Shown: piece after piece, positions 1-64,000 of the stretch
Layout of the letters: every line of letters begins with the position of its first letter
How positions within the stretch are numbered: the first letter of the stretch is position 1
Source of the DNA: Methylophilaceae bacterium
GTDB lineage: Bacteria; Pseudomonadota; Gammaproteobacteria; Burkholderiales; Methylophilaceae
Length of the DNA: 64,000 nucleotides
Assembly (NCBI GenBank): GCA_027488395.1
Contig: JAIYBT010000005.1
Coordinates: forward strand, 1-64,000
Direction: 5' to 3'
The notes under the pieces: model-generated
The model's input: only the letters and a program-made list of their open reading frames with translations
The model's database searches: none
What the model was told of the DNA's origin: nothing
Program-made: the position numbers and the translations under genes

Positions 1-1
1 A

Positions 2-76
2 GCTGGTGGTTACAAAGAATTGACCAAGTACAACGCTGCTCCTGGCGGTGGTGCATTGACAGTATTCTCACTGTAA
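2..76 (+). CDS. PQQ-dependent methanol dehydrogenase large subunit, C-terminal fragment (XoxF/MxaF type; 5' end outside window)
   Basis: Frame 2 reads AGGYKELTKYNAAPGGGALTVFSL-stop, resembling MDH C-termini (...GGG..VFSL); followed by xoxJ- and xoxG-like genes. Confidence 0.75.
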   Translation, partial: AGGYKELTKYNAAPGGGALTVFSL

Positions 77-130
77 TTGAAAGCGTAAGCTTTAGATTAC
101 AGCTAAGAACAGCTGTTTATGTCATGAAAA

Positions 131-158
131 ACACCTTGCGAAAGCAAGGTGTTTTTTT
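131..158 (+). terminator. Rho-independent terminator after the MDH gene
   Basis: ACACCTTGC-GAAA-GCAAGGTGT perfect 9-bp stem followed by a T run. Confidence 0.85.
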
Positions 159-330
159 ATTGAAAAAGCGACTCTGCTTAAACACATATAAATGATTAAA
201 AAGATGTTATTTCAACACTAATCTGATCGTTCACGTTAAGATGCTAAGTGGTTTTTAAGTGATAAAAGAAACTTTTGATCACTATTTAACTCGAAAAAAA
301 GTTGGACAATTTTAATAATAAGGATCAAAT

Positions 331-1209
331 ATGAAAAAAATGTGGAGCGTAATTGCATTAGTAGGATGCATGGGTTTGTTATCAACCTGTGTAATGGCTG
401 AAGATATTGATATTCCAGCTATCAACCCCGATGAAGGTCGAATTGGTGAAGTCCGAAGAGTCGCAGACGAATCCGAATTTAAAGTTTGTTCAGATCCAGA
501 CAATATGCCTTACTCAAACGTAAAGCTTGAAGGTTTCGAAGATAAAATTGCAAAAGTACTGGCAGATGATTTAGGTAAAAAACTAACTTACCAATATGCT
601 TACAACCGACAAGGTTTTTTACGTAATACAATTAACGCAATGCGTTGTGATGTCATCATCGGCATGACCTCAGATTTTGATGGCTTAAGAACCTCAAAAC
701 CGTATTACCGCTCAGGCCACGTATTTGTATGGCGCAAGGATAGCAATTACGACATTTCCAACTGGGACTCCCCTGACCTTAAAAAAGGAATCATCGGCGT
801 GGTTGGACAAAGCCCAGCTACAATTCCTTTAAATGATTATGACCTTATGGCCAATGCTCGTCCATATCGTATGCAACGAGATTTAAATCTACCAACAAGC
901 TTTATGATTGATGATTTGGCCGCTGGCAAAATTGATGTCGCAATTATGTGGGGACCAATTGCCGGTTATCACATTAAACAATCTAAAGTACCAATGGAGA
1001 TGCGTTTTATTCCTGAGTACAATAAAAAGAATTTAAAAGGCAAAGAGTACTGGAATATTTCTGTTGCAGTGCGTATGAAAGATAAAGATCGCGTTGCTAT
1101 GATAAATGGTGCTATTGAGCGGAACAAAGACAAGATTGATGCAATCTTAAAAGAGTATGGTATTCCAACTGTGCCAGTGGTTGAGGGGGATAGCGTATTC
1201 AAAAAATAA
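331..1209 (+). CDS. xoxJ: XoxJ/MxaJ-like periplasmic substrate-binding protein of methanol oxidation
   Basis: 292 aa, signal peptide, SBP-3-like sequence (FKVCSDPDNMPYSN...), context next to the MDH gene. Confidence 0.8.
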   Translation: MKKMWSVIALVGCMGLLSTCVMAEDIDIPAINPDEGRIGEVRRVADESEFKVCSDPDNMPYSNVKLEGFEDKIAKVLADDLGKKLTYQYAYNRQGFLRNTINAMRCDVIIGMTSDFDGLRTSKPYYRSGHVFVWRKDSNYDISNWDSPDLKKGIIGVVGQSPATIPLNDYDLMANARPYRMQRDLNLPTSFMIDDLAAGKIDVAIMWGPIAGYHIKQSKVPMEMRFIPEYNKKNLKGKEYWNISVAVRMKDKDRVAMINGAIERNKDKIDAILKEYGIPTVPVVEGDSVFKK

Positions 1210-1417
1210 TTTGTAAACAGAAGGTTAGTAATGACTTTATATTCAAAAGTCGTTAAAATTATTGGTTAGTTTTGAAGCGAACAAACAAAATATATTGATA
1301 GAAATTTAATCATATTTTGTCAACCGTTTCTAACACAGTTCGTTAAATGAGCATGCGTTATATCATTATTAATCACCCACTTAACGTAGCTCATTTTGTT
1401 TAGGATTAGGAGAAAAC

Positions 1418-1900
1418 ATGTTAGGCAATACATTTAAATCAGTATTGGTAATCTCTTTGTTGGCGATGGCTGGCAATGCAATGGCTGATGTTAATTTAAC
1501 TAAGACAACAGATGGTTCAGCGCTTGGTATTGATGCTGATAAATTTGACACACCAGCTGCTAAAGAATTTTTAGCTACAGGTAAAAATCCTTACATTGGT
1601 AACGAAGATGCTATCAAAGCAGGTAAAAAGAAATTCAACTTATACTCATGCGTAGCATGTCATGGCGGTAAAGGTGAAGGTGCAGTAGGTCCTGGTTTAA
1701 TCGGTGCTAACTTCCGTTATGCAAAAAATGCAACAAACAAAGGTATGTTTGAAACGATTTGGGCTGGTACGAATGGTGGAATGGGCGCTAAAGGTTTTGG
1801 TTTAATGGCCCCAGATGATGGTTTAACCCCTGATGAGTTGTTAAAAGTCATTGCGTTTATTCGTAGCAATAGCAATATTAAAGCTACTGGTAACGAGTAA
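1418..1900 (+). CDS. xoxG: c-type cytochrome, XoxG/cytochrome cL-like electron acceptor of MDH
   Basis: 160 aa, signal peptide ending in AMA, CVACH haem motif, context. Confidence 0.75.
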   Translation: MLGNTFKSVLVISLLAMAGNAMADVNLTKTTDGSALGIDADKFDTPAAKEFLATGKNPYIGNEDAIKAGKKKFNLYSCVACHGGKGEGAVGPGLIGANFRYAKNATNKGMFETIWAGTNGGMGAKGFGLMAPDDGLTPDELLKVIAFIRSNSNIKATGNE

Positions 1901-1918
1901 TAATTGCGTTGTCAAAAA

Positions 1919-1947
1919 AACGGTCACCTTGGTGACCGTTTTTTGTT
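1919..1947 (+). terminator. Rho-independent terminator after the first cytochrome gene
   Basis: AACGGTCACC-TT-GGTGACCGTT followed by TTTTGTTTTT. Confidence 0.85.
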
Positions 1948-2035
1948 TTTATGGCAGAATAATAAATAAAAATAAGGGCTTATCAATTAAATAATGCTCA
2001 TAAAAAAACCACATAAACTTAACTAGGGGAAATTC

Positions 2036-2536
2036 ATGCATAAAATTATTTTTACTTCATTCATTGCAATGTTAGTTGTTGGATGCAATCAACAGACGGG
2101 TATAGGCGAAAGTGTAGATAATAGTAAAGCAATTCAATTTGTTGCTACACAGGATGGTCAACCGTTAGTAATTGCAGCAAATATGTTTGAAACACCAGCA
2201 GCAAAAGAATTTCTAACAACGGGTAAAAACCCATATGTAGGCAATGCTGATGCAATTAAAGAAGGTAAAAAGAAATTTAATTTATTTTCATGTGTTGCCT
2301 GTCATGGCGGTCATGGCGAAGGTGCAGTTGGTCCTGGTCTTATTGGTGAAAACTTTCGTTACGCTAAAAACGCCACCAACAAAGGAATGTTTGAAACGAT
2401 ATGGCATGGCACCAATGGCGGGATGGGTGCAAAAGGCTTTGGTTTGATGGCGCCTGACGATGGCCTAAAACCCGACGATATCTTAAAAGTAATTGCTTTT
2501 ATCAGAAGTCATGCCAAGATTACCGGCAACGAATAA
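2036..2536 (+). CDS. c-type cytochrome, second XoxG-like paralogue, predicted lipoprotein
   Basis: 166 aa; signal with lipobox-like VVGC; CVACH motif; C-terminal about 100 aa nearly identical to the preceding gene product. Confidence 0.75.
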   Translation: MHKIIFTSFIAMLVVGCNQQTGIGESVDNSKAIQFVATQDGQPLVIAANMFETPAAKEFLTTGKNPYVGNADAIKEGKKKFNLFSCVACHGGHGEGAVGPGLIGENFRYAKNATNKGMFETIWHGTNGGMGAKGFGLMAPDDGLKPDDILKVIAFIRSHAKITGNE

Positions 2537-2556
2537 CGCTATAATATAGTTGTTGT

Positions 2557-2591
2557 GCGCGCTTGGTTGTACAACCTTGCGCGCTTTTTTT
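2557..2591 (+). terminator. Rho-independent terminator after the second cytochrome gene
   Basis: GCGCGCTTGGTTG-TA-CAACCTTGCGCGC plus T run. Confidence 0.75.
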
Positions 2592-2606
2592 ATTGAAGGA
2601 TTATGT

Positions 2607-3932
2607 GTGATTGATGAAAACGATTTACACCACGTTATTATTGTGGGTGGTGGCGCAGGTGGGTTAGAGCTTGCCACTAAATTAGGCGATACTTTTGGAA
2701 AACGTAAAAAAGCAAGAATTACCTTAATAGACGCCACACGCACGCATGTTTGGAAGCCGCTATTACATGAAATTGCTGCCGGTAGCATGGATCCAGATCG
2801 GCATGAGTTAGAGTACCTTGCACAAGCGCACTGGCATCATTTTAAGTTTAGATTAGGTCGTATGGATGGCCTTAATCGAGCCACTCGTGAGGTTTATCTT
2901 GCGCCATTTTATGATGATGATGGAAATGAAATTATTGCAAGACGAGCATTTAAGTACGATACCTTAATTATTGCGGTAGGTAGTACAACTAACGATTTTG
3001 GAATTAAAGGTGCGCGTGACTTTTCACTTGCACTTGATACGCAGTCTCAAGCTCAAAAATTTCATCGCAACTTACATAACGCATTGTTACGCGCTCAAAC
3101 ACAGCCAGAGCCTCTAAAGCCAGGACAGCTTGAAGTTGCGATTGTGGGTGCAGGGGCGACGGGCGTTGAATTAGCTGCAGAACTACACAACACCACACGT
3201 GAACTGACCGCTTATGGATTAGATAAAATTGACCCAGATCGTGATGTGAAAATATCATTGATTGAAGCCAGTGATCGTATTTTGCCTGCCTTACCACCTA
3301 AACTGTCCTATGCTGTAGACGTTGAATTACGTAAATTACGCGTCAATGTATTTACAGGGGAGCGTGTTACTGAAGTTTCGCAGAAAGGCATCACTACGCA
3401 CAGTGGTCGTTTTATTCCTGCTGAGCTGGTCGTTTGGGCTGCCGGCATCAAGGCACCAGATTTCTTAAAAGATATTGATGGATTAGAAACAAATCGAATC
3501 AATCAATTGGTGGTTAATCAACATTTACAAACGACTCGCGATGAACATATTTTTGCCTTTGGCGATTGTGCAGCTTGTCCTTGGTTAGGCCAAGATTCAA
3601 CGGTACCTCCACGTGCCCAAGCAGCGCATCAACAAGCTTCCGTATTGGTAAAGATTGTTAAACAGCGAGTAGCGGGAAAACCAAATTTACCAGAGTTTCA
3701 TTATCATGATTATGGGTCGTTAGTGAATTTGGGAAAATACTCAACCGTTGGCAGTTTGATGGGTGCAGTGGCTGGTGGAAGCATGTATATCCATGGTCTG
3801 TTTGCACGCATCATGTATCGCTCATTGTATAAAATGCATTTAATGGCGCTGCATGGCGTGCTGTCGGTGATTGTACACACCATCGGGCGTATGATCTCCA
3901 GACGGACAGAACCTCACGTCAAATTGCATTAA
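2607..3932 (+). CDS. ndh: NAD(P)/FAD-dependent oxidoreductase, type II NADH dehydrogenase
   Basis: HHVIIVGGGAGGLELATKLG FAD-binding motif, NDH-2-like throughout; GTG start at 2607 with AAGGA upstream preferred over TTG 2550. Confidence 0.85.
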   Translation: MIDENDLHHVIIVGGGAGGLELATKLGDTFGKRKKARITLIDATRTHVWKPLLHEIAAGSMDPDRHELEYLAQAHWHHFKFRLGRMDGLNRATREVYLAPFYDDDGNEIIARRAFKYDTLIIAVGSTTNDFGIKGARDFSLALDTQSQAQKFHRNLHNALLRAQTQPEPLKPGQLEVAIVGAGATGVELAAELHNTTRELTAYGLDKIDPDRDVKISLIEASDRILPALPPKLSYAVDVELRKLRVNVFTGERVTEVSQKGITTHSGRFIPAELVVWAAGIKAPDFLKDIDGLETNRINQLVVNQHLQTTRDEHIFAFGDCAACPWLGQDSTVPPRAQAAHQQASVLVKIVKQRVAGKPNLPEFHYHDYGSLVNLGKYSTVGSLMGAVAGGSMYIHGLFARIMYRSLYKMHLMALHGVLSVIVHTIGRMISRRTEPHVKLH

Positions 3933-3940
3933 CGTGGCAT

Positions 3941-3974
3941 AAAAAAGGGCGCATTGAGCGCCCTTTTTTATGCG
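3941..3974. terminator. Bidirectional terminator between convergent genes
   Basis: AAAAAAGGGCGC-ATTGA-GCGCCCTTTTTT. Confidence 0.8.
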
Positions 3975-3986
3975 TAAATAATTTGG

Positions 3987-5165
3987 TTATTCAGGCGTTG
4001 ACCGCACAAGATGCTTACGATAACGAAGTGTAATCAGCGACATACTTAAGATAATAAATACACCAAAAATAGTCACAATCACGTTAATATCAAACTGTTT
4101 ACCAACCATCCAAGTATATGCACCGAGCAATAACAAAATTCCGATATTTTCGTTAAAGTTTTGAACTGCAATAGAATGGCCTGCACCCAGTAAAGCATGT
4201 CCACGATGTTGTAATAATGAATTTAATGGCACTAAAAAATAACCTGATAAGATGCCAATCACAAACAATAAAAGTCCAGCAACTACAGGCTGATGTATTA
4301 TCACCATACTAATCACTAGTATGCCCATATAAATACCCGCAGGTAATACTTTGACTGCATTTTCTAATTGAACGTAACGTGAAGCGATCACAGAGCCCAC
4401 CGCGATACCCACCGCTAAAATAGCGATCAGATACGTGGCTTGCTGTGGGTTAAATCCCAGACGTACATCTGCCCATTTCAACACAACAAACTGCAAAGTG
4501 GCTCCAGCACCCCAAAATAATGTGGTGACTGCAAGTGATACTTGACCTAGCGGATCTTTCCACAATGTCATAAAAGCATGCCAAAAATCTTTGAGTAAAA
4601 AGGTCAAAGAACGGTTGGGAATTTTATGGTTAATCGGCAACTTTGGAATATAAAAATTAAATCCTGCCGCCATTAAATACAAAACGGTAATACATGCAAT
4701 GCCTAAGTATGGATCTTTAAGAGAAATAGTTGCGCCGAGGACGGGACCTAAAATAATGGCAGACACCGTAGTGCCCTCCATCCAAGCATTCGCTTTAATC
4801 AGCAAGTGAGAGGGCAGCATCTCGGTCAAAATGCCATATTTAGCAGGTGAATAAGCTGCCGCGCCAATGCCAACAATTGCGTAAGCATATAAAGGTGGCA
4901 CGCCGACTAACGCTGCAATGCAGCCCAAAAACTTAAGCCCATTACTCATGAACATGACTTTGCCTTTTGGCAAAGCATCAGCAAACGGACCAACAAATGG
5001 CGCGAGCACAATATATGAGATGACAAAAAACTCACGTAGTAGCGGCTCATGCCAAGTGGGTGCGTTCAGTTTAGCGAGCAGTGCAATGGCTGCAAACAGC
5101 AGCGCATTATCTGCAATTGCCGATAAAAACTGGGCAATTAACAGGGTATAAAAACCTTTAACCAT
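3987..5165 (-). CDS. lplT: MFS transporter, lysophospholipid transporter LplT-like
   Basis: 392 aa multi-TM protein; MVKGFYTLLIAQFLSAIADNALLFAAIALL resembles LplT. Confidence 0.75.
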   Translation of the reverse strand: MVKGFYTLLIAQFLSAIADNALLFAAIALLAKLNAPTWHEPLLREFFVISYIVLAPFVGPFADALPKGKVMFMSNGLKFLGCIAALVGVPPLYAYAIVGIGAAAYSPAKYGILTEMLPSHLLIKANAWMEGTTVSAIILGPVLGATISLKDPYLGIACITVLYLMAAGFNFYIPKLPINHKIPNRSLTFLLKDFWHAFMTLWKDPLGQVSLAVTTLFWGAGATLQFVVLKWADVRLGFNPQQATYLIAILAVGIAVGSVIASRYVQLENAVKVLPAGIYMGILVISMVIIHQPVVAGLLLFVIGILSGYFLVPLNSLLQHRGHALLGAGHSIAVQNFNENIGILLLLGAYTWMVGKQFDINVIVTIFGVFIILSMSLITLRYRKHLVRSTPE

Positions 5166-5188
5166 CGCAGCAAATGTAGACGAAAGGT

Positions 5189-6583
5189 CTACAATACCTC
5201 GGCTGCAAAATCTGCTAAGCGTGAACGCTCACCGCGTACCAAGGTAATGTGACCGTTGTGTCCCCAATTTTTAAAACGGTCAACCACGTAAGTCAGCCCT
5301 GAGCTGCCTTCGGTCAAATAAGGCGTATCAATTTGCGCAATATTGCCTAAACAGACGACTTTAGTACCTGGGCCAGCTCGGGTTATCAAGGTTTTCATCT
5401 GTTTTGGCGTAAGGTTTTGCGCTTCATCAATGATTAAAAACTTATTTAAAAAAGTGCGGCCACGCATAAAGTTTAGCGATTTTATTTTAATGCGGGTGCG
5501 AATCAAATCTTGGGTTGCAGCACGACCCCATTCACCAACATCTTCATCGGTTTTGTTGAGCACATCGAGGTTATCTTCAAGGGCACCCATCCAAGGCGCC
5601 ATTTTTTCTTCTTCGGTCCCTGGTAAAAAGCCGATATCTTCACCAACAGGGACTGTGACACGGGTCATAATGATTTCAGAATAACGCTTTTTATCTAGCG
5701 TTTGCGTCAGTGCAGCCGCTAAAGTCAGCAAGGTTTTACCAGTGCCTGCTTGGCCGAGTAAAGTTACAAAATCAATGTCAGGGTCCATCAATAAATTAAG
5801 GGCAAAATTTTGCTCTCGGTTACGTGCAGTAATGCCCCATATATTGTGTTTTGGATTCATATGGTCTTGAACCACTTCTAATACTGCAGCGTTGTCAGCG
5901 AGCTTACGCACCATGGCAAAAAATGGTTTGTCATGTTCGTAAAAAACAAATTCGTTAATCAATAGACTTTTAACCAGTGGTCCAGTCACTTGATAAAACA
6001 TGCGTCCTGACTCTTGCCATGAGTGCATATCTTTGCTATGGGTTTCCCAGAAATCTTCGGGTAATTCACGCATGCCTGTGTACAGCATGTCACTGTCTTC
6101 AAGCACTTTGTCGTTGAAGTAATCCTCTGCAGGCACGCCCATGGCGCGTGCTTTAATACGGATGTTGATGTCTTTACTGACTAAAATGACATTACGTGCA
6201 GGTTGTTGCTTTTGTAACGCAAGCACGACGCTAATAATTTGATTATCGGCTTTACTGCCTGCAAGCCCAGGCAGGTCAGTCGGCACATGCTCTGTCTGAA
6301 AAAACAACTTGCCTGTTAAATGCCGATTGCCTTGAATCGCAAGTGGGCAACCGGCTTCCAGCAGATCGGTATTGGTATTGCCCATGATTTCTTCAAGATA
6401 GCGACTGGCTTGCCGCGCATTACGGGCCACTTCAGTGAGGCCCTTTTTATTGTTGTCGAGTTCTTCTAGGGTCACCATCGGCAGATAAACATCATGCTCT
6501 TCAAAGCGAAACAATGAAGATGGGTCGTGCATCAACACATTGGTATCAAGCACAAATAACTTGGTTTCGGACGCACGGGCCAT
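5189..6583 (-). CDS. PhoH family protein with N-terminal PIN domain
   Basis: PIN domain (KLFVLDTNVLMHDPSSLFRFEEHDV) plus PhoH ATPase (GQAGTGKTLLTLAAAL, FLIIDEAQNLTPKQMKTLITRAG). Confidence 0.9.
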   Translation of the reverse strand: MARASETKLFVLDTNVLMHDPSSLFRFEEHDVYLPMVTLEELDNNKKGLTEVARNARQASRYLEEIMGNTNTDLLEAGCPLAIQGNRHLTGKLFFQTEHVPTDLPGLAGSKADNQIISVVLALQKQQPARNVILVSKDINIRIKARAMGVPAEDYFNDKVLEDSDMLYTGMRELPEDFWETHSKDMHSWQESGRMFYQVTGPLVKSLLINEFVFYEHDKPFFAMVRKLADNAAVLEVVQDHMNPKHNIWGITARNREQNFALNLLMDPDIDFVTLLGQAGTGKTLLTLAAALTQTLDKKRYSEIIMTRVTVPVGEDIGFLPGTEEEKMAPWMGALEDNLDVLNKTDEDVGEWGRAATQDLIRTRIKIKSLNFMRGRTFLNKFLIIDEAQNLTPKQMKTLITRAGPGTKVVCLGNIAQIDTPYLTEGSSGLTYVVDRFKNWGHNGHITLVRGERSRLADFAAEVL

Positions 6584-6595
6584 AGGTCGATCGCT

Positions 6596-7066
6596 TTATG
6601 AATGTAAAGACTGTATAAAAGACAATACTTGCGCAGCGTGACCATCCACTTTTACGCCACGCCATTCTTGCACCAGTACGCCTTCAGGATTGATTAAAAA
6701 CGTGCTGCGTTCAATGCCACGCACTTGCTTGCCGTACATGTTTTTCATTTTAATTACATCAAACAACTGACAAGCCAACTCTTCACTGTCTGAGAGTAGT
6801 TCAAATGGAAAGCTATATTTGGCTTTAAAGTTTTCGTGTGATTTTAAGCTGTCGCGCGAAATGCCAAAGATGTGCGTATTGGCCTGTAAAAAATCAGCAT
6901 GGGCATCCCTAAACTGAATCCCTTGTGTCGTACAGCCCGGGGTTGCATCTTTCGGATAAAAATAAAGGACCAGAAACTGACCTAAAAAATCGCTTGATTT
7001 AAAAATTAGGTTGGATGTGGCGGGTAAACTAAACTCGGGTAGTGAAGAATCTAACATAGTCTGCAT
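6596..7066 (-). CDS. bcp: Peroxiredoxin, Bcp/PrxQ family
   Basis: YFYPKDATPGCTTQGIQFRD motif. Confidence 0.85.
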   Translation of the reverse strand: MQTMLDSSLPEFSLPATSNLIFKSSDFLGQFLVLYFYPKDATPGCTTQGIQFRDAHADFLQANTHIFGISRDSLKSHENFKAKYSFPFELLSDSEELACQLFDVIKMKNMYGKQVRGIERSTFLINPEGVLVQEWRGVKVDGHAAQVLSFIQSLHS

Positions 7067-7241
7067 AGCAATCTCTTAATCACATTGTTGATAAAAATAG
7101 AAAATTAAGCAAGCAAAAAACAATATTGTATTCGCGCTGAAATACCAGCATAAGCATTGATCAAAACGGCACGCGAGACACTTAAATATTGTTCACTGCT
7201 GAGACCATGCGCATCACCATTGATGCCACACGCAGGAAGAA

Positions 7242-8729
7242 TTATTGCGGCAACGTGACTCGCACCGTGGTACCTTTCCCCTGAACACTTTCAAACTGTA
7301 ACATTCCACCCAATTCTTCGCAGACTTTAAACGCAAATGGAATGCCCAGCCCTGTCCCAAACCGTTTTGTGGTGGGGCCTGGTGTGAGCGCATGGGGGTT
7401 GGGGGTAAACGGCATGCCTGGGCCTTGATCGATGATTAACAATACCACGCTATCCTCATGGCGCTGACAATCCAGCGTAATGGCGGCGCCTTTGGGACAG
7501 GCTTCTAGCGCATTGAGCAACAAGTTATACAGCATTTGCTCTAACAAGTGTTCGTCGGTCAAAATGGGTGCGCGTATGTCAGCACTATTTTCATGAATCA
7601 CTGAAGCTTTTTCATTTAGTTTTTGACGTAAAGTGGCCATCGCCCCGTCCACCACGGTGGAGAGTAGTACCGGGTTTAAACTGGGTTTAATTGGATGTAA
7701 ATAGGATAACAAGCCTCCCGTCCAACGTTCTAGTCTATCCACAGTATGAATAATGCCTTGAATCGACTCTTGCATCTCTTTATCGAGGGCAGGCACATCC
7801 ATCACTTGCGCGGTTGCCCGAATGCTGGCCAGTGGATTGCGAATATTATGCGCCAGCATGGGAACGAGTAAGCCCAAGGCAGCTTGCTTTTCACTCTTGA
7901 CCAGGGCATCGCGACTGGCCGCTAAATCTTCAGCCATTTTGTTGATTTCACGTGACAATAACGCCAGTTCTTGCGCGCCAGCTTCTGGAACTTGATGGCT
8001 TAAATCGCCCGTACTGATGGCATTTGTGGCATCAATAATGTCATTGATTGGACGCACAATTGCATTTTTTAAAATTTGACGTGAAAACACTAGCAAAATA
8101 AATGCAAGCAACACTGGCACCAGTAAGACGCCAATCGAGTGCCTACGTGCATCATCCAAGCGTAGTTTGATTTCCGCTTGCTTGAGTGAGAGTAACTGTT
8201 CCGCCCGTTTCGTCACTTCTTCGTAGCGATTGAAAATCCCTGTTTCAATGTCTTTGTAGAGTGACTTTTGCGCCAATCTATCTGGGTTTGACTGATAACG
8301 GTAAAAAAGCTTAGGCGCTTCGTTCACAAAGTTGCGGTAATTATTTTCAATTTCTTGGATGGCTAAACGTTCATCATCGTCCCCTGCAATACTTTGTAGG
8401 TGGCCTAAATGCGTCAAAATGGTGGAGGTAAAGTGGTTATATTCAGACAATGCCTCACTGTCTTGCAAGAAAAAGGCATCAAATAATTCTTTCATTTGTC
8501 GGTAAAGATCACCACGCACTTGATAAATTTCTTGGACTAACGCATTGATGCGCTGTGACTGTTTAGACGCTTGATCCCAAATAAAAATACCATAAGCGCC
8601 ACTGATGACAGCAAATAGGATCAAGGCCAAAAAAGAAAGATCATGTAATAACAACAATACCCGCAAAGCCTTGGCTTTGGGGCTAAATAACCAAGTGGGT
8701 AAGCGAGATGCTAGTGCAAAACGCTTCAT
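7242..8729 (-). CDS. Membrane sensor histidine kinase with HAMP domain
   Basis: Two TM segments, HAMP, H-box MLAHNIRNPLASIRATAQ, N box NLLLNALEA, G boxes. Confidence 0.88.
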   Translation of the reverse strand: MKRFALASRLPTWLFSPKAKALRVLLLLHDLSFLALILFAVISGAYGIFIWDQASKQSQRINALVQEIYQVRGDLYRQMKELFDAFFLQDSEALSEYNHFTSTILTHLGHLQSIAGDDDERLAIQEIENNYRNFVNEAPKLFYRYQSNPDRLAQKSLYKDIETGIFNRYEEVTKRAEQLLSLKQAEIKLRLDDARRHSIGVLLVPVLLAFILLVFSRQILKNAIVRPINDIIDATNAISTGDLSHQVPEAGAQELALLSREINKMAEDLAASRDALVKSEKQAALGLLVPMLAHNIRNPLASIRATAQVMDVPALDKEMQESIQGIIHTVDRLERWTGGLLSYLHPIKPSLNPVLLSTVVDGAMATLRQKLNEKASVIHENSADIRAPILTDEHLLEQMLYNLLLNALEACPKGAAITLDCQRHEDSVVLLIIDQGPGMPFTPNPHALTPGPTTKRFGTGLGIPFAFKVCEELGGMLQFESVQGKGTTVRVTLPQ

Positions 8730-9526
8730 GATTTAAGTAACGAAAAACCCACTGGGACCACAATGCTGTCGATCCGACCTTTGAGGATTTCATTAAAATA
8801 AGGTTTGAGACTGGTTTTTTTGGCAGCGGTCACGGCAGCTTCGTCTAAAGATGCATTACCACTTGATTCTAAAATTTCAACCTCAGTGATATTGCCTTGA
8901 CCATCCAAGGATATTTTTAACTTAACCACCCCTTCAATGCCGCGGTCGAGTGCGATACGGGGGTAGCGTTGATTTTTTTTCAGTTCGCGCGTTGCCCCAT
9001 TTTTTAAAGCATTACGCGCAGCTTCAATATCACCCTCGCTTGGACCGCTTGCCTTGGGTGGTTCTGGCGGCGGAGGTGGTGCAACGGGTGTGGGCACCAC
9101 CAGTTCAGGTTTGATTTCGCTGTTGCTGGGTTTCACCGCAATCACAGGTTTAGGGGTGTCCACTACCGGGGTTTCCACAACAGGGGGCGGCGTTGTCGGT
9201 TGTGGTGTGGGTGATGGTTTGATTGGCACCACCCGCGGCGCCACTGGCGTAGGGGGCGGTTTGACTGGTGGTGGTTTCGGTGGCTCAGGCGGTGTTGGTA
9301 ACACAGGCATGGGCGCGGGTTGTTCTTTTTTAACTAACGCAATTTGAATTTCTGGAGGCTTGGGCTTAGGTGGTTGCACGCTCGGCTTAGGCATGAGCAA
9401 CAGCAAGGCGAGGTGAATCGTGATCGAAACCAGTACACACCATTCCAGCGCAAATTTGAATTGTTTTGATTGTTCTAATACCGCTTGCACGCTAATACCT
9501 TTTAAACCATCCCCCAAGCAAGGCAA
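8726..9526 (-). CDS. tonB: TonB family energy transducer
   Basis: N-terminal TM, long Pro/Lys-rich spacer, C-terminal YPRIALDRGIEGVVKLKISLDGQGNITEVEILESSG TonB domain. Confidence 0.88.
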   Translation of the reverse strand: MPCLGDGLKGISVQAVLEQSKQFKFALEWCVLVSITIHLALLLLMPKPSVQPPKPKPPEIQIALVKKEQPAPMPVLPTPPEPPKPPPVKPPPTPVAPRVVPIKPSPTPQPTTPPPVVETPVVDTPKPVIAVKPSNSEIKPELVVPTPVAPPPPPEPPKASGPSEGDIEAARNALKNGATRELKKNQRYPRIALDRGIEGVVKLKISLDGQGNITEVEILESSGNASLDEAAVTAAKKTSLKPYFNEILKGRIDSIVVPVGFSLLKS

Positions 9527-9577
9527 TACTATAAGCGATTTTGATTCAGTCGCGCTACCAATTAAGAATCATCCGCA

Positions 9578-10852
9578 TTAACAAACCCCATGAAAGGGTT
9601 CGACGCGGACAAAGTTGCCCGCGGCAACAGATTCAACGTCAGCGTCCAACACAATAAAGCAATTGGCTAGACTCATGCTGCTCAACATGCCAGATCCTTG
9701 ACCACCGGTGACTTTGACTTTCCATACCCCAGCTTCTTCAAATAATATCCCACGTTGAAACTCGGTGCGTCCGCGTGCTTTTTTAATGGTTGATACGCAC
9801 TCCACATCAAATTGAGGCATGGCGCTTACGCGCTCCCCTGCCAGCGTTTTGAGGGCGGCTTGTACAAACTGATAAAATGTCACCATGGTGGACACTGGAT
9901 TGCCTGGTAAACCAAAGTAATGCGCGTTGCCAATGGCGCCATAAGCGAGTGGACGACCCGGTTTCATGTTAATTTTCCAGAACAAAACTTGCCCATGCTT
10001 GGCAAGTAAGGCTTTCATAAAATCAGCTTCGCCCACCGAAACGCCACCACTGCTGATGACCACATCGTGGTCTTGTGCAGCGCTTAATAAAGTGTGCTCT
10101 AGTTGATTAGGATCGTCCGCCACATTGCCTAAATCACTGATGTCCAGTCCCAACTGTTGGCACATGCCCCATAAGCTATAACGATTTGAGTCGTACAGTT
10201 GTCCTGATTGTAACGGTTCACCAACGCTGACTAACTCGTCACCTGTGCTAAAAAAAGCCACTTTTAAGCGTTGGTATACGGCAATGGTGCCAATGCCTAA
10301 AGAGGCCAGTAGGCCTAAATCCGCTGGTTGAATGCGGTGACCAGCGCGTAACACGGTATGCCCCGCGCGGACATCTTCGCCTATTGTTCGAATATTGTTA
10401 CCAACGACAGGTGTGATCAGTAGGGTTGCATGATGGTCATCAAATTTGACCTGCTCTTGCATTACCACGGTGTCGACAGTGTCAGGCACAATGGCGCCCG
10501 TCATGATCTTGATGCAACAACCGTATGGGATGTCCCCCGTAAAGGGTTTACCTGCAAAAGCAGTGCCTACAATGGTCAAGCGTTGATGCGCTTCTGCGGT
10601 ACGTAATGCAATGCCATCCATGGCCGAGTTTTGATCGATAGGCACTGAGATCGGTGACACTACATCTGCGGCCAACACGCGCCCTAGTCCTTCTCGCAGG
10701 GGCAGGGTTTGGATCGCAGTGATGGGCCGTAAGTATTGTTGAATAAACTGACGCGCTTGGGCCACTGACATGGCATTGGGGTCGTAGTCATCTACGCAGC
10801 TTGGGTTGTGGACCAACGCTTCAAGATTTGGTGGAGTTTGCATGGGCGACAC
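9578..10852 (-). CDS. moeA: Molybdopterin molybdotransferase MoeA
   Basis: 424 aa; IMTGAIVPDTVDTVVMQE, SSGGVSVGEADF, MKPGRPLAYG, FGLPGNPVS motifs. Confidence 0.92.
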   Translation of the reverse strand: MSPMQTPPNLEALVHNPSCVDDYDPNAMSVAQARQFIQQYLRPITAIQTLPLREGLGRVLAADVVSPISVPIDQNSAMDGIALRTAEAHQRLTIVGTAFAGKPFTGDIPYGCCIKIMTGAIVPDTVDTVVMQEQVKFDDHHATLLITPVVGNNIRTIGEDVRAGHTVLRAGHRIQPADLGLLASLGIGTIAVYQRLKVAFFSTGDELVSVGEPLQSGQLYDSNRYSLWGMCQQLGLDISDLGNVADDPNQLEHTLLSAAQDHDVVISSGGVSVGEADFMKALLAKHGQVLFWKINMKPGRPLAYGAIGNAHYFGLPGNPVSTMVTFYQFVQAALKTLAGERVSAMPQFDVECVSTIKKARGRTEFQRGILFEEAGVWKVKVTGGQGSGMLSSMSLANCFIVLDADVESVAAGNFVRVEPFHGVC

Positions 10853-10894
10853 TTTTAAATAAATAATTCAACATACATAGGATAAAACCATACC

Positions 10895-11473
10895 CTATGC
10901 ATTAGGGCTGGGCGATGTGCTATCAGGCATGAGGTGATTGATATTCGTAAATGCGTGATCGTCGGCAAAATCCACCCATACCGATGCTTGTTGGGCTTGC
11001 CATGCACGCACCTTGCGCTGACCGCTGCTTAAAAAACGCGCTAAACTCGCTTGCAGGCTTTGATGCATTAAACAAAACACAGGGTGTGGCCCACTTGGGC
11101 TTTGCGCGATGGCCATATCAGCCCGATTGGCGATGACCGCCGCAGTCAGTTGCTGGCAAAGATCGCTTGGCAAATGAGGCACATCACAGGGCAAAGTGAG
11201 GACCCATTCGGTCTTTGCATGGCGTAAAGCGGCTTGCATGCCCGCGAGCGGACCATCAAATTGATCGTTTGCATCGCTAAACACGGGAAAACCCAACGTT
11301 TGATAGGTTGCAAGGTTGCGATTGGCATTGATCATCAGTGAGTGCACTTGCGGTTGGATGGCTTGTATGGCCCGATCAATCAAACGCTGGCCTTGATAAC
11401 TGACCAAGCCCTTATCTACGCCGCCCATACGCAAGCCACGGCCACCCGCTAGAATGACAGCAGTCACTTCCAT
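10895..11473 (-). CDS. mobA: Molybdenum cofactor guanylyltransferase MobA
   Basis: VTAVILAGGRGLRMGGVDKGL motif. Confidence 0.92.
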   Translation of the reverse strand: MEVTAVILAGGRGLRMGGVDKGLVSYQGQRLIDRAIQAIQPQVHSLMINANRNLATYQTLGFPVFSDANDQFDGPLAGMQAALRHAKTEWVLTLPCDVPHLPSDLCQQLTAAVIANRADMAIAQSPSGPHPVFCLMHQSLQASLARFLSSGQRKVRAWQAQQASVWVDFADDHAFTNINHLMPDSTSPSPNA

Positions 11474-12495
11474 TAGCCACCCGTGTGCGACATAAATCGG
11501 ATCACTGCGGGTTGGGCGCGGCGCAAATCAAAGTCGTGACCCTTGGGCTTGATTTGCATGCTATTCAAAATTGCTTCAATGATGGGTTGGTCATTGTCAG
11601 GATATTGGCGTAGCAAGGGCATTAAATCGACCTTATCTTCCTGCCCCAAGCATAAATATAGTTCGCCTTGGCAAGTGATGCGCACACGGTTACAGCTTTC
11701 ACAAAAATTGTGGCTGTGCGGCGAAATAAAACCGATACGTGTGGCTTGATGTTGTACTTGCCAGTAGCGTGCAGGCCCACCAGAGCGGTGCTCGCTCGCA
11801 ACCATGTCAACATGTTGTCTCAGTAGCGCTAAAGTATCTTCATTGCTGACACAACTTTGCTCGCGCGCGTGATTGACTTCGCCCAGTGGCATTTCTTCAA
11901 TAAAGCTAATATCGATTTGATGTTGAATCGCAAAATTGACTAAATCGATGGCTTCATCGTCATTGATGCCACGCATCAATACTGTATTGAGTTTGATGTT
12001 GTCAAAGCCTGCTTTGATGGCTGCTTGCAAGCCCGCCATGACTTTATCGAGTGATCCCGTACGCGTGATGGCATGAAAACGGTCAGGGTGTAAACTATCT
12101 AAAGAAATATTGATGCGTTTGACCCCCGCGGCTTTGAGGTCGCTGGCCATTTTTTCGAGTTGGCTGCCATTGGTGGTGACCACACATTCTTTTAAACCAG
12201 GCAATTGGCATATCGTTTCAAACAACCATAATGCGTTTTTACGCACCAAGGGTTCTCCGCCAGTGATGCGTACCTTGCTTACTCCTAGAGATACAAATAT
12301 GTTCACAAGACGTGCGCATTCTTCCAAACTTAGTACCTGATTGCGAGGTAAAAAAGTCATGTCTTCTGCCATGCAATATTGACAGCGAAAATCACATCGG
12401 TCGGTGATGGATAAGCGAATATAGTCGACAACCCGACCAAATTGATCGACCAATTGCGGTGTCGGAGCGCTGGGGTGCATTGCCAAGTGATTCAT
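11473..12495 (-). CDS. moaA: GTP 3',8-cyclase MoaA (radical SAM)
   Basis: CDFRCQYCM radical-SAM motif, RITGGEPLVR, FCESCNRVRIT; overlaps mobA start by 1 nt. Confidence 0.95.
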   Translation of the reverse strand: MNHLAMHPSAPTPQLVDQFGRVVDYIRLSITDRCDFRCQYCMAEDMTFLPRNQVLSLEECARLVNIFVSLGVSKVRITGGEPLVRKNALWLFETICQLPGLKECVVTTNGSQLEKMASDLKAAGVKRINISLDSLHPDRFHAITRTGSLDKVMAGLQAAIKAGFDNIKLNTVLMRGINDDEAIDLVNFAIQHQIDISFIEEMPLGEVNHAREQSCVSNEDTLALLRQHVDMVASEHRSGGPARYWQVQHQATRIGFISPHSHNFCESCNRVRITCQGELYLCLGQEDKVDLMPLLRQYPDNDQPIIEAILNSMQIKPKGHDFDLRRAQPAVIRFMSHTGG

Positions 12496-12618
12496 TCAAA
12501 TCATGATTTTTAAGGTGCTTTGTATTTTAAGCGCTTTTCAACCTTTCACAAGGGTTGATTTAAGCATATGATGTTGCCTTGGTAGAATGTAACTCAATTG
12601 TAAATAGATGAGGTTGCC

Positions 12619-13098
12619 TTGGATCACGCTCTTACACAAGCACAGCTGGACACGGTCAGCGCGCACATCAAAGCGCACCAGCACGTTCCCGGTGGGTTAT
12701 TGCCCTTACTCCATGCCATTCAAGATGACATCGGGTTCGTCCCTGAAACCACCTATCCCGACATTGCCCATGCGTTGGCGTTATCTGTGGCCGAGGTACA
12801 CGGTGTTGTCACCTTCTACCATCACTTTCGAACGCACCCCGTTGGCAAACATGTATTGCAAATCTGTCGAGCGGAATCTTGTCAAGCCATGGGCTCAGCC
12901 GCCCTTGAGAACACCATAAAAGCCAATTTAGGGGTGGATTATCACCAAACCACCACGGATGGCGAAATTACCTTGTTGCCAGTGTACTGTTTGGGCAATT
13001 GTGCTTGTTCACCTGCGGTCATGATCGATGATGAGGTATATGGTCGTATGAATGCAGACAAAGTGCATGCAATCATTCAAGAGGTTTGTCATGGTTAA
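12619..13098 (+). CDS. fdsG: NAD-dependent formate dehydrogenase gamma subunit (NuoE-like)
   Basis: 159 aa, NuoE-like 2Fe-2S thioredoxin fold ([11 protein letters not shown]...[12 protein letters not shown]); TTG start with GATGAGG upstream. Confidence 0.88.
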
Positions 13099-14656
13099 AG
13101 TCTATGTTCCTATTGATTCAACGGCTTTATCGCTTGGCGCTGAGCGCACTGCAAAAAAAATCATCGCAGAAGCACAACAGCGTGGTTTATCGCTGACATT
13201 GGTGCGTAATGGTTCTCGTGGCGTATTTTGGTTGGAGCCATTGGTGGAGGTGGCGACCGCAGAGGGGCGCGTGGCATTTGGTCCGATTGCGCCGGAAGAT
13301 GTCACCAGTTTGTTTGATGCTGACTTTTTAAATCCATCGTCAGCCTCTGCCAAGGCGCACCCGCTCTATCAGGGGTTGACGGATGACATCGCATGGTTAA
13401 AAAAACAACAGCGATTGACGTTTGCACGGGTCGGCATTACCGACCCGGTGTCACTGGATGATTACCTCGCACACGACGGTTATCAAGGTTTAAAAAATGC
13501 AATCCAACTGTCAGGGGAAGCCATTGTGAAGGTGGTCACAGACTCTGGCTTGAGGGGGCGAGGCGGGGCGGCGTTTCCGACGGGCATTAAATGGAACACG
13601 GTACTGAATGCGCCCGCGGATCAAAAATATGTCGTATGCAATGCAGATGAAGGCGACTCGGGTACCTATTCTGACCGGATGATCATGGAAAATGATCCAT
13701 ATGTGCTGATTGAAGGCATGACCATTGCTGGCATCGCTGTGGGTGCTACGCAAGGCTATATTTATTTGCGTAGTGAATACCCACATGCGCTAGCCACCCT
13801 GAATGAAGCCATTCGTAAAGCAACGATTGCGGGTTATTTAGGTGAAAATATATTAGGATCTGGCAAAGCTTTTCATCTTGAGGTGCGTCGCGCGGCAGGC
13901 GCATATGTCTGTGGTGAAGAAACCTCACTGCTTGAAAGTTTAGAAGGTAAGCGCGGATTGGTGAGGTTTAAACCACCGCTACCAGCGATTGAAGGTCTGT
14001 TTGGCCAACCGACGATTGTGAATAACGTCATCTCGTTGGCGACTATTCCAATCATTTTAGATAAAGGCGCCCAGTTTTACGCAGATTATGGCATGGGTCG
14101 CTCACGCGGTACGTTGCCCATTCAGTTGGCGGGCAATTTAAAACGTACCGGTTTGATCGAGTTGGCGTTTGGCGTCACTTTACGCGAACTGTTATACGAC
14201 TATGCTGGCGGTTCTGCCAGTGGCAGGCCGATTCGTGCAGTGCAAGTCGGTGGTCCGTTGGGCGCGTATTTGCCTGAGCACCAATTTGATACGCCGCTGG
14301 ATTACGAGGCATTTAGTCAAATTTGGGCAGTCCTTGGGCACGGTGGCGTCATCGCTTTTGATGATACTGTCAATATGGCCGGCATGGCGCGCTACGCGTT
14401 TGAGTTTTGTGCGATTGAGAGCTGTGGCAAATGTACCCCTTGCCGCATTGGTTCAACCCGTGGTGTAGAAGTCATGGACCATGTGATCGCAGGGAAACAA
14501 CCGGCTAAACACATTCAAATATTGCGTGATTTATCCGACACCATGCTACATGGCTCACTATGTGCATTGGGTGGCATGACGCCTTATCCCGTCATCAGCG
14601 CACTCAATCATTTTCCAGAAGATTTTGGCTTAAGCAACAAACAAGCGGCGGCGTAA
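13091..14656 (+). CDS. fdsB: NAD-dependent formate dehydrogenase beta subunit (NuoF-like)
   Basis: [39 protein letters not shown] motifs; start at ATG 13091 overlapping fdsG. Confidence 0.9.
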
Positions 14657-14678
14657 CGCCAGCAAAGGATGCGAACCC

Positions 14679-17564
14679 ATGGATGATTTAAACTATTCGT
14701 CGAATACAGTCCCAAGCTATGATCCTGACAAAGATTATGGCACACCAAAATCAGACAGCAGTGTGCAAGTCACGCTCACCATCGATGGTCAATCAGTGAC
14801 AGTGCCTGAGGGCACTTCAATCATGCACGCTGCGCAACTGGGTGGGGTGACCGTTCCCAAGCTGTGTGCCACAGATTCTCTAGAGCCATTTGGTTCGTGT
14901 CGTTTGTGTTTAGTTGAAATCGAGGGGCGACGTGGATACCCTGCATCATGTACCACACCAGTCGCGCCTGGCTTGGTGGTAAAAACACAAACGCCAACAC
15001 TTGCCGATGTGCGTCGCGGCGTGATGGAGTTATACATCTCAGATCATCCCCTTGATTGCCTAACTTGTGCGGCCAATGGTGATTGCGAATTGCAAGACAT
15101 GGCGGGTGCAGTCGGCCTACGTGAAGTGCGTTATGGATACGAAGGCGAAAATCATCTAGGTCAAGCAAAAGATGAATCCAACCCTTATTTCACGTTCGAC
15201 CCTTCGAAATGTATTGTTTGCTCGCGTTGTGTGCGCGCCTGTGAGGAAACGCAAGGTACATTTGCCCTGACCATTCAAGGCCGTGGCTTTGAAAGTAAAG
15301 TGTCTGCTGGCAATACTACGTTTTTAGATTCTGAATGTGTGTCTTGTGGTGCTTGCGTTCAGGCCTGCCCAACCGCCACGCTCATGGAAAAAACGGTCAT
15401 CGATGCGGGTACGCCTGAGCACAAAGTCACCACTACCTGTGCTTATTGTGGTGTGGGATGTAGCTTTGACGCAGAAATGAAAGGCGAACAAGTAGTGCGT
15501 ATGACGCCAAGCAAATCAGGTGGTGCCAACCATGGCCACAGTTGCGTCAAAGGCCGTTTTGCTTGGGGCTATACGACCCATGCTGACCGCATCACCACGC
15601 CGATGATACGTAAATCGATCCATGATGCATGGCAAAAAGTAAGTTGGGATGAGGCAATTTCATATGCGGCGAGTGAAATTCAACGCATTCAAACACTGCA
15701 TGGAAAAGCCGCGGTAGGCGGTATCACTTCCAGCCGCTGCACCAATGAAGAAGTCTATGTCACCCAAAAATTGGTGCGTGCGGTATTTGGTAGCAACAAC
15801 GTTGATACCTGCGCGCGCGTCTGTCACAGCCCCACCGGCTATGGTTTAAAACAAACGCTAGGGGAATCCGCCGGTACGCAAACGTTTGATTCGGTGATGC
15901 AATCGGATGTGATTTTTGTCATGGGCGCAAACCCGACAGATGGCCATCCTGTGTTTGGCTCCATCATGAAACGACGTTTACGTCAGGGTGCAAAGCTGAT
16001 TGTCGCCGACCCTAGAGCAATTGATTTGGTGGAAAACTCACCACATATTCGTGCGGATTATCATTTGAATTTAAGACCTGGCACCAACGTTGCGCTGATC
16101 ACCGCGATGGCGCATGTGGTTGTGAGCGAAGGTTTAGTGAAAGAAGATTTTGTAAAAGCGCGATGTGAGTGGGATTCCTTTGTAGCGTGGCGGGATTTTG
16201 TCGCCTTGCCTGAAAACTCGCCAGAAGCCTTGAGTCAAGAGCTTGGGGTGGCTGCGGAGAAAATCCGTGAGGCTGCGCGTTTATTTGCAACAGCAGGTAA
16301 CAGTGCCATCTATTATGGTTTGGGTGTTACCGAGCATAGCCAAGGTTCAACCACCGTCATGGGGATTGCAAATCTGGCCATGGCCACTGGCAACGTCGGG
16401 CGCGAAGGGGTGGGTGTCAATCCGCTCAGGGGGCAAAATAATGTACAGGGGTCTTGTGACATGGGCTCGATGCCACACGAGTTTCCAGGCTATCGTCATG
16501 TGTCAGATATCGCCACGCGTGCTCTGTTTGAAGCCGCTTGGGGGGTGCCGTTAAGTGCAGATCCCGGCTTACGTATTCCCAATATGCTGGATTTGGCGAC
16601 CGAGGGAAAATTTAAAGCGCTGTATTGTGTGGGTGAAGATATTGCGCAATCAGACCCAGATACTCAACATGTGACACACGCGTTAGAAGCCATGGAATGT
16701 GTGATTGTGCAAGATTTGTTCTTAAACGAAACGGCCAAATTCGCGCATGTGTTTTTTCCTGGCGCTTCGTTCTTGGAGAAAAGTGGTACCTTTACCAATG
16801 CTGAGCGTCGCATTTCGCCTGTTCGTCGCGTCATGACTCCCAAAAATGGGATGGAAGATTGGGAAATTACTGCCAAGTTATCAGCCGCGCTGGGCTATCC
16901 GATGCACTACGGGCATGCCAGCGAAATCATGGATGAAATTGCTGCCTTAACCCCGACGTTTAAAGGCGTTAGCTTTGCAAAACTCGATGCATTGGGCAGT
17001 ATTCAATGGCCTTGTAATGATGAGGCGCCTTCAGGGACCCCCACCATGCATATCGAGCAATTTGTCCGCGGAAAAGGCAAGTTCTTTATTACGCAATATA
17101 TTCCCACCACGGAGCGGGTCAATCAACAATTCCCCTTGATTTTGACCACAGGTCGTATTTTGTCGCAATACAATGTGGGCGCACAAACACGTCGTACCGA
17201 CAATGTGGTTTGGCATCAAGAAGATTTAATCGAAATCCATCCGCATGATGCTGAAGAGCGGGGTATATTGGAGGGTGATTGGGTTGGGATCACGAGTCGC
17301 GCGGGGCAAACCGTGTTGCGGGCAAAGGTCACTGAGCGTGTGCAAGCTGGTGTGGTGTACACCACATTTCATCACCCCGAATCTGGGGCCAATGTGATTA
17401 CCACTGATAACTCAGATTGGGCAACCAATTGCCCGGAATATAAAGTGACTGCAGTACAAGTCTCCCGAGTGAATCAACTGTCCACGTGGCAAAAACAATA
17501 TCAAGCATTTAGTGATACACAAATAGAACTGTCGGGTATGGATCCAAACACTGTGGCTTCGTAA
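14679..17564 (+). CDS. fdsA: Formate dehydrogenase alpha subunit, molybdopterin enzyme
   Basis: 961 aa; N-terminal 2Fe-2S and 4Fe-4S domains, ARVCHSPTGYG cysteine active-site motif, bis-MGD oxidoreductase domain. Confidence 0.93.
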   Translation: MDDLNYSSNTVPSYDPDKDYGTPKSDSSVQVTLTIDGQSVTVPEGTSIMHAAQLGGVTVPKLCATDSLEPFGSCRLCLVEIEGRRGYPASCTTPVAPGLVVKTQTPTLADVRRGVMELYISDHPLDCLTCAANGDCELQDMAGAVGLREVRYGYEGENHLGQAKDESNPYFTFDPSKCIVCSRCVRACEETQGTFALTIQGRGFESKVSAGNTTFLDSECVSCGACVQACPTATLMEKTVIDAGTPEHKVTTTCAYCGVGCSFDAEMKGEQVVRMTPSKSGGANHGHSCVKGRFAWGYTTHADRITTPMIRKSIHDAWQKVSWDEAISYAASEIQRIQTLHGKAAVGGITSSRCTNEEVYVTQKLVRAVFGSNNVDTCARVCHSPTGYGLKQTLGESAGTQTFDSVMQSDVIFVMGANPTDGHPVFGSIMKRRLRQGAKLIVADPRAIDLVENSPHIRADYHLNLRPGTNVALITAMAHVVVSEGLVKEDFVKARCEWDSFVAWRDFVALPENSPEALSQELGVAAEKIREAARLFATAGNSAIYYGLGVTEHSQGSTTVMGIANLAMATGNVGREGVGVNPLRGQNNVQGSCDMGSMPHEFPGYRHVSDIATRALFEAAWGVPLSADPGLRIPNMLDLATEGKFKALYCVGEDIAQSDPDTQHVTHALEAMECVIVQDLFLNETAKFAHVFFPGASFLEKSGTFTNAERRISPVRRVMTPKNGMEDWEITAKLSAALGYPMHYGHASEIMDEIAALTPTFKGVSFAKLDALGSIQWPCNDEAPSGTPTMHIEQFVRGKGKFFITQYIPTTERVNQQFPLILTTGRILSQYNVGAQTRRTDNVVWHQEDLIEIHPHDAEERGILEGDWVGITSRAGQTVLRAKVTERVQAGVVYTTFHHPESGANVITTDNSDWATNCPEYKVTAVQVSRVNQLSTWQKQYQAFSDTQIELSGMDPNTVAS

Positions 17565-18439
17565 TGTCAGTCACCGCTGGTTGTGCGCCGTTACGTGTGG
17601 CGGAATGGGATGATACGCATCCGCCAGTCAGTGCGGCCGTAGCCACTGTCACCCGTGTTCGTGGTCAGGCGATTGAAAGTGTTGAAGATCATTTAGCAGA
17701 TGAAGTCCCCGTTGCATTCATTTATAACGGAATTTCACATGTCGTGATGTTGGCAACCCCTGCAGATGTAGAAGACTTTGCATTGGGTTTTTCGCTGACC
17801 GAGGGGATTATTACGCAACCCAATCAGCTGTACGGCATTGAGCTAAAGACCGTTAGTGATGCGGATGGATTAAAAGGGATTGAAGTCCATATTGATGTGG
17901 CGACCGAACAATTTGTGTTGCTCAAAGAAAAAAGGCGTAATTTAGTGGGTCGCACCGGCTGTGGCTTGTGTGGTGCAGAAAGTCTGCAACAAGTGTTTAA
18001 AACAATCCCAACGCTGCATACACAAACGCTCACGCTCAATCGCTTGGCAATTGATTGCGCCTTGCAAGCCTTACCCAGTCAGCAACCATTGCAACAACTC
18101 ACGGGTGCCAGTCATGCTTGTGCATTGGTAGATGCAGCGGGTCATGTGTTGTGTGTACGTGAAGATGTGGGTCGCCATAATGCATTAGATAAACTACTGG
18201 GTACCATCGCGCGTCAACCGCAGTATCGCCAACATTTGCAGCACACTGGATGGGTGCTTACCACTAGTCGAGCCAGCTATGAAATGGTGCAAAAGATTGC
18301 AATGGTGGGTGGGCGCGCTTTGGTCGCATTGTCTGCACCAACCGCACTGGCAGTGACATTAGCCCAACAACATCATGTAAGCTTGATTGGTTTTGCAAAA
18401 CCGCATCAATGTGTGGTTTATCACGGGCAATTGATTTAG
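17564..18439 (+). CDS. fdhD: Formate dehydrogenase accessory sulfurtransferase FdhD
   Basis: GRTGCGLCGAESL and REDVGRHNALDKL motifs. Confidence 0.93.
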   Translation: MSVTAGCAPLRVAEWDDTHPPVSAAVATVTRVRGQAIESVEDHLADEVPVAFIYNGISHVVMLATPADVEDFALGFSLTEGIITQPNQLYGIELKTVSDADGLKGIEVHIDVATEQFVLLKEKRRNLVGRTGCGLCGAESLQQVFKTIPTLHTQTLTLNRLAIDCALQALPSQQPLQQLTGASHACALVDAAGHVLCVREDVGRHNALDKLLGTIARQPQYRQHLQHTGWVLTTSRASYEMVQKIAMVGGRALVALSAPTALAVTLAQQHHVSLIGFAKPHQCVVYHGQLI

Positions 18440-18462
18440 GTGAAATAAGGAAACGACTGACG

Positions 18463-18681
18463 ATGGAAACTGAAAAACTGGTCAAAATGGCGAATCAAAT
18501 TGGAGATTTTTTTGAGGCGAACCCAAATGTGCAAGAAGCACAGTTAGATATTGCGAGCCATTTAAAGAAATTTTGGAATTCTGTCATGATCCATCAGATT
18601 ATCGCGCATGCTCAGCAACATCCAGACACTGGCTTGCATCCGAACGTGTTGGCAGCCATCACGCAACATTTAAAACCTTAA
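18463..18681 (+). CDS. fdsD: Formate dehydrogenase delta subunit
   Basis: METEKLVKMANQIGDFFEANPN...; end of fds operon; ATG 18463 chosen over longer ORF. Confidence 0.85.
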   Translation: METEKLVKMANQIGDFFEANPNVQEAQLDIASHLKKFWNSVMIHQIIAHAQQHPDTGLHPNVLAAITQHLKP

Positions 18682-18761
18682 TCATTTGTATGGGCCATGA
18701 TCAGCGCGCACGTTCTGCCTGATCAAGCACGCTTTACTTTATTTTTTAAATGTATCGATAT

Positions 18762-20465
18762 TTATTGAGCAATCACCCGTCCACCGTGTGGATTGTTTTT
18801 TTGAAACAATCGATACGATTCTTTGCTCTGCCGCGATTGTTCACCTTGCCAAATCATGACCCAAGCGTCTCCAGGTAACGCATGACGTTTTCCTGGCTCA
18901 TCTGCAATCAGCATAATGTCACAGGCTTCACCATCGGTTGCATTGCGCACGCGAACGTTTGCGTGGTAATGCAGTAAATCAATCTGCGCGGTGCCAAGTT
19001 GTTTGCTAGTAATACACAAGTAATGCGATGGTAAGTGTCGCTTTAGGTCTTCAAATAAGGGTTGATACGTCCGTGCGGCTTCAATCATTGGCAACCACAA
19101 ACTCATAAAAATCGCCCAGCTACAGGTCATGCCTATCGCCCAATGAGTGGCGCTAGAACGATTAGAGTGTTTACTGCGAAACACAATCGACAACCACATC
19201 ATGGTCGCAGCAACCGCAATTGCAACATTCAATAGGCTTAATTCAATGGATTTTAATCCAGATAAAAAGCGCAATCGTTCATACAAGCGCACGGGATAGC
19301 CGTTCAGCATGGCCCACCAACCGAGCCAAGCAATTGCAATCAATAAGCAAAATAATATCAATCCAAACCAATTAATCGCACCCGCGGCCCCTCGTTTTAG
19401 GGTTTCGATGCTACCCGCGGCCAGCGCGGTTAGTGGGAGCAATAAGGGTAAGGCGTTGGTTTCACTGCGGTCAGCAAACAGTCCTATCCATATAAAGCTA
19501 CAGACAAAAAATACAATACACAATTGAAAGCGTTCGCTCGTGAGTAAACTGCTCCGGTAACGCCAAATGCCCCAAATGGCAAAAGGTAACGCGGGCCATG
19601 CAAACCAAGCGAGCGTGCGTAGAAAGTAAACATGCCGAGTGGGGCTGTTCATTATCCATTGGTTGTCCCACCAAGCATGCCATAGGGTTGGTGTTACGCG
19701 ATAACAAGCGTAGCACCAGGCCAAGATCAGCGGCAATGCTAATAGCAGGCCGCCAGTGATGGCGCGACGAATATTGGGGCTACGCCAGCTTGGAAACATA
19801 GCGATGAGTACTGCCGCGGTGGAAACGATGCTTAGTGCAGGCAAGACACCACCGGTTAGAAAGCTGATCATCAACCCCAATGCCAACAGCAGCATGGCGC
19901 GTTGCGGTTTGCGTTGCACGAGGGCGTAGGCGTAAAAGGTGATGGATAAGCCACATAAACTTGCGATCGCTGGCAAAATAGTATGTGCGCTGACCACTAA
20001 GCCAATGCAGCCAATAAAGATAAAATTCGTCTGTCGCCCGATCCCAATGTTCCACAACTCTCGTCCCGTCATGCCTATCATGGTCAGTGTCACTAGCATC
20101 CATAGGCCAACGGTTAACCTAGTTGCATCATGTGCCGGTAACCAACCAGCGAAGACATGTACAAACGCAGTTGCAACCCAATAAAACAGTGGCGGAGTAT
20201 CAAGACTTGGGTGGCCAGCTGAAGTGGGGGCAAGCCAAGCGCCCGTGAGCCAACTTTGGCTAGATAAAAAAGGATGTTCAATCAAGCCTTGAATCACACT
20301 CATGGCGCTTGATTCAAATGGTTTCCATGGGGAATGACCAATCAGCCCTGCAAATAGCCAGATGGCACATAAAAAAAGCAATAAATGCGTTTTAGCGCGC
20401 TCACCGACTTTTGGTCGGGGAGCGGCCATGTTTTCTTGCCAATCATGGTCAATATAAAACTGCAT
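18762..20465 (-). CDS. Glycosyltransferase family 39-like (ArnT/PMT-type) integral membrane protein
   Basis: 567 aa, multiple TM, N-terminal GHSPWKPFESS...PPLFYWVATA similar to ArnT-type transferases. Confidence 0.65.
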   Translation of the reverse strand: MQFYIDHDWQENMAAPRPKVGERAKTHLLLFLCAIWLFAGLIGHSPWKPFESSAMSVIQGLIEHPFLSSQSWLTGAWLAPTSAGHPSLDTPPLFYWVATAFVHVFAGWLPAHDATRLTVGLWMLVTLTMIGMTGRELWNIGIGRQTNFIFIGCIGLVVSAHTILPAIASLCGLSITFYAYALVQRKPQRAMLLLALGLMISFLTGGVLPALSIVSTAAVLIAMFPSWRSPNIRRAITGGLLLALPLILAWCYACYRVTPTLWHAWWDNQWIMNSPTRHVYFLRTLAWFAWPALPFAIWGIWRYRSSLLTSERFQLCIVFFVCSFIWIGLFADRSETNALPLLLPLTALAAGSIETLKRGAAGAINWFGLILFCLLIAIAWLGWWAMLNGYPVRLYERLRFLSGLKSIELSLLNVAIAVAATMMWLSIVFRSKHSNRSSATHWAIGMTCSWAIFMSLWLPMIEAARTYQPLFEDLKRHLPSHYLCITSKQLGTAQIDLLHYHANVRVRNATDGEACDIMLIADEPGKRHALPGDAWVMIWQGEQSRQSKESYRLFQKNNPHGGRVIAQ

Positions 20466-20610
20466 AGGGTCGGTGATCGAAAGTGTGCAAGTTGAGAATT
20501 GAGCGTCTAAGAGGAAATCAAAATCTTATAGTAACTTAAAAATACATTTGCTGAATCGACAGTCATCCAATCTAGAGCGGACAAAGGTTGGTTAAGCAGC
20601 AGTAGCAAAC

Positions 20611-20635
20611 AAAAAAGGCAGCTAAGCTGCCTTTT
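20611..20635 (-). terminator. Terminator of rpmE
   Basis: AAGGCAGCT-A-AGCTGCCTT with T run on the minus strand. Confidence 0.75.
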
Positions 20636-20655
20636 GGAACTTAAACAACACCCAA

Positions 20656-20856
20656 TTACATGCCGTATTTTTGACGGAATTTCTCAACACGACCAGCGGT
20701 ATCAACAATTTTTTGTTTACCTGTGTAGAAAGGATGGCATTGTGAGCACACTTCAATGTGGAAGTCTTTGCCATGGGTTGAGCGTGTTTTGAACACATTG
20801 CCACAGCTACAAGTGACATTGATTTCAGGGTAATTTGGGTGAATATCAGCTTTCAT
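20656..20856 (-). CDS. rpmE: 50S ribosomal protein L31
   Basis: 66 aa [27 protein letters not shown]...[13 protein letters not shown]; cysteine-containing form. Confidence 0.95.
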
Positions 20857-20953
20857 GCTTTCTCTCTAATCTTTAAGCAGTTGCAGTAAACCGCAAATTA
20901 TGTACGATTTTTTGTTGTTTATCAATGATTTTATTAAAAGGATATAAAAATCA

Positions 20954-22213
20954 TCAGCCGCGACGCATGCTGTCAAAAAAGTCGTTGTTGTTCTTAGTCG
21001 CTTTGATTTTATCCAACAAGAACTCCATTGCCTCGAGATCATCCATTGGATACAGCAGTTTACGTAACACCCAAATTTTCTGCAGGACGTCTTTTTCGAT
21101 GAGCAACTCTTCACGACGTGTGCCCGATTTATTCACATTAATCGCAGGGTAAGTCCGTTTCTCGGCCATGCGACGGTCAAGGTGGATTTCCATGTTGCCT
21201 GTGCCCTTAAACTCTTCGTAGATCACATCATCCATGCGCGAGCCCGTATCCACCAACGCAGTAGCGATAATCGTCAGCGAGCCGCCTTCTTCAACGTTAC
21301 GTGCAGCGCCGAAGAAGCGTTTAGGTTTTTGTAACGCATTGGCATCTACACCGCCAGTCAATACTTTGCCTGACGATGGAATTACCGTGTTGTAAGCGCG
21401 GGCAAGACGTGTAATCGAATCAAGTAAAATTACCACATCTTTTTTGTGCTCAACCAGGCGTTTGGCTTTTTCCAACACCATCTCAGCCACTTGTACATGA
21501 CGCGTAGCAGGTTCATCGAAGGTGGAAGCAACCACTTCACCCCGTACGGAACGGGTCATTTCAGTCACTTCTTCTGGCCGTTCGTCAATCAACAATACAA
21601 TCATGATGCAGTCTGGATGATTGGCTGTAATTGCGTGCGCCACATTTTGCAACATGACGGTTTTACCACTTTTAGGACTGGCGACTAATAATGCGCGTTG
21701 GCCCTTACCAATCGGCGCAATCATGTCAATGACGCGGCTGGTGGTGTTTTCCTCGCCTTTGATATCGCGCTCTAGCTTTAGAGGCACCGTTGGAAAAAGC
21801 GGTGTTAAGTTTTCAAATAAAATTTTATGTTTTGTGTTTTCTGGGGCTTCGGCGTTGACGCTATCAACCTTAACCAGCGCAAAATAGCGCTCGCCATCTT
21901 TGGGGGTGCGAATTTCACCCTGTATGGTGTCACCTGTGTGTAAGTTAAAGCGACGAATCTGCGAGGGTGATACATAAATGTCATCTGGACCAGCTAAATA
22001 AGAAGTGTCTGGTGAGCGTAAAAAACCAAAGCCGTCAGGTAACACCTCGAGTGTGCCATCACCAAAAATGCTATCGCCTTTTTTTGCCTTATTTTTGAGA
22101 ATGGCAAAAATCAAATCCTGTTTACGCATGCGGCTCGCGTTTTCGATTTCGTTGCTGATAGCCATTTCTACCAGTTCGGTCACAGGAAGATGTTTGAGGT
22201 CGGATAAATGCAT
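20954..22213 (-). CDS. rho: Transcription termination factor Rho
   Basis: 419 aa; [39 protein letters not shown]. Confidence 0.97.
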
Positions 22214-22293
22214 GAATGACTCGCTAGATGGACGCAGATCGGGGCGTTGAGGAGAATACCCAGTTTCGAGATGTGAAACTGGGTTGAGCAGAA

Positions 22294-22620
22294 TTAAATA
22301 TTGCTATCAATAAAAGCGCTTAGCTGAGATTTAGAAAGCGCTCCAACTTTAGTGGCTTCAACATTGCCATTTTTGAATAACATAAGTGTTGGAATGCCAC
22401 GAATACCGTATTTTGGGGGTGTATTTTGGTTGTCATCAATATTGAGTTTGGCGACTTTAAGGCGACCCGCATATTCTTTACTAATATCATCCAGAATAGG
22501 TGCAATCATTTTACAAGGACCACACCACTCAGCCCAGTAATCCACCAATACCGGGATTGTAGATTGCAATACTTCCTGTTCAAAGCTTGCATCGCTCAAA
22601 TGGGTAATGTTGTCGCTCAT
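22294..22620 (-). CDS. trxA: Thioredoxin 1
   Basis: 108 aa; [16 protein letters not shown]; trxA-rho order. Confidence 0.95.
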
Positions 22621-22806
22621 TGTTGCCTCGTAAGATAAAAAATGGTGAAATGTTTAAAGATGTATGGACTTGGCGATCACTCTAAGGTGCAGAATTTAGC
22701 CACTAAATAATGAGATAAGAGAAATATAAAAAAACTAAAGACGAGTATAGCAATAGATTTCACTCATAATCAAGTTTTTTAACTGCATTCAATTCCACAA
22801 GTCCCT

Positions 22807-23331
22807 GTGTTGAAACCAATAAAAGTCACGATGAAACAAATCTTTATGCGCAATCTATTTAACGCCCTTTGGTGGCTTGTCCTTAGCGTGATTGTCTTGG
22901 GGGGTGGTAACGCGTTCGCTGCGAATGATGGTTTTGTTTACCATGATCAAACTGGAAAAATCCATCAACTTTCCAATTACAAAGGCGCTTGGGTCGTAGT
23001 AAACTTTTGGGCACCTTGGTGTCCACCCTGCTTAGAGGAAATGCCGGAGCTTGTGGCCTTTTACGACGCCCATCGTGCCCAAAATATCATGGTTTTGGGC
23101 GTGGCTGTGCAATATGAGAGCAACGAGGCGGTGAATCGATATGCCGAAGACATGTTGATTTCTTACCCTATTATTTTAGGTGAGTCACAGCCGCATCGCA
23201 TTCAACGGCCAGACGTTTTGCCTACCACTTATATCTACCAACCAAACGGACAGTTATATAAAATCAAACGCGGTGCATTGACCAAGCAATGGTTGGAACA
23301 AGTGCTGCGCGATGCGCAAGCCAAACCTTGA
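22807..23331 (+). CDS. TlpA-like thiol-disulfide oxidoreductase, exported
   Basis: N-terminal signal, NFWAPWCPPCLEEMPEL motif; start uncertain. Confidence 0.85.
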   Translation: MLKPIKVTMKQIFMRNLFNALWWLVLSVIVLGGGNAFAANDGFVYHDQTGKIHQLSNYKGAWVVVNFWAPWCPPCLEEMPELVAFYDAHRAQNIMVLGVAVQYESNEAVNRYAEDMLISYPIILGESQPHRIQRPDVLPTTYIYQPNGQLYKIKRGALTKQWLEQVLRDAQAKP

Positions 23332-23337
23332 TTGCCC

Positions 23338-23628
23338 TTAGTCGATTGCGACAGCTTCACCCGCTGCATTAATAACGCTTAATTGATTTTCTTTGGCAAA
23401 CAACATCAATTGCTCAAAGCCCTCAGGATTCACCTCTTTAAGCTTCATATCCACCGATAAACAACGCACATTGTTGACTAACTTAGGCTTAAGGTAAGGC
23501 GAGTAACGCAATTTTTTATCCACGCCAAACGAGGCGTAGGTGCTACACATGCGGTCTACCCAATCGCTAGGACGAAATTGCTTGCCTGCTAGAGTGATGC
23601 CTTGAATAATAATTTCTTGGGTTTCCAT
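23338..23628 (-). CDS. DUF3579 family protein
   Basis: 96 aa METQEIIIQGITLAGKQFRPSDWVDRMCSTYASFG resembles the betaproteobacterial DUF3579 family. Confidence 0.7.
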   Translation of the reverse strand: METQEIIIQGITLAGKQFRPSDWVDRMCSTYASFGVDKKLRYSPYLKPKLVNNVRCLSVDMKLKEVNPEGFEQLMLFAKENQLSVINAAGEAVAID

Positions 23629-23658
23629 ATCGTTTCCTGCGTGTTTACTTAAATGAAT

Positions 23659-24228
23659 TTACTTGATGTATTCGAATACTTTAACAACTTTGGCCACGCC
23701 TTCAGTGGTGCGTGCTATCTCGACTGCTTCAGTGGCTTCTTGTTCCGTGACGATGCCCATTAAATACACGGTTCCCGCCTCTGTCACCACTTTAAAAGCA
23801 TTAGATGAAAATTTTCCTTCGCTAATAAAGCGGGTTTTCACCTTGGAGGTCACAAAAGCGTCTTGGCCACGATCACTAAGACTAGAGGCTGGGCCAACGG
23901 TCAATGCGTTGTGAATTTCCCGCACATTGGAAATTTCTCGGGTTAAGGTTTCGGCTTGTTGTCGTTGACTTTCACTGGGAACTTCGCCAGTGAGTAATAC
24001 CACGCGGTTAAAGCTGGTCGTATTCACATGGGCCGCTTTTTCCATGTAATCGTACATCCGCTTGCCTACTTTAAGCTCAATGTTTTGATCTTCAATGTAA
24101 ATGCCAGACGTGCGTCTATCCGTAATCATCAAGCCACCTGCCGCAGCGCCGCCCACGACCGCAGTAAAGCAACCACTCAGTTGTGTGCAGATTAAAATAC
24201 AGGCAAGGGTGGATAGGGATTTATGCAT
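23659..24228 (-). CDS. BON domain lipoprotein, DolP/YraP-like
   Basis: Lipobox LSGC, two BON repeats; next to yraN. Confidence 0.85.
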   Translation of the reverse strand: MHKSLSTLACILICTQLSGCFTAVVGGAAAGGLMITDRRTSGIYIEDQNIELKVGKRMYDYMEKAAHVNTTSFNRVVLLTGEVPSESQRQQAETLTREISNVREIHNALTVGPASSLSDRGQDAFVTSKVKTRFISEGKFSSNAFKVVTEAGTVYLMGIVTEQEATEAVEIARTTEGVAKVVKVFEYIK

Positions 24229-24305
24229 GTGACATCCTTCTAGGCGCGTAATAAATCACGCAAAATTGAAATAACCAAACAACAGATGACAAAATTCTAC
24301 GCTCT

Positions 24306-24662
24306 TTATGTGTCGATTGCATTACGAATCCACACGGGGACAGATTGATCTTGCGAAGCGTAGAGCACAGCATCAAAGCGACAAGGGCTGGCAACCGCTT
24401 GTTGTTGGCAATAAAATTGCGCCGCACGCACCAATTTTTGTTGCTTGAAATAATGAATGCTATCACCTGCGCTACTAAACAATGGATTGCTTCTTAGTCT
24501 GACTTCAATAAATACCAAGGTGATGCCTTCGCGCATTATTAAATCAATTTCACCATAGCGACAGCTAAAGTTTTGATGCACCAATGTCAGTCCTTGTTGT
24601 TGCAAGAACCGCAAGGCTGCTGCTTCAGCCGCCAGGCCTTTATTGTTGCGATTAAGCTTCAA
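24306..24662 (-). CDS. yraN: YraN/UPF0102 family endonuclease-like protein
   Basis: GLAAEAAALRFLQQQGLTLVHQNFSCRYGEIDLIMREG motif. Confidence 0.9.
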   Translation of the reverse strand: MKLNRNNKGLAAEAAALRFLQQQGLTLVHQNFSCRYGEIDLIMREGITLVFIEVRLRSNPLFSSAGDSIHYFKQQKLVRAAQFYCQQQAVASPCRFDAVLYASQDQSVPVWIRNAIDT

Positions 24663-24753
24663 CTTGCCTGCTCCTTTGTCGGTCAGTCCAGCGATGCATG
24701 TTACCTGGTGAATAACGCTTAGCGATTTTGTAGGCTTGACTTAAAATATAGAG

Positions 24754-25635
24754 ATGAACGCAAATGGCACATTATATGTGGTGGCTACGCCCATCGGCAA
24801 CTTAGGTGATATCAGCCTGCGGGCATTGGATGTTTTGAAAACGGTGGATGTGATCGCCGCCGAAGATACGCGGCACAGTGTCAGCTTGTTGCGACATTAC
24901 GGTATTTCTAAGCCATTGATGGCGGTACACGAACATAACGAGCAACAGTCTGCGCAACAGTTGGTGCAACGCTTGAAGGCAGGTGCCTCAGTGGCCTTAA
25001 TTACAGATGCAGGCACCCCCGCTGTCAGCGATCCGGGAGCGATGGTCGTGCAAGGCGTGCGCGAAGCAGGATTTAGCGTGGTGCCGATTCCAGGGGCAAG
25101 TGCCGTGATTGCTGCCTTATCGGCCGCTGGCATTGCCCAGGCAGGCTTTTATTTTGAAGGCTTTTTGCCAGCCAGTGCCACGCACAGACGCAAGCGTCTC
25201 GAACAATTAAAACCATATCCCACCACGCTCGTATTTTACGAAGCGCCACATCGCATCGTCGCTTCCATGGTCGATTTGCAAACGGTGCTCGGCGCTACAC
25301 GCACCATTACGATTGCCCGTGAGCTCACCAAAACCTTTGAGACCATCCATACCTGCACCTTGTCAGCTGCAGTGTTGTGGTTAGAGGCTGACAGCAATCA
25401 GCAGCGTGGCGAATTTGTATTGATATTGCATCCTTTAGTCATTGAAAAAACAGCGGGTTTAAGCGATGAAGTCACACGCGTATTAACATTGTTAATGCAA
25501 GCCTTGCCGCTTAAACAAGCCGTTGCACTAGCCACTGACATTACCGGCCACAAAAAAAATGAACTGTATGACGCTGCGTTGACCCTCAAAGCCAGCCAAG
25601 CGCATCCGCAACCCCAAGCATCCACGGATTTTTAA
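24754..25635 (+). CDS. rsmI: 16S rRNA (cytidine(1402)-2'-O)-methyltransferase
   Basis: [40 protein letters not shown] motifs. Confidence 0.95.
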
Positions 25636-25693
25636 CTGCAGGCTTCTCCGCTGTTTTGTAAACGCTTTTAGCAAGTACTCGAATGGAATTCCA

Positions 25694-26725
25694 ATGACGA
25701 CACTGACCCTCATTCGCCCTGATGATTGGCACGTACATCTTCGCGATGGCGCCACCTTACAAGCCGTATTACCCGATACTGCCAAACAATTTGCGCGCGC
25801 CATTGTCATGCCCAATTTGCGCCCGCCCGTCACCACGGCAGAGGCTGCACTGGCTTATTATCAGCGCATACGACAAGCCCTGCCAACGGACGCGCAATTT
25901 GAGCCGTTGATGACGCTGTATCTAACCGATAATACGCCCGCTGCTGAAATTATCCGTGCCCGACAAAGTGGCGTGGTGCACGCGGTTAAACTCTATCCAG
26001 CTGGCGCCACTACCAATAGTGATTCAGGTGTGACGGATATTCATCGCTGTGCAAATGCGCTGGCTGAAATGGAAAAACAAGGCATGCCACTCTTGATTCA
26101 CGGTGAAGTCACCGATGGCGACGTCGACGTTTTTGACCGTGAAAAAGTGTTTATTGAGCGTCATCTACAACCCTTGCTCAAAGATTTTCCAGGGTTAAAA
26201 GTGGTGTTTGAACACATCACGACCTTAGAAGCCGCGCAATTTGTTGCCGAAGCCAGTCAGCAGGTGGCGGCCACCATCACCGCCCACCATTTGTTGATGA
26301 ACCGGAATGCCATGTTCAATGGCGGTATCCGACCGCATCATTACTGTTTGCCTGTATTAAAACGTGAAGCGCACAGACAAGCCCTGGTAAAAGCGGCAAT
26401 CTCTGATTCTGGCAAGTTTTTCTTAGGCACCGACAGTGCCCCGCACCCAAAATCTGCCAAAGAAGCCAGTTGTGGTTGTGCGGGCATGTATACCGCGCAC
26501 GCCGCCATTGAGCTTTATGCGGAAGCGTTTGAGGCAGCGGGCGCGCTCGATAAATTAGAAGGCTTTGCCAGCATTTATGGTGCTGACTTTTATGGCTTGC
26601 CGAGAAATACCAGCCACATCACCTTACGTAAGCAATCGTGGCAGGTGCCAGAACAGATACCATTTGCGAATGATGTGCTGGTGCCGTTACGCGCTGGGCA
26701 AACGATAAGCTGGCAACTACTGTAA
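25694..26725 (+). CDS. pyrC: Dihydroorotase
   Basis: [36 protein letters not shown]. Confidence 0.95.
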
Positions 26726-26818
26726 TCAGGGGATGTATGTAGACGTATGCGTACATTTCCATAGCGAGTGATGTGATGAAGCAGTCACTCAATTTTATGT
26801 ACGATTTAGGAGATTTAG

Positions 26819-27310
26819 ATGGTTACACGTTTATATATTGGATTGTGCGCGTTGTTGTTCACGCTACAAGTGCAGGCTGTGAGCTTAGAAGAAATGCGTG
26901 GACAAAGCCCATACGGGCAAGCGTTCACAGGTTTGGATACCAATGGCGATGAAAAACTGAGCCGAACAGAAGCCGGCGCAGATCGCGATTTAAAAGCGGG
27001 CTTTTCCCAGGCGGACAAAAACAAAAATGGCAGCCTGGACCAAGAAGAGTTTTCTACCTACAAATCTAAGGTAGACACCAAAGAAAACAAACAAACCGCT
27101 ACCGATAGCGCGATTACTACCAAAATTAAATCGCAATACCTAGTCGAAAAAAACTTTAGTAGCTTTAAAGTCAGTGTTGAAACCAAAGACCAAATGGTGA
27201 TTTTAAGTGGCTTTGTCGATACCGCCGAACAAAAAGCCCGAGCTGGTACCATTGCTAAAGCGGTTAAAGGCGTCAAATCAGTGAATAATGCGCTGGTGGT
27301 CAAGCCTTAA
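26819..27310 (+). CDS. Exported protein with two EF-hand loops and a C-terminal BON domain
   Basis: Signal peptide; EF loops DTNGDEKLSRTE and DKNKNGSLDQEE; BON domain (ITTKIKSQYL...VKSVNNALVV). Confidence 0.8.
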   Translation: MVTRLYIGLCALLFTLQVQAVSLEEMRGQSPYGQAFTGLDTNGDEKLSRTEAGADRDLKAGFSQADKNKNGSLDQEEFSTYKSKVDTKENKQTATDSAITTKIKSQYLVEKNFSSFKVSVETKDQMVILSGFVDTAEQKARAGTIAKAVKGVKSVNNALVVKP

Positions 27311-27443
27311 TCGCTAGGCAAGGTCAATCAGCGCTTACAGGACTAAAAGCGAGCTGATGTGAGTATTTGCTTTGAATCACGTATCCGCCATGGTTTGGCA
27401 CAACTGATCAAAACTGGAAGTTACTTTTAAAACGTGTGTGCTG

Positions 27444-28142
27444 TTAAAGCTGCCAATCAATTGGCGCTTGCCCTTGAGAAACCAAATAAGCGTTGATTTT
27501 AGAAAACTGCTGATTCCCAAAAAACCCGCGATGCGCAGAAAGCGGGGACGGGTGCACGGATTGCAATATAAAATGTTTGGAGGCGTCGATAAAGGCGCCT
27601 TTTTTTTGCGCGTAGCTGCCCCACAACACAAATATCAAGCCTTGGCGCTTGGTATTCAGGGCGCGAATCGCAGCATCGGTAAAGGTTTCCCAGCCACGGT
27701 GTTGGTGTGAGCCTGCTTGGTCTTTTTCGACCGTCAGGGTGGCGTTCAGTAGTAAGACGCCTTGCGCGGCCCAAGGCCTTAAATCGCCGCTGCCACCCAT
27801 CTTGATGCCTAAATCGGCTTCGATTTCTTTAAAAATATTTTGTAGCGAGGGTGGCGGGCGTACGCCATCAGGCACCGAAAAACTCAAGCCATGTGCTTGT
27901 GGCAGGTTGCGGTCTAAGCCGTGATAAGGGTCTTGGCCAATCACCACCACCCGCACTGCCTCAAACGGTGTGTGGTTAAATGCATTAAAAATCAGATGGC
28001 TAGGCGGAAAAATCACTTTGCCCGCCGCTTTTTCTTGTTTTAAAAAATCGCGTAAAGCCTGCATGTAGGGCTGTTGTAATTCATCCCCAATCTGGGCAAG
28101 CCATGAGGGGTGCAATTGGCCGGGTTTTTCTAGTGTCGTCAT
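27444..28142 (-). CDS. ung: Uracil-DNA glycosylase family 1
   Basis: VVIGQDPYHG and HPSPLSAHRGFFG motifs; internal Met at 28142 may be the real start (ORF extends to 28160). Confidence 0.95.
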   Translation of the reverse strand: MTTLEKPGQLHPSWLAQIGDELQQPYMQALRDFLKQEKAAGKVIFPPSHLIFNAFNHTPFEAVRVVVIGQDPYHGLDRNLPQAHGLSFSVPDGVRPPPSLQNIFKEIEADLGIKMGGSGDLRPWAAQGVLLLNATLTVEKDQAGSHQHRGWETFTDAAIRALNTKRQGLIFVLWGSYAQKKGAFIDASKHFILQSVHPSPLSAHRGFFGNQQFSKINAYLVSQGQAPIDWQL

Positions 28143-28434
28143 CAGGGTAAGCGTTAACAATGGTGATTGCGTTGCCTGCAGATCTAAGGCTTGCGCCCAT
28201 GTATTGATTGTAAGCTGGCTTTAGCTCAGCAAGCAGCCTTTGCACCGGCCATGCCCAGCGGTGTGCTGGGATCGTCTCATTGACATGCGTTTATCGCTTA
28301 ACACAACGGTAAAGTCATTTCGCTATGGCTTGCAAGCGGCGCAACACACTCTGATTTTAAATGTGTGGGCGCAGTGTAATGGTTTGTTGAAACCTAAGAC
28401 AACTGTTTTTTTGTGACGTGTTAAAATCCCGCTC

Positions 28435-28774
28435 GAAGCCAACCAGACAGTCGCCGTCCAGCAATGGAGGGAGGAAAGTCCGGGCTGCACAGAGCGGGAT
28501 GACGGCTAACGGCCGTACGTTGAAAGCTGGCAACAGTATAAGACGAGGAATAGGGCCACAGAGACGAGTAAACCTTCTTCGGAAGGTGGATGTGAAACGC
28601 GGTAACCTCCATCTGCAGCAATATCAAATAGGCTGGCATTTGTCTTAACGACATAAGGCGTGGTTCGCGCTGCCAGCGGGTAGATAGCTTGAGCGTGTGA
28701 GTAATTGCACGCCTAGATGAATGACTGTCAGCGACGTGAAGTCGTTACAGAACCCGGCTTATCGGTTGGCTTCA
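28435..28774 (+). ncRNA. rnpB: RNase P RNA (class A)
   Basis: GAAGCCAACCAGACAGTCGCC...GAGGAAAGTCCGGGCT...ACAGAGACGAG...GTGAAACGCGGTAACCTCCA...CTAGATGAATGACTGTC...ACAGAACCCGGCTTATCGGTTGGCTTC conserved elements. Confidence 0.95.
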
Positions 28775-28878
28775 CTCTTTTTTGCACGTATGTTTTTACC
28801 CGTATGTTTTTACACTTAAATTTTTATCCTTTAAATTCATATACTTAAATTTGTGTATTTAAACTTAATGATTTCAGC

Positions 28879-29232
28879 TTAGTTTTTCTTTGCTTGGCGT
28901 GCTTGCCAAGCGTCTAATGTGGATTTGATCTGTTGTTCGTGATAGCCACGAATCACCTCGCCAGCCACCAATAATACGGGCACACCGCGGCCATCGAGTC
29001 GTTGATATTGTTCACGGCCAACGTCTGACGTTTCAATGTTGTACTCCTGATACGGGATGTGCTTGGTTTTTAATAGGCGGCGGGTTTTTTCGCAATATGG
29101 GCACCAATCGGTCGCATATAGCAGCACCTTGCCTTGACTGAAGTCTGGCGGCGGGGCGATGTAATAGAGCCAGGTTCGCCATTGGCTCAGTACCAGTAAA
29201 CCTATCACCAAGAATAAAAATCGCGTTCTCAT
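28879..29232 (-). CDS. Membrane-anchored glutaredoxin-like protein
   Basis: N-terminal TM; YATDWCPYCEKTRRLL and RGVPVLLVAGEVIRGY motifs. Confidence 0.8.
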   Translation of the reverse strand: MRTRFLFLVIGLLVLSQWRTWLYYIAPPPDFSQGKVLLYATDWCPYCEKTRRLLKTKHIPYQEYNIETSDVGREQYQRLDGRGVPVLLVAGEVIRGYHEQQIKSTLDAWQARQAKKN

Positions 29233-29473
29233 CCGTTTCCCATCCAGTCCATTTTGCGGCCATGGCAGACGTCATCATGCCTTTAGATGGCGGCCTTTGC
29301 TGACAATGTTTAGATCAGAATAATCATATTTTATCTTTTGTATATTTTTCAATGGGATATACATTTTTATTAAACAATTTTGTTTGTTAAGTGTTGCAAT
29401 CTCTTGATTTAAATTGAATTGTTAATTTAACGTAAGTCATTGTCTTTAAAGCAGAATTTTCGGTTAAAACCGC

Positions 29474-29502
29474 TTGCAATGGCGATTTAATTTAACTATA
29501 GT
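29474..29502 (+). promoter_or_regulatory. Predicted sigma70 promoter of the dcw cluster
   Basis: TTGCAA, 17-nt spacer, TATAGT upstream of mraZ. Confidence 0.5.
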
Positions 29503-29584
29503 GTCGAAAAGGGTGGATTAGTGTTGTTTTGTGGGAAATTAATCCTATTTTTAATGAAAACTAGAAAGTCATGGCCCATTCATC

Positions 29585-30031
29585 ATGTTTCGCGGTGCAG
29601 TACAGCTCAGTTTAGATGCAAAAGGGCGGCTCAGTGTGCCAGCCAAGCATCGTGACGCGCTCACTGCTGGCGGCCAGGGTGAGGTGGTGCTGACTGCGCA
29701 CCCACATCGTTGTTTAATTCTATATCCGCAAGCCGCTTGGGAGCCGATTGAATCCAAGCTCACCAGCCTCTCTAGTTTTAATCCGCAAACCAGTGGCATC
29801 CAGCGCATGATTGTGGGGCAAGCCGATGTGTTGCAGTTAGATTCTGCAGGCCGCTTGCTGGTGAATGCAGTGTTGCGAAAATTTGCCCAGTTGGATAAAG
29901 AAGTAATGATGGTGGGTCAAGGCAGTCATTTTGAATTGTGGGACATGGCTGCTTGGGATCGCCAATTAGAGCAGTTGATGGCGCCCGATCAGTTGCAGAT
30001 TCCGCAAGAGCTAGAGGGCTTTTCCTTATGA
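29585..30031 (+). CDS. mraZ: Transcriptional regulator MraZ
   Basis: [26 protein letters not shown]. Confidence 0.95.
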
Positions 30032-31017
30032 TGACGGGCGCGCCGTTAGCGCCCGCGTCTGTGACGGAAGCGTCCTTGTCAGCAGCGTCTCCCGCACATA
30101 TTACCGTGTTGCTCCATGCAGCTGTCGATGCGCTCAACGTGCGTGCCGATGGTGTTTATGTAGACGGCACATTTGGCCGAGGTGGCCATAGTCGCTTGTT
30201 GTTATCAAAGTTAGGCCAACAAGGCCGGCTGATTGCGCTTGATCGCGATTTGGCCGCCATCGCGCATGCGCAGTCCATCACCGATCCTCGTTTTACCATC
30301 GTGCACGCCCATTTTTCTAGTATGCAAGCGGTATTGTCCGACGCAGGGATCGCTGCAGTGGATGGCGTTTTGTTGGATTTAGGCATTTCATCACCGCAAA
30401 TCGACCAAGGTGAGCGTGGGTTTAGTTTTAGGTTTGATGGCCCACTAGACATGCGAATGGATCAAAGTCGCGGCAAAACTGCCGCGCAGTGGCTTGCCAC
30501 AATGACGGAAAAACAGTTGATAGAGGTGATTCGAGATTATGGTGAAGAACGGTTTGCTAAGCAGGTTGCAAGGGCGATTATTAAAGAGCGCGAAGATGGG
30601 CATGCCATCACCACTACAGGACAACTTGCCAAGGTCGTGGCAAGCGCCATCCCAAAGATTGAGCCGGGCCAGAACCCTGCAACGCGCACGTTTCAAGCTC
30701 TACGGATTTTCGTCAATCAAGAGCTTGAGGAATTATCGTTAGTTCTGCCTGATTGTTTGCGCTTGTTAAACACGGGTGGACGCTTGGCGGTGATTAGCTT
30801 TCACTCCTTAGAAGATCGCGTGGTAAAGCGTTTTATTCAATCCGAGCAAGATCGTGACAATTTGCCCGTTGGCTTGCCAATTCGCGCAAAAGATTTGCCG
30901 CAATCGCGGTTGCTGGCTGTCGGCAAAGCCATCAAGCCGACGGCGGCTGAAATCAAGGCCAATGTTCGTTCACGCAGTGCAGTGTTGCGCGTGGCCGAGA
31001 GGACGGCAGTGCAATGA
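30028..31017 (+). CDS. rsmH: 16S rRNA (cytosine(1402)-N4)-methyltransferase
   Basis: [31 protein letters not shown] 30028 overlaps the mraZ stop. Confidence 0.95.
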
Positions 31018-31301
31018 TACGCATTAATTTAATGTTGTTTGTGCTGACGGTGCTGATGGCGCTTGGGGTGGTCACTGCGCAATACAAAGCCCGTAAATTA
31101 TATTTTCAGTTAGATCAGCAAGCGCAGCTCACCAAGCAATACATGACGGAATACGATCAGTTGCAAATTGAACAAAGTACTTGGGCCATGCACTCGCGCC
31201 TCGAAGCTTTTGCTACCTCGCGTTTAAAGATGCACAGTCCGCTGGCGCAGCAAACACAAGTCATACAGCTGGAGGCGCCACTTGCGCCGCGTGTTGATTA
31301 A
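31014..31301 (+). CDS. ftsL: Cell division protein FtsL
   Basis: 95 aa, single TM and coiled coil, between rsmH and ftsI. Confidence 0.88.
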
Positions 31302-31303
31302 CG

Positions 31304-33046
31304 ATGTTGCTCAAGGAAAGTCAACATAAGCTGGTGAAATTGCCAGCGTGGCGGCGCAGGGCCCTGCTGATTGCGCTGTTGCTTGGCTTTTTGGCCTTGC
31401 TAGGACGTGGGTTTTACTTACAAACCCTGCATAAAGAATATTTGATTAAAAAGGGTGAGGCATTTTCTCGTCGCAAGGTGGTGCTGATGCCACACCGCGG
31501 CAAGATTTATGACCGAAATTTTAAGCCATTGGCCATCAGTTTGCCGGTGGAGTCGTTGTGGACGAACCCAACCGATGTGCAGTTGAATGCGGCGCAATTA
31601 AAGCAAATGGCCAGTTTGCTCGCGATGAAGCCCAACGCCTTACAACAAAAGCTTGCGCAAAAAAATAAAGAATTTGTGTTTATCAAACGGAGAGTAGCGC
31701 CCGATGTGGCAAAGCGAGTCATGGCGATGAAAATCCCTGGGGTATTCAGTCAAAAAGAATACAAGCGCTTTTATCCAGCGGCGGACGTGGCCGCCCATAT
31801 TGTGGGCTTTACCGGCATTGATGACACGGGCGTTGAGGGTATGGAGTTATTTCAAAACGCGGTGTTGGCGGGCTACAGTGGTAAGCGAGATTTTGTGCGT
31901 GACCGTAAAGGCCATGTGGTTGAAGATTTGGTCGCGGTGCAGTTGCCCCATGATGGGCAGGATTTGGTGCTGAGCATTGATCGCACTGTGCAATATATTG
32001 TGCATCGAGAACTCAATCGCGCCATGGAAAAACAAAAGGCCAAAGCCGCTGCTGCTGTGGTGTTGGATGCTAAAACGGGCGAAGTGTTGGCTATGGTGAA
32101 TCTGCCGACCTATAACCCGAATAATCCTATCCATATCACCGGAAAAACGCGCAATTCCAGCATCGTGAATATGTTTGAGCCAGGCTCGACCATGAAGCCA
32201 ATTACCGCTGCCGCGGCCATGGAGTTTGGCCCATACACCCCGGAAACAAAAATTCAAACGGCCCCAGGCTATTTAAAAATAGGCACGGCGACCATCCATG
32301 ATGCGCATCCCAATCAAGTGCTTACCGTCGCACAAGTGATTCAAAAATCCTCCAACGTTGGGTCGGCCAAAATGGCGTTAGATCTCAATAAAGAGCAAGT
32401 ATGGAATACCTATTTACAGTTAGGGTTTGGCGCAACCACCAAAATTGGGTTTCCTGGGGAAGCTGCGGGCCGGGTGCGGCACTATAAAACTTGGCGTCCG
32501 ATTGAGCAGGCCACCATGTCGTATGGACATGGCATCAGTGTCACGCTGTTACAACTGGCGCGTGCTTACACCGTGTTTGCCAATGAAGGTGAGCTGATGC
32601 CAGTGACCTTAACAAAGTTATCAGAGGCGCCTGTGGGGCGGCAAGTGTTTTCTGCCAAGGTTGCCAATGCGGTGAAAGACATGCTTGAGTTGGTGGTACA
32701 ACCAGGCGGCACCGCGCTCAAAGCGCAAGTCACGGGCTACCGCGTGGCTGGTAAAACAGGCACCGCGCATAAATTAGGCGCGGGCGGCTACGAGCATGAT
32801 AAATATGTCGGATCTTTTGTAGGGATGGTGCCCGCCTCCAATCCACGTCTGATCATGGCGGTGATGATCGATGAGCCCAGTAATGGCGAATATTATGGTG
32901 GCACTGTCGCCGCACCCGTGTTTAGTGCGGTGATGAATGATGTCTTACGCATGTTGGCGGTGCCACAAGATGGGGTCAGTGTACCGCTCACTTCGCCTGA
33001 GTCCTTGGTGCCCGAAGCGATGGCCGATGTAAAGGAGGCCATGTGA
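31304..33046 (+). CDS. ftsI: Peptidoglycan D,D-transpeptidase FtsI (PBP3)
   Basis: FEPGSTMKPIT, SSNV, KTGTAHK motifs. Confidence 0.95.
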   Translation: MLLKESQHKLVKLPAWRRRALLIALLLGFLALLGRGFYLQTLHKEYLIKKGEAFSRRKVVLMPHRGKIYDRNFKPLAISLPVESLWTNPTDVQLNAAQLKQMASLLAMKPNALQQKLAQKNKEFVFIKRRVAPDVAKRVMAMKIPGVFSQKEYKRFYPAADVAAHIVGFTGIDDTGVEGMELFQNAVLAGYSGKRDFVRDRKGHVVEDLVAVQLPHDGQDLVLSIDRTVQYIVHRELNRAMEKQKAKAAAAVVLDAKTGEVLAMVNLPTYNPNNPIHITGKTRNSSIVNMFEPGSTMKPITAAAAMEFGPYTPETKIQTAPGYLKIGTATIHDAHPNQVLTVAQVIQKSSNVGSAKMALDLNKEQVWNTYLQLGFGATTKIGFPGEAAGRVRHYKTWRPIEQATMSYGHGISVTLLQLARAYTVFANEGELMPVTLTKLSEAPVGRQVFSAKVANAVKDMLELVVQPGGTALKAQVTGYRVAGKTGTAHKLGAGGYEHDKYVGSFVGMVPASNPRLIMAVMIDEPSNGEYYGGTVAAPVFSAVMNDVLRMLAVPQDGVSVPLTSPESLVPEAMADVKEAM

Positions 33047-34485
33047 GTACGGTGCAGATGCCTAGCCATGTACAGGCGTTGACGGCGGATAGCCGTCAAG
33101 TGCGCGCGGGCAGTGCGTTTCTGGCTTATCCAGGTCCGCACAGTGATGGTCGCGACTATATTGAGCAAGCCATCGCGCAGGGTGCAGCGTTGGTGTTGTG
33201 GGAGCCTGCGCAATTTGAATGGCAAGCACGTTGGCAAGTGATGCAAACAGCGGTGCCAGGCTTGCAAATGCAAGCAGGGCACATCGCCAGCGCTTTTTAT
33301 CAGCATCCTTCTCACGCGATGTGGTGTATTGGCGTGACGGGTACCAATGGCAAAACCACGGTCAGTCATTGGCTGGCACAAGCCTATGCTTACCTGCAAC
33401 AGCCAGTTGCCGTGATGGGGACGTTGGGCAACGGCCCACTCGATCAGTTGCAAGCATCGCTCAATACCACCTTGGGCGCGATTGATTGCCAAAAACAACT
33501 GGCGCAGATGCGGGACACTCACACGCAAGTCGTTGCGATGGAAGTGTCTTCACATGGGTTAGACCAAGGCCGCGTCAACGGTGTAGCGTTTGATGTGGCG
33601 ATTTTTACCAACCTCACACGCGATCATCTGGATTATCACCACACCATGGCAGCCTATCAGGCGGCCAAACGTAAATTGTTTGATTGGTCCAGTTTGCGCG
33701 TCAGTATTGTCAATGTCGACGATACGGTGGGTCTTGCCCTGTATCAAGAGCTGACCACGTTATCAAGGCCAGTGCTGAGTTATGGCTTGCATACTGGCGA
33801 CATCCATGCCAAACACATCACCAGCTTGGCCACAGGTTTTCAACTAGATGTCGTTACCCCGCAAGGTGAGGGCGTGGTTACGTTACATGCGTTAGGTGCA
33901 TTTAATATTAGCAATGCGTTTGCCGTGTTGGCTAGCTTATTAGCGCATACGATTCCATTGCCTCTCGCACTGGAAGCGATTTCACAACTGCGTCCAGTGC
34001 AAGGCCGCATGCAAATGTTAGGTGGTGGTGATGCACCGTTGGTGGTGGTCGATTATGCGCATACCCCAGATGCCCTATCGCAAGCGCTGACCACCTTGCG
34101 AGCGCAAACCGCTGGACACATCACTTGCGTCTTTGGTTGTGGGGGCGATCGTGATCCAGGTAAGCGCGCGGAAATGGGTGCGATTGCCAGTCGTTTGGCC
34201 GATGAATTAATGCTCACCACGGATAATCCACGCTTTGAGGCGCCAGAGCACATTATCAACATGATATTGGCTGGGGTATCGGCGCCATATACCTACCAAG
34301 CAGATCGCGCACAGGCGATTACGCAAGCTATACAGCAAGCGCACATTGGAGATGTGGTGCTGGTGGCAGGCAAAGGCCATGAGCCTTATCAAGAGGTGCA
34401 GGGCGTACGTTATGCGTTTAGTGATGTTGAATGCGTGCAGGCAGCATTGGTGGCTTATGCTGCAGCGAAAGGCGTTCAATCATGA
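33043..34485 (+). CDS. murE: UDP-MurNAc-L-Ala-D-Glu:meso-DAP ligase
   Basis: GVTGTNGKTTVSHWLAQ; DNPRFEAPEHI; GTG start overlapping ftsI stop. Confidence 0.95.
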   Translation: MSTVQMPSHVQALTADSRQVRAGSAFLAYPGPHSDGRDYIEQAIAQGAALVLWEPAQFEWQARWQVMQTAVPGLQMQAGHIASAFYQHPSHAMWCIGVTGTNGKTTVSHWLAQAYAYLQQPVAVMGTLGNGPLDQLQASLNTTLGAIDCQKQLAQMRDTHTQVVAMEVSSHGLDQGRVNGVAFDVAIFTNLTRDHLDYHHTMAAYQAAKRKLFDWSSLRVSIVNVDDTVGLALYQELTTLSRPVLSYGLHTGDIHAKHITSLATGFQLDVVTPQGEGVVTLHALGAFNISNAFAVLASLLAHTIPLPLALEAISQLRPVQGRMQMLGGGDAPLVVVDYAHTPDALSQALTTLRAQTAGHITCVFGCGGDRDPGKRAEMGAIASRLADELMLTTDNPRFEAPEHIINMILAGVSAPYTYQADRAQAITQAIQQAHIGDVVLVAGKGHEPYQEVQGVRYAFSDVECVQAALVAYAAAKGVQS

Positions 34486-35843
34486 TGCGATTGCAAGACA
34501 TTGCAACCCAATTGCAAGCTACCTTAATCGGTGAAGATGTCACGATTCGTGGTGTGGAAACAGATAGCCGTCGCGTGGCGGCAGATCAATTGTTTGTGGC
34601 CTTGATGGGCGCGAACTTTGATGGCCATGACTTTATTGATCAAGTCGCAGCACTTGGTGCAGTGGCGGCGATGGTCTCTAAACCTGTATCAAGCCCCATC
34701 CCCACCTTGTTGGTGGAAGACACTCGATTGGCCATGGGGCGTTTAGCCGCCGGTTGGCGCGCGCAATTGGGGTTGCCGCTGATTGCAGTGACCGGTAGCA
34801 ATGGCAAAACCACGACCAAAGAAATGATCGCCGCCATTTTGCAACAACACACTGGGATCGCGTCGCAAGTACTGGCCACGGCAGGCAATTTTAACAATGA
34901 CATTGGCATGCCGCTCACACTGCTCAAGCTCACCGCCGAACACCGTTATGCCGTGATTGAAATGGGCATGAATCACCTAGGTGAAATTGATTACCTGACA
35001 CAGCTTGCTCAACCTGATGTCGCCATGATCATTAATGCAGGGACTGCCCACATTGGTGAGTTAGGTTCGCGTGAAAACATTGCACAAGCCAAAGGTGAAA
35101 TTTTTGCAGGACTCAAGCCTGATGGCGTTGCCGTCATCCCCGCCGATAGTCCATTTGCAACCTATTGGCGCGGCTTAAACCAAGGCCGTCAACAGCTCAC
35201 TTTTGGCCTCGCGGAACATGCCGATGTGCGTGGCGAATGGCAAGCGCAGGGCGCAACCAGCCAGTTGCAATTGCATTATCAAGGCGAGCATGTTTCGTTT
35301 GAAGTGCCATTACCCGGCGTACATAACGCCATGAACGCCTTAGCCGCCGCCGCCGCCAGTTTGGCTATTGGCGCCAGCCTCACTGCGGTTGCACAAGGCA
35401 TCCGTCAATTTGCAGGCGTACACCGTCGTTTGCAAACCAAAACGGCTGCAAGTGGCGCGCAATTGATTGACGACACTTACAACGCAAATCCAGATTCCAT
35501 GCAGGTGGCGATTGATGTATTGCAAGCGTATAGCGGCAACACTTGGTTTGTGATGGGCGATATGGGTGAGCTTGGCGCGGATGCGCTTGCCATGCACGCC
35601 AGTATTGGCGCGTATGCAAAACGCGCGGGCATCCAGCACTGTTGGACGGTGGGCACACATAGTCTTGCGGCAGCACAAGCCTTTGGTGCTACAGCACGGC
35701 ATTTTGACCAAGTAGAAGACTTAATACAGGCGCTTAAGCCGCATCTCGGCGCACAAGACGTGGTCTTGGTCAAAGGCTCGCGTTTTATGCGTATGGAGCG
35801 CGTGGTGGACGCGCTGACTGCGGCCATCCCTGGAACAGAATAG
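34482..35843 (+). CDS. murF: UDP-MurNAc-tripeptide:D-Ala-D-Ala ligase
   Basis: [22 protein letters not shown] 34482 overlaps murE stop. Confidence 0.95.
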   Translation: MMRLQDIATQLQATLIGEDVTIRGVETDSRRVAADQLFVALMGANFDGHDFIDQVAALGAVAAMVSKPVSSPIPTLLVEDTRLAMGRLAAGWRAQLGLPLIAVTGSNGKTTTKEMIAAILQQHTGIASQVLATAGNFNNDIGMPLTLLKLTAEHRYAVIEMGMNHLGEIDYLTQLAQPDVAMIINAGTAHIGELGSRENIAQAKGEIFAGLKPDGVAVIPADSPFATYWRGLNQGRQQLTFGLAEHADVRGEWQAQGATSQLQLHYQGEHVSFEVPLPGVHNAMNALAAAAASLAIGASLTAVAQGIRQFAGVHRRLQTKTAASGAQLIDDTYNANPDSMQVAIDVLQAYSGNTWFVMGDMGELGADALAMHASIGAYAKRAGIQHCWTVGTHSLAAAQAFGATARHFDQVEDLIQALKPHLGAQDVVLVKGSRFMRMERVVDALTAAIPGTE

Positions 35844-35855
35844 GAAAATAAAAAT

Positions 35856-36959
35856 ATGTTACTAGAACTTGCAAAATGGTTGGCCAGTGATATCCGCGGA
35901 TTTCATGTATTTGATTACATCACCTTTCGAGCGGTGTTGGCGACGCTGACCGCGTTGGCCATATCGTTTATGGTCGGCCCAGCCATGATACGCAAGCTGA
36001 CTGAATATAAAGTCGGTCAAGCGGTGCGTGATGATGGTCCACAAACGCATTTGGTGAAAGCCGGTACACCCACCATGGGCGGTGCTTTGATTTTAGTGGC
36101 GATTGCAATTTCAACCTTGCTTTGGGGCAATTTGCATAACCGCTTTATCTGGGTCGTACTGATCACCACCTTGGGCTTTGGTGCGGTGGGATGGGTCGAT
36201 GATTACCGCAAAGTGGTATTCAAAAATCCCAAAGGCTTATCCGCCAAAGAAAAATACTTTTGGCAAAGTGTGATTGGCTTAGGCGTAGCGGGGTTTTTAT
36301 ATGCGACCGCATCAACACCCGTAGAAACCACTTTGATCGTGCCATTTTTCAAACATCTTGCTCTACCGTTAGGCGCGGTAGGTTTTATTGTGCTGACTTA
36401 CTTGGTGGTGGTGGGGAGCAGCAATGCAGTGAATCTGACGGACGGTTTAGATGGATTGGCCATTTTGCCAACAGTCATGGTGGGCAGTGCACTGGCTTTG
36501 TTTTCATATGTGGCAGGGCATGTGGTGTTTTCCAAATACTTAGGGATTCCCTATGTGGCAGGGGCTAGCGAGCTCATGGTGTTTTGTGCGGCGATGGCGG
36601 GCGCAGGCCTCGGCTTTTTATGGTTTAACGCCTATCCCGCCGAGGTGTTTATGGGTGATGTCGGTGCGTTGGCATTGGGAGCCGCATTGGGGATCGTCGC
36701 GGTGATTGTTCGTCAGGAAATTGTGCTGTTTATCATGGGTGGTGTGTTCGTGATTGAGACCTTTTCTGTGGCCGCGCAGGTGTTGTATTTCAAATACACC
36801 AAGAGAATGACAGGCACGGGCAAACGGATTTTTTTAATGGCGCCATTACACCACCACTACGAGCAAAAAGGATGGAAAGAAACGCAAGTGGTGGTGCGCT
36901 TTTGGATCATCACCATGATGTTGGTGTTGGTGGGCTTATCAACCCTTAAATTACGCTAA
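35856..36959 (+). CDS. mraY: Phospho-MurNAc-pentapeptide transferase
   Basis: [29 protein letters not shown] motifs. Confidence 0.96.
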
Positions 36960-36974
36960 TCGAAATCTATCGTC

Positions 36975-38336
36975 ATGAATAAGAAGCTTGAACATCAACG
37001 TGTTGCAGTCATCGGTCTCGGTGAGACTGGTTTGTCTGCATTGCGTTGGCTCCGGCATATCGGCGCCAATGTCAGCATGTTTGATTCACGCCTGCATCCG
37101 CCAGGGCTAGAGCATTTGCGTCAAGCGTTTACCGATACTCCCTATTTTATTGGCCCGTTTGACGCAGAACTGTTGTGTGCGATGGATATGATCGTGATCA
37201 GCCCCGGCGTTTCGCTGCAAGAGCCTGCCATACAACAAGCCCTCACTCACGGCGTGACCGTGATTGGCGATGTGGAGTTGTTTGCGCAGTTTCGTGCGCC
37301 CTACGCCAAGGTCATTGCGATTACAGGTTCCAACGGTAAAACCACCGTGACCACCTTGGTTGGTGAGATTTGTAAACAAGCGGGTTTATCCACCATCGTG
37401 GCGGGAAATATTGGCTTACCCGTACTGGATACCTTGTTCATGCCAACGCCCGATGTGTATGTGCTCGAACTGTCCAGTTTTCAATTGGAGACTACCACGC
37501 AATTAGTGGCCGATGTCGCCACCGTTCTCAATCTGAGCGAAGACCATCTAGACCGCTATCCCTCGATGCAAGCTTACGCGGATGCAAAAGCACGCATTTA
37601 TCTGCTTGCACGGGTGGCTGTCGTTAATCGCGATGATGTGCCCAGTATGTTGCTTGCAGGCGATTTACCAAAAGTATCGTTTGGGGTGGATGCTTCTGCC
37701 AGCATGAATGATTACGGCTTGGATGATGGTGGTTGGTTGTGTGTTGGTCGGCGGCGCTATTTGGATAGCGAAGCCTTGCGGTTGCGTGGCAAGCATAACA
37801 TCGCCAACGTATTGGCATCGATTGCATTATGTCAAACCATCGGGATCGACAAAATTTCTATTTTGAACACGGTGCAATCTTTTCAAGGCCTGCCACATCG
37901 GGTCGAATGGGTCGCTGAAATCGACAGCATTGATTTTTATGATGACTCTAAAGGCACCAACGTCGGGGCCACCGTGGCCGCCATCAGCGGTATGCTCAAA
38001 CAAGGCAAACCGCAAAAAGTGGTGTTGATTGCAGGCGGTGATGGCAAAGGCCAGGACTTTACCCCCTTGCATGCTGCGGTGCGCGATCACGCGCGCGCCG
38101 TGGTGTTGATTGGTCGTGATGGCCCGCAAATACTGCAGGCGTTACAAGGCATTGATATACCGATGGTGGATGCCGTCGATTTACCAGCAGCCGTGGCGAT
38201 TGCCAAAACCTTAGCCTCAGCGGGCGATGCCGTGCTGTTATCCCCTGCATGTGCCAGCTTTGATATGTTTAAAAATTATGAACATCGTGCACAGGTGTTT
38301 ATTGCAGCAGTCAAAGCGCTGGAGGGTCAATGTTAG
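36975..38336 (+). CDS. murD: UDP-MurNAc-L-Ala:D-Glu ligase
   Basis: [32 protein letters not shown]. Confidence 0.95.
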
Positions 38337-39496
38337 GCCCACTCATGATGTCGCGCGAGCGGTATAACGCGCCGTTATATGATTTTTCACTGCTGTGGGT
38401 GGTGTTGAGTTTGCTCGCCTTTGGCATGGTGATGGTGTATTCCGCCTCGATCGCCTACGCCGATGCCAGCAAAATGTTCGGGCATAACAGCGTCTATTTT
38501 CTCACCCGTCAGGCCATATATATCGCGATTGGCTTGCTGGCGGCCACCGTTGCCTTTCAAATCCCAATGAACAGTTGGCAAAAAATGTCGCCGTATTTGT
38601 TTATTGGCGGCGTCATGTTGTTGGTCATGGTGCTGATTCCAGGTATCGGCAAGGTGGTGAATGGCAGCCGTCGTTGGATTTCACTGTTGGTCATGAACTT
38701 ACAACCTTCAGAATTGGTGAAATTATTTATTGCCATGTATGCCGCTGATTATGCGGTGCGTAAAGCCAGTTTGATGCATGACTTTAAAAAAGGATTTTTA
38801 CCCATGGTAGGGGTGATGGCCTTGGTTGGGTTCTTGTTGTTAAAAGAACCTGATTTTGGCGCATTTACCGTCACCGCGGCCATCGCCTTTTCCATCATGT
38901 GGTTAGGCGGCGTACATCTGAAAATTTTTATTGCCATGTTGGGCGCGGTGCCCTTGGCGGTGATTGCCATGATTGTGATGGAGCCCTATCGCTTGGAGCG
39001 GATGCGCGGCTTTTTAAATCCATTTGATGATCCGTTTGATACGGGCTACCAGCTGTCTCATGCCTTGATCGCGTTTGGGCGCGGTGAGTTTTGGGGCGTG
39101 GGTTTGGGTGGTAGTGTGGAAAAATTATTGTATTTACCTGAAGCGCATACCGACTTTTTACTGGCTGTGGTTGCAGAAGAACTGGGCTTTGTGGGGGTGA
39201 CGGTGGTGGTATTACTGTTTGCATGGTTGGTGATTCGCGCCTTTAGTATCGCCAAAGAAGCGGTGGCCAATGAGCGCTACTACGCCGCCTTGCTGGCACA
39301 AGGCATCGGTGTCTGGATCGGTGCTCAAGGCTTTATCAATATGGGGGTGAACATGGGCCTATTGCCGACCAAAGGCTTAACTTTGCCCTTGCTCTCGTAT
39401 GGTGGCAGCGGCATTTTAGCCAACTGCATCGCCATGGCCGTCCTCCTCCGCATCGACCATGAAAATCGCAGGCTACAAAAGGGGCTAACGGTATGA
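38330..39496 (+). CDS. ftsW: Peptidoglycan glycosyltransferase FtsW
   Basis: SEDS family; [27 protein letters not shown]. Confidence 0.95.
39462..39496 (+). repeat. Left copy of a 35-bp direct repeat at the ftsW 3' end
   Basis: AAAATCGCAGGCTACAAAAGGGGCTAACGGTATGA. Confidence 0.95.
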
Positions 39497-39604
39497 ATTG
39501 CTTAATGCTTTTAAGCGTTGCCTTTTTGAAAAGTGGCCTAAGATTTCGGAGTAGGCTCACTGGTTTTGCGTTAGCAAAACCAGTTAAGCGAAGCGGCCGA
39601 AGCC
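39497..39604. mobile_element. 108-bp structured intergenic insertion of palindromic (REP/MITE-like) character
   Basis: Flanked by the 35-bp direct repeat; contains ACTGGTTTTGC-GTTA-GCAAAACCAGT and GCTTAA-TGCTT-TTAAGC inverted repeats. Confidence 0.5.
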
Positions 39605-39639
39605 AAAATCGCAGGCTGCAAAAGGGGCTAACGGTATGA
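39605..39639 (+). repeat. Right copy of the 35-bp direct repeat, containing the murG SD and start codon
   Basis: AAAATCGCAGGCTGCAAAAGGGGCTAACGGTATGA, 1 mismatch to the left copy. Confidence 0.95.
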
Positions 39640-40724
39640 GTCAGCCACAAAATACGCTATTGGTGATGGCGGGTGGCACGGGTGGTCATGTGTATCCTGC
39701 CATGGCGGTGGCGGATGCGCTTCAAGCCGAAGGCTGGCGCATTGTATGGTTAACCACACAGGGCGGGTTGGAAAACCGTTTGATTGCGGATAAGCCTTAT
39801 CAACACTTAAGCATCAGTATGCAAGGCGTGCGTGGTAAGGGCGTGTTGGGCTGGTTACGCTTGCCGCTCAATTTAGTGAAAGCGGGGTATCAAGCCTATG
39901 GTGCCTTCAAGGCTTGTCGCCCTGATGTGGCGTTGGGTATGGGCGGTTTTGCGGCTTTTCCAGGCGGTGTGATGGCAAAGTGCTTAGGTGTCCCCTTGGT
40001 GATTCATGAGCAAAATTCGGTCGCGGGCTTAACCAATCGGGTATTGGCGATGTTGGCCAATCAAGTGCTCACTGGATTTCCGCGCGCGTTAGGCGCCAAA
40101 GGGCGTCACGTTGGCAACCCGGTTCGGCAACAGATTACGCAATTGCCAATGCCCAGCGAGCGCTTTGCCGAGCGCGAAGGGCCGTTGCGGGTGTTGGTGG
40201 TCGGAGGCAGTTTAGGGGCTGCTGCGTTAAACAGTCAGTTGCCGCAAGTGTTTGCACTGTTTGACCCAGCACAGCGGCCGCAGATTATTCATCAAGCGGG
40301 CGAAAAGCATATCTCAGCACTCACTTCTGCTTATGCGGCGGCTGGTGTGGCCGCCGATTGTCGCGCGTTTATTCAAGACATGGCCACGGTGTATGGCTGG
40401 GCGGATATTGTGATTTGTCGCGCAGGGGCGTTAACGGTGGCTGAGCTGGCCAATGTCGGTGTGGCCAGTGTGCTGGTGCCGTTTCCGTTTGCGGTGGACG
40501 ATCATCAAACCACCAATGCGCACTATTTAAGTGATGCGGATGCCGCATGGTTGATCCCACAAGCCGAGTTAACAGTCACTAGCTTGGCACAACAATTACA
40601 AGCACTGACGCGTGAGCGCTGTTTGCAGATGGCAATGCGCGCGCGCGCTTTGGCAAGCCCAAGTGCGACGCAAAGCGTGGCAGAGGTGATACAGCGGTTA
40701 GCTGTGCATGGAAAACAACGATGA
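39636..40724 (+). CDS. murG: UDP-GlcNAc:undecaprenyl-PP-MurNAc-pentapeptide GlcNAc transferase
   Basis: [34 protein letters not shown]. Confidence 0.95.
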
Positions 40725-42115
40725 AACATAAAGTTAAAAATATTCATTTTATTGGGATTGGCGGCTCTGGCATGAGTGGCATCGCCGAGGTGTTGCTCAA
40801 TCTTAATTTTCAAGTGAGTGGTTCTGATTTAGCCAGTAATGCGACGACGCAACGCTTGCAACAATTTGGCGCAACAGTCTATCAAGGGCATGCCGAAGCG
40901 CATTTAGTCGATGCTGACGTGGTGGTGGTATCGAGTGCAATCAACGAAGCCAACCCCGAAATCATGGCCGCGCGCGCTAGACGGATTCCGGTGATACCGC
41001 GCGCGGTGATGTTGGCCGAATTAATGCGCTTTAAACAGGGCATTGCGGTGGCAGGCACCCACGGTAAAACCACTACCACCAGTTTAATTGCCAGTATTTT
41101 GGCCGAAGCCAATATGGACCCCACCTTTGTGATTGGCGGCAAATTGGAGGCGGCAAGCGCCAATGCGCGTTTAGGGACTGGGGATTGGATTGTGGTGGAG
41201 GCGGATGAATCTGACGCCTCATTTTTGCATTTAACGCCAGTGTTAGCGGTGGTCACCAATATTGATCAAGACCACATGGATACCTATGAGCATAGCTTTG
41301 ATAAACTAAAAAATGCCTTTGTCGAGTTTTTGCAACAAATCCCGTTTTGGGGCATGGCCGTGTTGTGTTTGGATGACCCCCATGTGCAGGCAATATTGCC
41401 GCGGGTCACGCGGCCAGTCACCACCTATGGCACCCATGCTGAAGCCAGTATCCGTGCAGAACACATCGTAGCAGACCATGGCAAGATGCATTTTAGTTTG
41501 GTGCGTAAAAACGGCATTACCCAGCGCCACCAAGTAACGCTCAATTTACCAGGCCATCATTTTGTATTAAATGCGTTGGCCGCGATTGCCATTGCGACCG
41601 AGCTTGGCGTACCAGACCAAGCCATTTTTAAAGCCTTGGCCGAATTTAAGGGCGTCGGTCGTCGTTTTGAACGCTATGGTGACATCGCAACCGCAGGTGG
41701 GCATTTCACCTTGGTCGATGATTACGGTCACCACCCGGTAGAAATGCAGGCGGTAATTGCCGCTACCCGTGGCGCATTTCCCGGTCGCCGATTGGTCTTG
41801 GCGTTTCAGCCGCATCGCTATAGCCGTACCCGTGATTGTTTTGAAGATTTTGTCCGCGTGCTGTCCACGGTGGATGCTTTGTTACTGACGGAAGTTTACG
41901 CCGCCGGCGAAGCCCCGATCGTCGCCGCGGATACGCGCAGTCTCATCCGCGCCATCCGCGTGCATGGCAAGCTGGAACCTCGGTTTGTAGACAGTACCGA
42001 TGCCCTGCCGCAAAGCATTCTCGAAACTGTACAGCCCAATGATGTGGTCGTGGTGATGGGTGCCGGCTCCATTGGGCAAGTAGCGGCCAACACTAGGCGC
42101 TTGAGTCTCGTATGA
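40721..42115 (+). CDS. murC: UDP-MurNAc:L-Ala ligase
   Basis: [35 protein letters not shown]. Confidence 0.96.
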
Positions 42116-42993
42116 CTGCCAACCTCACCCTGATGCATCACGCGCCGTTAGCACGCTACACCAGTTGGCGCGTTGGCGGGCCAGCGGATACCTTGGTCAA
42201 GGTCGAGAGCTTGGCGGCGCTTCAGCAATGCTTAGCGGACGTGCCAGCCGATGAGCCCATCACGTTTATCGGTTTAGGCAGCAATGTATTAATTCGTGAT
42301 GGTGGCATCCGTGGCACGGTGGTGGTCATGCATCAAGCATTGCAAACTCTCGAGATGCAAGGGGCATTGATTTATGCCGAATCTGGCGTTACTTGCGCAA
42401 AATTAGCGCGCTTTGCTGCCAGCCAGCAGCGCGAAGGCGCGGAATTTATGGCCGGTATTCCTGGTACGGTCGGTGGCGCACTGGCCATGAATGCTGGGTG
42501 TTATGGCGGTGAAACCTGGCAATGGGTACACCAAGTGCTCACCATTAACCGCGCCGGCGAGGTACATATCCGTGACCGCGCAGCATTTAGTCCCAGCTAT
42601 CGCCATGTCACCTGGCCTGTTGCTGACGAATGGTTTTTAGGGGCTTGGTTTGCGGTGCCTGCGGGCGATGGCGCGGCCTCAGCTGAAAAAATCAAGCAAT
42701 TATTGGCAAAACGCTTGGCCAGTCAGCCGCTGAATATGCCCAGTGCGGGCTCTACATTTAGAAACCCAGAGGGCGATTTTGCGGCGCGCTTGATTGAAGC
42801 GTCTGGGCTTAAAGGGTTTCAAATTGGCGGTGCACAGGTATCGGAAAAACATGCCAATTTTATTGTGAATCTTGGCAATGCCACCGCCGCCGATATTGAA
42901 CAATTGATCGCGCATATCAAGCAAACCGTGTGGCAACAACACGGGGTTACGTTAATACAAGAAGTCAAAGTGATTGGTGAAGCATGCAGTTAA
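42112..42993 (+). CDS. murB: UDP-N-acetylenolpyruvoylglucosamine reductase
   Basis: [37 protein letters not shown]. Confidence 0.95.
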
Positions 42994-43907
42994 CAAACCA
43001 AAGGGTTGGCAAAGTGGCCGTGTTGTTAGGCGGCCGTTCAGGTGAGCGCGCAGTCTCGCTCAAAAGTGGTGGCGCGGTATTGGCTGCCTTACAACGCCAA
43101 GGCATCGATGCACATGCATTTGACCCAGCCGAGCAACATTTAAGTGCCTTGCAGGGCTTTGATCGCGCCTTTATCGCCTTGCATGGCCGCTACGGGGAAG
43201 ATGGCACCATTCAAGGTGCGCTTGACTATATGGGGATTCCCTACACGGGCAGTGGCGTCATGGCATCTGCCATTGGCATGGATAAATGGCGGACCAAGCT
43301 GTTGTGGACGGCTGCCCAAGTGGTGACGCCTGCCTTTGTGTTGATGCATGACGACACCCATGCGCAGGATGTGATTGACACCCTCGGCTTGCCTTTGTTT
43401 GTGAAGCCCGCCAATGAAGGCTCAAGTATTGGGGTAAGTAAGGTGAACACCGCTGCAGATCTGGCACCCGCCTATGCGCTGGCAAAGCAATCTGATCCGC
43501 TGGTGATTGCTGAACAATATATTGGCGGTGGCGAATACACCGTGGGTATTTTAGGGGATACCGCCTTGCCCATCGTGCGCATCGTGCCCAAAAACGAATA
43601 TTACGATTACGAGGCGAAATACCTACGTAACGATACCGAATATCGCTGCCCCGCTGGCCTCAGTCCTGCGCTTGAACAAACCATCCAAGCGCAAGCTTTG
43701 CACGCGTTTAAAGTGATCGGCGGCGAAGGTTGGGGGCGGGTAGACTTTTTAATGGATGCACAAGGGCAGCATTATTTTTTAGAGGTGAATACCAGCCCTG
43801 GCATGACCGACCATAGCTTGGTGCCCATGGCCGCCAAGGCAGCAGGCATTGATTTTGATGCCTTGGTCGTGCAGATTTTGCAACAAACTCAAATGCAGAA
43901 AGGGTAA
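42984..43907 (+). CDS. ddlB: D-alanine--D-alanine ligase
   Basis: [36 protein letters not shown]. Confidence 0.95.
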
Positions 43908-43919
43908 CGGCTTAGCGCA

Positions 43920-44627
43920 ATGTGGGATCAACCAACTTGGCTTAATTGGCTCGCAAATCTGCTGTTTTCCATCGCAGCAGTGTTGGTGTTGTATGCCGCC
44001 CTGTTTGTGACGCTGCACTTGCCGATTTTTCCCGTCAAGCATGTACAAGTCGCGGGCAATTTAAGCCATGTCAATCAAGAGCAAATTCAATTGATTGTGC
44101 GCAAATATTTAAAAGGTAATTTTTATACCTTGGATTTACAACGTACACGCAGTGCGTTTGAAAAACTGCCGTGGGCGCGCAAAGTCAGTGTGCGCCGTCA
44201 GTGGCCAGACACCATTGTGGTGCACATTGAAGAGCATCGCGCGATCGGACGTTGGGGCAGTATCGCCTTGGTCAATCAGCACGGCGAATTGTTTCAAGCC
44301 GCATCGGATGCGCAGTTGCCGATATTTTATGGCCCTGGGGACACCGTGAAAGAGATCACCCAAGGCTACCGTAGTTTTGTGGCCTTGCTGGCGGGCACGC
44401 CACTTAAGATTCAGCAATTACGCTTATCCTCACGGCGGGCGTGGGAGATGAACACCACCGATGGCCGACAAATGGTGCTGGGCCGTGAAGCGGTGAACAC
44501 GCGCTTAGCGCAGTTTGTGCAAGTGTATTTGCAACAACCGTTGATTGCTGACAGCCAATGGCGTTATGCCGATTTACGTTATCCCAACGGATTTGCCCTG
44601 CGGCTAACACAGGGAAGCGGGACATAA
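43920..44627 (+). CDS. ftsQ: Cell division protein FtsQ
   Basis: POTRA-like VKHVQVAGNLSHVNQEQIQ; position between ddlB and ftsA. Confidence 0.93.
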   Translation: MWDQPTWLNWLANLLFSIAAVLVLYAALFVTLHLPIFPVKHVQVAGNLSHVNQEQIQLIVRKYLKGNFYTLDLQRTRSAFEKLPWARKVSVRRQWPDTIVVHIEEHRAIGRWGSIALVNQHGELFQAASDAQLPIFYGPGDTVKEITQGYRSFVALLAGTPLKIQQLRLSSRRAWEMNTTDGRQMVLGREAVNTRLAQFVQVYLQQPLIADSQWRYADLRYPNGFALRLTQGSGT

Positions 44628-44654
44628 AGTGATGACACATCACAAGGAAAACAC

Positions 44655-45893
44655 ATGAGTAGAGTAAGAGAAGATAAAAATTTAATTGTTGGGCTGGACA
44701 TTGGGACGTCCAAAATTGTCGCGATTGCCGCTGAGTTGCTGCCAGATGGCACATTGAAAGTGATTGGCATTGGACAACATGCGTCACGCGGCCTCAAAAA
44801 AGGCGTTGTCGTCAATATCGACTCCACTATGCAAGCCATACAGCGCGCGATTGAAGAGGTCGAGCTGATTGCAGATTGCAAGATTAATACCGTCTACTCA
44901 GGCATCGCAGGCAGTCACGTCAAAAGTTTGAATTCACATGGCATGGTCAAAATTAAAGAAAGCGAAGTCGCCCAAAGTGATATTGACCGCGTGGTGGAAA
45001 CCGCGCGTGCGATTGCGCTGCCAGCTGATCAGCAAATTCTGCACATTTTGACCCAAGAATTCATCATTGATGGCCAAGAGGACGTACGTGAGCCTTTGGG
45101 CATGAGTGGCATCCGTTTAGAAGTACGGGTGCATATTGTGACGGGCGCCGTGGCCGCCGCACAAAATATTGTGAAGTGCATCAAGCGCTGCGGCTTAGAA
45201 GTGAGCGATTTGATTTTGCAACCGTTGGCCTCCAGTGAATCCGTGCTCACCGATGATGAAAAAGAGTTGGGTGTGTGTTTGGTGGACATTGGCGGTGGCA
45301 CCACCGATATCGCCGTGTTTAAAAATGGGGCGATTAGGCATACCGCGGTGATCCCGATTGCAGGGGACCAAATTACCAACGATATTGCAGTCGCCCTGCG
45401 TACCCCCACCCAATCGGCCGAGGACATCAAAGTCAAGCATGGGTGTGCCTTGCGCCAATTAGCCGATCCCCGCGAAGTGGTTGAAGTGCCTGCCGTAGAT
45501 GGCCGTGAACCGCGTCAATTATCGTGTCAAGCGTTGACCGAAGTCATTGAAGACCGCGTCGAAGAAATTTATGAGTTTGTACAACAAGAGTTACGCCGCA
45601 GTGGCATGGAGTCGATGATTGCCTCTGGCATTGTCATCACGGGCGGCGCGGCACAAATGCGCGGCATGGTCGAGCTGGGCGAGGAGATCTTTCATACGCC
45701 GGTGCGTTTAGGCGTGCCACGTTATGTGGAGGGCTTATCCGAGGTGATTAATAACCCACGCTATGCCACGGGCATTGGCTTGTTGTTGCTAGCTAAGGGC
45801 CAAATTGAAAAACAAATGGTGGGTAATTTGCAATCGAACGCGTTTGGACGCTTGTTAGAAAGAATGAAAAGTTGGTTCACTGGAAATTTTTAA
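44655..45893 (+). CDS. ftsA: Cell division protein FtsA
   Basis: IVGLDIGTSKIVAIAAE; VDIGGGTTDIAVF. Confidence 0.96.
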   Translation: MSRVREDKNLIVGLDIGTSKIVAIAAELLPDGTLKVIGIGQHASRGLKKGVVVNIDSTMQAIQRAIEEVELIADCKINTVYSGIAGSHVKSLNSHGMVKIKESEVAQSDIDRVVETARAIALPADQQILHILTQEFIIDGQEDVREPLGMSGIRLEVRVHIVTGAVAAAQNIVKCIKRCGLEVSDLILQPLASSESVLTDDEKELGVCLVDIGGGTTDIAVFKNGAIRHTAVIPIAGDQITNDIAVALRTPTQSAEDIKVKHGCALRQLADPREVVEVPAVDGREPRQLSCQALTEVIEDRVEEIYEFVQQELRRSGMESMIASGIVITGGAAQMRGMVELGEEIFHTPVRLGVPRYVEGLSEVINNPRYATGIGLLLLAKGQIEKQMVGNLQSNAFGRLLERMKSWFTGNF

Positions 45894-46009
45894 CAGAGAA
45901 TTTTTAATGGACCAGCCATATTAGGTGCTTTTGTTTTCGGACAAAGGTGGTTTTAGGGCGAATGTCTCAGTAGAGCATTCAAGAAGTAAGGCAAACTTGG
46001 AGAGTAAAC

Positions 46010-47173
46010 ATGATTGAAATTTTTGATAAAGAGAGCGATGGCGCAGTCATTAAAGTCATAGGTGTCGGTGGATGCGGTGGTAATGCCGTCGAACACATGA
46101 TGACCAAAAGCGTGACGGGCGTTGAATTTATTTGCGCCAACACCGATATGCAAGCGCTGAAAAAGAGCAATGCAAAAGTCGTGTTGCAAATTGGCTCGGA
46201 CATTACCAAAGGCTTAGGCGCGGGCGCCAAACCGGCGATTGGTCGTGAAGCGGCGTTAGAAGACCGTGACAGTATTGCCGAAACCATTGATGGTGCAGAC
46301 ATGCTATTTATCACCGCAGGCATGGGCGGTGGCACGGGCACTGGCGCCGCACCGATCATTGCGGAAGTCGCACGTGAAATGGGTATTTTAACCGTGGCGG
46401 TGGTCACCAAGCCGTTTGCGTTTGAAGGTAAGCGTGCCAAGGTGGCGATGGAAGGCTTGGAAGAACTTTCACAATACGTTGACTCTCTGATTGTGATTCC
46501 CAACGAAAAATTAATGGAAGTGTTGGGCGAAGACGTGACCGTGGTGGATGCTTATCGCGCGGCCAATGATGTGTTGCACAATGCCGTGTCTGGCATTGCT
46601 GAAATTATCAATTGCCCAGGCATGGTCAACGTCGACTTTGCCGACGTGCGTACCGTGATGTCTGAAATGGGCATGGCGATGATGGGCTCCGCCGAAGCCA
46701 GTGGTCCAGACCGCGCCCGTATTGCTGCCGAACAAGCCGTAGCAAGTCCGCTGTTAGAGGATGTCAATCTTGCCAATGCGCGCGGTGTATTGGTCAATAT
46801 CAGCGCCAGCAGCAGCTTTAAAATGCGTGAATATTATGATGTGATGAACACCATCAAAGAATTTACAGCAGAAGATGCCACTGTGATTGTCGGTAACGTC
46901 ATGGACGAAACCATGGGCGACAACTTGCGCGTCACCATGGTCGCCACAGGGTTAAATGGTGCGGTGGGTAAACGTCAAGCCAAGCCAGAATTAAAAGTCA
47001 TGACCACCTTACGTGACGGCACCACCAATCAGCCGATTTTTAATACCGTGGCTGAGGAAGAAGAGCCGGCTGTTTTTACCAGCAATAGCCGTCGTGCACA
47101 GGTCGAGGCGATGAAAAATTCGGGGATTGAAGAATACGATATTCCTGCTTTTTTACGCAAACAAGCCGATTAG
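46010..47173 (+). CDS. ftsZ: Cell division protein FtsZ
   Basis: GVGGCGGNAVEHM; GMGGGTGTGAAP; conserved C-terminal EYDIPAFLRKQAD. Confidence 0.97.
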   Translation: MIEIFDKESDGAVIKVIGVGGCGGNAVEHMMTKSVTGVEFICANTDMQALKKSNAKVVLQIGSDITKGLGAGAKPAIGREAALEDRDSIAETIDGADMLFITAGMGGGTGTGAAPIIAEVAREMGILTVAVVTKPFAFEGKRAKVAMEGLEELSQYVDSLIVIPNEKLMEVLGEDVTVVDAYRAANDVLHNAVSGIAEIINCPGMVNVDFADVRTVMSEMGMAMMGSAEASGPDRARIAAEQAVASPLLEDVNLANARGVLVNISASSSFKMREYYDVMNTIKEFTAEDATVIVGNVMDETMGDNLRVTMVATGLNGAVGKRQAKPELKVMTTLRDGTTNQPIFNTVAEEEEPAVFTSNSRRAQVEAMKNSGIEEYDIPAFLRKQAD

Positions 47174-47231
47174 TGGCGATACCGTGATTGACTTATAATA
47201 GGGTCAATCCACATAAGAAATGAGAGTAACC

Positions 47232-48167
47232 ATGTTAAAGCAACGCACGCTTAAACACAGGATCAGTGCCACTGGCGTCGGGTTACATAGCGGTGAGAAA
47301 GTCACCCTAACCCTCAACCCAGCACCCGCTGATCATGGGGTGGTATTTCAGCGTATTGATTTGCCCAATACGCCCCCCATTCACGTCAATGCCATGGCTG
47401 TGAATGACACCCGCCTGAGCTCTGCCCTAGAGTCCTCAGGTGCGCGCGTTGCGACCGTGGAGCATTTAATGTCCGCCCTGGCAGGGCTTGGGGTGGACAA
47501 TGTGCTGATCGAATTGACGGCAGCCGAAGTGCCGATTATGGATGGCAGTTCGGGCCCGTTTATTTTTTTACTACAAACCGCAGGCTTGCAAGAATTAGAA
47601 GCCCCAAAAAAGTTTGTACGTATCTTAAAAGAAGTGGAAGTCAAAGAAGCGGACAAATGGGCAAAATTTAGTCCTCATCATGGCTTTAAAGCAGAATTCA
47701 CCATAGATTTTGCCCATCCTGTATTTGAGTTTTCGGGTAAAACAGTGACGATCGATTACGACAGTCAAAGTTATGTGGATGATATTAGTCGCGCCCGTAC
47801 CTTTGGCTTTATGCACGAGGTGGAGTATTTACGGGCCAATGGCTTAGCCAAAGGCGGTAGTCTAGATAACGCCATCGTCTTGGACGAATACAAAGTCCTC
47901 AACGGTGGTGGATTGCGTTACGAGGATGAATTTGCCAAACATAAGGTATTAGACGCCATCGGCGATTTGTACATTTTAGGCTATCCCATCATCGGTAAAT
48001 TTTCAGCATTTAAATCTGGCCATGCCCTCAATAATCAATTGTTGCGTGCCTTGTTAGCCGATCCTACCGCTTGGGAATTTAGTACCTTTGATGATGACAG
48101 CTTAGCCCCCGTTGGTTTTGTCAAACAACGCGACTATTTTTCACCGACGCCATTTTTTACAGCTTAA
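47232..48167 (+). CDS. lpxC: UDP-3-O-acyl-N-acetylglucosamine deacetylase
   Basis: [32 protein letters not shown]; start at 47232 preferred over 47220. Confidence 0.95.
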
Positions 48168-48181
48168 GGCGTTTACACATT

Positions 48182-48364
48182 ATGTGGTGGATTAGGATTG
48201 TATTTACAGGCTTGGTGTTGAGCACGATTGTGCTCGCGTTACTAGGCTGGAACACCCAACAAGCGCGCTATTGGCAATGGCTGAAACTGGTTTGGAAAAC
48301 CGGCTTTGTGCTGCTGTTGTTGATTTTGCTGTTTTTCTTTTTAAGTCGACTTGCGAGAATTTAA
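48182..48364 (+). CDS. Small two-TM hypothetical membrane protein
   Basis: 60 aa, strongly hydrophobic, 14 nt after lpxC on the same strand. Confidence 0.55.
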   Translation: MWWIRIVFTGLVLSTIVLALLGWNTQQARYWQWLKLVWKTGFVLLLLILLFFFLSRLARI

Positions 48365-48388
48365 TCACCGTCACGTTTCGTCCGGGAT

Positions 48389-50401
48389 TTGCGCCTCATG
48401 AAGACTGTTCTCAAGCCTGTTGTTTCTCACCTGTTGTATGGGGCCTTGTGCTGGGTCCTGATGTGGTCAAACACTGCAATGGCGTTGTCCGTATTGGCTT
48501 CCGACATTGAGTTGTATACCCAAGCCAAACAAGCCTATCAAACAAAAAACACGGCGGTGTTGCAAGAAGGCATTGAGTTGCTCAAGCAGCGTCGCTCGGT
48601 GTTATTGCCGTATTTGCAATACTGGCAATTGATCCTCAGCATGGACCAAGTCAGCTATCCACAGATTCAGGCATTTTTGGACGAAAATAACGAAAATCTG
48701 CTGGGTCAACGCGTGCGTGAACTCTGGTTAAAACGCTTGGGCCGCACCCAATCTTGGGAGCAGTTTTTACAAGTACGTGCGCAAATGCCCATGTATTACA
48801 GCTTGTCCGAACTGGCGAATCAATGTTTTCAAGTACAAGCAGGCGTGGTTATGGATGATCCAGAAGCCTATGTGGCTGGCAAAGCCTTGCTGTTTGCTGG
48901 CAAAGAATTGCCTGCCGATTGTCAGGGCATGCTTGAGGATTTGCAAAAAGTTGATTTGCTGGATGCGTCGATGTTGTTAACGCTGTTTCGTGAGGCCATG
49001 TTTGCCAACAAACCCAATGTGGCCAAAACCTTTGCCAAACGTAGCCCTGAGGTTGATCCTAGCCTATTCAAGCAAATCGACGATGTGGTGCAAAATCCTG
49101 CATTAGCGATAAAACAACACCTGATTAAAGACCGCGGTGCCTACGGTCGGGTATTAGTCAGTTATGTGATTCAGCGCCAAGCCCGCGCTGACATCATGTT
49201 GGCGCAACAAACGCTACAACAATATACGACGGTTTTAACGGCGGAAGAGCGTCAATATGTGCAAGCCGCGATTGCGCTTGAAGCCGCACGCAAACATCTG
49301 CCAGAAGCCTTTCAATTATTTCAAAAAATTGATCACAATCTACTTAATACCGAGCAGTGGGAGTGGTATGCACGGAGCGCCCTCAGGCAACAAGATTGGA
49401 GTAATCTCATTGGTATCATTGCGCAAATGCCCAAACCACTGGCTGAAGAGGCCACTTGGCGTTATTGGCGGGCACGCGCACTCAAGCAAAAAGGGGAGCT
49501 GTTAGAGGCCAATGCGCTGTTGGCGAAGCTATCACAAGAACGTAGTTTTTATGGTTGGTTAGCCGAAGAAGAGCTTGGCCCAGTGCTGGGGGAGCCCAGC
49601 GCGCGTTTTCAACCCAGCGATGAAGAGGTGAAGCAGCTGAGTAAACTCAACACCATCAAACGGATTGAGGCGTTGTTTGAAGGTGAACTGCGTTATGAGG
49701 CGCGCCTCGAATGGTTATATCTGTTGGAAGGTTTAGATGACCCAGGCAGATTGATTGCCGCGCAGTATGCCATGCGCAAACATTGGTACGATTTGGCTGT
49801 CCTAGCAGCAGACAAAACCAACCGTACCCACAATTTTGAATTGCGATATCCCACGCCTTACCGCGATTATTTACAAAAAGCCTCGCGATCACGTGAGATT
49901 GATGAAGCTTGGGTGTATGGGATTATTCGGCAAGAAAGTCGCTTTATGCATTATGCGAAATCGGCGGTGGGCGCAGGCGGCTTGATGCAAGTGATGCCTG
50001 CCACCGCCAAATGGATTGCTAAAAAACTGGCTTGGAACACCTACCATGATGGCATGTTGCATGACATTGATACCAATGTAAATTTAGGCACTTACTATAT
50101 GCGCTACACCTTGGATACCTTTAACGGACAAGAGGTGATGGCCACCGCCGCCTACAACGCAGGCCCCAGTCGCGCGCGGAAATGGGCGGCCAATATGCCG
50201 CTAGAGGGCGCCATTTACGCCGAAACCATTCCGTTTGCAGAAACACGGACCTATGTTAAAAAAGTATTGGCCAATGCGCATATGTACGCGCCAAGATTAG
50301 GATTGCCCGCGATCAGTTTACGCAAGCGTTTAGGCGTGGTGCCAGCCAAAGCAGGTGTAGAATATAGCCAAGAGCGTATCCCAGAGAATGCGTCTGAGTA
50401 G
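48389..50401 (+). CDS. slt: Soluble lytic murein transglycosylase
   Basis: 670 aa; helical U-domain plus GIIRQESRFMHYAKSAVGAGGLMQVMPATAKW SLT domain. Confidence 0.92.
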   Translation: MRLMKTVLKPVVSHLLYGALCWVLMWSNTAMALSVLASDIELYTQAKQAYQTKNTAVLQEGIELLKQRRSVLLPYLQYWQLILSMDQVSYPQIQAFLDENNENLLGQRVRELWLKRLGRTQSWEQFLQVRAQMPMYYSLSELANQCFQVQAGVVMDDPEAYVAGKALLFAGKELPADCQGMLEDLQKVDLLDASMLLTLFREAMFANKPNVAKTFAKRSPEVDPSLFKQIDDVVQNPALAIKQHLIKDRGAYGRVLVSYVIQRQARADIMLAQQTLQQYTTVLTAEERQYVQAAIALEAARKHLPEAFQLFQKIDHNLLNTEQWEWYARSALRQQDWSNLIGIIAQMPKPLAEEATWRYWRARALKQKGELLEANALLAKLSQERSFYGWLAEEELGPVLGEPSARFQPSDEEVKQLSKLNTIKRIEALFEGELRYEARLEWLYLLEGLDDPGRLIAAQYAMRKHWYDLAVLAADKTNRTHNFELRYPTPYRDYLQKASRSREIDEAWVYGIIRQESRFMHYAKSAVGAGGLMQVMPATAKWIAKKLAWNTYHDGMLHDIDTNVNLGTYYMRYTLDTFNGQEVMATAAYNAGPSRARKWAANMPLEGAIYAETIPFAETRTYVKKVLANAHMYAPRLGLPAISLRKRLGVVPAKAGVEYSQERIPENASE

Positions 50402-50448
50402 CCAATATCAAACGCATGGACCGACATGTTTAAGTAAGGAACCCCGTC

Positions 50449-51408
50449 ATGAAAACAGTAACCGTATTAGGTGGTAGTGGCTTTGTTGGCAGTAGTCTGA
50501 TCAGTCAATTAGATCAAGCTGGCTATCATGTGCAAGTGCTCACGCGCCGTCGCGAGCAAGCCAAACATTTAATTTTATTGCCACATGTCACCGTCACTGA
50601 GTGCGATATACATGACGAAACCGCGCTCAAAAATGCAGTCAGTGGCAGCGATGTGGTGATTAACCTGATTGGGATCTTGCATCAAACCGGTAAAGATGGC
50701 TTTGATCAAATGCACCATCAATTGCCAAAACGCTTAGCGGCGCTCTGCGTGGCCCTCGGCATTCCAAGACTGCTACACATGAGTGCCTTGCAAGCGGCCG
50801 CAGATGCGCCGAGTGCTTACTTGCGTAGCAAAGCAGCAGGTGAAGCCGCTGTGCTGAGTCATGCCCCACAATTGCAAGTGACCGTATTTAAGCCTTCGGT
50901 GATTTTTGGCACCCATGATCAATTTATCAATATGTTTGCCAAGTTAATTAAACTGATGCCCGTGTTAGCGTTAGCCATGCCCAACGCCAAATTTCAACCG
51001 ATTTGGGTGGAAGATGTGTCTACCGCGTTTGTGAATGCGATTGCACAAACCAATACCTATGGCAAAGTGTATGAATTGGGTGGCCCACATATACTCACGC
51101 TCAAGCAAATCATCCAGCAAGTGATGGATACCATCGGTGTGCATCGCCCAATTATTGGACTGAATCAGACCTTGTCCATGCTGCAAGGGGCGGTGATGGA
51201 ATGTCTGCCGATTCAATTGATGTCGCGCGATAATGTGAAATCCATGCTGGTGGATAATGTGTGTCAACAGCCCATTGCCAATGAGCTGTGTATTTTGCCT
51301 ACCGATATGGCGGCAGTGATTCCCGCTTATTTGGTGCAACAAAACCCGCGTGGTGCTTACGACCACTTTAGAGCGGCGGCAGGCCGCGCCATTAACGCCC
51401 GTCGTTAA
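50449..51408 (+). CDS. NAD(P)-dependent epimerase/dehydratase, complex I NDUFA9-like family
   Basis: VTVLGGSGFVGSSLISQL Rossmann motif; SDVVINLIGIL. Confidence 0.85.
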   Translation: MKTVTVLGGSGFVGSSLISQLDQAGYHVQVLTRRREQAKHLILLPHVTVTECDIHDETALKNAVSGSDVVINLIGILHQTGKDGFDQMHHQLPKRLAALCVALGIPRLLHMSALQAAADAPSAYLRSKAAGEAAVLSHAPQLQVTVFKPSVIFGTHDQFINMFAKLIKLMPVLALAMPNAKFQPIWVEDVSTAFVNAIAQTNTYGKVYELGGPHILTLKQIIQQVMDTIGVHRPIIGLNQTLSMLQGAVMECLPIQLMSRDNVKSMLVDNVCQQPIANELCILPTDMAAVIPAYLVQQNPRGAYDHFRAAAGRAINARR

Positions 51409-51411
51409 TCC

Positions 51412-52623
51412 ATGCAGATTTATCTGGTCGGTGGGGCCGTGCGTGATCGATTATTAGGCTTGCCCATCAAGGATCGCGATTATGTGGTGGTGTGCGCCAC
51501 CCCAGCGCAGATGTTAGCCGAGGGCTATCGCTCGGTTGGCAAAGATTTTCCAGTATTTTTGCACCCACACACCCAGGATGAATACGCTCTTGCCCGCACC
51601 GAGCGCAAAACAGCCAAAGGCTATAAAGGCTTTAGTGTGCATGCAGCGCCCGACGTCACGCTTGCAGAAGATTTAGCCCGCCGAGACTTTACCATCAATG
51701 CCATTGCCGAAGCAGAAGATGGCACCTTGATTGACCCCTACCATGGCCTGCAAGATTTACAGGACAAGCAGCTGCGTCATGTGACCGCGGCCTTCAGTGA
51801 AGATCCCGTGCGCATCTTACGTGCAGGCCGCTTTTTAGCCCGTTTTACCGATATGCAACTTGCCCCCGAAACCCTCAATTTGATGCGTGACATGGTCAGC
51901 GCAGGGGAAGTGGAAGCATTGGTGCCCGAGCGTGTTTGGCAAGAAATTGCCAAAGGCCTGATGGCGCCAAAACCCAGTCGTATGTTTGAGATGCTGCGTG
52001 AATGCGGCGCATTGAAAGTCATCCTGCCCGAGTTAGACCGTTTGTGGGGCGTGCCGCAAACTGCAAAATACCATCCAGAAATTGATACTGGTATTCACAT
52101 GATGATGGTCATTGATTATGCCGCGCAGCAAGGCTACAGCTTACCCATTCGTTTTGCTGCGCTTTGCCATGATTTTGGCAAGGGCACCACTGCTGCAGAT
52201 ATCTTGCCCAGCCATATCGGTCATGAGTTACGCAGCGTCGACATGATACAAGCCCTCGTGCCCAGACTTAAAATCCCCAACGATTGCAAGTCGCTCGCAT
52301 TGGTGGTGGCGCAATACCACGGTAAATTACACGCCGCACGACAGATGAAACCTGCCACCTTATTACAATTTCTGGAAGCGCTGGATGCGTTCCGGCAACC
52401 AGCGCGGTTTGCGGATTTTTTGCGCGCCTGTGAATGTGATAGCCGTGGTCGCTTGGGGTTTGAAACCTGTCCGTTAGAGGAAGCCGAGCATCTGCAACGC
52501 GCACTGACAGCAGCACTCACCGTCAATGTGGGCGCGATTGCCAAACAACATACGCAAGCTGAGCAGATTAAACAGGCCATTTTTGAGGCCAGAGCGCAGG
52601 CGATTCAGACAGCGCTATCTTGA
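51412..52623 (+). CDS. cca: Multifunctional CCA-adding enzyme (tRNA nucleotidyltransferase with HD domain)
   Basis: YLVGGAVRDRLLGLPIKDRDYVVV; RRDFTINAIA; HD motif LCHDFGKG. Confidence 0.95.
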   Translation: MQIYLVGGAVRDRLLGLPIKDRDYVVVCATPAQMLAEGYRSVGKDFPVFLHPHTQDEYALARTERKTAKGYKGFSVHAAPDVTLAEDLARRDFTINAIAEAEDGTLIDPYHGLQDLQDKQLRHVTAAFSEDPVRILRAGRFLARFTDMQLAPETLNLMRDMVSAGEVEALVPERVWQEIAKGLMAPKPSRMFEMLRECGALKVILPELDRLWGVPQTAKYHPEIDTGIHMMMVIDYAAQQGYSLPIRFAALCHDFGKGTTAADILPSHIGHELRSVDMIQALVPRLKIPNDCKSLALVVAQYHGKLHAARQMKPATLLQFLEALDAFRQPARFADFLRACECDSRGRLGFETCPLEEAEHLQRALTAALTVNVGAIAKQHTQAEQIKQAIFEARAQAIQTALS

Positions 52624-52714
52624 AGTGTCATACCTTGTCTGGAAGCGCGTGGGTGTAGTTGTGGCTAAGGGCAAGACAGCGTATCCATGTACGCCTGCGT
52701 CAGGGTGCAAGCTT

Positions 52715-52936
52715 TTAAATATGCATATAGTGCTGGATCACACTTTTAGCGATAAAGCCGACCAAGCCTAAAATTAGCACCAAAAAAATGGCAAAGGTGC
52801 CTGTTTTACCCGCTTTTGCTTTCCAGGCCAAATTTCCCACAATAAACACCATTAACAACATCAAGCCAGCGATACCGTAGGTCATGCCCCACTCGGTGAG
52901 TTGGGCTTCGTTCATGCCAAATACTGTCGGTTCCAT
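52715..52936 (-). CDS. DUF2788 family small membrane protein
   Basis: 73 aa; NEAQLTEWGMTYGIAGLMLLM two-TM protein. Confidence 0.75.
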   Translation of the reverse strand: MEPTVFGMNEAQLTEWGMTYGIAGLMLLMVFIVGNLAWKAKAGKTGTFAIFLVLILGLVGFIAKSVIQHYMHI

Positions 52937-52966
52937 GGGGTGGTAAATGCTTTCTGAAGGCGCTAC

Positions 52967-53560
52967 TTATTTAAGCGCAGCGGATAGTAATTGCGTTAAT
53001 TGACCATCGAGGCCATCGGTCGGTTTTCGTTTAAAGCCACTTTTTGCAAAGGTATGCCAACGTCCCACCACATAGCTGACTAACACGGTGGCGGTTTGAC
53101 CTGCATCATGCAAGGCCTGATCTTGTGCTTCAGCAATGCGTAAGGATTGTTTGAGGCTGGCTTCTAAACGATCAATCAGTTGATTAATGCGTGTTTGCAA
53201 AGCATCGTCTTCATTGACCAAAGCGTCACCAATCAATACCCGTGACATGCCAGGATTGCGCTCTGCAAACTTAAGTAGTGTTTGTACAATCAGTTGTACT
53301 TGCTTGAGGCCATCGGTTTCATCACTGGTGATTTTATTAATCACGCCAAACAATGCATGTTCAATAAACTCAATCAAGCCTTCAAACATTTTTGCTTTAT
53401 TGGCAAAGTGTCGATACAAAGCGGCTTCTGATACTTCCAACTTGGCGGCCAAGGCGGCGGTCGTGATTTTTTCCCCTTTTGGCGTTTGCAGCATGGCAGC
53501 CAAGGTTTCTAAGATTTGTTGTTTGCGGTTTGCGCGCACTTCTTTATTCGCAATGGCCAT
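52967..53560 (-). CDS. slmA: Nucleoid occlusion factor SlmA (TetR family)
   Basis: NRKQQILETLAAMLQ...ITTAALAAKLEVSEAALYRHFANKAKMFEGLI. Confidence 0.9.
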   Translation of the reverse strand: MAIANKEVRANRKQQILETLAAMLQTPKGEKITTAALAAKLEVSEAALYRHFANKAKMFEGLIEFIEHALFGVINKITSDETDGLKQVQLIVQTLLKFAERNPGMSRVLIGDALVNEDDALQTRINQLIDRLEASLKQSLRIAEAQDQALHDAGQTATVLVSYVVGRWHTFAKSGFKRKPTDGLDGQLTQLLSAALK

Positions 53561-53599
53561 GGCATTAGGCTTTCAAGGAGAGATAAAATTAAGCTTATT

Positions 53600-54271
53600 T
53601 TAACTGTAATCAGGGATGGCTGGCGTATGCCGCGCTGCTTTTTTTAATGCGCTGTGAGTAAGTGCCAACACATGTGGCAAACGATAGTCTACATAGATTG
53701 GTTTGTGTAATCGCCGGCTAATCCATACGGTGCGCATGCCCAAGCGTTTGGCGGTCATTAAGGCGGAAACACTGTCTTCGAGCATGATACAGTCTTGCGC
53801 ACGACACTTGAGTTGGCGTAACAAGCGTTGAAAACCGCGCACGCTCGGCTTGGCGTGAAAGCGCGTCGATTCCACGCTAAATACACATTCAAAACAATCG
53901 GCAATGCCGAGCACCGATAATACTTTAAGCGCATATTGACGTGGCGCATTGGTAAACACGCACTTGCGACCCGGCAACGCTTGTATCATTTGCCGCAAGC
54001 GTTTGTGTTGCACCACCATGTCGTCCGTTAAAAAAGCATGGGTTTGTGCTAAAAAGTGATGCGGGTCAATGTGATGGTGGCGCATTAAGCCTTTGAGTGT
54101 TGCGCCATATACCCGCCAGTAATGTTGGCGCAAGCCGTGTGCATTGGCTTCATCCAAGCCTAGGGTATGCATGATATAGTGCGTCATCGCTTGATTCATC
54201 ACTGGAAAAATCTGCGCCGAGGCATCGTGCAAAGTATCGTCTAAATCAAAAATCCAAACGGGATGTGCCAT
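53600..54271 (-). CDS. HAD-superfamily pyrimidine 5'-nucleotidase-like protein
   Basis: VWIFDLDDTLHDAS; Met at 54271 preferred over upstream TTG/ATG candidates. Confidence 0.85.
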   Translation of the reverse strand: MAHPVWIFDLDDTLHDASAQIFPVMNQAMTHYIMHTLGLDEANAHGLRQHYWRVYGATLKGLMRHHHIDPHHFLAQTHAFLTDDMVVQHKRLRQMIQALPGRKCVFTNAPRQYALKVLSVLGIADCFECVFSVESTRFHAKPSVRGFQRLLRQLKCRAQDCIMLEDSVSALMTAKRLGMRTVWISRRLHKPIYVDYRLPHVLALTHSALKKAARHTPAIPDYS

Positions 54272-54275
54272 AAAC

Positions 54276-54914
54276 TTAGCCTGACAAGGCCTCAGCCCGT
54301 AGCTTGGCTGGGCGATCATGCATGCGCGCCAGATAGTCACTAAATACGGTACGTGTGGGGTAGGCTTGGGTGTAGTAAATACCTAACGCTAATTGACTGG
54401 CAACATAGATATCCGCAGCGGTCATTTGCGCGCCACACACAAAGTGATGATGTGCCAAATGGTCTGCCAACACATCCAATGTACGCGTTAAGCTACCAAA
54501 GCCGACAAAGCCTTCGGCAGGGGTTCCCTTGGGTGTTTGCGCGGGTACTTGCCAACCTAAAAAAATGGCAGTAGTGGCGGCTTCGAGCGGTCCTGCTGCA
54601 AACAATAACCAGCGATAAAACGCTGCCCGCGCAGGGTCGCCTGCGGGCGGTATCATGCCACGCTCGGCAAAGTAGTCGGCTAAATAGATCAAGATGGCAG
54701 GCGTTTCTGTCACCACCACCCCTAGGTGTGTGAGGGCAGGGATTTTGCCCATGGGATTAATCGCTAAAAACGCAGGTGTGCGCATGGCCTCACCAAACGG
54801 CAGCCATTGCACTGCATATTCCACTTCGAGCTCCTCGAGTAACCACAACACACTGCTGCCACGCGATTGGGGATGGCTATATAAGGTGAGGTCTGACGTG
54901 GTTGATAAAGGCAT
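54276..54914 (-). CDS. Glutathione S-transferase family protein
   Basis: LYSHPQSRGSSVLWLLEELEVEYAVQWL; NPMGKIPALTHLG. Confidence 0.88.
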   Translation of the reverse strand: MPLSTTSDLTLYSHPQSRGSSVLWLLEELEVEYAVQWLPFGEAMRTPAFLAINPMGKIPALTHLGVVVTETPAILIYLADYFAERGMIPPAGDPARAAFYRWLLFAAGPLEAATTAIFLGWQVPAQTPKGTPAEGFVGFGSLTRTLDVLADHLAHHHFVCGAQMTAADIYVASQLALGIYYTQAYPTRTVFSDYLARMHDRPAKLRAEALSG

Positions 54915-55071
54915 GATTGCGGGCTCAGGTTAGGCGAGAGAGTAGATACACTTCACATGCTTGCAATGGCTGCGTGCCAACGCTTACCAACAAGGCTAGA
55001 AAGTTATTTTAGCCAATCGATCTAGCCAGAGTAAGGTCAGCCAAGCCACAGTTAGCAAGTCATGCAAAAGT

Positions 55072-56016
<945 letters not shown>

Positions 56017-56079
56017 TTAAAAATCATCCGTTTCACCAACGGTAATGCGCGGCGATGAGTGCAGCGAAGGGGCTGTCTG

Positions 56080-57666
56080 CTATAAGGATTTTATAAACAC
56101 CTTGGAGTTACGCTGATAGTTATAGAACTGCTGTTTGGCCTGCGGCAGCCCATCCACGTTTTGTTCAACAAAGCCACGTTCGATAAACCAATGTTCGGTG
56201 CGGGTGGTTAAGCAAAACAATCGGGTAAAGCCCTTTTGTTTGGCTTGCAGTTGGCAATAGTTAAATAATTTATCGCCACGGCCTTCACCACGATAGGCGG
56301 GATCAATTGCTAAGCAGGCAAATTCCACCATTTTTTCATGGTTAAACGGGTATAAAGCTGCGCAACCGATGATGCGATTATCATGCTCCATTACATAAAA
56401 ATAATTGATTTCCATCTCGATCCGTTCGCGGCCACGACGCACCAAAATACCTTCGTTTTCCAGCGGCTCAATCAGCAATAAAATACCGCCCACATCATCG
56501 ATGTGCGCTTGGCGCATGGTTTCCAGCGGCAGCTCGGTAATCATGGTGCCGATGCCTTGGCGGGTAAACAATTCTTGAATAATGGCGCCATCAATATGAC
56601 GTGAAATTAAGTGCGTGCGGGTGACACCGTGTTCGCAGGCACGCACGGCAGCGGGGAGGTAATAATTGACATCCTCGGTGTAATATATCGGTTCTTCACT
56701 GTTTTGCACGTTACGTAATAGATTGCGCGCTTTGGCCGAGGTCATTTCACGTAATAATTCACCGCGCAAGTTTTGCACACCTTCGGAATCCATTAAAAAG
56801 ATCAGTTTTTCAGCATCCAGTGCAATTGCGGTGCTGACTGCGACATCTTCTAAGCTTAAGTTAAAGGTTTCCCCAGTAGGCGAGTAGCCCATCGGCGACA
56901 GCAACACCATTTCGCCATCGTCTAGCCGTTTGCGGATCCCCACGGCATCAATTTTGCGCACTTCGCCGGTGTGTTGTAAATCAACGCCATCGCGTACGCC
57001 CAATGGTTTGGCGGTGACAAAGTTGCCACTGGCGACCCGAATATCGCTGCCCGCCATTGGCGAATTGGCAATGCCCATCGAAAGCAAGGCTTCAATTTCA
57101 ACCCGCAACGCGCCGTTGGCTTCTTTCACCGCTTCCATTGCTGCATCGTCAGTGATACGCAGGCCGTTGGCATGCATTTGTGGTGTGATGTGATCGCGTT
57201 TGAGGCGTTGCTCAATTTGTGGCCGCGCGCCATGTACCAATACCAAACGTACTTCTAAACTGGCCAACAAATTTAGGTCATGCGATAAGGCGACAAATTG
57301 TTGCACCCCTAATTGCGCGTCTTGTACCACCTCGCCACCAAATGCAATCACAAAGGTACTGCCACCAAAGGCGTGGATATAAGGCGCGGCTGAGCGAAAC
57401 CAATGCACAAAGGCCTGCCGATTCGCCGATGAAAGCAAAGGTGGCGCGGCTTCAATGGTTTGGCTCGCAGGCTGACTGCCATCATATAAGCGCCCTGGCG
57501 TGGTATTAAGGGCGAGTGCGGTCGCCCTCAATAACGCTTCCGATATACCAATTTCACCCCGTTCAATCCGCGATAAATTGCTGGCATCGGTGCCGATACG
57601 GGCCGCCAATTGTTGCAAGGTTAATTTTTGCGATTTTCGCAAATATCTAATGTTATCGCCAACCAT
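56080..57666 (-). CDS. argA: Fusion of XRE-family HTH domain with N-acetylglutamate synthase (amino-acid kinase + GNAT)
   Basis: N-term IRYLRKSQKLTLQQLAARIGTDASNLSRIERGEIGISEALLRATALALNTTPGRLY (HTH_3); then ArgA-like FVIAFGGEVV...VLVHGARPQIEQRL and GNAT CLAIDPAYRGEGRGDKLFNYCQ; one uninterrupted frame. Confidence 0.92.
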   Translation of the reverse strand: MVGDNIRYLRKSQKLTLQQLAARIGTDASNLSRIERGEIGISEALLRATALALNTTPGRLYDGSQPASQTIEAAPPLLSSANRQAFVHWFRSAAPYIHAFGGSTFVIAFGGEVVQDAQLGVQQFVALSHDLNLLASLEVRLVLVHGARPQIEQRLKRDHITPQMHANGLRITDDAAMEAVKEANGALRVEIEALLSMGIANSPMAGSDIRVASGNFVTAKPLGVRDGVDLQHTGEVRKIDAVGIRKRLDDGEMVLLSPMGYSPTGETFNLSLEDVAVSTAIALDAEKLIFLMDSEGVQNLRGELLREMTSAKARNLLRNVQNSEEPIYYTEDVNYYLPAAVRACEHGVTRTHLISRHIDGAIIQELFTRQGIGTMITELPLETMRQAHIDDVGGILLLIEPLENEGILVRRGRERIEMEINYFYVMEHDNRIIGCAALYPFNHEKMVEFACLAIDPAYRGEGRGDKLFNYCQLQAKQKGFTRLFCLTTRTEHWFIERGFVEQNVDGLPQAKQQFYNYQRNSKVFIKSL

Positions 57667-57684
57667 GATGTATTTTTAATGTGA

Positions 57685-57696
57685 ATTTTGCAAAAT
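57685..57696. promoter_or_regulatory. Candidate operator 1 (perfect 12-bp palindrome) at the argA TSS
   Basis: ATTTTGCAAAAT. Confidence 0.5.
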
Positions 57697-57723
57697 AATA
57701 CGCAATCACTCCTTGATTTGCAA
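57695..57723 (-). promoter_or_regulatory. Predicted sigma70 promoter of the HTH-argA gene
   Basis: Minus strand TTGCAA, 17-nt spacer, TATTAT; predicted TSS about 57688. Confidence 0.55.
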
Positions 57724-57725
57724 AT
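57716..57725. promoter_or_regulatory. Candidate operator 2 (perfect 10-bp palindrome) over the -35 of argA
   Basis: ATTTGCAAAT. Confidence 0.5.
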
Positions 57726-57753
57726 ATACATTTTAAATCAACAAGATTTTATG

Positions 57754-57778
57754 CAAAAAAATGACGGCCGAGGCCGTC
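57754..57778 (-). terminator. Rho-independent terminator on the minus strand, upstream of argA
   Basis: Minus strand GACGGC-CTCG-GCCGTC then ATTTTTTTG. Confidence 0.6.
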
Positions 57779-58009
57779 TTGAGGGGAGGATGAAACAAAG
57801 AGAGAGTACCACACGCATCGGCTGGTTGTTGCGGCCAAACGATGCAGACTAAGCGCGCGTCATGGCTGCGGGTGTTAACTTGCGACATCACACACACTTA
57901 ATCATTGGTCACATAGTAAAACTGACAAAGCAGGCAGACAACTCGTCAAATAACGTATACACAATGGGTAGTGTGAATTAGTTGATGGTGATTGGCTGAA
58001 GCATGGCGA

Positions 58010-58921
58010 TTAAAGCACATAAAACCAGAAAGGCAGGCTGAGCATGCTCAGCACTGTGGTGGTAAACACCGCCGCTGCATATAGCGTACTATCCAGTTGA
58101 TAGCGCTCACAAATCACCACGCCAAATACCATGGTCGGCATGGCGGCGAGCAAGGTCACGGTGGACACGATCTCATGTGGCAAACCCAGCACCTGTGCCA
58201 CATGCCATGCTACCCAAGGCCCCACCAATAATGCCAACACACAGACTGGCAGGAGTGTGTTGAGCAGATGCCAGCTAAACACATCCCAACGGACACTCAT
58301 GCCCAAGGCAATCAGCATCAGCGGCACCACGCCGCCTGCCAGTGTATGCAGCGCATGTTGCACCATTGCTGGCTCTGGTGTGTCGGAAAAATTCAACACA
58401 ACTGCGAGCAACAACGCCCACAAAGGCGGCACCCGCATTAAGGCTGAAAGTGGATGCGCTTTAACGGCACTGCCGCCGTAATGCTGCGCGAGTAAAATGC
58501 CCACTGTGAGCAAAGTGGGCGTACAGGCAAATAAATCATATTTGAGGGTGATGGCTTGCGACCACTCGCCCATCACTTCACTGGTCACTGGCAAGCCTAA
58601 ATACATTGCGTTGGGAAACGTCGCCGCCAATAACAACGCACCTTGTTGCGGCCGATTGAGCGCCATTAAGCAACAACATACCCACATCACACTGAGGTTA
58701 ACAAGAAGACGCGAAAACGCAGTGAGCGCGATACTGGCTGTGCTGACATCAAACGGTGCTTGCCACAACACATCTAGCACCAAAGCGGGTAATAAGATAA
58801 AAAACACCACATCGGTGAGCGCACGTCGATGCGACAGCGCTGATAGATGGTCTGGCGCAACACGGCGCCAAAGCATGCCTGCTGCAATTAATATCGCCAT
58901 TTGACACATCACTGTAAACAC
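58010..58921 (-). CDS. AEC (auxin efflux carrier) family transporter
   Basis: 303 aa multi-TM protein; LPALVLDVLWQAPF... and C-terminal CERYQLDSTLYAAAVFTTTVLSMLSLPFW. Confidence 0.85.
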   Translation of the reverse strand: MFTVMCQMAILIAAGMLWRRVAPDHLSALSHRRALTDVVFFILLPALVLDVLWQAPFDVSTASIALTAFSRLLVNLSVMWVCCCLMALNRPQQGALLLAATFPNAMYLGLPVTSEVMGEWSQAITLKYDLFACTPTLLTVGILLAQHYGGSAVKAHPLSALMRVPPLWALLLAVVLNFSDTPEPAMVQHALHTLAGGVVPLMLIALGMSVRWDVFSWHLLNTLLPVCVLALLVGPWVAWHVAQVLGLPHEIVSTVTLLAAMPTMVFGVVICERYQLDSTLYAAAVFTTTVLSMLSLPFWFYVL

Positions 58922-59081
58922 AGGGTAATCCTCACAAAAGGGGCGTGATCGTTTGTTTGATGAAAATTTTTTTTAGAGGAAGCACGCACTAAAAAACAGA
59001 CTCCGATTTAATCAGACATGCTTATTTTTTCAAGCCATGGATAGTTGAGATAGCCAGGTTTGATGAATATTTTAAAAGGTG

Positions 59082-59312
59082 TTAACCAGCTTCCACGCGT
59101 ACAGAACACTGTAACGCAGTCACACAAGGAATTTCTAAATGACCCGTTGCAGGGAATTTCTCTGTTTCAGCCGTCCAGTCAAATGTATATTTGTCATGGA
59201 CGGGAATAAGACGGTTCGGTCTTTCTTGTAGCACAGACTTGATCGTAAATTGTTGATGAAATCGAATGATGAAGGCAATGACCGTGGTGAATATACCTAA
59301 ATAAAACCACAC
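59082..59312 (-). CDS. Hypothetical small protein with N-terminal TM segment
   Basis: 76 aa ORF, GTG start directly abutting the rsmE stop; no recognisable family. Confidence 0.35.
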   Translation of the reverse strand: MWFYLGIFTTVIAFIIRFHQQFTIKSVLQERPNRLIPVHDKYTFDWTAETEKFPATGHLEIPCVTALQCSVRVEAG

Positions 59313-60047
59313 TTAAAAATCCCCCCATGCCGCCTGCATACAGGCCAGTGCGGTGACTGCCGCGGTTTCGGTACGAAGAATTCTAGGGCCAAGCAAAATG
59401 GATTGAAATTGGTGTTGCATCGCCAAGGTGATCTCACTTGGGCTTAAGCCGCCTTCAGGGCCGATCAGCATATTGACTGGCGTCTGTGGCGCTTTTAAAT
59501 CTGTTAAGCGTTTTGCGCCTTCGGGGTTGAGGAGCATATTAAGCGCTGAGGCGTCACCAAATTGCGCGAGCCATTGCGCCAGTGTGAGGGGCGCATGCAC
59601 TTTGGGCACCACGGCGCGCCCGCTTTGCTCGCAGGCGGCAATCACCACGCCTTGCCAATGCTCGATACGTTTCTCGGCGCGGTCACCAGAAAGCTTGGTC
59701 ACACTGCGTTCGGTGCTTAAGGGGAAAATCTCACTCACCCCTAGCTCCACCGCTTTTTGCAAGGTGTAATCCATGCGGTCGCCGCTAGAAATACCTTGCA
59801 GTAAGCGCACGTTGAGGGGGGATTCATTGTGGATGGCGGTGCGATTGACGACGGTGACATGCGCGGATTTTTTTTCAACGCTGGTGAGGGTGCAGCCATA
59901 ATCATGGCCATCGCCACAAAATAAGGTGAGGCTGTCACCCACGTTTAAACGCAGTACACGGATCGCGTGCGCACTGGCGTTTTCGCTCAAAGGGTGTATC
60001 GCGCCAACTACCAATGGCGTCGGACTAAAAAAACGCAGGTTAGACAT
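59313..60047 (-). CDS. rsmE: 16S rRNA (uracil(1498)-N3)-methyltransferase
   Basis: MLIGPEGGLSPSEI; LGPRILRTETAAVTAL; start at Met 60047 (MSNLRFFSPT). Confidence 0.94.
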   Translation of the reverse strand: MSNLRFFSPTPLVVGAIHPLSENASAHAIRVLRLNVGDSLTLFCGDGHDYGCTLTSVEKKSAHVTVVNRTAIHNESPLNVRLLQGISSGDRMDYTLQKAVELGVSEIFPLSTERSVTKLSGDRAEKRIEHWQGVVIAACEQSGRAVVPKVHAPLTLAQWLAQFGDASALNMLLNPEGAKRLTDLKAPQTPVNMLIGPEGGLSPSEITLAMQHQFQSILLGPRILRTETAAVTALACMQAAWGDF

Positions 60048-60134
60048 GCAAACAACTTGGCAAATAAAGGCGATAATAACGCAAATTTGTGGTCTATCAG
60101 GGCATTGTGTCCCCAAAAAAATAAAGGAGTAGTG

Positions 60135-60686
60135 ATGGCGAGTATCAGCCCCCCGATTTGTACATTTGGTTGGCCAGCGCCAGCATTTGCCTTGCCCGAT
60201 GTGGATGGCAACCTAGTGAGTTTGCAGTCAAGCATGGGTGAAAAAGGCTTGTTGGTGATGTTTATCTGTAACCATTGCCCGTATGTCAAAGCCATTTTGC
60301 CGCGGTTAATTGTTGACGTCACTGCGCTCAAAGCACTTGGTGTGAACACGGTTGCCATCATGTCAAACGACCCCAGCGACTATCCCGAGGACAGTCTAGA
60401 CAATATGCGCACACTGGCGCATGACTTAGCCCTGCCTTTTCCCTATTTGTATGACGAAACGCAAGCCATTGCCAAAGCTTACGATGCGGTGTGTACCCCA
60501 GATTTTTTTGGCTTTAATCAAAACTTTCAATTGCAATACCGCGGACGTTTTGACGAAAGCCGCAAAGAAACGGCGCCTGCTAGCACGCGTGATTTATACC
60601 ATGCGATGAAACTGGTGGCGGAAACGGGTCAAGGACCAAAAGATCAAATAGCGAGTATTGGCTGCTCGATTAAGTGGAAAGGATAA
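60135..60686 (+). CDS. Thioredoxin family / AhpC-TSA-like protein
   Basis: PAPAFALPDVDGNLVSL...LLVMFICNHCPYVKAILPRL; ATG 60135 with AAGGAG upstream. Confidence 0.85.
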   Translation: MASISPPICTFGWPAPAFALPDVDGNLVSLQSSMGEKGLLVMFICNHCPYVKAILPRLIVDVTALKALGVNTVAIMSNDPSDYPEDSLDNMRTLAHDLALPFPYLYDETQAIAKAYDAVCTPDFFGFNQNFQLQYRGRFDESRKETAPASTRDLYHAMKLVAETGQGPKDQIASIGCSIKWKG

Positions 60687-60709
60687 AAAAAGGCTGGTTA
60701 CCCAGCCTT
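60685..60709 (-). terminator. Terminator of the PEP-CTERM gene
   Basis: AAGGCTGG-TTAC-CCAGCCTT; T run on the minus strand. Confidence 0.75.
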
Positions 60710-60725
60710 GATTGTAGCTTGCTTG

Positions 60726-63700
60726 TTAGGTGGTCATGAGTGGAAGACGTCTCCATCCGACTAACCCTAACAGCCCTAGCCCTAAAAGCATGGTGGAGGA
60801 AGGTTCTGGCACTGGCACCGTCACCACACGCAATGTGAGATTGTTGTTATTGTATTCTGCGTTAAACAGATAGCCATTGGCTTGAGTAAAGTCTAAATTG
60901 GCAAATTGGCTATTGTTGAGTCGCTGATTCCAAGTCATCACGGTAAAGCTGTCACCCACTTTAAAATTGACGCCATCTAATAAGTTGATTGCCAGTGTGC
61001 CGCCCAATAAAGCATTGCCTGATATGCTAAATAAATCAAACTCACCCGCCTGCGTGCCGCCTAAATCGACCAGAAATTGTCCTGTAGTCGATTGTACCAA
61101 ATTGCCAATTAGCGATAATTGCCCAGCCTCTTGGATGCCGCCAGCCGCCAGCGTACCAGTGTTGGTAAGATGAAAGTTCGCGCGAATGGTGCCGCCGCCA
61201 GTCAGTATGCCTGCATTGCTAAACACGGGTGCTTGACCGCTCAGCTCGGCCCCATTAGCGACGTTGAGATGACCCTGATTATTAAAGCCACTCAACAAGC
61301 GCAACGTGCCAGCATTGACTTGAATGTTTCCCGTATTGTTTAAGGTTAAACCGTCGCCAAATGTAGTCATGCTGCTGGTTGTTTTGGTCAATGTGCCTTG
61401 GTTATCAAAACGTGAGATCGTGCCGCCATAGCCATTTGAGATATCTACATTACTGGTGGTTTGATCTACCCAATTCCCCAAATTGACCAGTTGAGCGCCA
61501 CTACCCGTATAAATCGTACCGCCTGTGTGGGTGGTGTTGCCTGCAAACTGGATGGTATGGCCATTCATCACTGCGTGTGTACTCTCGGCGAGTGTGGTGT
61601 TGCCCTCAAAGCGCGTTGTGCCTGCGCCAGTGATTGTGCCTTGTGACCAGTAAAAATCGCCTGCCAAACGAAGCACATGGTGATTGTTGATGATGGAATC
61701 GTTTAATACGGTTTGACCACCTTGTACGACTAAATCGCCAGAGGTGTTAAACGTTCCTCGACCCTCTATTTTGAGCGAACCTGCATTGTTAATGGCGCCT
61801 TTAAGGTTCGCATTGCCTGAATTAAATTTAAGTACCGCAGTGCTAGCGATATTGATGTGCCCTGTGGCATTGTTTGTCTCACCTGAAAATTGCAAGGTGC
61901 CTGCATTGACGTTTAACGTGCCAGTGTTGTTAAAAACAGTGCCTCCACCAATAACAAACTCTGTATTTGAGGCCTTGTTAAACGTGCCTGTATTTTCAAA
62001 TATGGAGCTTGCACCACCATAGCCATTTGAAAGTGAGTTATTTCCAGTGTTTTGATCTGTCCAAGTACCTAGGTTGATTAAACGCGAACCTTGCCCTGTG
62101 TAAATAATGCCGCCAGTGTGGCTGGTGTTGCCAACAAACTCGATGGTGTGGCCATTCATGATTGCATGGGTGCTCTCAGAAAGCGCGGTGTTGCCTTCCA
62201 ATCGGGTGGTGCCAACGCCAGTCAGTGTGCCCTGTTTCCAATCGAAGGCCCCTGTGATACGCAACACATCGTTGTTGTTTATCGTCGAGTCATTCAAGAT
62301 CGTCTGTCCACCTTGTATGACCAAGCTTTCAACTGGATTTAATACGCCTCGACCTTCAATTTTCAAGATACCGTGATTGATAATGGTGCCTTTGATATTG
62401 GCAGGGCCTGAAGATAATCTTAACGCCCCTGCACTTGCAATATTGATTTGTCCTGTGGTGCTATTGAGTCCTGATTGAATGTCGAGCATGCCTGCATTTA
62501 CGTTTAATGTGCCTGTATTATTAAATGTAACACCGCCAGTAACGATAAACGCTGAATTTGAGTTCTTGTTAAATGTGCCTATATTTTCAAATATTGAGCT
62601 GGCACCACCATAGCCATTTACAAGTAAGTTATAGCCAGTGTTTTGTTCTGTCCAAGTACCTAGGTTAATTAAACGTGAACCCTGCCCTGTGTAGATAATG
62701 CCGCCAGTGTGGGTGGTGTTGCCTGCAAACTCCATGCGATGACCGTTAATAAGTGCATGGGGACTCTCAGCCAGCGTGGTGTCGCCCTCGAAGCGAGTGG
62801 TGCCACTACCCGTCACTGTGCCCCCTTGCCAATAGCTTGCACCACTGACCACTGCTAAACCATTGTTTTGAAAATTAGATTGATCTTCCAAGACCAATCC
62901 ACCCAAATTTGCACGTTCGCTCAACCTTAAATCGCCATATCGGGCCAGTGTCAACGTGCCCGAGCCGATAATCTCAGCAATTTGTTGGATGTTATTTAGC
63001 CGCGTATTTGCCTTGCCAAGAAAAGCGGCATCCCCCGCTTGTGGTCGACCACCATTGCCTCCAGTCCAATTTGAATCCGCATTCCACAAGCCGCCATCTT
63101 CTGGGCCCGACCAATAAAAGTTAAAGCCTTTCATGCTAATGGTCAGCCCATCCACGTCATAAGTGGTGCCTAAACGATAATTGGCCGCTTGCGCAAAACG
63201 AATAGCATCGAATGCGCTGTTGGCTGTGCGGTCAGTCCAGGTGAGCACTTTATAGTCTCTACCACGCACTAATTCTTCAGTCACATTCACATTGAGGGTG
63301 CCGCCCAACGTGGCTGTGCCGCTAATGGCCAGCAGATCCGCCGCCGTGCGTGCTAAATCGATGTTGATTTGACCGGCAGAGGTTTGGGTCAAGTGACTAA
63401 AGATAGACAATTGACCCATGCTATTCAAAGCACCTGGTGACAAAGTGCCTGCGTTGTTGAAGGTACCTGCCGCGCTTATCGCACCGTTGCCGGTGATGGT
63501 GCCCGCGTTGTTGAAGGAGCTTCCCAGCACTGCGCCGCTGGCGATGTTGATTGTGCCTTGGTTAACAGCGTTAAAAAAATTCGTGGATAAAACACCTGCA
63601 TTGATATTGAGGATACTTGTGCTATCTACGTTGAGGTTTGCAATAAAACTAGACGCCCCAAGGTTGAGCGTGCCGTTGTTAAGCTCAGTTCTACCCCCTA

Positions 63701-64000
63701 GGCTGAGTCCGTCATGCGCATTCACAGTGCCGCCATTACTCACTCTTAGAAGCCCAAAATTGCTAACGTTAACGTTTCGATTTAAATGATAGGCTGTCGT
63801 TGAAAAGTCAATTGTTCTACCAACATTAATTTGACCTGTACTTGTGCCTCCGCCAACAATGGTCAATATGCCATTGTTTACATTTACGACACCAGCGTTG
63901 TTAAAGGCAAGGCCATGTTTCCCAATTTCAGTAATGATAAAGTTGTGAAAAGTGCCTTGGTTTTCAAATACACCACCTCTGTTGCTAATTGCATCCCCAC
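60726..64000 (-). CDS. Large repetitive beta-helix/autotransporter-repeat-like surface protein with PEP-CTERM sorting signal (partial, 5' end beyond window)
   Basis: C-terminal VPVPEPSSTMLLGLGLLGLVGWRR; frame remains open from 63866 to the window end (…GDAISNRGGVFENQGTFHNFIITEIGKHGLAFNNAGVVNVNNGILTIVGGG); Asn/Gly/Thr-rich repeats. Confidence 0.88.
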   Translation of the reverse strand, partial: GDAISNRGGVFENQGTFHNFIITEIGKHGLAFNNAGVVNVNNGILTIVGGGTSTGQINVGRTIDFSTTAYHLNRNVNVSNFGLLRVSNGGTVNAHDGLSLGGRTELNNGTLNLGASSFIANLNVDSTSILNINAGVLSTNFFNAVNQGTINIASGAVLGSSFNNAGTITGNGAISAAGTFNNAGTLSPGALNSMGQLSIFSHLTQTSAGQINIDLARTAADLLAISGTATLGGTLNVNVTEELVRGRDYKVLTWTDRTANSAFDAIRFAQAANYRLGTTYDVDGLTISMKGFNFYWSGPEDGGLWNADSNWTGGNGGRPQAGDAAFLGKANTRLNNIQQIAEIIGSGTLTLARYGDLRLSERANLGGLVLEDQSNFQNNGLAVVSGASYWQGGTVTGSGTTRFEGDTTLAESPHALINGHRMEFAGNTTHTGGIIYTGQGSRLINLGTWTEQNTGYNLLVNGYGGASSIFENIGTFNKNSNSAFIVTGGVTFNNTGTLNVNAGMLDIQSGLNSTTGQINIASAGALRLSSGPANIKGTIINHGILKIEGRGVLNPVESLVIQGGQTILNDSTINNNDVLRITGAFDWKQGTLTGVGTTRLEGNTALSESTHAIMNGHTIEFVGNTSHTGGIIYTGQGSRLINLGTWTDQNTGNNSLSNGYGGASSIFENTGTFNKASNTEFVIGGGTVFNNTGTLNVNAGTLQFSGETNNATGHINIASTAVLKFNSGNANLKGAINNAGSLKIEGRGTFNTSGDLVVQGGQTVLNDSIINNHHVLRLAGDFYWSQGTITGAGTTRFEGNTTLAESTHAVMNGHTIQFAGNTTHTGGTIYTGSGAQLVNLGNWVDQTTSNVDISNGYGGTISRFDNQGTLTKTTSSMTTFGDGLTLNNTGNIQVNAGTLRLLSGFNNQGHLNVANGAELSGQAPVFSNAGILTGGGTIRANFHLTNTGTLAAGGIQEAGQLSLIGNLVQSTTGQFLVDLGGTQAGEFDLFSISGNALLGGTLAINLLDGVNFKVGDSFTVMTWNQRLNNSQFANLDFTQANGYLFNAEYNNNNLTLRVVTVPVPEPSSTMLLGLGLLGLVGWRRLPLMTT
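61130..62860 (-). repeat. Three tandem intragenic repeats of about 590-600 bp (about 198 aa) in the PEP-CTERM gene
   Basis: Repeated W.QGT.TG.GTTR.EG.T.L.ES.HA.MNGH...GNT.HTGG.IYTG.G..L.NLG.W..Q.T; near-identical DNA at about 61480, 62070 and 62667. Confidence 0.85.

Follow-up and report, generated by a model that had tools for sequence, protein, structure and literature searches.

The argA gene of a Methylophilus genome encodes an N-acetylglutamate synthase that carries an XRE-type HTH domain at its N terminus. Comparison of promoters and proteins across the Methylophilaceae, a family of methanol-consuming bacteria, suggests that this protein, HTH-ArgA, is likely a trigger enzyme, an autogenous repressor of argA(-argB) that acts through two dyads in its own promoter. 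In the mechanism that we propose, HTH-ArgA dimers would bind the two 17-bp dyads via the N-terminal XRE domain; the dyads lie about three helical turns apart, and the bound sites are possibly cooperative. When occupied, site A would cover the −35 hexamer and site B the transcription start from the end of the −10 hexamer, shutting out RNA polymerase and repressing argA(-argB); it is this overlap with −35 and −10/+1 that implies repression. Arginine would control the switch, with plentiful arginine probably turning the gene off. Features of the window, by which we mean the whole 64,000-nucleotide stretch analyzed, are listed in Table 1.

Table 1. Positions in the window of the HTH-argA locus and its control elements
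Feature	Position	Strand	Basis
argB (acetylglutamate kinase)	55072..55971	-	ORF, Pfam
HTH-argA, XRE domain fused to N-acetylglutamate synthase, 528 aa	56080..57666	-	Pfam, NCBIfam, structure model
Arginine-site motif ELFTRQGIGT, aa 365-374	56545..56574	-	Fits pattern in PMC4490483
XRE HTH domain, aa 1-61, five helices	57484..57666	-	HTH_3 above cut-off; predicted structure
Codon of residue 39 (Ile)	57550..57552	-	0.74 of 0.99 bits, top of 65 HTH columns
Recognition helix, aa 28-35	57562..57585	-	Predicted structure
Putative operator site B, TTTGCA-AAATT-CACATT, covers predicted transcription start	57678..57694	-	TTTG in 16/16 Methylophilus species
-10 hexamer TATTAT, immediately before site B	57695..57700	-	Consensus scan
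Putative operator site A, TTTGCA-AATCA-AGGAGT, includes -35	57708..57724	-	Left half in 16/16 Methylophilus species
-35 hexamer TTGCAA, within site A	57718..57723	-	Consensus scan
Intrinsic terminator stem-loop GACGGCCTCGGCCGTC + T-run, directly upstream of argA promoter	57763..57778	-	Terminator scan

HTH-ArgA is a DNA-binding domain joined to a complete metabolic enzyme. Pfam assigns an HTH_3 domain to residues 6 to 58 (38.1 bits; cut-off, 23), followed by an amino-acid-kinase-fold domain and a GNAT domain, and the protein is recognized by two profiles of classical ArgA, NF003641 (675.7 bits; cut-off, 344) and TIGR01890 (567.1 bits; cut-off, 202.85). The helices of the XRE domain span residues 2 to 12, 17 to 24, 28 to 35, 43 to 52, and 57 to 61 in the structure model. 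The best-matching records are from Methylophilus species, with 85 to 87% protein identity, and the window genome belongs to Methylophilus, family Methylophilaceae. A gap of 108 nt separates HTH-argA from argB in the window; in most loci, argB follows on the same strand within 300 nt and is probably cotranscribed with HTH-argA. A search of positions 55500 to 59500 for Rfam families, up to an E value of 0.5, found none.

The HTH-ArgA query was matched in 182 of 187 Methylophilaceae genomes, nearly always in alignments that start at query residue 1 to 6, and the most distant HTH-ArgA of the family, in a streamlined lineage, still shares 41% identity. Members that seemed to lack the HTH (G047, G181, G056, G162, and others) were explained, where inspected, by divergence of the hit, a split contig, or masking of the sequence. 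We also sampled 220 genomes of Burkholderiales across ∼50 families. The listed ArgA matches outside the Methylophilaceae start at query residue 39 to 85, mostly at ∼80, and the inspected N termini of ArgA from other Burkholderiales families contain no HTH. As far as sampled, the HTH-argA fusion appears to be a trait of the whole family and confined to it. No description of the fusion or its operator was found in the open-licence literature searched.

Upstream of the fused genes, the consensus consists of two 17-bp dyads, TTTGYA-N5-TRCAAA, which occur in full form in genera other than Methylophilus; in most genera, −35 lies within site A, and site B starts where −10 ends. The dyad pair outscored all 40 dinucleotide shuffles in 100 of 110 distinct family promoters (mean pair score, 25.5 versus 5.2 when shuffled); it did so in none of 22 outgroup argA promoters, whose mean equals that of the shuffles. 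The distance between site centers is 28 to 32 bp in 99 of the 110 family promoters, 41 to 42 bp in five, and 50 to 52 bp in six, with no values between these classes. The two longer spacings are found in diverged streamlined lineages (g2 and g15). They are about one turn and two turns of the helix greater than 30 bp, which suggests but does not prove a requirement for the two bound dimers to lie on one face of the double helix. Among g2 genomes, those with the 41- to 42-bp spacing (L194 and L197 to L200) have site B directly abutting the HTH-argA ATG, and bound protein might also hinder start-codon events there.

Sites in Methylophilus were anchored on paired TTTGYR words; a purely symmetric matrix misplaces several. 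TTTG is present in 32 of 32 sites, TTTGCA is present at site A in all 16 species, and the distance from site A to site B is 30 to 31 bp in every species. Because TTTG stands at both sites in 16 of 16 species and full dyad pairs occur family-wide, the pair goes beyond chance. The right halves in this genus are decayed, and the main base still kept is the C opposite G4 in the dyad (26 of 32 sites have C14); site A of the window likewise has a strict left half, TTTGCA, and a decayed right half. In Methylophilus, recognition would rest on TTTGYA, the left half of the 17-bp dyad. Right half-sites as poor as those of the window could mean that binding by HTH-ArgA is weak here or different in mode.

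The preliminary description had proposed a minus-strand sigma70-type promoter, TTGCAA-N17-TATTAT, and this is present, with a consensus score of 9 of 12; at the −10 position, all 16 Methylophilus species have TATTAT, TACTAT, TAATAT, or TATTGT. Its description of a ∼22-nt leader without a Shine-Dalgarno (SD) sequence was also correct. The leader (57667 to 57688 in the window; same place in L006 to L020) is devoid of an SD-like sequence in 16 of 16 Methylophilus species, and such a sequence is present in 37 of 94 argA promoters of the remaining family. Several sister species (L013 to L016 and L018) have a hairpin comparable to the terminator of the window at the same place.

What had been described as the operator pair were two perfect palindromes, ATTTTGCAAAAT at 57685 to 57696 and ATTTGCAAAT at 57716 to 57725, with centers exactly 30 bp apart. 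Both exist in the sequence as described, and the regions upstream of orthologous HTH-argA genes do yield conserved dyad pairs across the family. An operator pair overlapping −35 and −10/+1 was therefore retained, but its unit is not an 8- to 12-bp TTTGCAAA palindrome. The palindromes themselves are not conserved upstream of orthologues: TTTGCAAA is found at both sites in one of 16 Methylophilus species, that of the window, and at site A in two. Single TTTGCAAA words are unremarkable, with nine in the window versus 6.9 expected; the genome contains four copies of ATTTTGCAAAAT and 41 sites that match it with one mismatch, so that this word alone is uninformative. Since TTTGCAAA is not enriched, the case depends on arrangement and conservation. 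Since only the left half is strict and only the window species has TTTGCAAA at both sites, the 10- to 12-bp palindromes are best read as left half-sites followed by A-rich DNA, their symmetry being incidental. A third half-site had also been noted upstream. The word TATGCAAA is indeed present at 57750 to 57757, but it is peculiar to the window, all 15 sisters lacking it; it falls on, and is produced by, the T-run of the terminator hairpin, and we dropped it.

Genome-wide scans were run with patterns, not with a matrix. In the 187 genomes, we counted 75 instances of the exact pair TGYA-N5-TRCA-N17-TGYA-N5-TRCA, versus one of the reversed control; 38 of the 75 sit directly upstream of argA, and many others are GC-bearing and coding-like. 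In a scan of 18 genomes, all dyads with an A/T center and two TGTA-type halves were located at argA. The predicted regulon is a single promoter, probably that of the argA(-argB) operon. Other candidates were rejected. A search of 22 congeneric genomes for left-half pairs, TTTGCA-N24-TTTGCR, gave scattered non-argA hits with mostly GC-rich interiors. In several species, operator-like dyads 30 bp apart also occur in the first codons of metW (L150, L151, L152, L167, and L168 at 1501 to 1543; L174 near 1451), where they lie in reading frame within a conserved peptide, ITNxRxDFA(L/I)I(T/A)xW; we discarded metW as a second target, and its dyads are likely a coding coincidence. Of the remaining single dyads, some are intragenic, and those upstream of rpsB have a half-site type unlike that of argA in the same genomes. 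Two Methylotenera genomes carry an identical TTTGCAATTTATGCAAA ∼138 nt upstream of rpsB (L242 at 1007 and L243 at 1017); it is perhaps the site of another factor, the argA sites there being of the TGTA type.

The half-sites fall into two types across the family, TGTA and TGC. Among 65 HTH columns, residue 39 is the most informative on half-site type (0.74 of 0.99 bits): leucine goes with TGTA in 55 of 59 rows, glutamine with TGC in 27 of 27, and isoleucine with TGC in 14 of 15. In the predicted structure, this residue occupies the loop just behind recognition helix 28-35. Methylophilus aquaticus (L016 and L077), which has L39, also has the sole TTTGTA site in the genus. Supported branches provide only about five independent contrasts for the association, and two or three of them agree; with so few, a sign test cannot reach significance. 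Taken together, co-occurrence, specificity, and residue 39 make binding of the operator pair by the fused HTH the simplest account, and the original suggestion that the XRE domain reads the pair is the one to which the evidence points.

The enzyme part retains the arginine site. Residues E365, L366, F367, T368, G371, and G373, which belong to the arginine-site pattern E-(L/I)-(F/M)-(T/S)-X-X-G-X-G-T (PMC4490483), are invariant in 18 sequences, and K287 and E365 are kept, aligning with K201 and E270 of the Neisseria gonorrhoeae enzyme (ngNAGS). In that enzyme, a hexamer, arginine causes the N-terminal helix to move; the hexamer contracts by ∼20 Å along its three-fold axis, and its ring becomes ∼10 Å wider (PMC4490483). 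Our model of HTH-ArgA agrees with 3d2p_A, an arginine-bound structure, at a TM score of 0.89 (by target length). A linker of ∼18 residues, disordered in the model (pLDDT of <50 at residues 67 to 82), connects the HTH to an N-terminal helix at residues 80 to 100. The HTH is tethered to the very helix that arginine moves in the N. gonorrhoeae enzyme, which makes the arginine step plausible, and a corepressor role for arginine is our leading inference. ArgR (Arg_repressor, PF01316) was found in none of 41 genomes, comprising the window genome and 40 relatives, and PF01316 is absent among the Pfam matches of HTH-ArgA. This agrees with a published report that gammaproteobacteria have ArgR and other classes of Proteobacteria lack it (PMC5343134).

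Several alternatives can be weighed against this account. Each 8- to 12-bp TTTGCAAA palindrome might be a whole operator, complemented by the third half-site upstream, as the presence of both perfect palindromes in the window would allow; their restriction to a single Methylophilus species, the lack of the third half-site in the sisters, and the 17-bp dyads with a 5-bp center in other genera make this very improbable. We give almost no credence to the notion that the core promoter alone is conserved and that the palindromes arose by chance in AT-rich DNA. TTGCAA and TATTAT do form a plausible promoter, and the single TTTGCAAA word is not enriched, but site B, which contains no promoter element, is conserved as much as site A, the right halves are kept outside Methylophilus, and outgroup argA promoters have no such pair.

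The remaining alternatives concern the protein. The dyads might be bound by an unlinked Methylophilaceae regulator, leaving the HTH of ArgA with another target or a role in assembly. We regard this as unlikely: although the binding protein is not identifiable from sequence and few independent contrasts underlie the residue-39 association, the dyad pair occurs solely with the fused gene, TGTA-type dyads lie at argA alone in 18 scanned genomes, and the half-site type follows a residue beside the recognition helix of this very HTH. If HTH-ArgA is the repressor, it might still act on its own promoter without regard to arginine, as a control of its level, or be released by arginine. Substrate relieves repression by PutA (PMC8249747), and the flexible linker could make the HTH independent of the enzyme core, which lends such schemes some substance; yet the arginine site is fully kept, arginine shifts the HTH-bearing helix in the related enzyme (PMC4490483), and end-product corepression is the usual logic for a biosynthetic gene, so that we think them possible but doubtful. 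The full form of autogenous repression by HTH-ArgA, in which one arginine site serves both catalysis and transcription, one oligomer cooperatively binds dyads about whole turns apart, and HTH and operator have coevolved family-wide, we consider an even call.

If the proposal is true, one protein, and probably one arginine site, would serve both to inhibit arginine synthesis by feedback and to repress it in a family without ArgR, and N-acetylglutamate synthase would join the short list of trigger enzymes. The family also offers a natural series of enzyme-operator pairs, with TGTA versus TGCA half-sites and spacings near 30, 42, and 51 bp, that allows direct tests of how DNA recognition and site spacing evolve.

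The job proposed for HTH-ArgA, arginine-dependent repression of arginine genes, is that of ArgR, but the proteins are unrelated, and ArgR governs many genes, whereas one promoter was found for HTH-ArgA. The N. gonorrhoeae enzyme (2r8v and 3d2p) shares the kinase-fold and GNAT domains and the arginine site and is without an HTH or known DNA binding. BzdR of Azoarcus has a weakly similar HTH and operators with paired TGCA sequences (PMC6678401); however, it is catabolic, senses benzoyl-CoA, and differs in its C-terminal domain and operator spacing. HTH-ArgA is not a BzdR: the BzdR model NF006015 matches residues 2 to 84 only, with 20.2 bits against a cut-off of 204. The closest parallels are PutA, BirA, and NadR of Escherichia coli, trigger enzymes in which a metabolic enzyme regulates transcription with its own DNA-binding domain (PMC8249747). 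Like HTH-ArgA, NadR combines an N-terminal HTH with a biosynthetic enzyme. For PutA, DNA binding is limited to its own promoter region, as predicted for the HTH-ArgA regulon. HTH-ArgA differs from all three in that the enzyme is N-acetylglutamate synthase, which catalyzes the first step of arginine synthesis; in that an XRE-type HTH is carried by an arginine-inhibited, probably hexameric enzyme; and in having two 17-bp dyads in a fixed arrangement that flanks the −10 of the argA promoter. The proposed mode of action is thus that of known trigger enzymes, and the N-acetylglutamate synthase variant is apparently new.
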